Shown one piece after another: positions 1-48,113 of a stretch of DNA of 48,113 nucleotides. The position numbers and the translations under genes are program-made. The stretch is from a virus. Position 1 is the first letter of the stretch. Every line of letters starts with the position of its first letter. The stretch spans positions 1-48,113 of IMG/VR virus record IMGVR_UViG_3300028666_000046; one strand, written 5' to 3'. The notes under the pieces are model-generated. The model searched no databases and was not told the origin of the DNA. It saw nothing but the letters and a program-made list of their open reading frames with translations.

Positions 1-219
1 CTGTGCAATTGTTGTACGAACCCCAGCTTCAGGAAATAGAGGTGCAACTGGACCAACTGGTCCAACTGGCTCTCAAGGTATTCAAGGTACAGTTGGAACT
101 GTTGGAACGAATGGTGTGACTGGGCCGACTGGACCGACAGGAAGTCAAGGAAACCAAGGAACAGCGGGCTCAAATGGATCGAACGGAAGTAATGGAGTTA
201 CAGGACCAACAGGGCCAAC
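1..219. repeat. Terminal redundancy of a circular genome (copy at 47895-48113)
   Basis: Bases 1-219 match 47895-48113 except at positions 58, 64, 67, 73 and 93. The last 126 bases are identical. The reading frame of the collagen-like gene starting at 46894 continues in phase through the join, so the simplest reading is a circular or circularly permuted genome whose assembly ends overlap. Four mismatches are silent third-codon changes and one (93) changes Val to Ala. The copy at the right end shares a stretch around CCGACAGGCTCACAAGG with an internal module near 47091-47117, so recombination between modules, mixed strains or misassembly could explain the differences. Confidence 0.9.
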
Positions 220-976
220 GGGTTCTCAAGGTTCTCAAGGAACTGCTGGAAGTAATGGAGCTCAGGGTGCAGTAGGACCAACAGGTCCCACAGGCTCACA
301 AGGTTCGCAGGGTACGGCTGGAACAAATGCTATATTAACTGGAGCGACTGGACCAACAGGAACTAATGGAGCTAACGGAACAACGGGACCGACAGGACCG
401 ACTGGAGCAGGAACAAATGGGGTAACAGGTCCAACGGGATCTCAATATCCTTTTCGTGGTCAGTGGCTAACTTCAACTGTTTATGCTTTAAATGATTGTA
501 TTTTTCAATCTGGAAATGCTTATGTTTGTATGACGGGGCATACTTCTGGAACTTTTGCTACTGATTTAGCTTCAAATGATTGGAGTATTATGGCTCAGAT
601 TGGACCCACTGGGCCAACTGGATCTTTTACATCGGGTTTAAGAACAGTGACGGCTACTTCGACAGGCCCAACTCCGACTCCAAACGCTGATACAACTGAC
701 GTTTATGAACTTTCAGCCATGACTGGAAATATTACAGTTGGAGTTCCTTCAGGATCTCCTGTGAACGGTCAAAATATGTGGTTTATGTTTACTTCGTCAA
801 ACGCAGCTACAGGAAGAACTATAGCTTGGTCGACTGCAACTGGAGGTTTTAAAGGTGCTCTTGTTGCTTTACCCGCAGCAGTTACCACTGGAAAGAATAC
901 GATTGCACAATTTATATATGGAAGCACAAATGCCCCTGCAAAATGGAGGCTGCTAACCATGCAGACAGGAGTCTAA
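2..976 (+). CDS. Collagen-like tail fibre, C-terminal part
   Basis: This open frame enters from the left edge and is the continuation of the gene at 46894; joined at the overlap the protein would have about 658 residues. It begins with Gly-X-Y triplets rich in GPT, GSQ and GSN, the pattern of collagen-like phage fibres and of Bacillus BclA-type proteins. Then follows a small aromatic module with W, Y, C and an HTSG motif, resembling carbohydrate-binding module family 5/12, one more GPTGPTG stretch, and a terminal beta-rich domain of about 105 residues. That last domain resembles the end of the protein at 18434-19150 (shared LPA..TTGK spacing and a closing KW..L). Probable role: trimeric receptor-binding fibre. 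The next gene starts 2 bases after the stop. Confidence 0.85.
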
Positions 977-977
977 T

Positions 978-2174
978 ATGCTTAGGCAATTAATTGCTAC
1001 CGATAATTTTAATAGAGCAAACAGTGCTTCTTTGGGAGCAAACTGGTCAAATGGTCCTACTTCAACTGGTTCTGGAAGTGCTTTAAAAATTTTAAGTAAT
1101 GCTGCATACAACGTAGGTACTTCTGATTGTGATGCCTTTTGGTCTGGAAGTGGGACTTTTACAAACGATCACTACTCAAAAGTTAGAATAAACACTCGTG
1201 AAACTTCATTTTTTAGTGGAGTTGTTGTTAGAGGGAGTGCAACCGATCAGGTTATGGGACAATATCAAGCTGACAACGGACAATTTCAAATTGTTTGGTA
1301 TAACGGAGCAACTTACACCCAAATTGGTGGAACATTGTTGGGAACAATTAATGTAGGAGACATTCTCGCTTTAGAAGCCATAGGAACTACATTCAATTTA
1401 TACTTAAATGATGTTTTGCTTATAACTGGAACGAATGGTTCAGCTCCTTCAACTGGAAAACCTGGTATTTTGGCTTCTGGTGCTACAGATTCGACTGATT
1501 CAGTTGATGACTGGGAGGGTGGAAGTATAATTTCTCCACTTACTGAAAACATAACAGACAACTTTGATGATAACAAAATTAACTTAGTTAAGTGGACTCC
1601 AAATATTATTATGTTCCCAATAATAGAGAGGAACACTCGTCTTGAAATAATTTGTACAGCAGGAAATATTGGAGACAGTTTTTTACAATCTAATAGCAAT
1701 TTTAACTTTACAAATTCGTCATTATTTATGAGATTATTTGATGGCGGAAATGTAAATCTTGCAAGTTATAGAGGATATATTTATTTAAAAATTGATGGAA
1801 ATAATTATCTGTTTTGGAAATTAAATTCAGGTTCAGCAAAAACAATTTCAGCAGGTTATTTGAGAACCGTTGATGCTGGAAACGAGCAAGTTGTTTTTTC
1901 AGTTGCTTACGATATAAATGTTCATCGCTGGGTTAGATTTAGAGAAAGTGGTGGAACTGTTTTTTGGGATTATGCGACTGCATATATTCCTAAAAGTTCT
2001 GACTGGATAAATGCTGGAAGTGTGGCAGATCCAATTACTATTACAGCTTTAAACATAACCTTAGAGGCTTTTACTTCCAGTAATGAAGCAACTACAACAA
2101 TTTTTAAAGTTGATAATTTAAACTGTATTCCTCCTATTCCTTTGCCCACTTTTGAGCACATCCAAAATAGCTAA
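978..2174 (+). CDS. Putative receptor-binding protein with two lectin-like domains
   Basis: The 398 aa protein starts in a TAATATG junction with the fibre gene, so the two are probably co-translated. Residues 1-180 begin with a DNFNRA...LGANW pattern typical of concanavalin/LamG-like jelly-roll modules in phage tail proteins and end at a DDWEGG motif. A second, related module begins with DNFDDNKI near residue 193 and runs to the C-terminus, ending in a similar strand (KVDNL). Jelly-rolls of this type bind or hydrolyse polysaccharide; no catalytic residues can be assigned from sequence alone. Position next to the collagen-like fibre favours host-surface recognition. Confidence 0.65.
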   Translation: MLRQLIATDNFNRANSASLGANWSNGPTSTGSGSALKILSNAAYNVGTSDCDAFWSGSGTFTNDHYSKVRINTRETSFFSGVVVRGSATDQVMGQYQADNGQFQIVWYNGATYTQIGGTLLGTINVGDILALEAIGTTFNLYLNDVLLITGTNGSAPSTGKPGILASGATDSTDSVDDWEGGSIISPLTENITDNFDDNKINLVKWTPNIIMFPIIERNTRLEIICTAGNIGDSFLQSNSNFNFTNSSLFMRLFDGGNVNLASYRGYIYLKIDGNNYLFWKLNSGSAKTISAGYLRTVDAGNEQVVFSVAYDINVHRWVRFRESGGTVFWDYATAYIPKSSDWINAGSVADPITITALNITLEAFTSSNEATTTIFKVDNLNCIPPIPLPTFEHIQNS

Positions 2175-2188
2175 AACTGTGCTATCAT
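2166..2188 (+). promoter_or_regulatory. Promoter with palindromic spacer for the GT2 gene
   Basis: The spacer AATAGCTAAAACTGTGC is followed by -10 TATCAT and then ATG five bases later. The spacer contains the palindrome TAGC...GTGCTA seen in other promoters here; the -35 (ATCCAA) is weak. The transcription start would fall at the start codon. Confidence 0.6.
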
Positions 2189-2193
2189 AAATT

Positions 2194-3090
2194 ATGAAAA
2201 TTTCAGCAGTTTTAATAGGTAAAAATGAATCTGCAATGCTTCCTCGTGTATTAGGATCTCTTCAGGGAATTGATGAAATAATTTATTGTGATACTGGGTC
2301 GACTGATAATTCAGTTGAGGTTGCTCACCGATATGTAAAACAAACTTATTTTTATCAATGGGACGATTCCTTCGCTAGAGCTAGAAATGCTGCCAAAACT
2401 CATGCCACAGGAGATTGGATTTTAAGTATCGACTGCGATGAAATCCTTCATTCTTTAAAAGATGTTTATGAAGCTGCTGAAATAGCAGAAAGTAATGGAA
2501 TTTTAGGAGTTGATGTAAAAATGATTCCTGAAACTGGTCCAGGTGGATTTCTTTTTCCTAGGTTGTTTAAAAACGATCCTCGAGTTTGGTGGGAAGGAAA
2601 TGTTCATAACCATTTATCTATTGCTGGGGAAGAAATTGGAGACGTAATGATTACCTATGGATATTCACCAGCTCACGATATAGATCCAGAGCGAAGTCTA
2701 AGAATTTTAGAGAAAGATGTTCTTGTTGATAAAAAAGGTGGTCGTGAAGTTTATTATTTGGGAAGAGAATATCTTTATCGTGCAAGGTATGAAGAGTGTG
2801 TACAAGTTTTGGGAAAATATGTTCAAACATCAGTTAATTTACCTGAAAAAGCTGATGCCTTTTTGTGTATGTCGAGAGCCTATTGGCAAATGAAAGATCA
2901 TCAGTCTGCTAGGGATGCTATTGTTCAGGCTTTAATAATTAACGCTAATTTTAAAGAAGCAATTTTATTTATGGCTGATTTAGCGGGAAAAGATAGTGGA
3001 AATGAAAGATGGGAAGCTAATGCTGCTCAGTGGTTAAAGATGGCTGAAACTGCTGATAATAGAGATGTTTTGTTTGTAAGAGCTGTTTGA
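2194..3090 (+). CDS. Family 2 glycosyltransferase with TPR-like tail
   Basis: The 298 aa protein has a GT-A fold N-terminus: KNES near residues 10-13, CDTGSTDNS at 32-40, FARARNAA near 60-67, and the metal-binding acidic motif SIDCDE at 78-83. These are hallmarks of the WaaE/KdtX-like branch of GT2, which transfers sugars from nucleotide-sugars. From about residue 185 it becomes helical with YYLGREYLYRARYEECV and later ALIINANFKEA, resembling tetratricopeptide repeats. It opens the sugar island and seems to have its own leaderless promoter. Donor and acceptor are unknown. Confidence 0.8.
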   Translation: MKISAVLIGKNESAMLPRVLGSLQGIDEIIYCDTGSTDNSVEVAHRYVKQTYFYQWDDSFARARNAAKTHATGDWILSIDCDEILHSLKDVYEAAEIAESNGILGVDVKMIPETGPGGFLFPRLFKNDPRVWWEGNVHNHLSIAGEEIGDVMITYGYSPAHDIDPERSLRILEKDVLVDKKGGREVYYLGREYLYRARYEECVQVLGKYVQTSVNLPEKADAFLCMSRAYWQMKDHQSARDAIVQALIINANFKEAILFMADLAGKDSGNERWEANAAQWLKMAETADNRDVLFVRAV

Positions 3091-3115
3091 CAAATAGCAG
3101 ACTTTGTGCTAAAAA
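3087..3115 (+). promoter_or_regulatory. Consensus promoter with operator-like spacer
   Basis: TTGACA, then a 17-base spacer AATAGCAGACTTTGTGC, then -10 TAAAAA. The palindrome TAGCAGACTTTGTGCTA overlaps spacer and -10. The expected start of transcription is at the ATG at 3121. Confidence 0.75.
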
Positions 3116-3120
3116 TAATT

Positions 3121-3657
3121 ATGACTCTTTTCATAGCAACCCACAATGATGATGAAGCTCTTTGGGGTGCTTTTACTCTTCTTCGAGAAAACCCAGTCGT
3201 CTTAATAGTCACTGATTCATGGATTCAATATAACCGTGGTGAAACTGCTTGCTCAGCAAATGCTAGATGGCAAGAAACTCTAAAAGCTATGGAGACTTTA
3301 GGATGTCCAGTTATTCGAGGAGGAATTCGTGATGATATTTTGAATGAATGGCACCTGAGAAATTTACTGGAAAAATTTCATGGATTTAACACTGTTTATG
3401 CTCCAGCTATTCAAGGCGGAAATAACCAACATGATTTAGTCGGAAAAGTTTGCGATGATCTTTTTAAGGAAAAGTGTAAGCATTACACGGCCTACACAAA
3501 AGAAGAAACTTATACCAAAGGAAATATAGAAATTAAACCCAGTGAACAAGAGTTGGCTTTAAAAGATAAAGCTCTTGCTTGTTATAAATCTCAGCTTGGA
3601 AATACCAACAAAGCCTATTTTGAGGCTGTGAAAGGAAAATCAGAGTGGTTCATTTAA
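3121..3657 (+). CDS. PIG-L/LmbE-family deacetylase
   Basis: The protein (178 aa from the ATG at 3121) begins MTLFIATHNDDE; the HNDDE motif matches the zinc-binding (H)P(D)DE signature of PIG-L/LmbE N-acetylglucosamine deacetylases. A later NQHDLVG segment (about residue 104) could supply the further metal-ligand histidine. An upstream GTG at 3106 would add five residues but lies inside the promoter, so 3121 is preferred. Family members remove N-acetyl groups from GlcNAc-containing glycans or conjugates, consistent with the neighbouring transferases. It is shorter than typical members (about 220-250 aa). The end overlaps the next gene by 13 bases. Confidence 0.7.
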   Translation: MTLFIATHNDDEALWGAFTLLRENPVVLIVTDSWIQYNRGETACSANARWQETLKAMETLGCPVIRGGIRDDILNEWHLRNLLEKFHGFNTVYAPAIQGGNNQHDLVGKVCDDLFKEKCKHYTAYTKEETYTKGNIEIKPSEQELALKDKALACYKSQLGNTNKAYFEAVKGKSEWFI

Positions 3658-4343
3658 TAGTAGGTTATGGGGAAGTAGGTCAGGGACTTGATAAAGTTTT
3701 GGGCGGAAATTCTTTGGTAGTAGATCCAGATAAAGGCTTTATGGGAGTTAATCCAAAAGGAGAAGAGCCTAACGTAGTTCATATTTGTATTCCTCCAATA
3801 GAAGATTTTGACGAAGTTGTTAATAGATATAAAAAACCAGGCGTTTTAATAATTGTTCATTCCTCTGTGGCTGTTGGAACTTGTGACCGTTTGGGAGTAG
3901 TCCACTCACCTATTAGAGGAGTTCATCCTAATATGGCTGAAGGAATTCAAACTTTCGTTAAATATTTTGGTGGAAAAGATGCTGAAAAAGCTGCAAACAT
4001 TTTCAGTGAGTTAGGTTTAATAGTTAAAGTTTTTCCAGAGGCAAGAACAACTGAGGCATTAAAACTTTGGGATACTACTCAATATGGATTTTTGATTATG
4101 TTAGAGAAATACGTTCACAAATGGTGTGAAGATAATGCTATTGATTTTGATGCAATTTACACTGAAGCTAATCGAGACTATAACGAAGGGTACCGAGCTC
4201 TTGGAAGGCCTGAAGTTGTCAGACCTTATTTGAAACATTATCCAGGAAAAATTGGTGGACATTGTGTCGTTCCTAACGGAAAACTTCTCGATAACGATGT
4301 TGATTTTGATGAGATGGTAGAAGAAATAGAAAATGCTAAATAA
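3645..4343 (+). CDS. Compact UDP-sugar dehydrogenase-like protein
   Basis: The 232 aa protein starts with a Rossmann loop GYGEVG (residues 7-12), has SSVAVGT after the third strand, a helical block with KLWDTTQYGF, and near residue 204 GKIGGHCVVPN, which resembles the catalytic-Cys motif GGHC of UDP-glucose/UDP-ManNAc dehydrogenases. Normal members have about 420 residues and a C-terminal domain; that domain is absent here. The start is GTG with an AAAGGA upstream, inside the preceding gene. It may oxidise a nucleotide sugar or be a related NAD-dependent enzyme; the small size makes the exact reaction uncertain. Confidence 0.6.
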   Translation: MVHLIVGYGEVGQGLDKVLGGNSLVVDPDKGFMGVNPKGEEPNVVHICIPPIEDFDEVVNRYKKPGVLIIVHSSVAVGTCDRLGVVHSPIRGVHPNMAEGIQTFVKYFGGKDAEKAANIFSELGLIVKVFPEARTTEALKLWDTTQYGFLIMLEKYVHKWCEDNAIDFDAIYTEANRDYNEGYRALGRPEVVRPYLKHYPGKIGGHCVVPNGKLLDNDVDFDEMVEEIENAK

Positions 4344-5172
4344 AACTTTTGTTATTACTGAGTTTGGAAGCCCATTTTCTTGGACTCAAAAATATATTGA
4401 TAATGTTCAAAGATTGGGAGAGTTTGGTTGGCATTGGAAAATTTTTACTCCAAATAAATATGAATCAAAAGGTAATGTGGAAATAGTTCATACGACTGCT
4501 GAAGAATTTGCAGATTTAGTAGAAAAGAAACTAGCTATTAAACCTCAAATGTTTATTACTCCCGAAGGAGTTCCTTCCGTACACGTTACAGATTTCTATG
4601 TTTTTACGGGTAAAATCTTTGAGGATTACTTAGTTAATGTGGATTATTGGGGAATTACAAATATGGATATTGTTTACGGGAGACTTGAACATTTTTTGAC
4701 AGATAATACTTTAGAAAAATTTGATATTTGGACTGATGATGTAGATGCTTTTGGACAAGGATTAATTAATGGAATTTTTTCTCTTTGGGCAAATACAGAT
4801 AAAGTAAATAATTTATGCCTTAGAATTCCAAACTGGCAAGCAAAAATTGCTCAAGATCCATGTCCAAAATGTATGGGTATTAAAGATGCTGGACATACTC
4901 TTTATGGAACTGACGAAATAGACATGGTGCCTATAACTCAAAACGCACATCTCAAAAATCAAATTATGTTAGGATGTCCAAAATATTATCCAATGCACAG
5001 TTACGATAGACTTGAACAACACGTTCCTGATGTTAAATTAGAAATTCAAAATGATGGATCTCTCTGGGAAAAATTTGCTGATACTAATCCTCATGGAGTT
5101 CCTTTTGCAGCTCGAGAAATTGCATACTTTCATTTTATAAAAACTAAAGAATGGCCAAAATGTCTAAAATAA
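4333..5172 (+). CDS. DUF6625-type putative glycosyltransferase
   Basis: This 279 aa protein overlaps the previous gene by 11 bases. It shows the layout I associate with DUF6625: an opening strand with FVITEFGSPFSW, the segment TAEEFADLVEKKL, then KIFEDYLVNVDYWGITNMDIVYG with an acidic DIVYG core, then LEKFDIWTDD and an NGIFSLWANTDKVN block. The family sits in glycan clusters and is regarded as glycosyltransferase-like, so a role in building the same glycan as its neighbours is likely. No membrane segment is visible. The call rests on pattern memory, not on a search. Confidence 0.6.
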   Translation: MLNKTFVITEFGSPFSWTQKYIDNVQRLGEFGWHWKIFTPNKYESKGNVEIVHTTAEEFADLVEKKLAIKPQMFITPEGVPSVHVTDFYVFTGKIFEDYLVNVDYWGITNMDIVYGRLEHFLTDNTLEKFDIWTDDVDAFGQGLINGIFSLWANTDKVNNLCLRIPNWQAKIAQDPCPKCMGIKDAGHTLYGTDEIDMVPITQNAHLKNQIMLGCPKYYPMHSYDRLEQHVPDVKLEIQNDGSLWEKFADTNPHGVPFAAREIAYFHFIKTKEWPKCLK

Positions 5173-5903
5173 TTTCTTTAACTGGTAGAAATGGTTTTTT
5201 TGGGAAGACCTTAAAACCAAAACTTGAGGCAATGGGATACACTGTTTATAACAGTCTGGTTCCTGAGGCTTCTCATGCTTTTCTTTTTGGTGCAGTTTCC
5301 TCACATGAACAATTCAAGTTAAATCCAGATCAATGTTGGGAAGACACAATTTCTACTTTTATAAGGTCAGTTCAATTTTGTAGAGATCATAATATTCGTC
5401 TAGTTTATCCTTCTAGTATTACAGTTAAAACTAAGGAATCTTCTTATGCTCATTGTAAAGCTGCTTTAGAAGAAATTCAGGCTGGATATAATATTGATTC
5501 AGTGGGACTTAGAATTGTAGCTGGTTATGGTCCTAATGAATCTCACAAAGGTTATTATGCAAGTGTTTTATATAAATTTTGTAAAGATATTAAAGCAGGA
5601 ATCCAACCTGTTATTTGGGGGGATGGAAGTCAAACTAGAGATTTTATTTACCAGGATGATGCAGCTGACTGGATAATTAAATATGGATTTAATTCAAAAA
5701 ATAAGATTGAAGAAATTGGAACTGGTATTAATACAAGTTTTACTCACCTCATTGATATGATAAATAAAGTCAATGGAAGTGACATTCAGCCTGTATTTGT
5801 GGATAGACCTGCCACTTATGTTCAGAATAGTTTCTGCGATCATTCTGTGGCGTCTAGCACCTCTTTAGAAGAGGGAATTAGAAAGACTCTTGAATCACTA
5901 TGA
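5151..5903 (+). CDS. NAD-dependent nucleotide-sugar epimerase/dehydratase (extended SDR)
   Basis: The 250 aa protein has the extended SDR signature: TGRNGFFG (residues 11-18) for NAD(P) binding, PSS at 87-89 giving the catalytic Ser, and Y99-x3-K103 (YAHCK) as the catalytic pair, followed by AGYGPNE and RDFIYQDDAADW typical of GalE/RmlB/GMD relatives. It lacks part of the usual C-terminal substrate domain (typical length 310-340). An alternative ATG at 5160 starts three residues later. It overlaps the genes on both sides, so it is in the operon. Likely job: making a modified nucleotide sugar. Confidence 0.8.
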   Translation: MAKMSKIISLTGRNGFFGKTLKPKLEAMGYTVYNSLVPEASHAFLFGAVSSHEQFKLNPDQCWEDTISTFIRSVQFCRDHNIRLVYPSSITVKTKESSYAHCKAALEEIQAGYNIDSVGLRIVAGYGPNESHKGYYASVLYKFCKDIKAGIQPVIWGDGSQTRDFIYQDDAADWIIKYGFNSKNKIEEIGTGINTSFTHLIDMINKVNGSDIQPVFVDRPATYVQNSFCDHSVASSTSLEEGIRKTLESL

Positions 5904-6997
5904 TAGTAAAAGATTATTGGAATGAAAGGTATGCAGAAGGAGGAAACTCTGGGTATGGTTCTTATGGAACCCAACTTCAAAAGAAACTCGATTGGCTTTC
6001 AGCTCTTCCTATTGAAACAATAACTGAGGTTGGTTGTGGTGACTTCCACTTTGGAGAAAATCTTCTCGCAAGATATCCAGATGCTCATTATTGCGGTCTT
6101 GATATTTCTGATGTAATTATTGCTAAAAATAAAGAGTTGCATCCGACTTTTAATTTTCAAGTTTTTCAAGGACAAATTCCACCAGCTGATTTACTTATGT
6201 GTGTAGACGTTCTTTTCCATATTGTTGACGAAAATGAATACGAAGCTATGCTTGATGGACTTCAAAGTGCCAGTTGGAAATATCTTGCAGTTACAGCCTA
6301 TGAGAGAGACGAACCAGATGTAAGTCCTCACTTAAATATTAAGAAGTTTGACTATAAAAGATTTGGTGAACCTGTTATTAGAGAAGTTGTCGAAGAAGAT
6401 GGTCAACTTTATTTTTATTTATTTAAAAAACCAGAGACATTCGATTGGTCAAAAGTTTCTTGCTGCTTAAACACTAAGGAAGATATTTACCCTGAAGAAG
6501 TTTTGAATTATTTAAACAAGGTTGGCTTTGGAGAAATTTTAATAAAAACTCACTCTGATTCTCCTTATTGTAAATACGAGATGATTACTAAAGCGAAGTA
6601 CGAAACGATTTATTATCAAGATGACGATGCTATTTGTCCTATTCAAATTTTGGCTAACAACTACCAACAAGACAAGATAAATGTTTTGATGAAACCTTCC
6701 CATTTTGAATCTTATAAGGATCGAAGAATGACAATGGGGCTTGGTTGGGGTTGTTTATTTGAAAAATCGTTTTTGAATGAACTTAAAAAATATGTTGAAA
6801 AATACGGGGAAGACGATTTAATGAGAAGAGACACTGAAAAACTTTTAACTCACTTAGTTGGACGTGAGAAGCAGAACAGAATTTCAGCTCCTATCCAAGA
6901 TCTCCCAAATGCTATGGCACCTGGAAGAATTTCAATGCAACCAGAGCATTATTCCAACATGGATTTGATCGAAGAAAGGTGTAAGATTTTACTATGA
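5900..6997 (+). CDS. Methyltransferase fused to a glycosyltransferase-like domain
   Basis: The start shares an ATGA overlap with the SDR gene. Residues 1-175 form a class I SAM-dependent methyltransferase: EVGCGD at 43-48 (motif I), GLDIS at 66-70, and a DLLMCVDVLFHI strand. From about residue 185 a different domain begins, with YYQDDDAICP around 239-247, an acidic DDD resembling the metal site of GT-A transferases, and later MTMGLGWGCLFEKSFL. The protein could both methylate and transfer sugars. The fusion is well supported by one uninterrupted frame; the second domain's activity is inferred. Confidence 0.65.
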   Translation: MIVKDYWNERYAEGGNSGYGSYGTQLQKKLDWLSALPIETITEVGCGDFHFGENLLARYPDAHYCGLDISDVIIAKNKELHPTFNFQVFQGQIPPADLLMCVDVLFHIVDENEYEAMLDGLQSASWKYLAVTAYERDEPDVSPHLNIKKFDYKRFGEPVIREVVEEDGQLYFYLFKKPETFDWSKVSCCLNTKEDIYPEEVLNYLNKVGFGEILIKTHSDSPYCKYEMITKAKYETIYYQDDDAICPIQILANNYQQDKINVLMKPSHFESYKDRRMTMGLGWGCLFEKSFLNELKKYVEKYGEDDLMRRDTEKLLTHLVGREKQNRISAPIQDLPNAMAPGRISMQPEHYSNMDLIEERCKILL

Positions 6998-7389
6998 TAC
7001 AAAGAGTTCGAGATGTTGTTAGAAATATAAGGCCACAAGAGACAATCTCTTATGAAGAGTGGCAAGATATTATGGATCGCTTTGCTAGAGCTACTCAGTT
7101 TTTGGATGAGAAAAATCCTATTTATATAACCTTTCAAGAAGATCTTAAAAATGCTGAAAACATTGTTTTGGAAAATAGAATTCATGAAGTCCAAGAAGTA
7201 AAGACAATTACTAAGGCTTTTAAAAAGATTTTTCTTACTCCTCGTGAAGAGCAACTAAATGAACTTGTCGGACAGGTAAAGTACCTCCGTGGAATTTTAG
7301 CTGAAATAAATTCTTGGATTACTAGAAAAGAAGAACTTGAAAAACAGGAAGCTGACGGAAGAATTACAATAGATCGAGATGGCAGATAA
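6994..7389 (+). CDS. Hypothetical helical protein
   Basis: 131 aa, ATGA overlap with the preceding gene. Mostly charged and helical with heptad-like stretches (LNELVGQVKYLRGILAEI, then EELEKQEA), suggesting a coiled coil. No known family recognised. It links the sugar island to the capsid genes and could be either a glycan accessory or a small virion protein. Confidence 0.6.
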   Translation: MIQRVRDVVRNIRPQETISYEEWQDIMDRFARATQFLDEKNPIYITFQEDLKNAENIVLENRIHEVQEVKTITKAFKKIFLTPREEQLNELVGQVKYLRGILAEINSWITRKEELEKQEADGRITIDRDGR

Positions 7390-7696
7390 ATTTACTAAAC
7401 CACTTAATCAATGGGTAGAAGAAGAAACTCCAATTCAAAAAAGAACTTTTGATCCAGAGAGCAGAAGGTTTATTACTACAACTGAAATTCAAAAGACCAA
7501 GACAATTTATTATGATGTTCCTAAGGTAAAACTTCGATGCCAAGCTGGTACTCACGTTTTCAAAGTTCTCGATAAACATAAATATCTCTTCAAATGTATC
7601 AATTGTCCCTTTATAAGAAAGGTTTATCCGACTACCTACAAGTTCGATGAAAAAACAGGCTTTTTAACCCACATCCTCACGGGAACTCGTGTGTAA
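7379..7696 (+). CDS. Hypothetical zinc-ribbon-like protein
   Basis: 105 aa, overlapping the preceding gene by 11 bases. The C-terminal half has one Cys and one His (RCQAGTHVF) followed about 20 residues later by KCINCPF, a C-x4-H...C-x2-C arrangement that could hold zinc. Genes of this size with a zinc ribbon often lie just before phage scaffold genes, but the function is unknown. Confidence 0.6.
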   Translation: MADKFTKPLNQWVEEETPIQKRTFDPESRRFITTTEIQKTKTIYYDVPKVKLRCQAGTHVFKVLDKHKYLFKCINCPFIRKVYPTTYKFDEKTGFLTHILTGTRV

Positions 7697-7699
7697 ACA

Positions 7700-7819
7700 T
7701 TACATTTCTGCAAAGACTCTGTTATTATAAAAATAAGAGTTCAATAAGAGCCCGCAAGCCTTAAAGACCAAACCTTCGGAGGGCGACCTTCGTTAAAAAC
7801 ATCGTTAAAGGGAGGTGAA
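7700..7819 (+). promoter_or_regulatory. Promoter and structured leader before the scaffold gene
   Basis: A -10 TATTAT at 7723-7728 follows a TCTGTTA half-site of the recurring promoter palindrome; the -35 is weak. About 85 bases of leader follow. ACCTTC near 7782 can pair with GGAGGT in the Shine-Dalgarno (7811-7817), and a CGTTAAA repeat lies between, so translation may be tuned by folding. Confidence 0.4.
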
Positions 7820-8788
7820 ATGAATATGGCTGAAGATCAAGTTGACGAAACAGTCAAAGGTAGATCGTTTGGAGAAGAGACGGAACGAGAAGCTGGAGAT
7901 GAAGGCAACGAATCAGAGGTTGAGCAAGAAACAGAAAACACAGAAACAGAATCACAAGACAACCAAGAGGAAACTCAAGGGGATGCCAATGAAACTGAGT
8001 CTGAGGAAGAAACAGAAGGCGAAACTGAAGGTGAGAAACCAGAGTTGACTGAGAAGGGAACTAAAAAGGACCCTAACCCCAAGTCAGCAGTTCATCAAGA
8101 GCTAGCAAACGAAAAAAAAGTCAGAGGTCAAATGGAACAAGTTTTGGGAGATCCCGAATTACTTGCTAAATTTGCAGAAGAGCGTTACGGAATCAAACTT
8201 CCTGTTAAAGGAGTTGAAACCAAAACTGAGGATAAAACCACAGGAGACGCACCTGAACTTGTAGATTACAAGGCCGAAGATTTTGAAAACCTAGATGATG
8301 TCGCCAATAAATTTAATAATTTGCAGAAGACTTTTATCGAAAGAGAAAAAGCCAGAGATGCAAAGATCGAAGAGCTTACCAAGCAATTAGGTGGTATAGC
8401 AGATGGCGGAAAAAGAGTGGCAATAGCCAACAACATCACTCAAGGTGTAAGTAGTTTGTCGAAAGAACCAGAACTCGACCCCAAAAGCCCTGATTTTATA
8501 CCAGGACTAGATGAAGAAATAGCTTCACGATTTAACCAACTTGACTATGATCCAGTTAGTAAAGTGTTTAAAGGACAACATTCGATAGAAAATGTCGGAC
8601 AGGAAATCCTTAAAGCAGTACGACTGGGGAGAAAATCAGGATCTTTAAAAGCTCAGACAATTGTTAAAGACAAGAGTCAAGGCAAAATTAAAGATAATGT
8701 CAAAGCTAACGATGTAGTAGATACAGACAAAATGAAGCCTGGAGAATCTATTGCACAAGGTATAGCAAAAATGATGAAAGGTCGTTAA
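7820..8788 (+). CDS. Capsid scaffolding protein
   Basis: The 322 aa protein has a very acidic, Glu/Thr-rich first 80 residues (runs such as ETEGETEGE) and helical central and C-terminal parts with FNNLQKTFIEREKARDAKIEEL, a likely coiled coil. This composition and the position directly before the major capsid gene are typical of phage scaffolds. The start is supported by GGGAGGTGAA just upstream; a second ATG at 7826 is also possible. The final residues (KMMKGR) are basic, as in scaffolds that bind capsid protein through a positive tail. Confidence 0.8.
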   Translation: MNMAEDQVDETVKGRSFGEETEREAGDEGNESEVEQETENTETESQDNQEETQGDANETESEEETEGETEGEKPELTEKGTKKDPNPKSAVHQELANEKKVRGQMEQVLGDPELLAKFAEERYGIKLPVKGVETKTEDKTTGDAPELVDYKAEDFENLDDVANKFNNLQKTFIEREKARDAKIEELTKQLGGIADGGKRVAIANNITQGVSSLSKEPELDPKSPDFIPGLDEEIASRFNQLDYDPVSKVFKGQHSIENVGQEILKAVRLGRKSGSLKAQTIVKDKSQGKIKDNVKANDVVDTDKMKPGESIAQGIAKMMKGR

Positions 8789-8792
8789 ATAT

Positions 8793-8909
8793 ATGAAAAA
8801 CCGTATTTTGTTAAACATAAATAAATTTATCTCACTCGAATCAACCAGGGTTAAAGGTAGTATTACCGCACCTCCTGGCGAAAATAAAAGTGGGGTGATT
8901 TATATATGA
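8793..8909 (+). CDS. 38-aa leader ORF overlapping the capsid start
   Basis: The stretch between scaffold and capsid genes is fully open in one frame: it starts MKNRILLNINKF and ends SGVIYI, with its TGA sharing an ATGA overlap with the capsid start codon. The capsid's Shine-Dalgarno is inside this ORF. AAAGGT lies about 11 bases before its start. It may be a real small protein or, more likely, a leader that couples capsid translation to upstream ribosomes. Confidence 0.45.
   Translation: MKNRILLNINKFISLESTRVKGSITAPPGENKSGVIYI
8869..8897 (+). promoter_or_regulatory. Possible Shine-Dalgarno-masking hairpin before the capsid gene
   Basis: CACCTC at 8869-8874 can pair with GGGGTG at 8892-8897, the ribosome site of the capsid gene, closing a 17-base loop. 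An upstream CCAGG (8845-8849) can pair with CCTGG (8874-8878), which would compete with this stem. Ribosomes translating the 38-aa ORF would open the hairpin. Confidence 0.35.
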
Positions 8910-10063
8910 GTACAAAATACGGTCAAGGGTCAACTCTTGATGGCTTGAATAAGGAACTTTATCTTAATATTGAAAAAGAGATAATGAAATATCCTTCTCC
9001 AAGAATCGAGTTGTTAAAAAGAATTGGTGGTTTCGACCAACCTATTCTTTCCCATAAAATTGAGTGGTCAAGAAAAGATAACCGTCCAGTAAAATCTACT
9101 GCTGCGAATAAAATCACAGCTGGAGACACGACAATCATTGTCAGTGATCCTGGCGTTTTCAATGTTGACGACTTAATCCAATATCCCGCAGGTGAACAAT
9201 CAATTGTTGTTTCCGTAACTGGAGGCACAAGTGTTGTTGTTAAACACTGGGCAGGAACCGCTGAAACAGTCCAAATCCTTGGACCTATCATGCGTATTGG
9301 AGGTGCTACGGCACAGGGGAAAAATGCTGACGACATGGTCATTACTGGCTATGAAGACCTTTACAACTACACTTCTATTTTAGAAGATGTCGTTGATCTA
9401 TCTGGTACAGAGAATCAAGCCTTGATAAGAGGTCATGAGGATTCTGGAGAGTTAATTGCAAGAAAACAGCAAGAACTTGCTGAAATCTGGCAAACTCAGA
9501 TGGTGTTAGGAATTCGTGTCAAAGACGATGCCAGCAAAACCACAACTTGTGGAGGTATTAAGTATTTAATAGATACTTATGCAGCTGCAAACGCTATTAA
9601 CTTCGGTGGAAATGCCACTTGGGCAGCCACAGGAAATAGCGGTCCTTTAGGCAAAGTTGATGATGCACTTGATGCAATCTCAGCTAAGGTCTTCGGAAAA
9701 CCTGTTATGTATGTTGGAAGCAAATTTATGCGTAAATTCAAATACGCTATTGCTGATTCTGACATTCAAACTACTACAGAACTAGACGATTCTAGAGGTG
9801 TAGGAAAAGTTGGATATTACATGTCCCATTTATACGGAAAAATTGACGTTATTCTTATTCAGGAAAGAACTGGATTTATGGATAACTTAGTTTTCTTTGT
9901 TGATGAATCCGATCTTGGTCAAAAGGCCATGAAAGGTCGTGAATGGCAAACTTTCCAACTTGGAAGAAAAGGAGATAGTTTCCAATGGCAAATACTTTCA
10001 GAGAGAACTGTAAAGATGGGTAATCCATCCGCACACGCATATCTTTACAACTTTGGTTTCTAA
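8906..10063 (+). CDS. Major capsid protein (SU10-like, DUF5309)
   Basis: The 385 aa protein matches what I know of the SU10 major head protein/DUF5309 group: an N-terminal segment with LKRIGGF and KIEWSRKDNRP, a beta-rich insertion, DLYNYTSILEDVVDLSGT in the spine-helix region, QQELAEIWQTQMVLG, and a C-terminal beta block ending SERTVKMGNPSAHAYLYNFGF. Length and position after the scaffold agree. It should form an HK97-fold shell. The gene ends at a strong intrinsic terminator (10087). GGGGTGA gives the ribosome site, and the start overlaps the 38-aa leader ORF. Confidence 0.85.
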   Translation: MSTKYGQGSTLDGLNKELYLNIEKEIMKYPSPRIELLKRIGGFDQPILSHKIEWSRKDNRPVKSTAANKITAGDTTIIVSDPGVFNVDDLIQYPAGEQSIVVSVTGGTSVVVKHWAGTAETVQILGPIMRIGGATAQGKNADDMVITGYEDLYNYTSILEDVVDLSGTENQALIRGHEDSGELIARKQQELAEIWQTQMVLGIRVKDDASKTTTCGGIKYLIDTYAAANAINFGGNATWAATGNSGPLGKVDDALDAISAKVFGKPVMYVGSKFMRKFKYAIADSDIQTTTELDDSRGVGKVGYYMSHLYGKIDVILIQERTGFMDNLVFFVDESDLGQKAMKGREWQTFQLGRKGDSFQWQILSERTVKMGNPSAHAYLYNFGF

Positions 10064-10086
10064 TCAAAATTGTAGTATCGAGGTTA

Positions 10087-10112
10087 GGGCTCTGTAACAG
10101 GAGCCCTTTCTC
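10087..10112 (+). terminator. Intrinsic terminator after the capsid gene
   Basis: GGGCTC and GAGCCC form a perfect 6-bp stem around an 8-base loop, followed by TTTCTC. It should end capsid transcripts. Confidence 0.8.
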
Positions 10113-10121
10113 GTGGGGGGG

Positions 10122-10433
10122 TTATTTTTTACTTTGTTTGACAGTTTCTTCTCTATGGCAATTTGGACATAATACTAAAACATTTTCTCTTGAATATCCT
10201 TTATATTTGTCTATTCTATGACGATCACAGTATGTTTTGTCCCAACCACATTTCTCGCATTTTTTATTAGAAATTTTTTCTCTTCTTTTAAAGTTGACTG
10301 TATCAAACAGACCTTTACTTCGATGATGAAAAGTACAAAATCTATCATAGTATGTTTTACCTTTTTTATTTCCAGCATTTCTTCCAGGTCTATGGCAATC
10401 TGGAAATTCACAAGTTGTTCTTATTGCTCTCAT
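10122..10433 (-). CDS. HNH-type endonuclease, zinc-bound
   Basis: The 103 aa protein has CEFPDCHRPG near the N-terminus and, in the second half, CEKCGWDKTYCDRHRID followed by VLCPNCHREE, i.e. paired CxxC knuckles around a DRHRID core as in short HNH nucleases. It is transcribed against the flanking capsid genes and lies in a spacer bounded by a terminator and a promoter, as expected of a free-standing homing endonuclease. No active-site residue can be confirmed without alignment. Confidence 0.65.
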   Translation of the reverse strand: MRAIRTTCEFPDCHRPGRNAGNKKGKTYYDRFCTFHHRSKGLFDTVNFKRREKISNKKCEKCGWDKTYCDRHRIDKYKGYSRENVLVLCPNCHREETVKQSKK

Positions 10434-10485
10434 AACCCCTATGATAACATATAGGGGGATCTATATCAACTTACAAGACTTCAGT

Positions 10486-10524
10486 TAAAATTAAAATATG
10501 ATGAAAAGAGGTGATTATTTATGA
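10486..10524 (+). promoter_or_regulatory. -10-only promoter with mini-ORF MMKRGDYL
   Basis: TAAAATTAAAAT runs directly into ATG at 10498. That ATG opens an eight-codon ORF (MMKRGDYL) whose codons contain the ribosome site AGAGGTGAT, and whose TGA overlaps the ATG at 10521. The same arrangement occurs at 38957-38989. Confidence 0.5.
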
Positions 10525-10679
10525 GCACATCGCCAGCAAGAGCAGTTTTTGTACTTGGAAAAGAAATCCGAGGAAATCGTGAAGCAGTTATTGTGGAAGC
10601 AGGAGAAGAGTACACAATGGACGTAGCGGCAATAGTCGATTACCAAAACGCAACAGCAACCTTCCCTTATTCCGTTTAG
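10521..10679 (+). CDS. Small conserved-looking protein (52 aa)
   Basis: The protein starts MSTSPARAVFVLGKEIRGNR and ends NATATFPYSV. A perfect AGAGGTGAT sits ten bases before the start, and the gene lies between a -10-only promoter and a terminator, which makes it a single-gene transcription unit. Neither membrane segment nor known domain. Its place after the capsid gene and its promoter class suggest a minor head or decoration protein, but that is inference. Confidence 0.65.
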   Translation: MSTSPARAVFVLGKEIRGNREAVIVEAGEEYTMDVAAIVDYQNATATFPYSV

Positions 10680-10705
10680 TTATAGGGTATGAGTTGAATA
10701 CAGAG

Positions 10706-10730
10706 ACCGTCCTTTACAGGGCGGTTTTCT
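10706..10730 (+). terminator. Intrinsic terminator, immediately followed by a promoter
   Basis: ACCGTCC and GGGCGGT pair (one G-U) around TTTACA, followed by TTTTCT. The same bases feed a downstream -10 TATACT (10735-10740), five bases before the HNH start at 10746, so terminator and promoter are interleaved. Confidence 0.75.
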
Positions 10731-10745
10731 GTGTTATACTGAAGT

Positions 10746-11219
10746 ATGGGAATAATATATCTGTCAGGTAAGAATAAACTTCCAGTTTTGATTGATGACG
10801 AGGATCTTGAAAAAGTTTCTAAGTTTAGATGGTATTTACATAGAAACGGTTATGCAGTTAGAAATCGTTCCAACTTAGAAACTTCTACTAAAATTCCTCT
10901 TAAAATGCACAGGCTCATTTTGAATACTCCTACTAATCTTACAACAGACCACATAAACCATAATAAATTGGATAATCGTAAGAAAAATTTGAGAATATGT
11001 ACAAGAATTCAAAATAATTTTAATCGTAAAAGAAAATCTAATAATACAAGTGGATTAAAAGGAGTTCATTTTAGTAAGGTTACTGGTAAATGGATGGCAA
11101 GAGTTGGAGCTAATGGAATTAGACATTACTTGGGTGTTTTTGAAACTAAAGAAGAAGCATTTGAGGCTTATAAGGTTGCTGCTCAAAAATATCATGGAGA
11201 ATTTGTTAATTTAAGCTAA
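10746..11219 (+). CDS. HNH homing endonuclease with AP2 DNA-binding domain
   Basis: The 157 aa protein has the HNH_3 layout: KFRWYLHRNGYAVR, MHRLIL, then the core TTDHINHNKLDNRKKNLR, whose H-N-N/H residues match the catalytic motif, followed by NNTSGLKGVHFSK...KWMARVGANG...YLGVFETKEEAFEAY, a complete AP2 domain. This pairing is typical of free-standing phage homing endonucleases. It has its own promoter and overlaps the convergent tail gene by 9 bases. Confidence 0.85.
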   Translation: MGIIYLSGKNKLPVLIDDEDLEKVSKFRWYLHRNGYAVRNRSNLETSTKIPLKMHRLILNTPTNLTTDHINHNKLDNRKKNLRICTRIQNNFNRKRKSNNTSGLKGVHFSKVTGKWMARVGANGIRHYLGVFETKEEAFEAYKVAAQKYHGEFVNLS

Positions 11220-13322
11220 AGTCGTAAGCCTCGACCTGGAAGGAAGCTCCCTTTCTGAGCCAGTATAGTAAAAGTAACAACCTATAAGCGTAATTTCATC
11301 GGCAATTCCATCATTTTGTAAATTAAGTTTAGTCCAAAACAAATCCTTTTGGCGAAGATTTATATATCTAAGTAAAAGAGTCTCTCCTTGATTGTCGACT
11401 TTCATCATTCCAATTTCTTGGTTTCCCCACTCGTCATTTCCAAATCCCGAAAAAACTGGATCGGTTGAAATTCGATAGCGAGGATATTGTTCAATTCCAT
11501 TTTCTCCCATCGCAATAGCTTGAACTGTGGTTCCATTTCCAGAAAGTCCTCCAAAGACCAAAACAGCTCGGTCATATTTCTTAAATTTATCAGGAAACTT
11601 TGCATCATATTGTTTGGTTGTAATTGAAAGAGTAATAGCATTTCCACTTCCAGTTCCAGAAGCATAATCAGTTTTACCAGTAAACATTCTTACAGAATTT
11701 CCGCCATAAGCTGTAATAGCATCAGAGACTCCAAAATACATTTCCTCAATTTTGGTCGTAGGGTTTATAGCTTTTGAAAATACTGCTGGATGAAGGCCTG
11801 TCCAGTTACTCCAGGTATTGTATCTTTCATCAAATACCAAAATTGAGTTGTTGCCACTCCCAGCAGGTCCAGTCGAAATTCCAAATAAAGATAAATTATT
11901 TATGTAGTCAGAACAAATCATTCCAAAATTAGCTGGAGTGACTTGACCAACAACAGAATCAGCTTTTAATGACATGACAGAGTAACGAAGAATTGTTCCA
12001 AAGTTTGCCTCGTGTCCAAGTGAGGCTACACCTTCTTGTGACCAAAAACGGATATTATCTCCAGCAACATGGGGTGAAAGAGGAGACATTGTTCCTCGAA
12101 TAACATTGACATTTTGGATTAACATTCCACCTTTTGAATCAACTCCAACAAGTCCTACATGGTGATCTTTAAAAACTGCTAAACCATCAGAATTAGCAAC
12201 TGAAAATGCTTTTAAAGCGTTAATAGTTTGTCCATCTCCAGAGCCGTAGTCGTCCAGATCTGCTCCGTCAGCAAGTGAGAATGAGGAAGCAATATCTTGA
12301 ACATCTGGAGAAGTAAGATTTATAGCTCCAAGGCCTGCTGAAGAGAGTAAAACTTCTTTTCCAAATTCAACTGTGGTTCCAACCAATTTTCCTTGATGAA
12401 CGTCTAGTAAGTAGAAATGATAACCAAGTGTATCGTTGTCAGCTGGAACTCCAAAAGCTGTTCCTTGGTCGGCATCAGTTTTTTGATCGACATAAGTATT
12501 TACATCGGCAGCAATGCTATCCAAAAAGAATTCATCACCAGCCACATCTCCTCGATAAATTGCTCTTCTTGTAGTTCCTGTGGCTGCTGCTGGAAGAGTA
12601 AGGGTCAAATAAGTAGAAGAGCTAATCTCAGGCATGCTATCGTAAAAACCTTGACCTGTTGACTGTCCTCCATCATTTGCAGGTGAAGCTAAAGTAGTTC
12701 CAAATTCGTTTAAATCTGCATATCTATAAAAAAAAGTTCTCGTTCCTGTTCCAGAACCAGTTTTAACAACAGTTGGCCTCGTAGAAGGATCTGTAATTTC
12801 AGTAAAAACTTTCCAATTAACTCCATCAAAAATAACAATATTATCAATTGGATCTGCAAAGTAAATACAGTTTTTTCCACCTATTTTGTATTGAACCATG
12901 TTGATAAAGGCTCCAGTGTCAAAGACAGGAGAATTGCTCGAAAATGTAGGATGAGTTCCAACATAACCAGCAGGAGGAGTTCCTGTTAAAAGGCTCCAAG
13001 CATCAGTTGCAAAGTTATAGCTTTCAACTTTTCCAAGATCATTTACTCTCACAAAGAAATCGACTTCATCAGTGCCAATTTTATAAAACATTTTTTGATT
13101 TAAAATCTTTGTTGCACTTGACATTCTAGTTCCAATAATTTGAGTTCCTTGTCGTTTGGAAATAGATCCATACTGAGAATAAATTCCATTGAGAAGTTCT
13201 GCTAATTCGGTATCTTTTAAAGCTGAAGCATTAGGAAGTGAATTCCAACCATCAGAAAAACCATTACTCCCTAAACGAGAGATTGGTGGATTCTGTCTTG
13301 GTTTTTTTATTATCCATGCCAT
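11211..13322 (-). CDS. Tail nozzle-like protein (tail tubular B / hub type)
   Basis: The 703 aa protein is beta-rich with few Cys. Its first 70 residues (GFSDGWNSLPNASALKDTELAELLNG, then SISKRQGTQIIG, quoted in parts) follow the pattern of podovirus nozzle proteins such as T7 gp12: a Pro-rich start, an Asp/Glu-rich helix, and a KRQG loop. Repeated blade-like motifs suggest a beta-propeller. It follows the 240-aa adaptor gene with a one-base gap, as tail tubular A and B genes do in T7-like phages. The family call rests on order, size and pattern only. Confidence 0.55.
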   Translation of the reverse strand: MAWIIKKPRQNPPISRLGSNGFSDGWNSLPNASALKDTELAELLNGIYSQYGSISKRQGTQIIGTRMSSATKILNQKMFYKIGTDEVDFFVRVNDLGKVESYNFATDAWSLLTGTPPAGYVGTHPTFSSNSPVFDTGAFINMVQYKIGGKNCIYFADPIDNIVIFDGVNWKVFTEITDPSTRPTVVKTGSGTGTRTFFYRYADLNEFGTTLASPANDGGQSTGQGFYDSMPEISSSTYLTLTLPAAATGTTRRAIYRGDVAGDEFFLDSIAADVNTYVDQKTDADQGTAFGVPADNDTLGYHFYLLDVHQGKLVGTTVEFGKEVLLSSAGLGAINLTSPDVQDIASSFSLADGADLDDYGSGDGQTINALKAFSVANSDGLAVFKDHHVGLVGVDSKGGMLIQNVNVIRGTMSPLSPHVAGDNIRFWSQEGVASLGHEANFGTILRYSVMSLKADSVVGQVTPANFGMICSDYINNLSLFGISTGPAGSGNNSILVFDERYNTWSNWTGLHPAVFSKAINPTTKIEEMYFGVSDAITAYGGNSVRMFTGKTDYASGTGSGNAITLSITTKQYDAKFPDKFKKYDRAVLVFGGLSGNGTTVQAIAMGENGIEQYPRYRISTDPVFSGFGNDEWGNQEIGMMKVDNQGETLLLRYINLRQKDLFWTKLNLQNDGIADEITLIGCYFYYTGSERELPSRSRLTTLA

Positions 13323-13323
13323 G

Positions 13324-14046
13324 TTATTGTAATCTAGTTAATCTATCTGGCCTTCTCGAATATTGCCTTCGTGCCACTCTCGACCTATCTATGTGAGCTG
13401 GATTAGTTTCAAACTTCAAAATCTCATTTCTAGCTGGAATCATTTCCATACCCAAATAAACAGCAAGCCTGTTTTCAAATTCAGTTCTAGCATCGTCCTC
13501 AGATCCAGGTAAGTTAGCTGCTCTAAAGATTTCTATTAAAGCTCCAAAAGCTACTAAATCTCCTGGTAATAGTAATTTATCTGTGGCATCAACTGGCTTA
13601 GGTGGTGTTGCAAAATACCAACAAATTACAGTGGTTGCATCTGCTGCCCAAGGTACTTGGAAATTTAATTGCCAACTACCAAAGTCAGGATCAGTTGGGT
13701 CAGTTATCATTTGAGCAAAAACTGATTGTCCATCAGGAAGTCTATCTGGATCTGCATAGTCGATATCATCAACAGCAAAAATGTAAAGAGAATTTGCTCT
13801 TTGAAATTGAACAGGGAGCAAGACTGAAGTATCTCCTTTTTTAATTACTAAACTGTCATCCATTTGTAAAAGTCTTCTCCAAAAACCTCTTCGAGAAGAT
13901 TCTTCGTATTTCATCTGAATAGCAAGAAGCCACGCATTGTATTCCTCAGATCCCACGTCTGGAATAGTGCCTCCTTTATAAGGAGCAATTACACTCATAA
14001 CATCACTTAAAGTAGAAATGAATTGATTGGTCAATACCTGCGTCAT
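13324..14046 (-). CDS. Head-tail adaptor-like protein (tail tubular A type)
   Basis: 240 aa. It combines an N-terminal helical part (NQFISTLSDVMSVIAPYKGG, then RRGFWRRLLQMDD), a central beta region and a C-terminal helix rich in AFGALIEIFRAANLPG. Size, fold pattern and position just before the nozzle-like gene match podovirus adaptors (T7 gp11 or P22 gp4 like). Own -10-only promoter at 14055. An engaged helix with many Arg near the end (RSRVARRQYSRRPDRL) could contact DNA or portal. Confidence 0.5.
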   Translation of the reverse strand: MTQVLTNQFISTLSDVMSVIAPYKGGTIPDVGSEEYNAWLLAIQMKYEESSRRGFWRRLLQMDDSLVIKKGDTSVLLPVQFQRANSLYIFAVDDIDYADPDRLPDGQSVFAQMITDPTDPDFGSWQLNFQVPWAADATTVICWYFATPPKPVDATDKLLLPGDLVAFGALIEIFRAANLPGSEDDARTEFENRLAVYLGMEMIPARNEILKFETNPAHIDRSRVARRQYSRRPDRLTRLQ

Positions 14047-14054
14047 ATATTTTA

Positions 14055-14060
14055 ATTATA
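14055..14060 (-). promoter_or_regulatory. -10-only promoter for the adaptor gene
   Basis: On the minus strand TATAAT TAAAATAT ATG; no -35 seen. Leaderless mRNA expected. Confidence 0.6.
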
Positions 14061-14091
14061 CAAGTTTAATAGAGTTCTGGTAACACAGGAG

Positions 14092-15057
14092 TTACTGATT
14101 AGGATTTAAGAATCTCTTTAAGTAATCTGAAAGAGTGGAGTTAGTAGCAAGATTTGTTGCATCTGTTCCAGTTGCATTAGCTGGATTATTAGCTCCTGTG
14201 GTACCTAAAACTGAGTTAAGGGTATTTGTTATTCCAGAAAAGTCAGGAGTCATAGCGGAAAGACCGCTAGAGTTTAATGGTGAAAGTGCTGCAAGCTGTT
14301 GAGCTTGAGCTACGATATTTGCCAAAGTTCCAGTGTAATCAGTTAAACCACCAGATCTGATTTGATTAACTCCGTTATTAACTCCTTCAAGATAAGTGTT
14401 TGCCTGACCTTCTTGAGTATTTGCTTGATCTTGTCGAGAATTATAAAGATTCAAATTATTTGAAAGATTTGTGTCTTTTGCAGCAAGAGTGCTTCCTTGA
14501 GTTTTAGCAAGATTTCCAGTTATATTTTGACCAAGTCTAAGTTTAGAACCAAGTCCGAGATTTCCTCCCTGTTGATTTACATTCCCAGCTAGTTGCTGAG
14601 CTGTTAGAGCATTACTTCCAAGATCTCCAGCTGCCGTATTTGTAATTTGTTGATCTCCAGTATTTTTAAGATCCAAACTTCTATTTCTAAAAGCATTAAC
14701 GGAATCCATTAAAGTCTGAAAAGTATCTTGTCCAGTTTTTTGGTAGGCATCAGCGTTTGCTAAGGCAGCAGCTAGACCAAGGTTTGCAGCTCCAGTTCCA
14801 AGATTGCTTGTGTTATTTGTTGTTGCAGCTCCTAATACTTGTCCTTGTGGGGCAGCAGCTTTTTGTGCTGTTGAAACTATTGAATCAAAACTATTGTTAT
14901 TTGGTGTGTAGTTAGCAGCATTGTTATTTGTTGGGGAACTCATTGGAGCAGCTCCCAAAGATGCTCTTAAAGCAATTTCTTGTGGAGTTAAAGGCCTCCC
15001 TGGATTAAAATTAGCGTAGTGCGGATCTGTTTGAGAAGATCCTGGTATTAGTGCCAT
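14092..15057 (-). CDS. Low-complexity virion protein
   Basis: The 321 aa protein is rich in Asn, Gln, Ala, Leu and Thr, nearly without aromatic residues and Cys, with Gln/Asn-rich helices (NLSNNLNLYNSRQDQANTQ) through the middle. Composition resembles internal or ejection proteins of short-tailed phages. It lies in the minus-strand tail block with its own -10-only promoter. No family is recognised. Confidence 0.6.
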   Translation of the reverse strand: MALIPGSSQTDPHYANFNPGRPLTPQEIALRASLGAAPMSSPTNNNAANYTPNNNSFDSIVSTAQKAAAPQGQVLGAATTNNTSNLGTGAANLGLAAALANADAYQKTGQDTFQTLMDSVNAFRNRSLDLKNTGDQQITNTAAGDLGSNALTAQQLAGNVNQQGGNLGLGSKLRLGQNITGNLAKTQGSTLAAKDTNLSNNLNLYNSRQDQANTQEGQANTYLEGVNNGVNQIRSGGLTDYTGTLANIVAQAQQLAALSPLNSSGLSAMTPDFSGITNTLNSVLGTTGANNPANATGTDATNLATNSTLSDYLKRFLNPNQ

Positions 15058-15064
15058 ATATTTT

Positions 15065-15070
15065 ATTATA
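15065..15070 (-). promoter_or_regulatory. -10-only promoter for the 321-aa virion gene
   Basis: Minus strand TATAAT AAAATAT ATG; no -35 visible. Confidence 0.6.
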
Positions 15071-15090
15071 GCTTTTTTTATTTTGTAATG

Positions 15091-15231
15091 TTATTTACAC
15101 TGAAGAGTTGGAATACATTGGAGTACACGAACATTTTGTTGGTGCTGAGTTTCTAAGTTAGCAATTTTGCCAAGAAAAAAGCTAATTAAAAGTAACTCTC
15201 CTACAACTGCTACGACTAATATTTTTTTCAT
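15091..15231 (-). CDS. Small single-pass membrane protein (46 aa)
   Basis: Starts MKKILVVAVVGELLLISFF, a Lys-led hydrophobic segment of about 18 residues, then a Gln-rich tail with two Cys (VLQCIPTLQCK). It may be a signal-anchored or secreted peptide. The start lies six bases after a -10 TATCAT of a strong promoter with the operator palindrome, so it is probably an independent, leaderless unit. No family recognised; early host-interaction or lysis-related roles are both possible. Confidence 0.6.
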   Translation of the reverse strand: MKKILVVAVVGELLLISFFLGKIANLETQHQQNVRVLQCIPTLQCK

Positions 15232-15237
15232 AAAAGA

Positions 15238-15266
15238 ATGATAACACACACTCTGCTAAAAGTCAA
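15238..15266 (-). promoter_or_regulatory. Promoter with operator-like spacer for the 46-aa gene
   Basis: Minus strand TTGACT, spacer TTTAGCAGAGTGTGTGT (17), -10 TATCAT, then six bases to ATG. Back-to-back with the + strand -10 at 15293. Confidence 0.75.
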
Positions 15267-15292
15267 GTAAGTCGAGAGTATTAGAAAAACGC

Positions 15293-15298
15293 TATAAT
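15293..15298 (+). promoter_or_regulatory. -10-only promoter for the 1036-aa gene
   Basis: TATAAT TAAAATAT ATG; no recognisable -35. Confidence 0.6.
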
Positions 15299-15306
15299 TA
15301 AAATAT

Positions 15307-18300
15307 ATGGCATTGACCCTTTTAGATAGAATTAAGCAAGCAGCTATTGACGCAACTCCTGTTGGTTTACTTCCGCATGTTATAGATACCATTAAAGGAT
15401 TTGCTGGAGAATTAAATGCTGGACAACAAAGAGCAGGTGGTCAAAACTTTAATGCGAATCCTAGTGCTACTTATACTCCCCAAAATCCAAGTCAGTCTTT
15501 TGGTGCATCTGTAGTTAATCCCGTAGCTGACTTTACAGCAGCTCAAAACGGAGGAATAAATGATGCTATAGATAAAGTATTACAATCAGGAGTTGGTGTT
15601 ATAAAGGGATCTTCTTTTTTAGCTCCCAAAGTTGGAGCTGCTGAAGACTTTATACTTAATGGAGCAAAAAGAATTCTTGGTCAAGGTGCAACTGACGTTG
15701 CTCCAACAACAACAGAAACTTTAATAGATAATGCAAAAAAACCAGTTGATATTCCACCAACACCAACATCAAGTCTTTTTGATAATGTTCCTTCTAATGT
15801 TAGTCCAGAGAATACAGTTACTAAAGAAGTAACACCACCTGCACCAAAATCTACAACTGAATTATTCAATCCTAAGACTGGAGTTAGAAAACTTATTGAT
15901 AGAGAAGCAATTCCTGTCAAAGATGTTTTAAATAATCTTGATTCTCAATTTGGAGTAAAAATAGCAGCTAGGGATAAGTTGAAAGCTGATTTAGCTGGAC
16001 CACTCCAAGAATCTTTTAACAAAGTTGTTAAGGGATTAACTCCTGAAGAATTAAATTCATTTCCAGAAGTAGCTAGGGGTACTATTCCAGCAATTTCAGA
16101 TGCTCAAGCTGCTGCGGTTAAAGAATGGAGAAATACGGCTGATACTCTATTTTCTGAAGCTCAAAAAGTTGGAGTTCCAGATGTGAATTATCGTCAAAAT
16201 TATTATCCTAAATATGGTGACTTGTCAAAGATGACTCCAGCAGAAAAACAAGCTTATTCTGCTATTCCTAGAGATGCTAATATGACTTCTGGAAGTTTAA
16301 AGTTCTCACAAACTCCAACAGATAATTTTCCACAAATAGGAGATCCTAGAGTGGTAGTTCCTAGATATATAGAAAGTGTTTCAAAAGATATTGCGAATGC
16401 TACACATTTTGGAAAAACAGGTGAACAACTTTATCAATTAGCTCAACAAACCAGAGATCCTCAACAAGCCATGCAGTATGTGGACCAGCTTCTTAACAAG
16501 AATCAGGGAGCTACTTTACCAGGAATTAAAACTTTAAAAGATTTAGAAACAGCTAAAGATATTGGTTTTACCAGTACGATAAAACATTTAACTAATACTG
16601 TTGCAACAGTTTTGCGAACCGACCCTGCATCTGTTACAAGTTCTTTTGCAAGAATTATAAGTAATCCATCTGAAGCAGCTTCTATTGCTCGTGAAGCGGG
16701 AGTTACAGGAAGTGGATTTGAAGATCTTATAAAGCAATATGCTGGAGGAGATACTGGAAAGTTATCAGACAAAATCCTTTCTTGGAGTGGAATGAAAAAG
16801 TTTATTCAATTTAACCAAACCATGACAACAAATGTTGGATATGACTATACTGCCAAATTAGCTGAACAAGCAGCAAATGGTTCAGAATCAGCTCTTCGTG
16901 AACTTGACAGGTTAGGAATTTCTCCAGATGCAGTTGTTAATGGTATTACAAAGTCAGATCTATTTCAGGGAGCCAGAGCTGTTGGAAATCAAATCGGAAT
17001 AATTCCAAGTACAGGAGATGTTCCTTTTGGCTATCGTGCACCTAATGAATCAGCTGCTCATTTATTTGGAACTTATGGCTACAAGGAAACTAAATTTTTG
17101 GTAACTCAATCTCAAAGAATAGCTGGGGAAGCTATTCAGGGAAACTTTAAACCTTTAGCTAGTGCTTTGACAGCTATTGGAGTTGGTGCGGGAGTTGGAG
17201 ACATTATCAATAATGTTCAGTCACTTCTTACTAACAAGAAACGAGATGATGCAAATACTATCGTGCAAAGAGTTTTATCTGATGTTTTGACAGGAGTTCC
17301 TTTGGGAGTTGTTTCTAGTGCAGAAGGATTGGCTTATGGAACACCTGGAGTCGCTGGGGTTGTAGGTGGTCCTATTGCTTCTGATGCTGTAAAAGCCGCT
17401 GAGACAGTGTCAAATATTGGAGCTGGACTAAACGGTGATAATACAGCTGCTCACAGTGCAGAACGAGCTGTATTAAGTCAGATCCCTATTGTGGGACAAG
17501 CAGCAGCAAATACTCTAGTTCCAAACTCTTATGTTAAAAATTATGTAGGTCAAAATAATGGTTTAGATACTACCGACAATGCTACTTACAACAACATGAA
17601 GGCGATAGATCCTGTAGCTGCTGAAAAATTTAAGCAGACTAATCAGTATGTAGATAAAACTGGAGCACCTGGAAATACAAGTGGTGGGATTATTGGATCA
17701 GCAAAAAAGTTATTCGGTATAGATCAACCTCCTGCTTTTGATTGGAGTGCAGTTCCGACTTCTAAGAAAGCTAAAACCGCATACAATACCCAAGTCGATC
17801 AGGCTTTATCTTCAGGAGCTACTGTTCCAGACAATGCTTTGAATCAAAGATTTTTTGATGGTAAAACTTACGATCAAGGAAACAACGGAGATAAGGAAAC
17901 TATTATGAAAGCAGCTGTCACTGTGGCTAACGATCAATATTTAACAGATGCTCAAAAGTCTTCGATTCTAAACTCAGCTGGGGTTACTCAAGATAATTTG
18001 GATTATTACAAGTTAGCTTCTCAAAATGAGACTGATAAAATTTCACAATTTATGGATTTTGCAAATTCTAGTCAAATGTCTCACTCTGATTTACTTAATA
18101 TCTTGGCACTTAACAAAAGAAGGGTCGCTGGACAATACATAACGACCCCAGCACTGGTTGATGAGCTTTACCAGCAGGGTATGATCTCTAAAGATGATAA
18201 AGCCCTCTTAACAGCGATTAAGTACGATTCTGTGTATAACAAATTCTTTATGGATAAGGCTTACACGGGTGGTGGAATGACAGCTGCTCAAAAATCTGCT

Positions 18301-18417
18301 TATATAAATAAAGTGAATTCAATTTTCAAAACAACCAAGAAGTCTAGTGCAGCTAAGAAAACATTGAGTTTACCAAAGGCACCAGCAACTCAAACACTTT
18401 CACCTTTGACGAAATAA
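15307..18417 (+). CDS. Large internal virion/ejection-type protein
   Basis: 1036 aa, the longest protein of the window. It is helical, Ala/Asn/Lys-rich, has no Cys-rich region and carries two hydrophobic glycine-rich stretches (around LTAIGVGAGVGDIINNV and GVAGVVGGPIASDAV), which could enter a membrane. The C-terminus ends in a basic Lys/Ala/Ser tail. Long helical proteins at this location in short-tailed phages are usually packed in the capsid and ejected with DNA. No transglycosylase or protease motif was seen. Function is inferred from size, composition, promoter class and neighbours. Confidence 0.55.
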   Translation: MALTLLDRIKQAAIDATPVGLLPHVIDTIKGFAGELNAGQQRAGGQNFNANPSATYTPQNPSQSFGASVVNPVADFTAAQNGGINDAIDKVLQSGVGVIKGSSFLAPKVGAAEDFILNGAKRILGQGATDVAPTTTETLIDNAKKPVDIPPTPTSSLFDNVPSNVSPENTVTKEVTPPAPKSTTELFNPKTGVRKLIDREAIPVKDVLNNLDSQFGVKIAARDKLKADLAGPLQESFNKVVKGLTPEELNSFPEVARGTIPAISDAQAAAVKEWRNTADTLFSEAQKVGVPDVNYRQNYYPKYGDLSKMTPAEKQAYSAIPRDANMTSGSLKFSQTPTDNFPQIGDPRVVVPRYIESVSKDIANATHFGKTGEQLYQLAQQTRDPQQAMQYVDQLLNKNQGATLPGIKTLKDLETAKDIGFTSTIKHLTNTVATVLRTDPASVTSSFARIISNPSEAASIAREAGVTGSGFEDLIKQYAGGDTGKLSDKILSWSGMKKFIQFNQTMTTNVGYDYTAKLAEQAANGSESALRELDRLGISPDAVVNGITKSDLFQGARAVGNQIGIIPSTGDVPFGYRAPNESAAHLFGTYGYKETKFLVTQSQRIAGEAIQGNFKPLASALTAIGVGAGVGDIINNVQSLLTNKKRDDANTIVQRVLSDVLTGVPLGVVSSAEGLAYGTPGVAGVVGGPIASDAVKAAETVSNIGAGLNGDNTAAHSAERAVLSQIPIVGQAAANTLVPNSYVKNYVGQNNGLDTTDNATYNNMKAIDPVAAEKFKQTNQYVDKTGAPGNTSGGIIGSAKKLFGIDQPPAFDWSAVPTSKKAKTAYNTQVDQALSSGATVPDNALNQRFFDGKTYDQGNNGDKETIMKAAVTVANDQYLTDAQKSSILNSAGVTQDNLDYYKLASQNETDKISQFMDFANSSQMSHSDLLNILALNKRRVAGQYITTPALVDELYQQGMISKDDKALLTAIKYDSVYNKFFMDKAYTGGGMTAAQKSAYINKVNSIFKTTKKSSAAKKTLSLPKAPATQTLSPLTK

Positions 18418-18421
18418 ACTA

Positions 18422-18427
18422 TATAAT
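18422..18427 (+). promoter_or_regulatory. -10-only promoter for the fibre gene
   Basis: TATAAT TAAAAT ATG with the exact six-base gap. Confidence 0.65.
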
Positions 18428-18433
18428 TAAAAT

Positions 18434-19150
18434 ATGACAGTATACTTAGCAAACGACAAATATCGAGCCACTTTAAGATCGGGTTGGGTGTCATCTCCTG
18501 CTGATGCAACTTTATCGGTTGACGCTATTCCTGCTAATTTACCAACAATTGTTGTTGTAGGTTGGACCACAATTTATGAAACTGTTTTTTCGGTTACAGG
18601 AACTTCTGGAACAAACTCCTCAAATTATGCCTTAACAGGCGTTGCTAGAATCAAAGGAGCTGATGCAAATATTCCAGAGGGAGCAGCCGTAAATTGTTTA
18701 AATAACGAAGAATTTTTCAATCAATATAATACTGCACTTGCAGCTGTCCAAAGCGATGTTACTACAGCTGAAACTAATGCCTCTTCTGCTGTGACTACAG
18801 CTAATGCAGCAGCGGATTCTGCCTTGGCGGTAACTGCTACAGCGTCAATTGCTTCTCCAACACCAACTCGTACTAAACAGAGAAACTTATTTGAATTAAC
18901 AGCACAGGCGGTGACGGGAACTTTTCAACCTCCAACTGGAACAGCACAAGATGGAGACACTTTACTTATAAGAATTAAAGACAATGGAACTGCTCGAGCT
19001 TTAGTATGGAATGGAACTGCTTATGCAGCTGGTGGAGTTGCTCTCCCTGCAAATACTACAACTGGAAAATATCTTCATTTGGGATTCCAATATGTAACAT
19101 CAAATTCACTTAATAAGTGGATGTTGTTGGGAAGTGCACAGGAGGCTTAA
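18434..19150 (+). CDS. Tail fibre-like protein
   Basis: 238 aa. An N-terminal beta domain, a central Ala/Thr helical stretch (SDVTTAETNASSAVTTANAA) likely to be a trimeric coiled coil, then a C-terminal domain starting near SPTPTRTKQRNLFELTAQ. That terminal domain resembles the end of the collagen-like fibre at 2-976: both have a P-T-P-T entry, LPA..TTGK and a final KW.LL. Such architecture is common in short fibres or appendages. Confidence 0.65.
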   Translation: MTVYLANDKYRATLRSGWVSSPADATLSVDAIPANLPTIVVVGWTTIYETVFSVTGTSGTNSSNYALTGVARIKGADANIPEGAAVNCLNNEEFFNQYNTALAAVQSDVTTAETNASSAVTTANAAADSALAVTATASIASPTPTRTKQRNLFELTAQAVTGTFQPPTGTAQDGDTLLIRIKDNGTARALVWNGTAYAAGGVALPANTTTGKYLHLGFQYVTSNSLNKWMLLGSAQEA

Positions 19151-19948
19151 ATGGCAAATACAATAATTTATTTATTAAATGGAATTACTTCATGGACAGT
19201 CCCAAGTGACTGGGATCCTCTTCACAATACGATTGAATGTATCGCAGCTGGTGCTGGTGGAGTAAATGGAGCTGGTGGAAATTCTACTTCAAATGCAGCT
19301 GGTGGTGGAGCTGGAGCCTATTCTAAAAGTAATAACCTTGCTTTAACTATTGGTGCAAGTCTTACTGTTGCTATTGGTGCAGGTGGGGGTGCATCTACAA
19401 ATGGTGGAAATACTTATTTTAATGGAGCTTCCCTTGCTGCTTCTTCAGTAGGTGCAGAAGGTGGAAAAACGTCCGGATCTTCAACTGGCGGACTTGGTGG
19501 ATCTTCTACTAATGGAATTGGAACTGTAAAAAATAGTGGAGGAAACGGTGGAGATGGATCTGGACAAGCTCGTGGAGGCGGAGCATCAGGTGGTGGTGCA
19601 GCAGGTTCAAATGGAGTGGGAGCTAACGGTGCAAACGGAACTGGATCTGACCAAGCTGGAGGAACAGGTGGAACTGGAGATTCTGGGTCGGGTGGAACTG
19701 GTGGATCGAACGGAGGCAATGGAAATGCTGGAACAGAATATGACGGATCTCATGGTTCAGGTGGTGGAGCTGGTGGTGGAGCTGGTGGTTCAACTGGATC
19801 AAACGGTGGAAACGGTGGAAATTATGGAGCTGGTGGAGCAGCGGGTGGTGGTGGATTAACTTCTGGTGGAAATGCTGGATCTGGTGCAAATGGACTTATT
19901 ATAATTACCTACACTCCACTTAAAGGCGGAATGATGATGTTCCTCTAA
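19151..19948 (+). CDS. Glycine-rich tail adhesin-like protein
   Basis: 265 aa. The N-terminus (NGITSWTVPSDWDPLHNTIECIAAGAGG, quoted in part) is the usual opening of phage glycine-rich tail proteins, with a W-x-VP strand and an IECIAAG segment before the Gly repeats. From residue 35 on it is Gly, Ser, Asn, Thr-rich with GGxG repeats that could fold as a polyglycine-II sandwich, as in T-even type gp38 adhesins. It starts one base after the stop of the fibre gene, so the two are co-expressed. Confidence 0.7.
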   Translation: MANTIIYLLNGITSWTVPSDWDPLHNTIECIAAGAGGVNGAGGNSTSNAAGGGAGAYSKSNNLALTIGASLTVAIGAGGGASTNGGNTYFNGASLAASSVGAEGGKTSGSSTGGLGGSSTNGIGTVKNSGGNGGDGSGQARGGGASGGGAAGSNGVGANGANGTGSDQAGGTGGTGDSGSGGTGGSNGGNGNAGTEYDGSHGSGGGAGGGAGGSTGSNGGNGGNYGAGGAAGGGGLTSGGNAGSGANGLIIITYTPLKGGMMMFL

Positions 19949-19971
19949 ATACAATTTGCCCTTTAAGCATA

Positions 19972-19977
19972 TATAAT
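19972..19977 (+). promoter_or_regulatory. -10-only promoter for the lysis/membrane cassette
   Basis: TATAAT TAAACT ATG, six-base gap; no -35 recognised. Confidence 0.6.
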
Positions 19978-19983
19978 TAAACT

Positions 19984-20244
19984 ATGGATATAAGTAAGTT
20001 TTTTGTTGACATTTTAAATGGAAATTATGCAGCACCTTTTATAATTATTCTTTTAATTGGATTCGTTAGAGTTTGTTCACTTTATATAGCCGAAAAAGAC
20101 AAAAGATTTGACGATTCACAATCGTATAATAAGACAATTACTAGCCTAAACGACTCTCTTACAAAGTTAGAGGTTGCTAATCAGGAGCAAAATAAATTAG
20201 TGTTAAGTAAATTCGATGGTTTTATAGACGGAATAAAAAAATGA
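19984..20244 (+). CDS. Membrane protein with coiled-coil tail
   Basis: 86 aa. One hydrophobic segment (YAAPFIIILLIGFVRVCSLYI) after about 14 residues, then a charged helix with ITSLNDSLTKLEVANQEQNKL, a likely coiled coil facing the cytoplasm. Position at the start of a cassette with other membrane proteins and a peptidase suggests a holin-associated role. The end overlaps the next gene by four bases. Confidence 0.6.
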   Translation: MDISKFFVDILNGNYAAPFIIILLIGFVRVCSLYIAEKDKRFDDSQSYNKTITSLNDSLTKLEVANQEQNKLVLSKFDGFIDGIKK

Positions 20245-20429
20245 AAAATATATACCGAGTTATCAAAGGAATATTTGGCATTAAAGGCAATCAGAGTAAA
20301 GAAGCCGATAAAAATGTCATGGAGTTTATGAGAAAAGGAAAACTTGCTAAAATGAAAATTGAACATATTACTGAGATCAAAAGAACTCAGACTTATTATA
20401 TTGCCAAAGGAATAGGAGCTATCAAATGA
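20241..20429 (+). CDS. Small basic hypothetical protein
   Basis: 62 aa, Lys/Ile-rich (MKNIYRVIKGIFGIKG), with no membrane segment and no known domain. ATGA-overlaps on both sides place it firmly in the cassette. Confidence 0.55.
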   Translation: MKNIYRVIKGIFGIKGNQSKEADKNVMEFMRKGKLAKMKIEHITEIKRTQTYYIAKGIGAIK

Positions 20430-20818
20430 CATCACTAAATATTTTATACGTTGTTTATTTAATCAGTATTATTATTTATATAATAACTGTTTTTCTTGAC
20501 GTTGCTTTTGTTTTACCTTTACAAGCTAAAGAAGCTCGTATTAAAAATGGTTTAACTCTGTTAAGGAAACAACTTCTACTTAGAGGAATTGTTGGAATTT
20601 TAGTCGCTCTTGCTTCAATTTCAGCTTTAGCTTCGAGATATTTTCCAGCAAATACAGAGGTAATTAGATACATCGCTCTTTTCTTTGTTCTTGTAAGTGC
20701 TTTAGGAAGTTTAGTAAAAGCTATTATTGATTATATGATTTATCATCAACAGTATTCAGATGAGAGTATTAAGAGGCATCAAAAAATTGCTAAGTTAGAG
20801 AAAAAGTTTGACAAATAG
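20426..20818 (+). CDS. Multi-pass membrane protein, holin candidate
   Basis: 130 aa with three probable membrane segments: LYVVYLISIIIYIITVFLDV, GIVGILVALASISALASR, and IALFFVLVSALGSLVKAII, followed by a charged cytoplasmic tail. This size and topology fit class I holins but also other small phage membrane proteins. The neighbouring C39-type peptidase supports a lysis role. Confidence 0.6.
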   Translation: MTSLNILYVVYLISIIIYIITVFLDVAFVLPLQAKEARIKNGLTLLRKQLLLRGIVGILVALASISALASRYFPANTEVIRYIALFFVLVSALGSLVKAIIDYMIYHQQYSDESIKRHQKIAKLEKKFDK

Positions 20819-20836
20819 CAGAGGTTGTGTTATAAA
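20808..20836 (+). promoter_or_regulatory. Consensus promoter with operator-like spacer before the peptidase
   Basis: TTGACA, spacer AATAGCAGAGGTTGTGT (17), -10 TATAAA, eight bases to ATG. The -35 lies inside the end of the upstream gene. Confidence 0.75.
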
Positions 20837-20844
20837 CAATATCA

Positions 20845-21696
20845 ATGGAAGAAATAAATTTGGAAGTACCATACGCAAGCCAGTGGGATAAAGATGCCCA
20901 AACATCTCGTGATAATTGTGGACCAACCTCAATTAAAATGGTTTTGGAGTTTTACGGTGAAAAGAACCTTACAACTGACCAGATTTTTAAATTAACAGGT
21001 GCTTCAGCAAATGGACTTATTTCTATCTCTCAATTACAGACTGCTATTAAAGCATTAGGATATACATCCACTTATGAAGTAGGAGTCACTCCACAGCGAA
21101 TACAAGACGTTCTAGCCAAGGGCGTAGTGCCAATCGCTTTAGTTCATTACGGAGACTTTTCAAGCAGACAAGATACAGGTTTTTCTGGTGGTCATTTATT
21201 TCCTGTTGATGGATTTAGAAGCGATGGATATTTTGTAAACGATCCAGATTTTATCGGAGCTATTCGTTCTCAGGGAGATCATCACTTTTATACAAAGAAA
21301 GATTTTGAAAAAGGTTGGGGAGATTGTTCTATTGACGGAAATCCAAACAACTCACTCTTATTGATATTACCTAAAGTTTTGCCTCCAACACCTCCAACAC
21401 CAGCAACAGATGATACTCCTTGTGATTTGAGTCCTTTGGGGACAGAGCCAGATGGAACTCCTTATAAGGTTGAAAATTTCTCGACAGTAAAGGCTAAAAT
21501 TAAAGCAAAAGATCAAAACATTGTCAGTTGGTCTGATGCCAATAAAGATCTTTATACTAAAAATCAGACTTTAACAGATCAAGTTGCTACCTTAAATGGT
21601 CAGATACTTACTCTACAACAGCAGCTAAAAACTGCTCAAACGGCAACAACCAAAGTGCCGTTATTTATCCGTAAGTGGTTCGGGGATAAAGTTTAA
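20845..21696 (+). CDS. C39-like cysteine peptidase, probable endolysin
   Basis: 283 aa. Residues 1-175 form a Peptidase_C39_2-type papain-like fold: catalytic Cys25 in DNCGPTS, His117 in SGGHLFPVDG and Asp133 in VNDPDF, in the right order and spacing. A Pro/Thr linker (residues 177-190) leads to a C-terminal helical region that may bind the wall or oligomerise. Family members cut peptides; phage relatives are used as endolysins or virion peptidases. Position among membrane genes favours lysis. No signal peptide. Confidence 0.75.
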   Translation: MEEINLEVPYASQWDKDAQTSRDNCGPTSIKMVLEFYGEKNLTTDQIFKLTGASANGLISISQLQTAIKALGYTSTYEVGVTPQRIQDVLAKGVVPIALVHYGDFSSRQDTGFSGGHLFPVDGFRSDGYFVNDPDFIGAIRSQGDHHFYTKKDFEKGWGDCSIDGNPNNSLLLILPKVLPPTPPTPATDDTPCDLSPLGTEPDGTPYKVENFSTVKAKIKAKDQNIVSWSDANKDLYTKNQTLTDQVATLNGQILTLQQQLKTAQTATTKVPLFIRKWFGDKV

Positions 21697-21705
21697 TTTG
21701 GTACT

Positions 21706-22128
21706 ATGACAAAAATTGATGAGGAACAAATTGCAGAGCTTAAAGACTACTTTAGTAAGCAAATGGAAATCGTTCTCGGAGCGGTTAATAAAGTGGATAA
21801 AAAAGCAGACGACATAGAATCTGAATTCTCTTCATATCAACGAGATAACGAAAAAATCATCAATAGTCAAACTCTTATTGAAGGCCAAAACAAGTCGATT
21901 ATGAACATGTTTGGTCGATTAACAGAAAAAACTGTTAATGGAGTTGCTAAAGCTATGGACAACGTAGTTAGTCCTGCTGTAGAAGAGCTTACGGATAAAA
22001 TGAATGTCATGGGAGACACTAAAATAGGGAAACCCACAGAGCAAAAAAAGAAGGAGTGGTCGACTGTGCGTAAGGTTTGGAGCAAAATCAGCTTTTGGAA
22101 TAAACATTCCATAATAAGTGTAAAATAG
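21706..22128 (+). CDS. Coiled-coil protein
   Basis: 140 aa, strongly charged helices with heptads (EQIAELKDYFSKQMEIVLG, VDKKADDIESEFSSYQRD) and a more basic C-terminus (KKKEWSTVRKVWSKISFW). No domain recognised. It may tether or regulate neighbours in the lysis cassette. Confidence 0.55.
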   Translation: MTKIDEEQIAELKDYFSKQMEIVLGAVNKVDKKADDIESEFSSYQRDNEKIINSQTLIEGQNKSIMNMFGRLTEKTVNGVAKAMDNVVSPAVEELTDKMNVMGDTKIGKPTEQKKKEWSTVRKVWSKISFWNKHSIISVK

Positions 22129-22148
22129 AATAGGACGAAGGTGATTAT

Positions 22149-22310
22149 ATGGACATATTTTGGATAATAATAGTAATTTTTGTAGTAGTCTGGTTTTTTG
22201 GAGGACTTGTTCTTCCCGCAACTGGAACCTTACTTAATATCTTAATTGTTTTTGCAATACTTTGGTTAGTTTGGAAAGTTTATCAACACGAGAAGAGAGG
22301 TGATTTGTAA
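22149..22310 (+). CDS. Small two-segment membrane protein
   Basis: 53 aa: starts MDIFWIIIVIFVVVWFFGG, a turn with LPATG, then LLNILIVFAILWLVWKVY and a charged end. Two membrane helices with both ends on the same side fit a small holin or spanin-like accessory. GAAGGTGAT precedes the start, and its TAA overlaps the next ATG by one base. Confidence 0.65.
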   Translation: MDIFWIIIVIFVVVWFFGGLVLPATGTLLNILIVFAILWLVWKVYQHEKRGDL

Positions 22311-22543
22311 TGGACGCAGCACAAATACTCATAACAACAGTAATTATTGCAATAGTTCAACTCATTAACTTTGTTAAAGCGAAAGCTTGGGACTCAGTTG
22401 TAACGATAATCGCAGCAGGAGTGGTAGGAGGCATAGTTGGTCTTACTCACTACGCAGGCGTAACAGTTCCATCAGGAATTCTTATCGGACTTGGAGCAGT
22501 CGGAGTTGTAACAGTTGGTCAGGCAATAGGAGGAAGCAAATAA
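22310..22543 (+). CDS. Holin-like membrane protein
   Basis: 77 aa. Two or three hydrophobic segments (ILITTVIIAIVQLINFV, SVVTIIAAGVVGGIVGL, GILIGLGAVGVVTVGQAIGG) separated by a short charged KAKAWDS. Size and hydropathy resemble small phage holins. Preceded by AGAGAGGTGAT inside the upstream gene; TAATG overlaps at both ends show tight translational coupling. Confidence 0.6.
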   Translation: MDAAQILITTVIIAIVQLINFVKAKAWDSVVTIIAAGVVGGIVGLTHYAGVTVPSGILIGLGAVGVVTVGQAIGGSK

Positions 22544-22785
22544 TGTCAACTGAACGGACAGGTTGTGAAACCCTCGATAAAGCTATTGTGTTAGCTCCTA
22601 AAGTGGGTATCAATCCAGAAATGGTAACTTGTCCGTTTCTTAGTGTTTGCACAGGTGAGACATGTATTGTGATGGATAATAAAGATGACGTGAGAGATGT
22701 TCGAGTGCAGATTTCAGATGCTCAAGATAAATTCTTCGATAGGCTTCAAAAGAGAGAAAAATTAGTTAGTAATATTACTTCCTGA
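22543..22785 (+). CDS. Hypothetical small Cys-containing protein
   Basis: 80 aa. Four Cys in the first half (GCETLD, TCPFLSVCTG, ETCIV) could bind metal; the second half is helical and charged. The start ATG overlaps the stop of the holin-like gene, with GGAGGAAGC as ribosome site. The 3' end overlaps the convergent gene at 22762 by 24 bases. Confidence 0.55.
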   Translation: MSTERTGCETLDKAIVLAPKVGINPEMVTCPFLSVCTGETCIVMDNKDDVRDVRVQISDAQDKFFDRLQKREKLVSNITS

Positions 22786-22923
22786 ACTGAGGCAGCCATT
22801 ATTATTGGCGAAGACTTGAATCCAATTTGAATTTCTTTGGTGGGCTAAAACTGAGTTTACGGAGAGAAATAAAACAGGAATTCCTAGTAATAAAGCGATA
22901 ATTATTGGGTAGACTCTTTTCAT
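22762..22923 (-). CDS. Small secreted or membrane-anchored protein (53 aa)
   Basis: Starts MKRVYPIIIALLLGIPVLFL, a typical signal or anchor segment with basic N-end, then SVNSVLAHQ, whose VLA could be a signal-peptidase site, and a short Asn-rich mature part. It has the same architecture as the 46-aa gene at 15091. A -10-only promoter (22930) sits six bases before the start. It overlaps a convergent + strand gene at its end. Confidence 0.55.
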   Translation of the reverse strand: MKRVYPIIIALLLGIPVLFLSVNSVLAHQRNSNWIQVFANNNGCLSSGSNITN

Positions 22924-22929
22924 ATTTTA

Positions 22930-22935
22930 ATTATA
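22930..22935 (-). promoter_or_regulatory. -10-only promoter for the 53-aa secreted gene
   Basis: Minus strand TATAAT TAAAAT ATG, exact six-base gap. Confidence 0.65.
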
Positions 22936-22936
22936 A

Positions 22937-23128
22937 CTACTGTTTGTCATTATTGTCATCTTCAAGTCTTCGACATCGTGCCTCTACGACCTCGACTAAA
23001 TTGCCATCATTTTGCACTAAATAGAGTTTTGTTGCCATTATAGGAATCCAGACTTTTACAGGCCCAGCAGTCATTACTTCTATAAGTTTTCTGCCTCTCG
23101 ATTTAATATTTGACTGGTCAATAATCAT
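22937..23128 (-). CDS. Hypothetical protein with structured leader
   Basis: 63 aa, a short beta-rich core (VKVWIPIMATKLYLVQNDGN) and an acidic tail. No family recognised. What makes it notable is expression: a consensus promoter at 23236-23264, about 100 bases of leader, and an AAGGAGGTG ribosome site held in a 9-bp stem (23140-23194). Confidence 0.55.
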   Translation of the reverse strand: MIIDQSNIKSRGRKLIEVMTAGPVKVWIPIMATKLYLVQNDGNLVEVVEARCRRLEDDNNDKQ

Positions 23129-23139
23129 CTTAAAAGCAC

Positions 23140-23194
23140 AAACACCTCCTTGAATGACGTGGCTCAGAAATGAGCATCTGGTCCAGAGGTGTTT
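23140..23194 (-). promoter_or_regulatory. Shine-Dalgarno-sequestering leader stem
   Basis: In the minus-strand RNA AAACACCTC (from 23194) pairs perfectly over 9 bp with GAGGTGTTT (to 23140), which contains the ribosome site of the 63-aa gene. Inside is a second small hairpin CTCATTTCTGAG. The fold should block translation until it is opened, by a protein, a ligand, heat or antisense RNA. Confidence 0.5.
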
Positions 23195-23235
23195 ATCCCA
23201 TTATGGCTTCCAGTTTTCACCAGGCCTAATAAATA

Positions 23236-23264
23236 AAGATAGCAGATACTCTGTTAGTTGTCAA
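23236..23264 (-). promoter_or_regulatory. Consensus promoter with operator-like spacer
   Basis: Minus strand TTGACA, spacer ACTAACAGAGTATCTGC (17), -10 TATCTT. Unlike most promoters of this class it does not start at an ATG but feeds the structured leader of the 63-aa gene. Its -35 overlaps the stop of the preceding gene. Confidence 0.7.
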
Positions 23265-23454
23265 CTGGAGAGGCTTCAGTTACAGCGTCCACAGCTTTTT
23301 GGCGGCCATGAGTTTTTCTTAATTTAGAAATATTACTGTAATAATTTTTATCACGCATTCCACTTTCAACTTCTTGTTTTAATTTGTTCCCATTAGCAAC
23401 ACCAATTTTATGAAAAAAATCGTGTACTTCCTTAGGGATTTGTTTTTTACTCAT
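23254..23454 (-). CDS. Small basic hypothetical protein
   Basis: 66 aa from the ATG at 23454, starting MSKKQIPKEVHDFFHKIGVA, helical and rich in Lys/Arg, possibly DNA-binding. A longer upstream frame (to 23508) would run through the promoter, so the internal ATG, six bases from the -10, is preferred. No family recognised. Confidence 0.6.
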   Translation of the reverse strand: MSKKQIPKEVHDFFHKIGVANGNKLKQEVESGMRDKNYYSNISKLRKTHGRQKAVDAVTEASPVDN

Positions 23455-23459
23455 ATTAT

Positions 23460-23488
23460 AGTATAACAGATATTCTGCTATTGTGCAA
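23460..23488 (-). promoter_or_regulatory. Promoter with operator-like spacer
   Basis: Minus strand TTGCAC, spacer AATAGCAGAATATCTGT (17), -10 TATACT, five bases to ATG. Confidence 0.7.
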
Positions 23489-23493
23489 ACCAA

Positions 23494-23530
23494 CAAAAAA
23501 CAGACCACCTCATAAATGATCTGCTTTTTA
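23494..23530 (-). terminator. Intrinsic terminator after ninG
   Basis: Minus strand CAGATCA and TGGTCTG pair (one G-U) around nine bases, followed by TTTTTTG. The pairing is complete only in the minus-strand RNA. It ends the recA-ninG transcript. Confidence 0.75.
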
Positions 23531-23539
23531 TAACCAGGC

Positions 23540-23953
23540 TTATGAATAAAATGAATCTTCTAATTTTTTCTGATAATGTTCCTCAATATCTAAGTATTCT
23601 TGTACTGTAAATTTAACTTGAGTTTCAGATAGTCGTTCAAGATCATCAATAGTTACCTGTCCCCAGTTTTCTAACATCCACTTATAATATTTAATAGGAT
23701 TTCCTTTTTGACCGACATTGCATCCATAGCATTGAGGGTGACAACCTCGTTCATCAAATAAAATTGCATTATGCCTTCCTGGTATAAAGTGACCTGCCTG
23801 TATCACTCCTTTTCCTGACATTGGGTATCTTCGACCACAGGTAACACAAGTATTAAGATTTCCAATATGTCCATTATATCTTACCCATTTTTGGAAAGCA
23901 TAAACTGCTCTCTTTTTGGCTTTACTCAGTGTTAATTTTTTTTGTTTTTTCAT
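23540..23953 (-). CDS. ninG: NinG-family recombination nuclease
   Basis: 137 aa from the ATG at 23953. It carries the NinG/Rap signature: a basic N-terminal helix, CVTCGRRYP zinc knuckle, QAGHFIPGRH with the HNH-type catalytic histidines, and GCHPQCYGCNVGQKGN as the second knuckle. Lambda NinG acts in phage recombination by cutting branched DNA. It follows recA, in line with a recombination role. No Shine-Dalgarno is visible: the start lies directly after a strongly folded RNA (23956-24100). A TTG start at 23980 would place the N-terminus inside that fold. Confidence 0.8.
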   Translation of the reverse strand: MKKQKKLTLSKAKKRAVYAFQKWVRYNGHIGNLNTCVTCGRRYPMSGKGVIQAGHFIPGRHNAILFDERGCHPQCYGCNVGQKGNPIKYYKWMLENWGQVTIDDLERLSETQVKFTVQEYLDIEEHYQKKLEDSFYS

Positions 23954-23955
23954 AA

Positions 23956-24100
23956 GTTCAAATCGGGAGCCAAATGACAACTGATTTCACATGTTGCTTA
24001 GAAATCCATTTGGCTGAGACTTTACCCAGTCTATCTTCTCAGACTAGAAAGGAGGTAGGGGGTAAACCCCACTTCATTCGCTGGATCTCCCGATTTCAAC
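23956..24100 (-). ncRNA. Compact structured RNA between recA and ninG
   Basis: On the minus-strand RNA: P1 pairs 24087-24100 with 23956-23969 (13 of 14 bp); P4 pairs 24007-24013 with 23970-23976, topped by GATTTC/GAAATC (24001-24006 with 23983-23988); P3 pairs TCTCAG/CTGAGA (24037-24042 with 24014-24019); P2 is GGGG TTTA CCCC (24059-24070). P1, P4 and P3 abut without unpaired bases. The P4 loop GCAAC can pair with GTTGT (23977-23981), giving an H-type pseudoknot. AGTCT/AGACT pairs offer alternative P3 folds. Could be a cis-regulator, a processed ncRNA or a ribozyme; no known class recognised. Confidence 0.6.
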
Positions 24101-24911
24101 TCATGAATCCATGACCATCAATTTTTAAAAGTACAACTTTCATAGGCGGTGCCATTTTATTTTTCTTAATAGTAACTTTGTGATTTGTAGAAAGTAAAGT
24201 CTCACCACGTTTGTTGTTTCCAGTTCTTCTCATATCTATTCTCACTGAGGCATAGAATTTCAAAGCATTTCCACCAGGAGTAGTTTCCTGTGGCATGAAT
24301 CCAAAACCACCTAATTTAGCTCTGATTTGATTTGTGAATATTACAAGAACTCCATTTTTATTAGTTGGAGAAACTATCTTTCGGAGAGCCTTTCCCATCA
24401 TGCGTGCCATACCTCCTATATTAGCGTCAGACATGTCTCCTTCAATTTCAGCTCTAGGAGTTAAGGCAGCGACAGAATCAACTACTACAAGACCAATCTT
24501 TTTAGAGATTATAAGGCTTTCAAGAATATTAAGTGCTTGTTCACCATCATCAGGCTGACTTATAAAGAGTTTGTTAAAATCGACTCCAAGAGCTTCAGCA
24601 CGGGCTTTATCAAGAGATTGCTCGGCATCTATGAAGGCACATCGGATTCCATCCTTTTGAGCTTCAGCGATAACTGAAAGAGCTAAGGTTGTTTTGCCAC
24701 TTGCCTCTTGACCCAAGATCTCGACAATTTTTCCTTTCGGGAGTCCACCAATACCAAGAGCTTTGTTAATCGCTTCCGAACCTGTTTTAATAACTTCAAC
24801 ATTTTCATTAAATATTTTACTACCTAATTGGGGAAGAATTATTGAGCCATCTCCATACTGCTCGTTAATTGTTTTTACAAGAGCTTTCTCTTGCTTGAAC
24901 TCATCAGCCAT
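24096..24911 (-). CDS. recA: RecA-like recombinase lacking the C-terminal domain
   Basis: 271 aa. A clear RecA ATPase core: QLGSKIF in the N-terminal region, GGLPKGKIVEILG, Walker A GQEASGKTT (67-75), Walker B VVVDSVAAL near 142, loop L1 around EGDMSDANIGGMARMMGKALRK, FTNQIRAKLG and the TTPGGNALKFYASVR segment. The protein stops just after KNKMAPPMKV, where normal RecA (about 340-350 aa) continues into its C-terminal DNA-entry domain. The stop codon touches the structured RNA at 23956-24100. It probably forms filaments on ssDNA for phage recombination. Overlaps the next gene upstream by 8 bases. Confidence 0.9.
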   Translation of the reverse strand: MADEFKQEKALVKTINEQYGDGSIILPQLGSKIFNENVEVIKTGSEAINKALGIGGLPKGKIVEILGQEASGKTTLALSVIAEAQKDGIRCAFIDAEQSLDKARAEALGVDFNKLFISQPDDGEQALNILESLIISKKIGLVVVDSVAALTPRAEIEGDMSDANIGGMARMMGKALRKIVSPTNKNGVLVIFTNQIRAKLGGFGFMPQETTPGGNALKFYASVRIDMRRTGNNKRGETLLSTNHKVTIKKNKMAPPMKVVLLKIDGHGFMS

Positions 24912-25494
24912 TTCTGTCTCCCCAATTTCCCAAAGATTTAAGCTCAGTCATATCATCATAGAAATTCACGATCCATTTCTGTTGCTCTTCACTCCAGTAA
25001 AAATTGGGTTTACCATCTATATTAGCTTGAGTTTTATTTTGTCTAACAAAGTCGTTGTAACGAAGATCCCTAGCTTCCTCAACTTTGGCTATAGCTTCGT
25101 CTCGATCTTCAATTTTCTTAATTGTTGGAGCGAGCATGTGGAGACGAGCAATTCCAAGTTTAGAAATTTCATCAGGATTTAAACCTAACTTCTCGATAAA
25201 TAATTCATAAATTCTTATACAGGCATACGCTTTTTCTCGGGAGAAATCTAAATCATCCGAATTACAATACTGAGAGAAATCTTCATAGTCTAAATTCTTA
25301 TAAAGTTTACGATCCCTTATAACTTTGAGCATGTGCCCCATTGCTATAAAGGTGATGTTTTCAAGTTTTCGTGCAACAACAAGTTTCTTGTTAAGATCGA
25401 ATGCTAAATCACTATCAGGAAGAGTCTCGTCAAAAACAAATGATTTTGATAAGTCTATAGTAGGCTTGTATTTTTCAAGGTAATCATCTGACAT
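24904..25494 (-). CDS. Putative DNA-binding protein of the replication block
   Basis: 196 aa from the ATG at 25494 in a TAATATG junction; a longer frame to 25566 only overlaps the upstream gene. The middle (ITFIAMGHMLKVIRDRKLY, FSREKAYACIRIYELF, KLGIARLHMLAP) resembles a family of phage helical proteins with a helix-turn-helix-like core that sense or bind DNA. C-terminus is tryptophan-rich. Role in recombination or replication inferred from position beside recA. Confidence 0.55.
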   Translation of the reverse strand: MSDDYLEKYKPTIDLSKSFVFDETLPDSDLAFDLNKKLVVARKLENITFIAMGHMLKVIRDRKLYKNLDYEDFSQYCNSDDLDFSREKAYACIRIYELFIEKLGLNPDEISKLGIARLHMLAPTIKKIEDRDEAIAKVEEARDLRYNDFVRQNKTQANIDGKPNFYWSEEQQKWIVNFYDDMTELKSLGNWGDRNG

Positions 25495-25495
25495 A

Positions 25496-25834
25496 TTAGT
25501 AAGGTCTTCTTCGAGGGTTAATTCCCATCCCCATTCTGGCGTTCTGGTCTTCAATTTCATCCTCAACTCGATAAACTACTTTCAATTTTTCAGGAGGCAA
25601 TGTTAAATCTCTGACCATTCTTTCAAGGAAAAGAATTCTTTCTCTGGTTTCGTTACTCACTCGATATTCACTGTCTCTAGTGACAGAAGACATTTTTTCT
25701 TCCATAGTTTCTTTAAAGGAAGTTATTTTATCAACAGCTCTTTGAAGTTCTCGATAACGAACTTCCCATTCACTGGCATTTAATTTTGCTTCAGCTAATT
25801 CTGTTTTAAGTTTTTTGATTTGTTTATTTGTCAT
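25496..25834 (-). CDS. Coiled-coil hypothetical protein
   Basis: 112 aa, long heptad-bearing helices (KKLKTELAEAKLNASEWEVR, RILFLERMVRDL) and an Arg/Pro-rich end. ATGA-type coupling to the preceding gene. No known domain; may be an assembly factor for its neighbours. Confidence 0.55.
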   Translation of the reverse strand: MTNKQIKKLKTELAEAKLNASEWEVRYRELQRAVDKITSFKETMEEKMSSVTRDSEYRVSNETRERILFLERMVRDLTLPPEKLKVVYRVEDEIEDQNARMGMGINPRRRPY

Positions 25835-26055
25835 TTTGTATTTTTCCCTAATTTAACTTCTTTTCTTTCAATGGTATGTTCTGGCTTTACATCTTGAAGA
25901 TAAAGATTTCTTATAATTCTTTCGTATCTATCCATCAAAAATTGGTTTGTGTCTTGTTCAATTAGCATTCGATCTGATAAAGCATGGAGTTCGGCTTGTA
26001 GCCCGAAAACTATTTCTGCCTTAGTTTTAAGAGGTTTCTTAAAAAAGTTAAACAT
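25831..26055 (-). CDS. Small helical hypothetical protein
   Basis: 74 aa, helical with LQAELHALSDRMLIEQD and RYERIIRNLYLQD, basic ends. Overlaps the downstream gene by four bases. No domain recognised. Confidence 0.5.
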   Translation of the reverse strand: MFNFFKKPLKTKAEIVFGLQAELHALSDRMLIEQDTNQFLMDRYERIIRNLYLQDVKPEHTIERKEVKLGKNTK

Positions 26056-26056
26056 A

Positions 26057-26254
26057 TTATTTTACTGGTGTCATCTGGTAACAAGCATGTTTAGATTCCA
26101 TAAATCCCCAAGGTTTTGTAGTTACACAAACTATCCCTGCATCTTTGAAAACATCGTCACTATTAGTTGGGAAAAGTGTGATTAAAGCTACCAATCCTAT
26201 CACTCCTACAATAACGCTTACGATAATTAAAGCAAACATTTTAAACTCACTCAT
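26057..26254 (-). CDS. Small membrane protein
   Basis: 65 aa. One strong hydrophobic segment (MFALIIVSVIVGVIGLVALI) near the N-terminus, then a short polar domain with two Cys and a DDVFKDAGIVCVTTKPWG segment. Possibly an anchored regulator or exclusion factor. The start overlaps the SSB gene's stop. Confidence 0.55.
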   Translation of the reverse strand: MSEFKMFALIIVSVIVGVIGLVALITLFPTNSDDVFKDAGIVCVTTKPWGFMESKHACYQMTPVK

Positions 26255-26940
26255 TTTCCTTCCTCCTCAAAAATCTTTTTAGCTGCTTTTACTTGCTCGG
26301 TATCTTCTGTTGGGGTAGGTGGTTCTTCAGTATCGGTATTTCCACCTGAATTTATTTGATTCATATCGTAGGATTGAGCTTTAAGATATTCTTCTTGTTC
26401 CTTTTCACTTAAAGGAAGAGAGTCGGCTGAGTCAACTACGTCCAAAGCATATCTAGCTGCACCAGGTTTACCTGTATTTTTAAGAACAAAATCTCTTTCC
26501 ATAATTTTAACTCCATTATTAGCTTTGTCGTCAAATCCTTTTTTAACTCCGTAAGTTGTTTGAAGAATTCCAGCTGTTTGAGTATCTCGGTTAAGCACAG
26601 AATAATAAAATTCCATAGCAACAGCTCTTCCGTCTTTACGAGCATCTTCTTTAAGAGCACTTGCAGCTTTTTTATCTCCACTGGCTTCAGCCTTTTTAGC
26701 TTGTGCCATTAACTCGAAAAATTCATTACAATGTTCACACTCTTCTTCACCGTTTGTATTTATTCGAGGACATGGAACTACATTCCATTTTCCTTCTTCA
26801 TCAGTTAAAAAGTGTTTTCCAGTATGACGGTCATATTCTTGAGCGATTCTGAAGGTTACTTTTTCATTAGCTTTTTTAACTCGAATAAAGTTACTTCCTG
26901 TTTTTGGAATATCTTCACCGATTTTTGTTGATTGCATCAT
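26251..26940 (-). CDS. Single-stranded DNA-binding protein (gp32-like analogue)
   Basis: 229 aa. Its N-terminal half has the order seen in phage gp32-type SSBs: a basic and aromatic beta strand (FIRVKKANEKVTFRIAQ), a CP..(x8)..CEHC zinc-like cluster, and an OB-type strand set with AMEFYYSVLNRD. The C-terminus is acidic and Pro/Thr-rich (TDTEEPPTPTEDTEQ), as in SSBs that recruit partners with an acidic tail. Position between helicase and recA genes supports the call. Confidence 0.65.
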   Translation of the reverse strand: MMQSTKIGEDIPKTGSNFIRVKKANEKVTFRIAQEYDRHTGKHFLTDEEGKWNVVPCPRINTNGEEECEHCNEFFELMAQAKKAEASGDKKAASALKEDARKDGRAVAMEFYYSVLNRDTQTAGILQTTYGVKKGFDDKANNGVKIMERDFVLKNTGKPGAARYALDVVDSADSLPLSEKEQEEYLKAQSYDMNQINSGGNTDTEEPPTPTEDTEQVKAAKKIFEEEGK

Positions 26941-27197
26941 TTTATTTTTTCAATCTTTCTAATTGCTTTTTCGTAATAATCTAACATATTTCTTAAATCA
27001 ACAAGTATTTTCTCTTTAGCTTGTTCTCTTGAAGTTGACCAGTTTTTCTTTTCTCCAACCATTTTTCTTGGAACCATAATAACTGCTCCTTCTGCTGCAA
27101 CGTGGTCGGTAATGTAGCCTTCTTTAACTTGACCAATAATGTGGAGAACTTCGCAAGTTCCTTGGGTATTAAATTTGTAAACTTCTTTAATTTCCAT
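26937..27197 (-). CDS. Hypothetical protein, leaderless early gene
   Basis: 86 aa from the ATG at 27197 (MEIKEVYKFNTQGTCEVLHI), chosen because it lies six bases after a -10 TATTAT. A beta-rich start and a helical, Lys-rich C-terminus. No family recognised; first gene of the SSB-recA-ninG transcription unit. Confidence 0.6.
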   Translation of the reverse strand: MEIKEVYKFNTQGTCEVLHIIGQVKEGYITDHVAAEGAVIMVPRKMVGEKKNWSTSREQAKEKILVDLRNMLDYYEKAIRKIEKIK

Positions 27198-27203
27198 ATC
27201 TAT

Positions 27204-27232
27204 ATAATAGCACAAATTCTGTTAATTACAAG
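27204..27232 (-). promoter_or_regulatory. Promoter with operator-like spacer
   Basis: Minus strand weak -35 CTTGTA, spacer ATTAACAGAATTTGTGC (17), -10 TATTAT, six bases to ATG. Confidence 0.65.
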
Positions 27233-27239
27233 GGGCAAA

Positions 27240-27560
27240 CTAGCCAAAGATTTGTCTGGCTTGTTCGACTGTGTCAAGTAGCACTCCTTGTTCTGGTTCT
27301 GGATCTTCTAATGGAATAAGAGGAACTGTGATTATTTCAGTCATTTCATCTTTAAATCCCTGCGGGACTTGGGCTTTATCGAGAGCTTTGAGGATAGCTT
27401 TGTCGAGTTTATTTTGCTCTAAATTAACCATCTTTAATTCTTTGTGGGTTTCATCGGTGGCCTTTTTATTCCAAACCAATTGTTTCAAATCCCACCATTT
27501 GTTACCAAGAATTTCTTGGCGATCTAAAAGTCCAAATAGTAATTTATTTTGTGTAATCAT
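27240..27560 (-). CDS. Hypothetical protein coupled to the helicase
   Basis: 106 aa, helical N-terminus (LLFGLLDRQEILGNKWWDL) and an acidic, Pro-rich C-terminal part (IPLEDPEPEQG). It starts in a TAATG overlap with the helicase stop. It could be a helicase loader or partner, but no motif proves this. Confidence 0.5.
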   Translation of the reverse strand: MITQNKLLFGLLDRQEILGNKWWDLKQLVWNKKATDETHKELKMVNLEQNKLDKAILKALDKAQVPQGFKDEMTEIITVPLIPLEDPEPEQGVLLDTVEQARQIFG

Positions 27561-28351
27561 TACATTTCTACAATTTTGCCTCCTGGGGCATTTAGTCTAA
27601 ATCTAAAATCATTACCAGAAATTCCACGTCTATTTTTACGAAGTCTTAAAATAAACTCCTGTGGAGATTCTCCATCTTCGATAAAGAAACCTAAATCACA
27701 GACAGTTCCAATCGAGCCTGATCCTTTATACTCTACAAGATCTTTTTTTCTTTTATCCCTCACCAGTTGATTTGAAAGCTGAGAGAGAGCAAGAATACAA
27801 ACATTATTTTCTTTCGCAAGCTTTTGAAGTCGAAGAGCGATAGTTGAAAGTCTTTCGTATTCTTCAGAAATTTTCATCATAATATTTTGGATAAAGTCGA
27901 TCACCACAAAATCATATTTATTTTCCTTTATAAGTTTTTCCAGTTCTTCTAATTGGTAAACTCCATCTTGGAAATCCATGAATTCGTCATAAACCTGAAG
28001 TTCTGCTCGAGCATTGTTTTTAGTTTCTTCTTCTCCCTCTGAAAGCATTTTTATCATGATCTTAGTTGGAGAGATATTGGCTTCTCCTCCCATTAAACGG
28101 GACACGATCATCTCATTTGAAATTTCAAGAGAAAAATACACGGATTTATATCCGCTGGTTGCCATGTGATAAAAAATACTGGCACCAAATAGAGATTTTC
28201 CTCCACCTGTTTTTCCACCAAGAACCACCAACTCTTTTTTAAGAAAGCCACCTTCCAAAACAGAGTCGATTTGATGAAAACCAGTAGGAAGTATTTCAAT
28301 ATCCTTTTTATTTTCCTCAATCTTTTTTGCTATTTCTTCAAACTTTGCCAT
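27560..28351 (-). CDS. DnaB-like replicative helicase (RecA-fold core only)
   Basis: 263 aa. Walker A GGKTGGGKS (45-53), FSLEIS after the next strand (as in DnaB FSLEM), Walker B strand FVVIDFIQNIM near 145-155, ALSQLSNQL as the motif H3-like block and an Arg-rich end (LRLRKNRRGISG) typical of DnaB C-terminal domains. It lacks the N-terminal primase-binding domain of full DnaB (about 450 aa), so primase contact must differ. It should form the hexameric replication helicase or a related ATPase. Confidence 0.8.
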   Translation of the reverse strand: MAKFEEIAKKIEENKKDIEILPTGFHQIDSVLEGGFLKKELVVLGGKTGGGKSLFGASIFYHMATSGYKSVYFSLEISNEMIVSRLMGGEANISPTKIMIKMLSEGEEETKNNARAELQVYDEFMDFQDGVYQLEELEKLIKENKYDFVVIDFIQNIMMKISEEYERLSTIALRLQKLAKENNVCILALSQLSNQLVRDKRKKDLVEYKGSGSIGTVCDLGFFIEDGESPQEFILRLRKNRRGISGNDFRFRLNAPGGKIVEM

Positions 28352-28637
28352 AATCTACTCCTGTTCCTTTACAAACTGGACACTCTTCAGGTTTTTCACC
28401 TTTATACAAAGTTCCATTGCCGTAACATTCTTTACATTTATATTTTTGATTTACAACTTCAGCTATTTGCTTAAAAGTTTTTACAACAAAAGATGGGTTT
28501 ATCGAACAATCATCAAAGTCTACTGTTCCTTCGTCTCGGTGATCCATGTAAAACTTGTATTGATTTTCAGTTAGATAAATATTTTCTTCTCCTTTGCTGG
28601 AAACAATCACCCATTCATAAATTAGTTTCTTATTCAT
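28338..28637 (-). CDS. DnaJ-type zinc-finger protein
   Basis: 99 aa. The C-terminal third contains CKECYGNGTLYKG and CPVCKGTGVDYG, two CxxCxGxG-like knuckles like those of DnaJ, which bind zinc and proteins. The N-terminus is a small beta domain. It overlaps the helicase start by 14 bases and lies after the initiator, so a chaperone-like role in helicase loading is a reasonable guess. Confidence 0.6.
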   Translation of the reverse strand: MNKKLIYEWVIVSSKGEENIYLTENQYKFYMDHRDEGTVDFDDCSINPSFVVKTFKQIAEVVNQKYKCKECYGNGTLYKGEKPEECPVCKGTGVDYGKV

Positions 28638-29198
28638 TTAAACCACCCCCCTTCCATCTACATAAACTCTTTTTTTCTTTTCAAATTGCGGAAATGGTTT
28701 GGAAAACAAAGAACCTTTTAATTGTTGACCAAACTTACTTTTCCGAGCTTTTCTTTGTTCCCGAGCTTGGTATAAGTCTTTCAGTTCAGTATTAGCAGAG
28801 TCTTTGCTAACTATATTATTCTCTACCTTATTACTCTCTACACTATCTAGTCCGTTTTCGGACATAGGGGTATGTCCGTTTTCGGACATAGGTATAGCCG
28901 AATTTGTATATAGGGGTACAAATATCTTACGTTCAATTATTTTTTTGTTCTCATCTCTAACAAGTTCTACTCGAATTAGACTTTTATTTTTAAGGTTTGA
29001 AATTGAAGTAGAGATTGTATGTTTGTTTTTTTGAATTTGGATTCCTAACCAGCTATTTGAAGCAAAGCAGTAACCTTTCATGTTAAGTAGTCCTAGAATT
29101 CTTCCGTAAACCATTTTGTCACAATCAGAAAGATCTTCTTTTCCCATTACTTGTGGTGGAATTAAACACCAACCTAGTTCTATATTTTTGTTATTCAT
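28638..29198 (-). CDS. Winged-helix replication initiator candidate
   Basis: 186 aa. Residues 1-90 form a winged helix: LSDCDKMVYGRILGLLN, then SWLGIQIQKNKHTISTSISN as recognition region, then LIRVELVRD as wing. A flexible region follows and contains two copies of PMSENG, encoded by the tandem repeat at 28850-28892, then a basic C-terminus. Phage O-type or DnaD-type initiators have this plan with iterons inside the gene. It is the first gene of a leftward unit and has an SD-masking leader. Confidence 0.6.
   Translation of the reverse strand: MNNKNIELGWCLIPPQVMGKEDLSDCDKMVYGRILGLLNMKGYCFASNSWLGIQIQKNKHTISTSISNLKNKSLIRVELVRDENKKIIERKIFVPLYTNSAIPMSENGHTPMSENGLDSVESNKVENNIVSKDSANTELKDLYQAREQRKARKSKFGQQLKGSLFSKPFPQFEKKKRVYVDGRGVV
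28850..28892. repeat. Tandem palindromic iterons inside the initiator gene
   Basis: Two 19-base copies of GTCCGTTTTCGGACATAGG begin at 28850 and 28874, a period of 24 bases. Each holds the palindrome GTCCG TTTT CGGAC. AT-rich sequence lies on both sides. As in lambda O, a repeat inside the initiator gene suggests the replication origin. Confidence 0.6.
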
Positions 29199-29205
29199 AA
29201 AATTA

Positions 29206-29250
29206 CCCCCACACGTTGAACAATCCCATTTAGAGGAAACCGTGTGGAGG
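29206..29250 (-). promoter_or_regulatory. Shine-Dalgarno-masking hairpin of the initiator leader
   Basis: In the minus-strand RNA CCTCCACACG pairs with CGTGTGGGGG over 10 bp (one U-G), covering the G-rich ribosome site of the initiator gene. The pairing is imperfect on the opposite strand, which points to function in this RNA. Confidence 0.5.
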
Positions 29251-29281
29251 TCTTAGTTGGAAAAGGACTGTTCATGTAGTT

Positions 29282-29332
29282 AATATAAATCTTATTTAGC
29301 CCTTTTGCAACTATATCTTTGTGTGATATATT
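29282..29332. promoter_or_regulatory. Divergent promoters sharing one -35 (TTGCAA)
   Basis: The self-complementary TTGCAA at 29305-29310 can serve both strands. Rightward: 16-base spacer, -10 TATATT (29327-29332), seven bases to ATG at 29340. Leftward: 17-base spacer, -10 TATATT (29282-29287), then a leader of about 75 bases to the initiator gene. Confidence 0.55.
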
Positions 29333-29339
29333 GACTCAA

Positions 29340-29864
29340 ATGCTTACAGTAGTCATTCCTTTTAAATCTAATCCAACTAACCTAGCAGTTTTACTTGCTC
29401 AACTTCAACCTCAGTTAAATCCAGATGATGATATTTATATTCTCGACAGTTCTTCTGATCGTTCAGCTCTTAAATTAGCAGCTCTTTATGGAACTACTCG
29501 CTCATATATTTTTGTGGAAATTGGACCTTATGGAAAAGCACTCGAAGCAGGTCTTGAATCAATGGCTGATAATAACCAACACGCTCTTTTATTCTTAAAT
29601 GAAAATTGTTTTATTTCTTCAACTTTTGTCGCCAATATGAAAAAGGCAATCGACTCACCTTATCAAATTGTTTCGCCAAGAGTTTACAGAAATCCATATC
29701 ATAAAATGGATTCCAACTTTAAGCTTTACAACTCACCAATTCGAGAGTTGGTCGAAGCAGAAGACTTTAACGCAGATTGTTTTCTTCTTACAAGACAAAG
29801 TAAGAAATCTTACGGACTTCTTGTCAATGAGTATGTGACAGTCAATCGCAATTTCAATATATAA
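29340..29864 (+). CDS. Short GT-A-like glycosyltransferase
   Basis: 174 aa from the ATG at 29340; an upstream TTG at 29319 lies within the promoter. It begins LTVVIPFKSNPTNLAVLLAQL and has DDIYILDSSSDRSALKL and an ALLFLNENCFIS strand where GT2 enzymes carry DxD; here N-E-N replaces it, so catalysis is doubtful. Length is about two thirds of a GT-A domain. It stands apart from the sugar island between replication and virion genes. Confidence 0.5.
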   Translation: MLTVVIPFKSNPTNLAVLLAQLQPQLNPDDDIYILDSSSDRSALKLAALYGTTRSYIFVEIGPYGKALEAGLESMADNNQHALLFLNENCFISSTFVANMKKAIDSPYQIVSPRVYRNPYHKMDSNFKLYNSPIRELVEAEDFNADCFLLTRQSKKSYGLLVNEYVTVNRNFNI

Positions 29865-29865
29865 T
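29860..29865 (+). promoter_or_regulatory. -10-only promoter for the transglycosylase-like gene
   Basis: TATAAT TAGAAT ATG, six-base gap; overlaps the end of the GT-like gene. Confidence 0.65.
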
Positions 29866-29871
29866 TAGAAT

Positions 29872-30591
29872 ATGACACTTCAGGATATTGTTAATGGACT
29901 AGGAAACGGCATTGGTGCTGGATTCGGTGCTGTCGGAAATGGAATGGTTGGGGTTGGTCAGTTTGTTGACAATCTTTTAAATGGTTCCAAACCAAAAACT
30001 CCTGCTGTTCAAGCTGCACCACCAAATCTTGCTGCAATAGTTAAAACTGCTTCTGTCCCAACAGCAGCTCCAGTAGTTCCAACGACAACTCCTGTGGCAA
30101 CACCTCCTAGCAACTTAGCTGATCTTACCAAACAAATACAGAATGGTTTTAGTAACTGGAGTGGTGGTACACCACCTCCTATTGCAACACAGTCTGCAAA
30201 TCTCGCTACAGCAGGTCAGGGACTACCAGATCCTTTATTGCCTGCAATCATGACTTTAATAGAATCTCGTGGTATGCAGGATGCTACTCCAAAAGCAAAT
30301 GCTAATCCATATAATATTTTTTATCCAGGTACTCAAAATTCTGTTGATTATCAAGGAAATCCAGATACAGCTATTCTTGGTGGAACAACTCCTAGTGGAG
30401 ATAAAAAAGCTGGTTTTATTGGAAGTCTAAAAGGTGGAATTTATAATGATTACTTAAAATCTGGAAACTTAGCTGATTTTTTCTCTCACTACAGTCCTCC
30501 AAGTGATGTAGCTGGTGGAGATCCAAATAATCCTACAATGCAGGATCTTCTTGATCGCTATGCGAGTTTGAGGTCGAATTTTGTAAAGTAA
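29872..30591 (+). CDS. Virion-associated peptidoglycan hydrolase-like protein
   Basis: 239 aa. A Gly-rich, hydrophobic N-terminus, a long Pro/Thr/Ala linker (residues 40-105), then a C-terminal domain with LPAIMTLIESRGMQ, where the ESRG matches the catalytic Glu region of lysozyme-like transglycosylases, and NPYNIFYPGT, similar to the N-x-x-N-I motif of glucosaminidase/SLT folds. Promoter class and composition fit a late virion protein that opens the wall at infection. Its last 59 bases overlap the convergent helicase gene. Confidence 0.55.
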   Translation: MTLQDIVNGLGNGIGAGFGAVGNGMVGVGQFVDNLLNGSKPKTPAVQAAPPNLAAIVKTASVPTAAPVVPTTTPVATPPSNLADLTKQIQNGFSNWSGGTPPPIATQSANLATAGQGLPDPLLPAIMTLIESRGMQDATPKANANPYNIFYPGTQNSVDYQGNPDTAILGGTTPSGDKKAGFIGSLKGGIYNDYLKSGNLADFFSHYSPPSDVAGGDPNNPTMQDLLDRYASLRSNFVK

Positions 30592-31810
30592 ACTTAAACA
30601 TTTCTTTCATGTGCATACCGATCGGGTGAGCATCACTAGTTACATCCCAAAGTCCATCAACCTTTTCAATCTTTATTTGTTCAAGTTTTCCAAGTCCTTT
30701 TAGATTTCCTACAAAATCTATAACATCACATTTTGTCTTTCCAGTTGCAAGTCTAGTTCCACGACCAAGTATTTGACAATGAAGTCTTAAACTGCGTGTA
30801 GGACGGCATAGAACTATACAATCAAGTTCTGGATAATCAAAACCTACTGTAAATATTCCAACATTGAGCATGAGAGGTATGTTACCTGCTTTGAAGTCTG
30901 TGACGGCCTTTGTTCGTTGTTTAGCGGGCGTCTTTGATGTTACAACAACCGCTTTGGGAAACACTTCAGCTAGTCGTTCAGCTTGTTCTATCGTCGCAGT
31001 GAAACAAAGTACCGACTTATGTGTAAGCATTACACTTTTAAGTCCTTGTACTATTTCAATTTCTTTTCCCTTTATAAGCTCATCAAATTTCTCGAAATCA
31101 AATTCACTCTTTCCAATATTAGTTGGAATTTCATAATGTTGGATTAAAGACTTATCAATGTAGTTAAGAGGGCACAGAAATCCTTGCTCCATTAAGTCTC
31201 GTGTATTGATTACACACAGCATTCGATTCCAAAACTGTCCCTTGTAACGGGTTATCATTTTGGTTGTAGTAACTAACTCAAGTCCACCATAATTCTTCCA
31301 TCTACGGGATTTCCAAGTCGCCCAACCTTCTGGCGGTTCTTTGTAATAAGTATCTGATCTAAATGGAGTTCCTGTAAATCCAAAAACCTTTTTAACTCCA
31401 GCTTGTCGAAAGAACTTTTGATACATTGATCCTAACTTTTTAAGTGGAACTAAATCACACTCGTCAATCATAACTGTGTCAAATTGGCTGAAAACCTCTG
31501 GATGTTTGTAAACACTTTGAATCGTTCCAAATGTAAAAGTATTTATATCTTTTCTGCCTTTACTTGCTGAATAGATTCCTATTTCAGATTCAGGAACATA
31601 GTTGAGCATTTTCGCCACATTTTGTTCTAGCAATTCTTTGCTTGGTTGAAGAATCAAGATTGGTTTACCACGTTTATGTGCAAAATCAGCTATTATATGA
31701 GATTTCCCACCACCTTGAGCTACACAGATAACATCGTTGCCTAATAATGGCATCGCCCAAAGCATTTTTTTAACTATTTCTGATTGATATTTACGAAGTT
31801 CCATTTTCAA
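30533..31810 (-). CDS. SF2 DNA helicase
   Basis: 425 aa. A complete SF2 set: Q-motif-like RKYQSEIV, Walker A AQGGGKS (31-37), motif Ia LQPSKELLEQN, motif II DECD near 114, motif III FTGTP, motif V TVGFDYPELD and motif VI QILGRGTR. It resembles UvsW/RecG-like and RadD-like phage helicases, which remodel forks or recombination intermediates. The last about 20 residues, Ser/Asn/Asp-rich, are encoded opposite the end of the convergent gene and look like a late addition. Confidence 0.85.
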   Translation of the reverse strand: MKMELRKYQSEIVKKMLWAMPLLGNDVICVAQGGGKSHIIADFAHKRGKPILILQPSKELLEQNVAKMLNYVPESEIGIYSASKGRKDINTFTFGTIQSVYKHPEVFSQFDTVMIDECDLVPLKKLGSMYQKFFRQAGVKKVFGFTGTPFRSDTYYKEPPEGWATWKSRRWKNYGGLELVTTTKMITRYKGQFWNRMLCVINTRDLMEQGFLCPLNYIDKSLIQHYEIPTNIGKSEFDFEKFDELIKGKEIEIVQGLKSVMLTHKSVLCFTATIEQAERLAEVFPKAVVVTSKTPAKQRTKAVTDFKAGNIPLMLNVGIFTVGFDYPELDCIVLCRPTRSLRLHCQILGRGTRLATGKTKCDVIDFVGNLKGLGKLEQIKIEKVDGLWDVTSDAHPIGMHMKEMFKFTLQNSTSNSHSDQEDPAL

Positions 31811-32066
31811 TTTGTTTTAATAAGGTAAGTAAATCTTTGTAAAAAATAACTTCTTCATCTGGAAAAAAGGGACTATTTGTTTTTTCGTTATAAAGACCAT
31901 TCATTGGACGATCCCCTTCTGCAAATTCCCTGATTTTTGTTAAATCTTCTTTTCTTTGAATTACAAGTTCTTCGTTGATAAACTTTTTCATATTTAATCT
32001 GTTATCAAATTCACCAGCTCTTAGTTTCTCGTAAAAACGATTGTGCCATCCTTTGATTTGGGTCAT
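31791..32066 (-). CDS. Hypothetical helical protein
   Basis: 91 aa, charged, with LRAGEFDNRLNMKKFINEEL and a C-terminal helix YKDLLTLLKQIENG. Overlaps the helicase start by 20 bases. No known family. Confidence 0.5.
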   Translation of the reverse strand: MTQIKGWHNRFYEKLRAGEFDNRLNMKKFINEELVIQRKEDLTKIREFAEGDRPMNGLYNEKTNSPFFPDEEVIFYKDLLTLLKQIENGTS

Positions 32067-32067
32067 T

Positions 32068-32265
32068 TTAATTTTCGTTTATAAACTTTTTAACGGCTTC
32101 CCAACTATATCTTCGATCTCCACGAGAATTTATTCTTGTTGGCTTAATGGGAAACCAATTATTTTTCTCCCATCTTTTTAAAGTTACTGGATGAACTCTA
32201 AAATAATAAGCCATCTGAATTGGAGTTAGCTCTTCTGGCATATTTATAAGGTTTGAGTAATTCAT
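32068..32265 (-). CDS. MerR/excisionase-type DNA-binding protein
   Basis: 65 aa from the ATG at 32265, which forms an ATGA overlap with the 41-aa zinc protein. TPIQMAYYFRVHPVTLKRWEKNNW is a helix-turn-helix of MerR/Xis type (helix, then P-x-T-L-x-R-W), followed by RRYSWEAVKKFI, the classic wing. A small transcription or DNA-architecture factor. A frame extension to 32286 starts at TTG and is less likely. Confidence 0.75.
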   Translation of the reverse strand: MNYSNLINMPEELTPIQMAYYFRVHPVTLKRWEKNNWFPIKPTRINSRGDRRYSWEAVKKFINEN

Positions 32266-32387
32266 ATAGGTTGGTGCATTAAGCAATATTTTCTATTTCC
32301 ACGCTTAGGAATCTCTTTTTTGCAAACTTTGCATTTCGTCATTTTCTTATAGATTGGTTCGACTCTAAAGTTCCTTGTTGCTTTCAT
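32262..32387 (-). CDS. Small zinc-knuckle protein (41 aa)
   Basis: Starts MKATRNFRVEPIYKKM, then CKVCKKEIPKRGNRKYCLMH, a C-x2-C...C-x2-H zinc site as in small phage zinc ribbons. Stop overlaps the next start (ATGA). Its own start lies within the end of the 56-aa gene. Confidence 0.6.
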   Translation of the reverse strand: MKATRNFRVEPIYKKMTKCKVCKKEIPKRGNRKYCLMHQPI

Positions 32388-32535
32388 TTTCCATTAATTG
32401 CTGTTCTAAGACTTCTCCTAAAACATGATCATCTTGCAATTCTTCTTTAGTTGTAAAAGGTTCTTTTCCAAACATATCTATATAATCCTGTGTGCTTGAA
32501 ATTGTTTCTTCTGGTGGTGTGTATTCTTCGTTCAT
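32365..32535 (-). CDS. Small acidic protein (56 aa)
   Basis: Starts MNEEYTPPEETISSTQDYID; 15 or so Glu/Asp and few basic residues. Overlaps both neighbours. Small acidic early phage proteins often mimic DNA or bind basic host proteins, but nothing specific is seen. Confidence 0.5.
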   Translation of the reverse strand: MNEEYTPPEETISSTQDYIDMFGKEPFTTKEELQDDHVLGEVLEQQLMENESNKEL

Positions 32536-32690
32536 TTTAGATTTTTTAAGATGATTTTTATCAAAGTTTCTTTGGTTTCATTTTGAGTTTCTTCATCAAC
32601 ATTGTTCCACCAACCATCAAATCCTCCACGATCTGATAAATCGTCCCATATGTCACTTAGTATTTTGTTTGCTATCGCTTCTGTTGTCAT
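32532..32690 (-). CDS. Small hypothetical protein (52 aa)
   Basis: Starts MTTEAIANKILSDIWDDLSD, with GGFDGWWNN in the middle. ATGA overlap with the next gene and a four-base overlap with the one before. No family known. Confidence 0.5.
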   Translation of the reverse strand: MTTEAIANKILSDIWDDLSDRGGFDGWWNNVDEETQNETKETLIKIILKNLK

Positions 32691-32956
32691 TTTAGATTTT
32701 CTTTCTTAATTACTTTTTTAATCTCTCGATCTTCCTCTAAACTTAATCCAAAGAACTTGCATAAATTTCCGCCAGTATAATGCCAACCCATTTCCCAATC
32801 TACTTCACTTCCAGTTACATAAATCAGATGGTTCAGAGTTTCGTCAGTTAACCTATAAACTATGAATTCTTCACCAAACTCATTTTTACATTTTCCTATT
32901 ATTTGAAACATGTCTTTTTCAAGTAATTCTAGTAAATCTTTTTTATTTTTTTCCAT
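32687..32956 (-). CDS. Hypothetical protein (89 aa)
   Basis: An N-terminal helix (KKDLLELLEKDMFQIIGKCK) and a beta-rich middle with LIYVTGSEVDWEMGWHYTGG; C-terminal Lys/Glu helix. Overlaps both neighbours by a few bases. Unknown. Confidence 0.5.
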   Translation of the reverse strand: MEKNKKDLLELLEKDMFQIIGKCKNEFGEEFIVYRLTDETLNHLIYVTGSEVDWEMGWHYTGGNLCKFFGLSLEEDREIKKVIKKENLK

Positions 32957-33134
32957 TTTTTCTCCTATAAAATCTTTGTGTTGCTGAAACTAATCCTCTT
33001 AATACTGGAAAAATTTCATTCTTAGATATTGCAAAACTAATTCCGTCTTTTCTAATTAAGATCTCGTGGAAAGTTTCGTCATAAAACATATCTAAATGCT
33101 TTAGTTTTTTGATTTGAATTTTATTCCCTAACAT
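32943..33134 (-). CDS. Hypothetical protein, first gene of a small unit
   Basis: 63 aa, starts MLGNKIQIKKLKHLDMFYDE, beta-rich then basic. Leaderless: six bases separate its ATG from the -10. No family recognised. Confidence 0.6.
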   Translation of the reverse strand: MLGNKIQIKKLKHLDMFYDETFHEILIRKDGISFAISKNEIFPVLRGLVSATQRFYRRKNGKK

Positions 33135-33140
33135 AACTAT

Positions 33141-33169
33141 ATATTAGCAGAGTCTTTGCTAAAAGTCAA
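33141..33169 (-). promoter_or_regulatory. Promoter with operator-like spacer
   Basis: Minus strand TTGACT, spacer TTTAGCAAAGACTCTGC (17), -10 TAATAT, six bases to ATG. Confidence 0.75.
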
Positions 33170-33181
33170 GAGCAAACTGTG

Positions 33182-33319
33182 TCACTGTCTCTTACCAAAC
33201 TCAACACATTTACGATTTTCACAAAAACTATCTTTTCTGCTCCAAACAAATAACGGTTGGCCACACGTTTTGCATTCGTCGTTCCAAAATCTCCATATCT
33301 TAATTAGCTGTTTTAACAT
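33182..33319 (-). CDS. Small zinc-ribbon protein (45 aa)
   Basis: Starts MLKQLIKIWRFWND, then CKTCGQPLFVWSRKDSFC and NRKC: a C-x2-C-x14-C-x4-C zinc ribbon with basic residues. AAAGAGGT lies eight bases before the start, inside the end of the preceding gene, with a 20-base overlap. The clean zinc pattern and ribosome site make it a real gene despite its size. Confidence 0.65.
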   Translation of the reverse strand: MLKQLIKIWRFWNDECKTCGQPLFVWSRKDSFCENRKCVEFGKRQ

Positions 33320-33605
33320 CTGGTTTTACCTCTTTGAGCTGACTACCTAATATAAATCCTTTTTCAAAAGCCTCCATATAAACTCCAATAACTATTGATT
33401 GAATACACATAAATAAATTGAAGTCGGTTGCTACTGCAAAACTTTCATATTGCTTTATTGCAACATTGGTTAGAAAGTCTAATTCGTCTTTATGTTCTTC
33501 AAGAAATGCGGTTGATTTTAGAAGTAACATCCCCGCATATTTCTTTTGTGAAGGATTTAGTTTTTTCTTAGTATCTTCCAAGATTTCCTTCGCTGTTTTG
33601 CTCAT
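33300..33605 (-). CDS. Hypothetical helical protein (101 aa)
   Basis: Helical, starts MSKTAKEILEDTKKKLNPSQ. A hydrophobic stretch (FNLFMCIQSIVIGVYMEAFE) looks amphipathic rather than membrane-spanning. ATGA overlap with the nuclease gene upstream. Unknown role. Confidence 0.5.
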   Translation of the reverse strand: MSKTAKEILEDTKKKLNPSQKKYAGMLLLKSTAFLEEHKDELDFLTNVAIKQYESFAVATDFNLFMCIQSIVIGVYMEAFEKGFILGSQLKEVKPDVKTAN

Positions 33606-34282
33606 TTTAAATATCCTAATTTCTCTAACTTCTCTTTATTAAGAAACTCGTACAATCCTTTACAGTTTATAAAAGCATCTGTTGCCATATATGCTTCTTT
33701 AAAATTGTATTTGCCATTAGCTCCAAGACCTAAAACAAAAGCTCTTTTAACTGGTATTCCCATTTCGTTTAATGCTTCGATATATGCTGAGCATTGCAAA
33801 TAAGACTCAACATAGATTGCACCATCTTTACTTGTTTTAACATCAACCAAAACTAATTCACCATTTAATCTTATAAGTAAATCTAAAGTTCCTGCATATT
33901 GATATTTCTCACTAAATACAGTCTTTTCGCTTTCCTCTAATTCAGCATCAAAATCCTTAATCCATTGAAAGAATGCGTCTGAGAATGGTTTAATTTCTGG
34001 GATTGATTCTACTTTAACCCCTGATGCCTTGTAAGCCTCTATAATCGAATGTACGGTCGTCCCTCTTAATTTAGCAGTATCACTAGCTTGGTATGGTGAA
34101 GCCATAGCTTTTGCCTCATCAAGTGATGGATTTTGTACCATTGCATAATAGATCTGTTGACCGAACCAATATCTTAAAGCTGGTTTATCAATTATTTTAA
34201 GTATTTCGGTAACTGATAAATATGGTTTGCCTTCCTTGAAGTACATTCCACCTCTTTTACTGTCTTTAAATATATTTGTCAT
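33602..34282 (-). CDS. PD-(D/E)XK exonuclease (RecB/Cas4-like)
   Basis: 226 aa with the RecB-family motif order: RGTTVHSIIEAY (motif I, His), YAGTLDLLIRL (D), LVDVKTSKD (the D-x-K of PD-(D/E)XK) and YLQCSAYIEAL (motif with Q/Y). In phages such nucleases resect ends for recombination together with a RecA or annealase and SSB, both present here. The N-terminus (LSVTEILKIIDKPALRYW) is also typical of PDDEXK phage proteins. Confidence 0.8.
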   Translation of the reverse strand: MTNIFKDSKRGGMYFKEGKPYLSVTEILKIIDKPALRYWFGQQIYYAMVQNPSLDEAKAMASPYQASDTAKLRGTTVHSIIEAYKASGVKVESIPEIKPFSDAFFQWIKDFDAELEESEKTVFSEKYQYAGTLDLLIRLNGELVLVDVKTSKDGAIYVESYLQCSAYIEALNEMGIPVKRAFVLGLGANGKYNFKEAYMATDAFINCKGLYEFLNKEKLEKLGYLK

Positions 34283-34680
34283 TTTTGTAATTCCTTAATT
34301 TGTTGTTGCAATCTATCAATTTTTTGTTTTTTCTCGTCTTGTTCTCTGTATACTTTTTGTTTTAACATATTTTTTTCAACTTTTTCAAAAGTTTCAAGTG
34401 CTTCTTTGTAAAGTTCTTCTAACTTACTTGCTTTATTACATTGAAATTCTATGATGGGAGTGGGATGATAATTTATATCAATACCGTTTATTGTAGTTGA
34501 AGTAAAGTCAGTGCTATCTGCAAAATAAAAACGATATGTATTAGAATCTTGATAATCTTCAGTTAAAATAAATTCAACTAAATCTATGTATGTATCATTC
34601 CAACCAAAATACTTTTGAGAAAGTTTTTTGTAGTCGTTTCCTAATTGAATAAAGTTATTTATTAATTTTTGTATTTCCAT
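34279..34680 (-). CDS. Hypothetical protein with C-terminal coiled coil
   Basis: 133 aa. An N-terminal mixed domain, then a long charged helix (LEELYKEALETFEKVEKNML, ending DRLQQQIKELQK). ATGA overlap with the nuclease gene downstream. Possible partner of it. Confidence 0.5.
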   Translation of the reverse strand: MEIQKLINNFIQLGNDYKKLSQKYFGWNDTYIDLVEFILTEDYQDSNTYRFYFADSTDFTSTTINGIDINYHPTPIIEFQCNKASKLEELYKEALETFEKVEKNMLKQKVYREQDEKKQKIDRLQQQIKELQK

Positions 34681-34681
34681 A

Positions 34682-34834
34682 TTATTTTTTTAAATCTTCG
34701 ATATTTAATTGTTCTATATAATCTTCAATCTCTCTAGCTGCTTGAGCTACTTTTGCTTCTTTGTCTTGTTTGTTCCATCTTTCAACGAAATCTAAAACTA
34801 TTTTTAAGTTATTTATTATTTGTTTATTTATCAT
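34682..34834 (-). CDS. Small helical protein (50 aa)
   Basis: Starts MINKQIINNLKIVLDFVERW; all-helical, charged, ends EDLKK. Its TAA sits one base before the next ATG (TAATATG). No Shine-Dalgarno seen. Confidence 0.45.
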   Translation of the reverse strand: MINKQIINNLKIVLDFVERWNKQDKEAKVAQAAREIEDYIEQLNIEDLKK

Positions 34835-34836
34835 AT

Positions 34837-35022
34837 TTATATATTTCCTTTTTGTGAATCCATATCTTTATTAAACTTCTCACAAAGTAAATGCAGTCTT
34901 TTGATTGCTTCTTCCCTATTAGTCCATTTTTCACCAAATATATCTATATTCTCTGCTAGAATTCTAATTCTTCCCCAAGTCATAAAGAATGGCTCGTGTT
35001 GTTCTTCTTTAGTTAATTTCAT
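34837..35022 (-). CDS. Small hypothetical protein (61 aa)
   Basis: Helical, starts MKLTKEEQHEPFFMTWGRIR, with ANREEAIKRLHLLCEKF-like amphipathic helix in the second half. ATGA overlap upstream. Unknown. Confidence 0.5.
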   Translation of the reverse strand: MKLTKEEQHEPFFMTWGRIRILAENIDIFGEKWTNREEAIKRLHLLCEKFNKDMDSQKGNI

Positions 35023-35180
35023 TTTGTTTCCTTAATTTTTACCCATTCATACTTCCATTTTGATTCATAGCTTTGTAACTCATCCTCTTTTTTCATTACA
35101 ACTCCAAATACCCAAGCTTTTCCTTTGCTATCTAAAGCTATTGTGTAATCTTTATTTTGATATATTTCAATGATTTTCAT
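35019..35180 (-). CDS. Small hypothetical protein (53 aa)
   Basis: Starts MKIIEIYQNKDYTIALDSKG, a small beta sheet, then a charged helix. First gene of a unit, with its ATG six bases after a -10; overlaps the next gene by ATGA. Confidence 0.55.
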   Translation of the reverse strand: MKIIEIYQNKDYTIALDSKGKAWVFGVVMKKEDELQSYESKWKYEWVKIKETK

Positions 35181-35186
35181 ATTTAT

Positions 35187-35215
35187 ATATTAGCACACAC
35201 TCTGCTATTATGCAA
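35187..35215 (-). promoter_or_regulatory. Promoter with operator-like spacer
   Basis: Minus strand TTGCAT, spacer AATAGCAGAGTGTGTGC (17), -10 TAATAT, six bases to ATG. The -35 overlaps the end of the preceding gene. Confidence 0.75.
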
Positions 35216-35423
35216 TAAGCAATTTAAGCAATTTGCTTGAAACTTCTCTAATTCCCCAAACCTTATTTGCGTATTCAAACTTAATAAAATGGCTTGATTG
35301 ATGAGTTTTAATTGTAAATTTATAGTACATTACTTGATAATAACGACCTCGCCACTCATAAAGCCCTGATTTTAGTTTGGTAACTGAATCATTTAAAAAC
35401 GATTCTAATGCTTTTTGTTTCAT
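35208..35423 (-). CDS. Small basic hypothetical protein (71 aa)
   Basis: Starts MKQKALESFLNDSVTKLKSG, a beta-rich basic middle with WRGRYYQVMYYKF, hydrophobic end. Starts in an ATGA overlap with a 25-codon ORF. Unknown. Confidence 0.5.
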   Translation of the reverse strand: MKQKALESFLNDSVTKLKSGLYEWRGRYYQVMYYKFTIKTHQSSHFIKFEYANKVWGIREVSSKLLKLLIA

Positions 35424-35497
35424 ATATAAAAATACAGTTCGGTGTGAATACTACTAGATTCCCCGTTGGCTATATAACCATTGGCTCGTTTTTCCAT
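35420..35497 (-). CDS. Tiny ORF (25 aa) coupled to the 71-aa gene
   Basis: Encodes MEKRANGYIANGESSSIHTE followed by five more residues, starting seven bases after ACGGAGTG. Its TGA overlaps the next start as ATGA. May be a leader peptide or a very small protein. Confidence 0.4.
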   Translation of the reverse strand: MEKRANGYIANGESSSIHTELYFYI

Positions 35498-35581
35498 CAC
35501 TCCGTTTATCAAATTCGACAAATCTTATAAGGATTTATTTATGATCCCCCTTCCCACTAGAGTCTGCTCCTTCCTGTATGT

Positions 35582-35613
35582 GCTCAGTCAGTGTCTTAAT
35601 ATTATAACCGAGC
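35582..35613 (-). promoter_or_regulatory. Leader hairpin B (loop with TAATATTAAGACAC)
   Basis: Minus-strand RNA: GCTCGG and CTGAGC pair (one G-U) around a 20-base loop TTATAATATTAAGACACTGA. The stem does not pair fully on the + strand. Related to hairpins at 35928 and 36427. It lies seven bases after the stop of the 97-aa gene. Confidence 0.5.
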
Positions 35614-35619
35614 TCTTAA

Positions 35620-35913
35620 TCAGAAACATTCATATTCGACTAAATTATCATCACTCAAACCCTCTATATCTTTTTTAAATTGGTCAACTTGTTCTTGATC
35701 AAGTCCGAGCTCTTTTGCTTTTTTGATAATCTTTTTAATATCAATTACTTCTAATATTCCAATTCCGCCACCCTCATCATTTAAAGTGGAGTAGAAATCT
35801 GTTTCATCAGTTAAAAATTCTACTAATTTTTCATCATGCCACAAATTAAATGTTGGCTCGTCTTCGTATTTTTTTGTTATTACTTTATATGCTCTTACGC
35901 TCATAATGCTCAC
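35620..35913 (-). CDS. Hypothetical acidic protein (97 aa)
   Basis: Starts MSIMSVRAYKVITKKYEDEP, beta-rich, then an acidic helical half with KKIIKKAKELGLDQEQVDQF. AGGTGAGC precedes the start, after hairpin A. No family recognised. Confidence 0.55.
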   Translation of the reverse strand: MSIMSVRAYKVITKKYEDEPTFNLWHDEKLVEFLTDETDFYSTLNDEGGGIGILEVIDIKKIIKKAKELGLDQEQVDQFKKDIEGLSDDNLVEYECF

Positions 35914-35927
35914 CTGCCTTTCTAGTG

Positions 35928-35957
35928 CCTTGAGTGTGTCTTAATATTAGCTCAAGG
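35928..35957 (-). promoter_or_regulatory. Leader hairpin A (loop with TAATATTAAGACAC)
   Basis: Minus-strand RNA: CCTTGAG and CTCAAGG form a perfect 7-bp stem around CTAATATTAAGACACA... of the same loop type as hairpin B. Its stem sequence differs from B while the loop is kept. It ends 15 bases before the start of the 97-aa gene. Confidence 0.55.
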
Positions 35958-35964
35958 CTATAAA

Positions 35965-36318
35965 TTACTTTCCTTCATTTTCGTCTTCACACGACTGACT
36001 ACAAAATCCGTTGTGTTCTTCAAAGTCTTTTGCTTCACTTTCTGCTTCTGTTTGAGTTCCTTCAAATCCGCATATTGGACAGCTGTAAAATTGAACTAAC
36101 ATTGGTTTGTTTTCGTCATCATGCTCTATTACTCCTACATTAAAATCTTCATCAGATAAAAAAACTTTACCTGAATTAAAATTGAAACTAAGAGTTAAAC
36201 CGTTGCCAAGAAAATCAAAATTATTGATTCCTCTTTCACCTAATTCTTTCAAAAGCTCCCCTGCTTGGAACAACTCTTCATTTCCAAATTTACCTAAATC
36301 TTGAGTTACATCATTCAT
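35965..36318 (-). CDS. Hypothetical protein with C-terminal zinc finger
   Basis: 117 aa. A helical start (LFQAGELLKELGERG), beta middle, then CPICGFEGTQTEAESEAKDF with a later EEHNGFCSQSC: C-x2-C ... H ... C-x3-C, a zinc finger. Preceded by GGAGGTGAGC and overlapping a 31-codon ORF as ATGA. May be an early regulator. Confidence 0.55.
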   Translation of the reverse strand: MNDVTQDLGKFGNEELFQAGELLKELGERGINNFDFLGNGLTLSFNFNSGKVFLSDEDFNVGVIEHDDENKPMLVQFYSCPICGFEGTQTEAESEAKDFEEHNGFCSQSCEDENEGK

Positions 36319-36410
36319 TTAATGCTCACCTCCAATACTATATATTTATAGCCTCGAATTATAACTATCTTGTTTAAAATTGGTTTTTCCTCTAATTTAA
36401 TTTGTTTCAT
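36315..36410 (-). CDS. Tiny ORF (31 aa), first in the leftward unit
   Basis: Encodes MKQIKLEEKPILNKIVIIRG plus 11 residues, short beta strands. The ribosome site GGAGGTG of the next gene is inside it and its TGA overlaps the next ATG. First ORF after the main leftward promoter. Confidence 0.45.
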   Translation of the reverse strand: MKQIKLEEKPILNKIVIIRGYKYIVLEVSIK

Positions 36411-36426
36411 ATATTTCCTTTTTTGG

Positions 36427-36462
36427 CTTCGGGGCTGGTAGTTTGTAATTATCAACCCCGAG
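36427..36462 (-). promoter_or_regulatory. Leader hairpin C
   Basis: Minus-strand RNA: CTCGGGG pairs with CCCCGAAG (one bulge) around a loop with TTGATAATTACAAACTACCA, similar in length and A/T pattern to hairpins A and B. It ends 17 bases before the 31-aa ORF. Confidence 0.45.
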
Positions 36463-36469
36463 TTGACTT

Positions 36470-36507
36470 ATAAGCCTGGTTTGTTAAAACTCGTTTAACT
36501 TGCTTAT
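36470..36507 (-). promoter_or_regulatory. 5'-end hairpin of the leftward transcript
   Basis: ATAAGC (36507-36502) pairs with GCTTAT (36475-36470), enclosing GTTAAA/TTTAAC. It begins at the expected transcript start and may protect the 5' end or take part in control. Confidence 0.4.
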
Positions 36508-36512
36508 GACCT

Positions 36513-36541
36513 AGTATAGCAGGGGTACTGCTATTTGTCAA
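36513..36541 (-). promoter_or_regulatory. Main leftward promoter with full operator palindrome
   Basis: Minus strand TTGACA, spacer AATAGCAGTACCCCTGC (17), -10 TATACT. TAGCAGTACCCCTGCTA is a near-perfect palindrome. The strongest consensus match in the window; transcribes the block from 36410 leftward. Confidence 0.8.
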
Positions 36542-36644
36542 GTGTTATTACCGAGCAAAATGTATCATCTTGAGGCTAAACTATCGGACTATTAAAACCT
36601 GCTCTTGTGCTTGACTTTAAGGGCTAGATGTGTAATGATTACTC

Positions 36645-37046
36645 ATGACTCCAGAAGATAAAAAACAACTCGCTAGATATGCAAGTAAGAGCTATAAAAC
36701 TCGTTTAAGAATGAAAGCTATTGAGATGTTAGGTGGTAAATGTGTTAAGTGTGGTTTTTCAGATGAAAGAGCTTTGCAATTCGATCATATCAATGGGGGA
36801 GGCAACAAATTAAGGGCTGGAAGTTCTGGCTATTATGTTCACATGTACAAAGAGATAATTGCTGGTACTCATATTCACCCTGTTCAATTGTTGTGTGCAA
36901 ATTGTAACTGGATAAAACGTACTGATAATAATGAAATGCACGCTAGTAATATATTACACGTCAAAACCTTTAAAATTGATAAATCAGCGTTAGAACATCA
37001 CAGAAAAGAAATAAGTGAAATTAGATCAATGCAAATAGCAGTATAA
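36645..37046 (+). CDS. HNH endonuclease beside the small terminase
   Basis: 133 aa. CVKCGF...ALQFDHINGGG...VQLLCANCNWIK: two CxxC knuckles around the DH-x-N core of HNH nucleases. HNH proteins next to terminases act in DNA packaging in several phages, so a packaging role is as likely as homing. A possible promoter (TTGACT 36611, TAATGA region) ends just before the ATG. Confidence 0.8.
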   Translation: MTPEDKKQLARYASKSYKTRLRMKAIEMLGGKCVKCGFSDERALQFDHINGGGNKLRAGSSGYYVHMYKEIIAGTHIHPVQLLCANCNWIKRTDNNEMHASNILHVKTFKIDKSALEHHRKEISEIRSMQIAV

Positions 37047-37047
37047 T
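37042..37047 (+). promoter_or_regulatory. -10-only promoter for the small terminase
   Basis: TATAAT TATAAAT ATG, seven-base gap; it overlaps the stop of the HNH gene. Confidence 0.6.
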
Positions 37048-37054
37048 TATAAAT

Positions 37055-37507
37055 ATGAGCACAAAAGGTTTAGAAGTCACATTAGCCACACGTCACAAGA
37101 TAAGTTTAGCCAATAAAAAAGATAGGGCTAAAATCAACCTCAAAATCAAAGAGTACATACTTTCATTAACAAACAACGACCTTCCTCAATTAACAGATGC
37201 CGCTATTTATGCGGGAATAAGCGAAAAAACTCTTATAAGATATGAAATGAGCGAGGACGAAGATTCAGAGATTCGGCTACTATTAGACCTTATACGAGAC
37301 CTTCAAAAATCAAAGCTAATTGAGAACGGCTTATATAAGAGATATGACAGTCGTTTAGCTGGCTTATTATTAGAGCGTTTACACGGAATGCAACCCGCCC
37401 CAACTGCTTTATCGCAAACCAATATTTTCGGCCTTTCTCCTGAATTATTAGCTGATGCTATAGAGATTACTAAGAAGAAAGAAAAAGCTAAGTTACAAGG
37501 TAAATAG
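37055..37507 (+). CDS. Terminase small subunit
   Basis: 150 aa. An N-terminal helix-turn-helix (TDAAIYAGISEKTLIRYE), a central helical oligomerisation region (IRLLLDLIRDLQKSKLIENG), then RLAGLLLERLHGMQP and a basic C-terminus, the layout of small terminases that recognise the packaging site. Position after an HNH nuclease agrees, although the large subunit lies 4 kb away. Low-confidence alternative: a DNA-binding regulator. Confidence 0.7.
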   Translation: MSTKGLEVTLATRHKISLANKKDRAKINLKIKEYILSLTNNDLPQLTDAAIYAGISEKTLIRYEMSEDEDSEIRLLLDLIRDLQKSKLIENGLYKRYDSRLAGLLLERLHGMQPAPTALSQTNIFGLSPELLADAIEITKKKEKAKLQGK

Positions 37508-37590
37508 TATTATTCACGCCTGTTTGACTACTCTAGCCCCCCTTGATACACTCCATTTTTTCAATTCGCTGCCTATTTTAGTTCACAGCG

Positions 37591-37767
37591 TCATGATTTC
37601 AACGAAGCTAAATACTCTTTACGAGTCATTTTCTTTTGTTTCTTTATTGGCTTAGTTATTGACGTTTCGTCAACACGTCCTTTTCTATGATACATGACTT
37701 GATGTGAATGATTGCAGAACATTAGCCTTGAAAGCTCTTTATCACAGTAGTCGCAATGATGTGTCAT
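37591..37767 (-). CDS. Small zinc-finger protein (58 aa)
   Basis: Starts MTHHCDYCDKELSRLMFCNH: C-x2-C...C-x-H/H gives a zinc finger; a basic C-terminal half ends REYLASLKS-like (TRKEYLASLKS). Five bases separate its ATG from -10 TATACT, with -35 TTGATT 17 bases before. A palindrome GTTGACGATACATCAAC fills the spacer and a near copy lies inside the gene, so it may regulate itself. Confidence 0.6.
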   Translation of the reverse strand: MTHHCDYCDKELSRLMFCNHSHQVMYHRKGRVDETSITKPIKKQKKMTRKEYLASLKS

Positions 37768-37778
37768 GTCTTAGTATA

Positions 37779-37801
37779 GTTGATGTATCGTCAACAATCA
37801 A
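37779..37801 (-). promoter_or_regulatory. Promoter spacer palindrome GTTGACGATACATCAAC
   Basis: The 17-base spacer of the zinc-finger promoter is a palindrome with arms GTTGA/TCAAC. A related TTGACGTTTCGTCAA occurs near 37660 within the gene. This differs from the TAGCA-type operator. Confidence 0.45.
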
Positions 37802-38225
37802 TCAATCTTTATTATTAGAAGTGTCCATATATATAGTGTTATCCTTCCATGCTTGCACGCACACGGGGGGGTGGGGGTGGCATTTTACAAACCGCCTGAG
37901 ACTCCGACCATCTTGGCTCGAGATTGAAGATCTAGTCTCATGCCGATGTATTTAACATCAATACTTGACATAGCAAACACTCTGGTATTATTATAAATGT
38001 AGATCTATTGGACGTGTACAGCAATAGATTTAGCAATAACAGTAGTTATGTTTGTCTGAAGTGCACCTAATAACAAACCTCTTGACACACTGTGAGCGAA
38101 AAACAATTAAGATTCTGGATAGAAGAAAGGAAAGAACTGGAGGCCTATAACCAAAGGAACTGACCGATTAACTTGAAGGGATCTTTTTTGCTATCTATGG
38201 ACCTTAAAAGAATTATATAAAGTTC
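37802..38225. other. Long intergenic region with a promoter and possible small RNA
   Basis: No credible gene. It contains a G-rich run (37865-37880), a promoter-like TTGACA at 37965-37970 with spacer TAGCAAACACTCTGGTA and TTATTA/TATTAT, a hairpin ATCTATTG/CAATAGAT (38003-38029), a small hairpin ATAAC/GTTAT (38036-38049), and a T-run ATCTTTTTTG at 38181-38190 without a clear terminator stem. A transcript from about 38000 to 38190 is possible. The region could also hold a packaging or replication site. Confidence 0.4.
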
Positions 38226-38254
38226 TTGACTCTTAACAGAATGTGTGCTAATAT
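38226..38254 (+). promoter_or_regulatory. Promoter with operator-like spacer
   Basis: TTGACT, spacer CTTAACAGAATGTGTGC (17), -10 TAATAT, six bases to the ATG at 38261. Confidence 0.75.
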
Positions 38255-38260
38255 AGTTTT

Positions 38261-38581
38261 ATGGTTAAGAAAGATTATACGAGAGAAGAATTACTTTCTA
38301 TTTGTGAGAAATCTTTTGTTCCTCAAAATTTATGGGGAGATAGAGATAGTGCAGAAGCTCAAAAACAATTAGGTCAATGTTATGTTTGGTTAAAAGATGG
38401 ATGCGATTTTAAAATTTTAACTAAGACAAATAATAAGAATTTCATAACAGATGATCAAACTATTTGGGTTGAAATACAAGCAAAAGGATTTGAACATTTT
38501 GATTATCAGGGTGGAATGGATACTGAAACATTTTACTTACCTACTGAGCGAAGACTTAAAAGAAAAGGAGATTGGTATTAA
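38261..38581 (+). CDS. Hypothetical protein (106 aa)
   Basis: Starts MVKKDYTREELLSICEKSFV, helical, then a beta-rich half with WVEIQAKGFEHFDYQGGMDT. No known family. Leaderless, first in a short + strand unit; its TAA is one base from the next ATG. Confidence 0.6.
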   Translation: MVKKDYTREELLSICEKSFVPQNLWGDRDSAEAQKQLGQCYVWLKDGCDFKILTKTNNKNFITDDQTIWVEIQAKGFEHFDYQGGMDTETFYLPTERRLKRKGDWY

Positions 38582-38752
38582 ATGACTAAGAATAAAGAAC
38601 TAAGGTTTGCATTACAGAAAGCTATCGAGTTAGTGCCTGCTGCAACAGCTGATGATGTGGTTACTGAGCATCAGCCATTTGGTTTTAAATTAAATGAAGT
38701 TTGGTTAAAACAAGTTCTCGATAATTTAGAGACTCTTCTTAAAAAGGAATAA
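38582..38752 (+). CDS. Small helical protein (56 aa)
   Basis: Starts MTKNKELRFALQKAIELVPA, ends LDNLETLLKKE. Two helices around a polar loop. TAATG/TAAATG-type coupling on both sides makes it part of the operon. Unknown. Confidence 0.55.
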   Translation: MTKNKELRFALQKAIELVPAATADDVVTEHQPFGFKLNEVWLKQVLDNLETLLKKE

Positions 38753-38950
38753 ATGGATATAATATTCGTCATGGGAGGAATACTTGCCTTTTTTGTTTTC
38801 TTATTTATTATAAGAAGTTCTTATTGGGACGGAAGAATAATGGGAATGCCAAGTGTTCATGTAAGTAAACTTCAACTAACTTTGTTCTGGATTTTCTTTA
38901 TAGGTGGAATTGGTTTTGCTTATTTAGTTGGTTATCTTCAGACTCATTAA
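38753..38950 (+). CDS. Small two-pass membrane protein (65 aa)
   Basis: Segments IIFVMGGILAFFVFLFII and LFWIFFIGGIGFAYLVGYL, separated by a polar loop. Two-pass topology as in small holins or exclusion proteins. Confidence 0.6.
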   Translation: MDIIFVMGGILAFFVFLFIIRSSYWDGRIMGMPSVHVSKLQLTLFWIFFIGGIGFAYLVGYLQTH

Positions 38951-38956
38951 AAATTG

Positions 38957-38989
38957 TATAATTAGAATATGAAGCGAGGTGATTTATAA
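38957..38989 (+). promoter_or_regulatory. -10-only promoter with mini-ORF MKRGDL
   Basis: TATAAT TAGAAT ATG at 38969 opens a six-codon ORF (MKRGDL) carrying the ribosome site GAGGTGAT; its TAA overlaps the ATG at 38989. Same plan as at 10486-10524. Confidence 0.55.
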
Positions 38990-39261
38990 TGGGTACACTT
39001 AATCCAGGTTTAGCAAAGTGGTTAGCCACACATAAAAAGGGAGGAAAGAAAGGTGGTGCAAAATTGGGACTTAAAAATGTCGCCAATGGAGTACCAGCAG
39101 GAGGAATGTCTTCTTCTATGGTTCCAAACGGAGTTGCAGCAGTAGCTCCTATGGGAAAGAATATGTCTGCTCCAAAAGCAGTTAAAAAGAATTCAAAGAA
39201 AAAGAGTTCTAATCCATTTGGTTTTAAAGCACATGGAACAATGAAAAGGAGTAAGGCATAG
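38989..39261 (+). CDS. Small basic protein with NPFGFK tag (1)
   Basis: 90 aa, Gly/Lys-rich (KWLATHKKGGKKGGAKLGLK), disordered, strongly basic. It ends SSNPFGFKAHGTMKRSKA, almost the same tail as the next protein. Late-type promoter and basic composition suggest a virion DNA-binding or capsid-associated protein. Confidence 0.6.
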   Translation: MGTLNPGLAKWLATHKKGGKKGGAKLGLKNVANGVPAGGMSSSMVPNGVAAVAPMGKNMSAPKAVKKNSKKKSSNPFGFKAHGTMKRSKA

Positions 39262-39459
39262 ATGGCACCTTTTGTTAAGTTAGGCAACAACAAATACAAA
39301 GGAAAATCTGGGAAGGTCTTTGGTCTTGCCCAGGTTCGACTTTGGTATGCAGGTGGTGGAAAGTTCCCAGGTCAAAAAGGTCCTGGTCAATTTCCTACTA
39401 AGAAATCTAAAAATCCTTTTGGCTTCAAAGAACACGGGACTATGAAGAAGAGTAAATAG
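39262..39459 (+). CDS. Small basic protein with NPFGFK tag (2)
   Basis: 65 aa, basic, with KVFGLAQVRLWYAGGGKF and GQKGPGQFP, ending KSKNPFGFKEHGTMKKSK. The C-terminal tag matches the upstream protein at 12 or more positions, so the two probably bind the same partner or share a processing signal. The start follows the previous stop directly. Confidence 0.6.
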   Translation: MAPFVKLGNNKYKGKSGKVFGLAQVRLWYAGGGKFPGQKGPGQFPTKKSKNPFGFKEHGTMKKSK

Positions 39460-39463
39460 CCCA

Positions 39464-39492
39464 TTGATTATTAACAGAAACTTTGTTAGTAT
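39464..39492 (+). promoter_or_regulatory. Promoter with operator-like spacer
   Basis: TTGATT, spacer ATTAACAGAAACTTTGT (17), -10 TAGTAT, six bases to the ATG at 39499. Confidence 0.7.
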
Positions 39493-39498
39493 TTATTC

Positions 39499-40980
39499 AT
39501 GAATAGGATAGTCGCTGTCATCCCCACTTATCACAGAGCTCACTTACTCCCAGCCTTTATAAAGAATCATAATGAAAATTCAACGGAGTCGACTCTCTTT
39601 TTTGTAATTCATCCCAAAGATAAGGAATCGAGAAAAGTTCTTACTTCCCTTAAACAGAATTATTTACTTTGTGAGGGGGAATATGTTGAGTGTATAAATA
39701 CTGGTTTTAAATTTACCCAGGAACCTTTTGTTTTGTGTGCAGCTGATGATGTTGTTTTTACTCCAGGTTGGGATAAAGCTATTTTAGAAATGGCTGATAA
39801 TAATAGAGACAAACATATTTTTGGCGGAGTTGACGAGTGGCAAATATCTTTAACTCAAAAGCATATCAGTCACCCAGTCGTTAGAAGAACTCACTTTTCA
39901 GATCCTCTTTATAATCCGCTTTATATTCATTACATGTGCGATATTGAATTCGAGCAGCGAGGATTCCTTGAAGGGAGTGTAATGATTACACCCCGAGTTT
40001 TAATAGAGCATCCACATACAGTCACGGCACATTTAGATAAGGAAGCCTGGGACGAAACTTATAAAAAATCCTTCTCAAAAATTAAACTTGACGAGTCTTT
40101 GTATCATAGAAGAAAAGGAGAATTTGAAGTTTGGGATTTCACTGAATTAAACGGAGGTCGAGTAGTTCCAACTAAATTGAATCCTATTTATAATAAGACT
40201 TTGGTTTCGATAGTTATTCCTTCTTACAGAGATTATAAGAATCTTAAAAATTGTTTGGCTTCAGTTGTTAATAATACTTTTTATAGATATGAAATTATTG
40301 TTATTGATGACGGCCCAGAAGGTGAAGTCTTGGAGCCTTGGAATATTGTTAATAAGAAATTGTTTTTAGATTCGATTGAACTTGAGGATAAGTCTTGCAC
40401 GTTTAAAGTCGTTCACAATAAAAAACAAGAATGGGTGAATCACAATTGGAATGTTGGAGCTGAAATGGCAACAGGAGATTATGTAGCTTTCTTAAATTCA
40501 GATATAACTCTTTCAAAAGATTGGGACAAATATTTGGTGTCAGCTCTCGAGCATCCACAGCATCCTTTTACAGTTGCATGTCCTTACGAGACTAATATAA
40601 ATACACCAGTTCCTTTTACCCTCGATCCTTTAATTTTAAAGTATATTCCTAATATGATAAAAGGACCTTGCTTTATGATGAGGAAATCTGATGTGCCATT
40701 TATATTCCCAATTCCAAAACAAATAAAACATTGGTGCGGAGACAATTGGATTTCTGATAAATCTGAGTCGATGAATGGAACTGTTTTTGCAAAGAAGGCT
40801 GTTATAAATCATTTAATTTCTCAATCGAGCAACACCTTGAAGCCTTCAGTTTTACAGAATCGAACTTACAAGGATATTATCGAATACGAAAAGTTAAGTG
40901 GAAACAAACTTAACTTTATTAAGAGCCGTTTCCCCGAGGTGGTAAAAGCCTACTATTGGGTTGATGACCATGAATCTTAA
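39499..40980 (+). CDS. Two-domain GT2-type glycosyltransferase
   Basis: 493 aa. Domain 1 (1-230) is GT-A-like, with VAVIPTYHRAHLL and CAADDVVFTPGW, the acidic ADDV being the metal site. Domain 2 (about 235-490) is a second GT2 core: VSIVIPSYRDYKNLKNCLAS, IIVIDDGPEG, WNVGAEMATGDYVAFLNSDI with the SDI metal motif. Two catalytic modules in one chain suggest a polymerase or two-sugar transfer. Its last 62 bases overlap the convergent gene at 40919. Confidence 0.8.
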   Translation: MNRIVAVIPTYHRAHLLPAFIKNHNENSTESTLFFVIHPKDKESRKVLTSLKQNYLLCEGEYVECINTGFKFTQEPFVLCAADDVVFTPGWDKAILEMADNNRDKHIFGGVDEWQISLTQKHISHPVVRRTHFSDPLYNPLYIHYMCDIEFEQRGFLEGSVMITPRVLIEHPHTVTAHLDKEAWDETYKKSFSKIKLDESLYHRRKGEFEVWDFTELNGGRVVPTKLNPIYNKTLVSIVIPSYRDYKNLKNCLASVVNNTFYRYEIIVIDDGPEGEVLEPWNIVNKKLFLDSIELEDKSCTFKVVHNKKQEWVNHNWNVGAEMATGDYVAFLNSDITLSKDWDKYLVSALEHPQHPFTVACPYETNINTPVPFTLDPLILKYIPNMIKGPCFMMRKSDVPFIFPIPKQIKHWCGDNWISDKSESMNGTVFAKKAVINHLISQSSNTLKPSVLQNRTYKDIIEYEKLSGNKLNFIKSRFPEVVKAYYWVDDHES

Positions 40981-41539
40981 ATTCTTTACTTGTATCGAAA
41001 TTGTCGTCAAACATCCCCACTTTAATTCCAAGTTTCCATACAGCGTAATTTACACTTAATTGATCTCGTTTTGAATACCTACAATTTTGGGCCCACCAGA
41101 ATTCGTTAAACTCTTGGATGCCTACAGTATTTTTCCTAAGGATTACTCCAGTTTCAAATAGTCCGTTGTGGTGTGGATACTTGTCCATTAAATAAGTATT
41201 TACTTGTTCTTGAATTAAAGGTCTATTAGTATCACGTCCTCCAGAAATAACTGCGATAGCTTCGTCATAAGCACAGTCTCGGAATCGGTGTTTCATAAAA
41301 ACTATATCGCCTCGATCTTTATATTTATTTAAAATCTCCTCAGGGCTTACAAGAAGTTCTATATCAGCATCCATCCACAAACTCCACTCTTCACGAACAA
41401 AAAGGTGTGAAAGAATTTTGACCATGCGGGCGTTTCTTGTTGGATCTTTGAAGAGGTCTACGTCTTTATCGGTGAATATTCTTTCCTGGTTTTGTGGAAC
41501 ATCATATCCTTCGGATAAAAACGAATAAGTCTTAATCAT
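40919..41539 (-). CDS. DUF616/TOD1-like glycosyltransferase
   Basis: 206 aa. KTYSFLSEGYD..., NARMVKILSHLFV, WSLWMDADIELLVSP, FMKHRFRDCAYDEA and HNGLFETGVILRKNT match the DUF616 (TOD1/MUCI70) layout, with DAD as metal motif and the H-R-x-C-x-Y-x-E signature. Found with bacterial and plant glycan genes. The last 20 residues are encoded opposite the end of the GT2 gene. Operon with the 62-aa gene upstream (ATGA overlap). Confidence 0.75.
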   Translation of the reverse strand: MIKTYSFLSEGYDVPQNQERIFTDKDVDLFKDPTRNARMVKILSHLFVREEWSLWMDADIELLVSPEEILNKYKDRGDIVFMKHRFRDCAYDEAIAVISGGRDTNRPLIQEQVNTYLMDKYPHHNGLFETGVILRKNTVGIQEFNEFWWAQNCRYSKRDQLSVNYAVWKLGIKVGMFDDNFDTSKEFKIHGHQPNSRLLPPRGNGS

Positions 41540-41724
41540 ACTTTCTTTAATACTGGCATCCCAGGCCTAGTTATTATTACTTTATACCCAACTGGCATTT
41601 CACATGAGTTCTCTTCTTGGGTTCTTTTAAAGTAGAAATTTATCCGTGTAGTTTTGCCCCTTCCCCAGCTAATCTCTTTAGAGTGCAAGTACCATATTTG
41701 GCCTTGATCTGTTGTGAATTTCAT
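41536..41724 (-). CDS. Hypothetical protein (62 aa)
   Basis: Starts MKFTTDQGQIWYLHSKEISW, beta-rich with KTTRINFYFKR and ends ITRPGMPVLKKV. Small phage proteins of this type occur in tail-assembly or sugar clusters, but I recognise no family. Leaderless from the promoter at 41731. Confidence 0.55.
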   Translation of the reverse strand: MKFTTDQGQIWYLHSKEISWGRGKTTRINFYFKRTQEENSCEMPVGYKVIITRPGMPVLKKV

Positions 41725-41730
41725 AGCCCT

Positions 41731-41759
41731 ATGATAGCATAACTTCAGCTATTATGACA
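41731..41759 (-). promoter_or_regulatory. Promoter with operator-like spacer, divergent to terminase
   Basis: Minus strand -35 TGTCAT, 17-base spacer, -10 TATCAT, six bases to ATG at 41724. The palindrome TAGCATAACTTCAGCTA (41735-41751) ends three bases before the terminase ATG, so a bound repressor could also affect that gene. Confidence 0.55.
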
Positions 41760-43292
41760 AATCAAATTTCTCCTCAAGAAGCAAAAAGAGTTCAAGAGAC
41801 TTTGCTAGAAATGAAGAAGAAAGGTAGTGAAGATCCAGAGTATTTCATTTGCACATTCCTTTATATTTTTAACCTTAAACAGACTCCTTCAAATATTCGT
41901 TTTAATTTATTTCCTTTTCAGAGAAGATTGGTTCGAGAGATCGTTTATGCTGTTCGTAATGGTGAAGATTTATTTATTGATAAGACTCGTGAAATGGGAG
42001 TCACCTACACTGTACTTGCTGTGTTTATTTGGTTTTGGCTTTACCAGCCAGCTTCAAACTTTTTAATAGGATCTCGTAAAGAAGACTATGTTGATAACAG
42101 GCGTGGTGGAACTACAGGAAATAAGGAAGAGTCTCTTTTTGGAAAGCTAGACTATATGATTTCTAGGCTTCCTAAATATCTTTTGCCAGAAGGATTCAAC
42201 CCAGATAAGCACTTCAATTATATGTCTTTAGTTAATCCCGAAAATGGAAATGCTATTTCTGGAGAGTCTTCAAATGAAAACTTTTCAAGAGGTGGTCGCC
42301 AGAAAGCTATTCTTATGGACGAGTTTGCTTTTTGGGACAATGGAAATGCTGCTTGGGGGGCTACGGCTGACACCACCAATTGTCGAATCATAGCAACCAC
42401 CCCTGGAATAAAACCTTCTAAAGCTAAAAGGCTCAGATTTGGTAAAGATGGAGAGCGTATTAAAGTTGTAACTGTTTTATATAACGAAGATCCTCGAAAA
42501 AATAAAAAGTGGCTAGAGGAACAAAAATCTCGTAGGTCGACAGAAGACTTTAACCGAGAGATCATGATTAACTGGGAAACTTCTATTACAGGAAGAGTTT
42601 ATCCAGAAATTGAAAATGCAGCCTATGGAGCTTTTCCGTTTATTGTTAATCAACAGCTTTATTGTTCTTGGGACTTTGGGCTAGACGGTACTTCGTTTGG
42701 CTTCTGGCAACAAAATCCTGCTAACGGAAAATGGAGAAGAATTGCTTCTTATCATAATGAGGATCAACCAATTCAATTTTACTTACCTTTCTTTGGAGCC
42801 CCAATAGATTCCTTGTTTCAATATACCGATGATGACTTAAAAGTTATGCAGGTTATAAAAAATCTTCCAAGGGCTATTCACTTCGGAGATCCTGACGTTA
42901 AAAAGAGATCTTTCGCTGGCGGAAAATCTGCTCGTACAGAATTAGCAGCAGTAAAAGTTTTTGTGCAATCAATTTCAAAGAATGATTTTTATACTCGTAG
43001 GGAACTTACAAAAATTGCATTGGCTAATGGAATTGAAATTAACGATACTCCAGAAAATGAATACTTCTTTGAAGCATTGAAATCGGCTCGCTACCCTCAA
43101 AGAGAAGAAACTTCCCAAGCTACAACGCCTGTTGCTTTGCCAATTCACGATTGGACTTCACATCCTAGAACTGATGCAGAATATTTCTTTTTGAATATAA
43201 AACAATACACAGAAGTAAATAATGATGAACCTGATTGGGCGAAGGGTGTTCATAAAGGGCTAACTTCGAGAGCAGGTTTAAGGAGGAGGTGA
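41754..43292 (+). CDS. terL: Terminase large subunit
   Basis: 512 aa. ATPase: Walker A-like KTREMGVTYT (77-86, a deviant P-loop), Walker B LMDEFAFWD (187-195), coupling motif IATTPG. Nuclease: SWDFGLDGTS (305-314) with the first metal Asp, later GDPDVKKRSFAGG and a DAEYFF near the C-terminus. It pumps DNA through the portal and cuts it. No Shine-Dalgarno is seen before the ATG. Confidence 0.9.
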   Translation: MTNQISPQEAKRVQETLLEMKKKGSEDPEYFICTFLYIFNLKQTPSNIRFNLFPFQRRLVREIVYAVRNGEDLFIDKTREMGVTYTVLAVFIWFWLYQPASNFLIGSRKEDYVDNRRGGTTGNKEESLFGKLDYMISRLPKYLLPEGFNPDKHFNYMSLVNPENGNAISGESSNENFSRGGRQKAILMDEFAFWDNGNAAWGATADTTNCRIIATTPGIKPSKAKRLRFGKDGERIKVVTVLYNEDPRKNKKWLEEQKSRRSTEDFNREIMINWETSITGRVYPEIENAAYGAFPFIVNQQLYCSWDFGLDGTSFGFWQQNPANGKWRRIASYHNEDQPIQFYLPFFGAPIDSLFQYTDDDLKVMQVIKNLPRAIHFGDPDVKKRSFAGGKSARTELAAVKVFVQSISKNDFYTRRELTKIALANGIEINDTPENEYFFEALKSARYPQREETSQATTPVALPIHDWTSHPRTDAEYFFLNIKQYTEVNNDEPDWAKGVHKGLTSRAGLRRR

Positions 43293-43297
43293 ATTTT

Positions 43298-43444
43298 ATG
43301 GGAGATGTACAACTAGCAGAATTTTTAAAAGAAACCAGAGAGTTAATGTTGGCTATTCGTGCTGAGCAATTAGAGCAAAGCAAGAAGTTGGCTGTTATTG
43401 CTAAAAGAAGCTGGAAAGCCAGCCGAAAGGAGAAAAAAGTATGA
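43298..43444 (+). CDS. Small helical protein (48 aa)
   Basis: Starts MGDVQLAEFLKETRELMLAI, one long amphipathic helix, basic C-terminus (KRSWKASRKEKKV). AGGAGGAGGTGA is a very strong ribosome site; the stop overlaps the next ATG as ATGA. Unknown, possibly a terminase or portal accessory. Confidence 0.65.
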   Translation: MGDVQLAEFLKETRELMLAIRAEQLEQSKKLAVIAKRSWKASRKEKKV

Positions 43445-44112
43445 GTAACTTAGTTGACGTTGCGGTTTTGATTACTTGTTTTAACAAGGAAGAATATCTC
43501 GATGAATGTGTCCAGTCGATTATTCGACAGACTAAAGTTCCACGAGAAATTATTGTCGTGCATGATGGCTGTGAAAATCCTATGCACCACGCAAGAGCAA
43601 CGTCAATTTTCCTTGATTCTAATTATGGAGTTGCTAGAGCTAGACATGAAGCATTTCGATATTCAACGGCTCCTCTTATTTTGTTTGTGGATGCTGACGA
43701 TGTTTTATCGCCTGACTATTTGGAAAAAATGATTCTTGTTTTAGCCAAAGGAAAGGGAGCTGACATTGTTTATCCAGATACTTTTATCTGGAATGGAGCT
43801 CAGTCGGAATTGGTAGTGACTCCTAATAAAATAGATTTAGATTTTGTCAGAGAAAGAGAGAAAGTTGTAATTCCAGTAACTTCTTTAATGAAGAGAGAAG
43901 TTTATTTGAAATTAAAAGGTTTTAAAAAGATGGAAGTTCTTGAGGATTTTGAGTTTTTTGTTAGAGCATTAAAAGATGGTTTTGTTTTCAAAAAGGCTCA
44001 AACTTTATTATGGTACAGACGTATTCCAGGTAGCAGGAATACAGTCGACTTAGTAAAGCGTAAAGCAATTGTTCGAGAGGTGGTGAATCAAATTGATACA
44101 GCAAAAAATTAG
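43441..44112 (+). CDS. Family 2 glycosyltransferase
   Basis: 223 aa. VAVLITCFNKEEYLDECVQS, IIVVHDGCEN, NYGVARARHEAF, LILFVDADDVLSP: a full GT2 core with DADD as metal motif and VLEDFEFFVRAL as the ED catalytic base region. Located between terminase and portal, an unusual place, and translated from an ATGA overlap. Probable partner of the sugar island genes. Confidence 0.85.
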   Translation: MSNLVDVAVLITCFNKEEYLDECVQSIIRQTKVPREIIVVHDGCENPMHHARATSIFLDSNYGVARARHEAFRYSTAPLILFVDADDVLSPDYLEKMILVLAKGKGADIVYPDTFIWNGAQSELVVTPNKIDLDFVREREKVVIPVTSLMKREVYLKLKGFKKMEVLEDFEFFVRALKDGFVFKKAQTLLWYRRIPGSRNTVDLVKRKAIVREVVNQIDTAKN

Positions 44113-44467
44113 CACAAAAGCAATAATGTTTATTCCAACCTCTAAAAATTGGAGCGAATTTCGCACCAATACTTTGGATGAGAATAATAGCGATGAGCCC
44201 CTTGCTTATGATGCGAGTGACAAAGGTGAGTTTGAACAGGCAGTTGTTTCAAATTTACAAGCTGACCAGCTACTTTATAAACTTTTAATGGAATTGGATG
44301 ACAAAGGAAAAATTATTTTACTTTATCAAGTCTTAAAAGAAGCAGGATATAGTTTGACCCAAGAGGAATTTGCAAAAACTTTAAGAATGTCGAGATTAGG
44401 ATATTCTACGAAAACTAAGAAAATCAAAATTAAATGCGTTAAGATTATTCAAGGAGTCAGTAAATAA
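44093..44467 (+). CDS. Putative sigma-region-4-like or HTH protein
   Basis: 124 aa from TTG at 44093 (AGGTGG nine bases before); an ATG at 44126 is an alternative. The second half (LLYKLLMELDDKGKIILLYQ, SLTQEEFAKTLRMSRLGYS) has the order of a sigma region 4 or similar HTH: a D-x-x-x-K-I-I-L-L helix and a Q-E-E-F-A-x-T-L helix. The weak match and lack of region 2 make sigma activity uncertain. Just upstream of the portal promoter. Confidence 0.45.
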   Translation: MIQQKISTKAIMFIPTSKNWSEFRTNTLDENNSDEPLAYDASDKGEFEQAVVSNLQADQLLYKLLMELDDKGKIILLYQVLKEAGYSLTQEEFAKTLRMSRLGYSTKTKKIKIKCVKIIQGVSK

Positions 44468-44469
44468 AC

Positions 44470-44475
44470 TATAAT
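44470..44475 (+). promoter_or_regulatory. -10-only promoter for the portal gene
   Basis: TATAAT TAAAATAT ATG; no -35 seen. Within the end of the preceding gene. Confidence 0.6.
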
Positions 44476-44483
44476 TAAAATAT

Positions 44484-46508
44484 ATGAGTACAAAAGATTC
44501 AAAGTACGCAGGTATCGTCCGCACTAGATATAACAAAGCCAGTTCTTTGTTTGAACCTGTAGCTGAAAGAGTTGAAGTTAATAGAAATCTTTATAAAGGT
44601 TTTATCCAAACTGACGACCAATATGAATGGGATTACTCCCTTGTCGATCAACAAGTTTTTCCTTTAATTAGAAATTATATTGCTCGTTCAAATCCTTCTA
44701 TGACTAAAATTGCTTTGGGAGCTAGAACTTCTGAAGATTTTGACAAGAGACAAATAAATCAGGATGTTGTTAATTGGGAAATTGACCAACTTCCTCTTAC
44801 CCAACTTCTTACAAGAGCATTTTTCTCTAATTATATTGCAGGACGTGCTTATTTTAAGACAGGTTGGAAATATGATCCCCGAGTTGTTGTCAAAAACGAA
44901 AACTACAACTATGTCATGCGACCTCTTCTTAACAGAGCTGACTTAAAATTTGTTCCATTTAATAGAATTTTGATTCCAAATCGAAATATTCCTTCAATTT
45001 ATGACCAACCTTATTATTTAGAAGTTCAACAAATAAGAGTTGGAGATATGATTAAAGATAATGAAACTTATGGATATGAATATTGGGATAAAAAGTTTAT
45101 TGCAAGGCTTAAAAAAGCTGGTGTCCACTCAAAAGCTCTTGATTTTGAAGCTGAATTTGTAACCGATGCCGATACAATGGATGAAATGACTTTCCAGGCT
45201 GCTACTTTTCCAGCAGTTTGTATGCACACGCTTGAAGGAGAAGTAATTTATGTTCCTTTGGTTGATGGAGAAGACATTATTATCAATAAAGACCGAGAAA
45301 ATCCTTTTTGGCATAATCACTACGACATTATTGAACAGGTTGCTTTCCCTGAAGATGATGAATATTACTCAATGTCAGTTGTTGACGCTACAGGAGACTT
45401 CCAAATCGCTGGAACTGAAGTTTTGAATCAAACTCTTACTAATATCCGTGCCATAAATAACAATATGTGGATTACTGGAGCTTCACAGGCTTCAACTCCA
45501 GATTATATGTTCAAACAGAGACCTTCTGGAATTATCCGAGTAGTTGGAGATCCTAATGATGTCGTTGCAGTAAGACCAAATGATTCCACCAGGTCAATGC
45601 TTGCAGTTTCTCAAGATATTTCTAATAAATTTGAAAAAGTTGGTGGAATTTCATCTTTATATAGCTCAGGAGTTCCAGGTAGCAGCATAAACGAGACAGC
45701 TCGTGGAGCACAGGTTATTGATAAAAACGTAGATACTAATATTCAAATGATTTTGGATCTTTTTGGAGAGCAAGTCTTAAAGAAGGTTGGAGAACACTTT
45801 GTCGAATTAAATGCTCAGTTTATTACTGAAGAACAAACTTTTGCTATTACTGATAAAAAGGGTGTTCAGTCAGAATTAAAGGTTTCTCCAGATCAAATTT
45901 CTGCAAACTTTAATGTTTATACGTTCCCAGAAGCTATGGTTAAGCAAACTCCTGCTTCTCGACAAGCTAATTTGCAGAACTTGGCAACTACTTTGAATAA
46001 AGAAGCTGGTCCAGCAGGAGTTCAAATCGACATGGTACCGATATTTGAAAACTTAATAGCTTCTTATCCTGAAATGGAAAATGTTGACGATATTGTTGTT
46101 TCAATTGATGAAAAAGCCAAGAGAGATTACTTAATGCTTGAAAGAGGTCAAATGCCAGAGATTAAAGTCCGAGATCCTCACATGGAATTGATACAGGTTA
46201 TTACAGTTCACTTTGAAGAGTTCCAAAATGAAATGACTCCTGAAGTTCAGGCATTATTCCAAAAGTATTCTCAAACTCACATGCAATATTTACAAGCTGA
46301 AGCTCAAGCAAAAGCGATGATAGCACCACCGCCTCCTAGAATTTCAGAACAACTTAACTTTAAGGATGCACCTCCAAAAATTCAGCAACAAATGGAGGCA
46401 GCAGCGGGAATGACTCCTGATACTGGAAATGTGCCTCCAGCTGATAATACAGGCACGGGTGCACCTAATGGAGCTAATTTAGGAAATATCGTTCAACCAG
46501 GGCAATAA
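44484..46508 (+). CDS. Portal protein (podovirus type)
   Basis: 674 aa. N-terminal DRVEVNRNLYKGFIQTDDQYE-like region (quoted in part), then a wing with RPLLNRADLKFVPFNRILIP, a stem-like beta/helix region and GISSLYSSGVPGSSINETAR, the helix-loop found before the clip in long portals. A C-terminal helical crown is followed by a Pro/Gly/Asn-rich tail. Length fits P22/SU10-like portals. It forms the dodecameric ring at the DNA entry vertex. Confidence 0.8.
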   Translation: MSTKDSKYAGIVRTRYNKASSLFEPVAERVEVNRNLYKGFIQTDDQYEWDYSLVDQQVFPLIRNYIARSNPSMTKIALGARTSEDFDKRQINQDVVNWEIDQLPLTQLLTRAFFSNYIAGRAYFKTGWKYDPRVVVKNENYNYVMRPLLNRADLKFVPFNRILIPNRNIPSIYDQPYYLEVQQIRVGDMIKDNETYGYEYWDKKFIARLKKAGVHSKALDFEAEFVTDADTMDEMTFQAATFPAVCMHTLEGEVIYVPLVDGEDIIINKDRENPFWHNHYDIIEQVAFPEDDEYYSMSVVDATGDFQIAGTEVLNQTLTNIRAINNNMWITGASQASTPDYMFKQRPSGIIRVVGDPNDVVAVRPNDSTRSMLAVSQDISNKFEKVGGISSLYSSGVPGSSINETARGAQVIDKNVDTNIQMILDLFGEQVLKKVGEHFVELNAQFITEEQTFAITDKKGVQSELKVSPDQISANFNVYTFPEAMVKQTPASRQANLQNLATTLNKEAGPAGVQIDMVPIFENLIASYPEMENVDDIVVSIDEKAKRDYLMLERGQMPEIKVRDPHMELIQVITVHFEEFQNEMTPEVQALFQKYSQTHMQYLQAEAQAKAMIAPPPPRISEQLNFKDAPPKIQQQMEAAAGMTPDTGNVPPADNTGTGAPNGANLGNIVQPGQ

Positions 46509-46510
46509 GT

Positions 46511-46516
46511 TATAAT
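46511..46516 (+). promoter_or_regulatory. -10-only promoter for the 119-aa gene
   Basis: TATAAT AAAAT ATG, five-base gap. Confidence 0.6.
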
Positions 46517-46521
46517 AAAAT

Positions 46522-46881
46522 ATGGCAACAGCACTAGATCCACAAAAAAAACCAGACATCCTTATTATTCGAGGAGATACAGTTAGTGTCCCGATAACTT
46601 TCACTGGAATTGATTTAACAGGTTCAACTGTTTTCTTTACAGCTAAACCAGCGATTTCAAATTCAGCTGATGATTCAGATGCAACTATAGAAGCTCAAAC
46701 TTCTTCTCATTCAGATCCAACTAATGGAAAAACAGTAATTGCTTTGACTTCAACTTTGACAAATGTAACGCCTGGAAAATATTTTTATGATATTCAAATA
46801 AAAGCTGCTGATGGAACCATAACTTCTATTCCAGTTAGAATTTTAGAAGTTTTTGGTGATATTACTAGAAGAACAAGCTAA
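46522..46881 (+). CDS. BppU-N-type or Ig-like tail accessory protein
   Basis: 119 aa, beta-rich, with ILIIRGDTVSVPITFTG, STVFFTAKP and GKYFYDIQIKAADGTI, a pattern known from the BppU N-terminal domain and similar phage tail accessory modules. Directly precedes the collagen-like fibre gene, so it probably attaches or orients the fibre. Confidence 0.65.
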   Translation: MATALDPQKKPDILIIRGDTVSVPITFTGIDLTGSTVFFTAKPAISNSADDSDATIEAQTSSHSDPTNGKTVIALTSTLTNVTPGKYFYDIQIKAADGTITSIPVRILEVFGDITRRTS

Positions 46882-46884
46882 AAT
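46879..46884 (+). promoter_or_regulatory. Weak -10-only promoter before the collagen-like gene
   Basis: TAAAATTAAAAT lies nine bases before the ATG at 46894, a weaker form of the motif seen elsewhere. Confidence 0.4.
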
Positions 46885-46893
46885 TAAAATGAA

Positions 46894-48113
<1,220 letters not shown>

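Follow-up and report, generated by a model that had tools for sequence, protein, structure and literature searches.

A palindromic promoter-spacer element repeated across a 48-kb phage genome and its putative role as the operator of one regulator

A 17 bp palindrome, TARCASA-N3-TSTGYTA, occurs at 14 high-scoring places in the 48-kb genome of an uncultured phage, and 13 of the 14 sit in promoters, on both strands. The palindrome is likely to be an operator, read by one dimeric regulator, most likely a repressor, which would control some 13–14 promoters as a single regulon. The window is an entire IMG/VR virus record (48,113 bp, GC content 36%). Among its gene products are an SU10-like capsid and portal, a terminase, RecA, a DnaB-like helicase, a ResIII helicase, NinG, a PDDEXK nuclease and several sugar-modification enzymes. 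Because the two ends of the record (positions 1–219 and 47895–48113, both within a collagen-like GXX repeat gene) are 97.7% identical, we take the genome to be near complete, cut in this gene, and probably either circular or circularly permuted.

The palindrome and its distribution

Exact matches to TARCA-N7-TGYTA number 12 in the window, against a mean of 0.35 and a maximum of 2 in 100 dinucleotide-preserving shuffles. Only this spacing is enriched, the same half-sites occurring at most twice each at other spacers (0–19 nt), and in an unbiased dyad search of non-coding DNA TAGC-N9-GCTA ranks first. A palindromic weight matrix returns 14 sites of at least 15.8 bits (every palindrome in Table 1 other than those at 41735 and 7708) and then a gap to 11.8 bits (41735) and 11.6 bits (7708); this matrix was trained on 12 of its 14 sites and serves for listing, the independent test being the exact-match spacer count together with the dyad search. 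A loose 17-mer pattern with 3 mismatches gives 41 matches where 28.6 are expected by chance, only a modest excess, and we therefore rest the claim on the strict form. Thirteen of the 14 palindromes lie mainly in non-coding DNA, which by our gene list makes up 7% of the genome (binomial p ~1e-14). At the level of sequence, one conserved site recurs beyond chance in many promoters of one phage, as in a phage master-regulator regulon.

The original prediction had described a family of promoters with a conserved palindrome in the spacer, naming thirteen main sites and two partial ones. All 13 main sites are present where they were predicted, on both strands, although the one at 2168 lacks a good -35 and the one at 41735 is weak, and the site at 28793, which could lie near an origin, had been missed. 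As for the partial members, that placed at 7700 corresponds to the weak palindrome at 7708, and that placed at 37965 to the high-scoring palindrome at 37971.

Table 1. Palindromes, associated promoters and members of the second promoter class in the window.
Feature	Position	Strand	Promoter elements, adjoining genes and remarks
Operator-like palindrome	2168–2184	+	-10 TATCAT 2183–2188; -35 weak; ATG 2194, glycosyltransferase-like gene
Promoter with palindrome 3095–3111	3087–3115	+	-35 TTGACA 3087–3092; leaderless ATG 3121, PIG-L-like deacetylase, then sugar-modification genes
Weak palindrome	7708–7724	+	Precedes gene 7820
Palindrome	15242–15258	-	TTGACT...TATCAT; leaderless ATG 15231
Palindrome	20816–20832	+	TTGACA...TATAAA; ATG 20845, C39-like peptidase
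Palindrome	23240–23256	-	TTGACA...TATCTT; next gene start 23128
Palindrome	23464–23480	-	TTGCAC...TATACT; leaderless ATG 23454
Palindrome	27208–27224	-	TTGTAA...TATTAT; leaderless ATG 27197
Palindrome	28793–28809	.	Inside HTH_36 replication-initiator-like gene 28638–29198; identical to 33145 site; no convincing promoter
Palindrome	33145–33161	-	TTGACT...TAATAT; leaderless ATG 33134; downstream genes include 32068 and helicase 30533
Palindrome	35191–35207	-	TTGCAT...TAATAT; leaderless ATG 35180; downstream genes include PDDEXK nuclease 33602
Palindrome	36517–36533	-	TTGACA...TATACT; next genes 36410/36318
Palindrome	37971–37987	+	Straight after TTGACA, TATTAT; register shifted two bases relative to -35; no clear gene adjoining
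Palindrome	38234–38250	+	TTGACT...TAATAT; leaderless ATG 38261
Palindrome	39472–39488	+	TTGATT...TAGTAT; leaderless ATG 39499, glycosyltransferase
Weak palindrome	41735–41751	-	Divergent region between 41724 (leaderless) and terL 41754; orthologous site kept in L238
Second class, TATAATTAAAAT(AT)ATG	14060, 15070, 22935	-	
Second class, TATAATTAAAAT(AT)ATG	15293, 18422, 19972, 29860, 37042, 44470, 46511	+	

Promoter architecture and a second promoter class

Read in the direction of the promoter, the sites have the consensus TTGACA-nn-TARCASAnnnTnTGYTA-nnnT-(5 to 6 nt)-ATG. The -35 box usually ends two bases upstream of the palindrome, the -10 box begins with the final TA of the palindrome, and the right half doubles as an extended -10 (TGY; TnTGYTA). 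Spacers that hold the palindrome are mostly 17 bp, and the register to the -10 and the ATG is constant in most sites. The positions of the left half carry 1.31, 1.31, 1.13, 2.07, 0.83, 1.29 and 1.02 bits, the right half carries about as much, and the three central bases are nearly free. As the left half has no core-promoter role, something else must hold its sequence, for which a symmetric dimer is the simple reading, and its conservation to the same degree as the right half argues for a dimer-binding operator.

The ATG follows the -10 hexamer by 5–6 nt in 11 of the 14 promoter-borne sites analysed (at 37971 this ATG has no clear gene), which should place the start of transcription at or next to the ATG, and the mRNAs from most palindrome promoters should therefore be leaderless. 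Genes internal to the operons often carry Shine-Dalgarno-like sequences. The most likely mechanism is occlusion: the bound regulator would cover the 17 bp spacer together with the start of the -10, so that RNA polymerase would be blocked, and with the regulator absent the right half (TnTGYTA) would serve as an extended -10 and give strong firing, with leaderless mRNAs that could be translated at once. The sequence itself establishes that the site family exists, keeps its register, is symmetric and is confined to one lineage; we infer dimer binding, repression, a single regulator and early timing, and it is the geometry that favours repression over activation. One regulator could probably switch many operons together in this way, and an operator half that doubles as an extended -10 would be a compact design, one that other phages with tight genomes may also use.

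A second leaderless class, TATAATTAAAATATATG and variants (Table 1), precedes about 10 other genes, mostly structural (the portal, large tail-region genes and others), and has neither the palindrome nor a clear -35. These promoters are possibly late ones that need another factor. Behind the palindrome class lie operons with genes for replication and recombination, runs of small ORFs and sugar-modification genes; gene content, the sole basis for such timing, would make the palindrome class early and the TATAATTAAAATATATG class late. The HNH genes at 10433 (minus strand) and 10746 (plus strand) have leaderless promoters that lack the TARCA half and, since the second class lacks the palindrome as well, the palindrome is not general to the promoters of this phage. 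The original view that it switches many tiny operons holds in part, although sugar-modification genes and the operons of RecA, helicase and nuclease also lie behind such promoters. In line downstream of the 27208 promoter, for example, are a conserved 229-aa gene at 26251, gene 24904, RecA and NinG, among others.

Candidate regulators and alternative explanations

The proposal of an operator for one phage-wide regulator is strengthened by the fixed register, the equal half-sites and the presence of the family only here among the records examined, but no regulator was found among the proteins scanned. With Pfam and PHROGs none of these is cI-, LexA- or XRE-like, and many small orphans remain; the regulator could come from the phage itself, as a small divergent protein, or could be a protein of the host or of a resident prophage. 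This, together with one perfect site inside a gene and the lack of the family in nearly complete relatives, we count against the single-regulon reading. The products of 32068, 37591 and 24904 had been suggested as candidates, and 37591 stays possible. It encodes a 58-aa Zn-ribbon-like protein (37591–37767) and is interesting, though unproven, because the spacer of its own leaderless promoter is filled by a different 17 bp palindrome, GTTGACGATACATCAAC, at 37779–37795, with a near copy inside the gene at about 37657–37675. The case for 24904 is weakened by its conservation (35–45%) in relatives without the motif, and its AlphaFold model (pLDDT 73) has no significant match in the PDB.

MerR-family regulators bind palindromes in the promoter spacer, and MerR promoters have spacers of 19–20 bp. 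The palindrome could accordingly be an activator site at which a phage-encoded early or middle regulator recruits or reshapes polymerase in the MerR style, and the window does encode a MerR/BldC-like wHTH protein, at 32068, which has a PHROG match and a weak PDB match to BldC (closest chain 6amk). We find this quite improbable, as the spacers, mostly of 17 bp, are already optimal and come with good -35 and extended -10 boxes, and the target form of these proteins, a direct repeat for BldC or a 19–20 bp spacer for MerR, is not what is seen here. BldC binds direct repeats as cooperative multimers, not palindromes (PMC5859096). No exact site is present in four phages that encode relatives of 32068, among them G367 with a 52% identical protein, nor in promoters of the host relatives, and 32068 is an unlikely regulator of these sites.

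A different source of control would be a host regulator or the repressor of a resident prophage, with phage promoters wired to host physiology. For this speak the near-complete genome in which no phage repressor is recognised, the TARCA-N7-TGYTA promoters of two records with no clear kinship to the window phage (L112, with three sites, and L386, with two in promoters), and the half-site TTAGCA[GC], which recurs in CIRCE-type elements of host genomes (lon and hsp20 of Microgenomatia). Patescibacteria genomes, however, hold only 1–3 matches each, several of them in coding DNA, and a common host operator should form a family in the relatives of the phage too, which it does not; we consider this explanation rather unlikely. 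Host LexA and HrcA do not fit, the one by its motif and the other by its spacing. About 28 lexA-like loci of Patescibacteria lack an upstream TARCA-N7-TGYTA, and many have instead repeats of the GTTCG/GAAC type, which Patescibacteria LexA boxes resemble. HrcA needs the CIRCE spacing TTAGCACTC-N9-GAGTGCTAA (TAGCA-N15-TGCTA), of which the window has none and which is present in host lon promoters. A pattern scan for such promoters across whole genomes turned up many lon promoters of Patescibacteria, but in a lon set picked independently of the motif it is the CIRCE spacing that is conserved, and the N7 match, present in a handful of 30, is incidental. We likewise hold it unlikely that a host regulator reads one operator, joined to a leaderless extended -10, that governs the greater part of the non-structural genes of a virus of ultra-small Patescibacteria, such that host state and not a phage repressor would time the opening of the phage genes.

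It could be argued that there is no regulator at all, and that a strong promoter cassette was recently copied or the polymerase structurally prefers this spacer. The right half is indeed an extended -10 (TRTGn), and TTGACAAATAGCAG or TTGACTTTTAGCA is common to some sites; but the flanks and the three central bases vary while both half-sites persist, and the same phage has promoters without the left half. Cassette copying is disfavoured because copies would not be expected to differ at the central bases alone, and we hold this explanation to be very improbable.

Relatives, host and comparison with known systems

The putative operator family is unique to this phage among the records examined, much as repressor sites differ between immunity groups. 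Three relatives by TerL, G325 (50.1 kb), G326 (48.2 kb) and G327 (45.6 kb), have much of the gene set in common at about 25–67% identity and carry 0–1 exact sites each. The family was sought in MCP, TerL, helicase and RecA relatives and is absent except for single sites; DnaB relatives gave nothing useful. Two pattern scans of IMG/VR found no other phage with more than 3 sites, most matches being single promoters, several of them common to related phages. In L238, a fragment whose TerL is 74% identical, the orthologous leaderless promoter next to terL still has TAGCAGGTAGTCTGTTA, in which the halves are kept and the centre has changed; G325 and G015 each contain a single leaderless promoter with a palindrome-type site. 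Absence from related phages and equal frequency in coding DNA had been named at the outset as observations that would refute the idea; the family is absent from relatives, although three have single sites, and it is not equally frequent in coding DNA. Other repeated spacer words are hinted at in the relatives (TTGACAAATTAGAC in G327, CTRACGATTTGYTATATT in G325), too few to prove.

Our best reading, a lineage-specific phage master-regulator regulon, would be comparable to SPbeta/MrpR. SPBRE, a 15 bp conserved element in about ten promoter regions of a Bacillus subtilis prophage, is the target of the master repressor MrpR and was recognised by in silico search long before that repressor was found (PMC10516654). 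Both systems thus have a repeated promoter element found in silico, but SPbeta is a prophage with a known repressor and recombinase, whereas no integrase (by Pfam and PHROGs among the proteins scanned) or repressor is recognisable in the window phage, whose operator is locked in promoter register and most of whose genes are leaderless. Cluster A mycobacteriophages (L5/Bxb1) have many operator or stoperator sites per genome for one immunity repressor, with a consensus that diverges between related phages; their stoperators, to which the repressor binds as a monomer, are asymmetric, lie for the most part outside promoters and act by blocking elongation (PMC6550527, PMC9283540). The many sites per genome and, as it seems, the divergence between relatives are found here too, but the site in the window phage is a palindrome and, almost without exception, part of a promoter.

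Lambda-type operators are 17 bp palindromes, few in number and clustered at two promoters. The window palindrome resembles them in length, in its TA-rich ends and in half-sites about one helical turn apart, and differs in its roughly 14 dispersed single sites and in the lack of a cI/Cro-like protein among the proteins scanned. HrcA/CIRCE at Microgenomatia lon and hsp20 has the TTAGCA[GC] half-site, the TTGACA promoter and often the leaderless start in common with it, but with half-sites N15 apart rather than N7, and the CIRCE spacing occurs in no phage site. As judged from sequence, the window would belong to the functional class of multi-operator phage regulons (the SPbeta/MrpR, P1 C1 and L5 type), and we assign it to no named family, given that no regulator was recognised among the proteins scanned.

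The annotated phage collection holds no near relative of the window, and the collections searched may omit records very near it. One gene, 32068, suggests that the host belongs to the Microgenomatia (Patescibacteria). Relatives of its 65-aa BldC-like product, at up to about 50% identity, occur in 62 of 287 Patescibacteria genomes and in no annotated phage or plasmid. A 50-genome set included 16 genomes chosen because a lon or hsp20 promoter had matched, most of them bearing the names of Microgenomatia lineages (Levybacteria, Roizmanbacteria, Woesebacteria); relatives occur in 14 of these 16, in 1 of the 14 other Patescibacteria and in none of the 20 genomes from other phyla. Searches of the same 287 genomes gave one weak match with TerL and none with 37591. 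To our knowledge, next to nothing has been described of how transcription is controlled in phages of Patescibacteria, and the genome offers a regulon map (14 predicted operators, two promoter classes, leaderless starts) as well as a DNA bait for the regulator.

Several further observations were made along the way. The window has a surface-sugar module (2194–6997, 39499–40980 and 40919–41539) with several glycosyltransferases, an epimerase, a PIG-L-like deacetylase and a methyltransferase, partly behind palindrome promoters. A conserved 62-aa protein (41536–41724), divergent from terL and ending in a GMPVLKK-type motif, has relatives in L238, L241, L273 and L277. Promoters of the TTGAC-TARCA-N7-TGYTA type lie at 1940, 2350 and 3463 in L112 and at 12406 and 13774 in L386. 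Patescibacteria LexA-like genes (L350–L378) have several types of GTTCG/GAAC-type repeats in their promoter regions, often in the spacer. In L447–L470 (Patescibacteria lon promoters) and L158, lon promoters of Microgenomatia-type genomes carry a CIRCE-like TTAGCASTC-N9-GASTGCTAA across the -35 and -10, often with a leaderless start, as does one hsp20 gene. A highly conserved BldC/MerR-like HTH protein of 65–120 aa (LTVREVAELLRVSPLTIKRWGKRGKLPAIRINSRGDRRY; L417–L446) is present in roughly one in five of the Patescibacteria genomes sampled.
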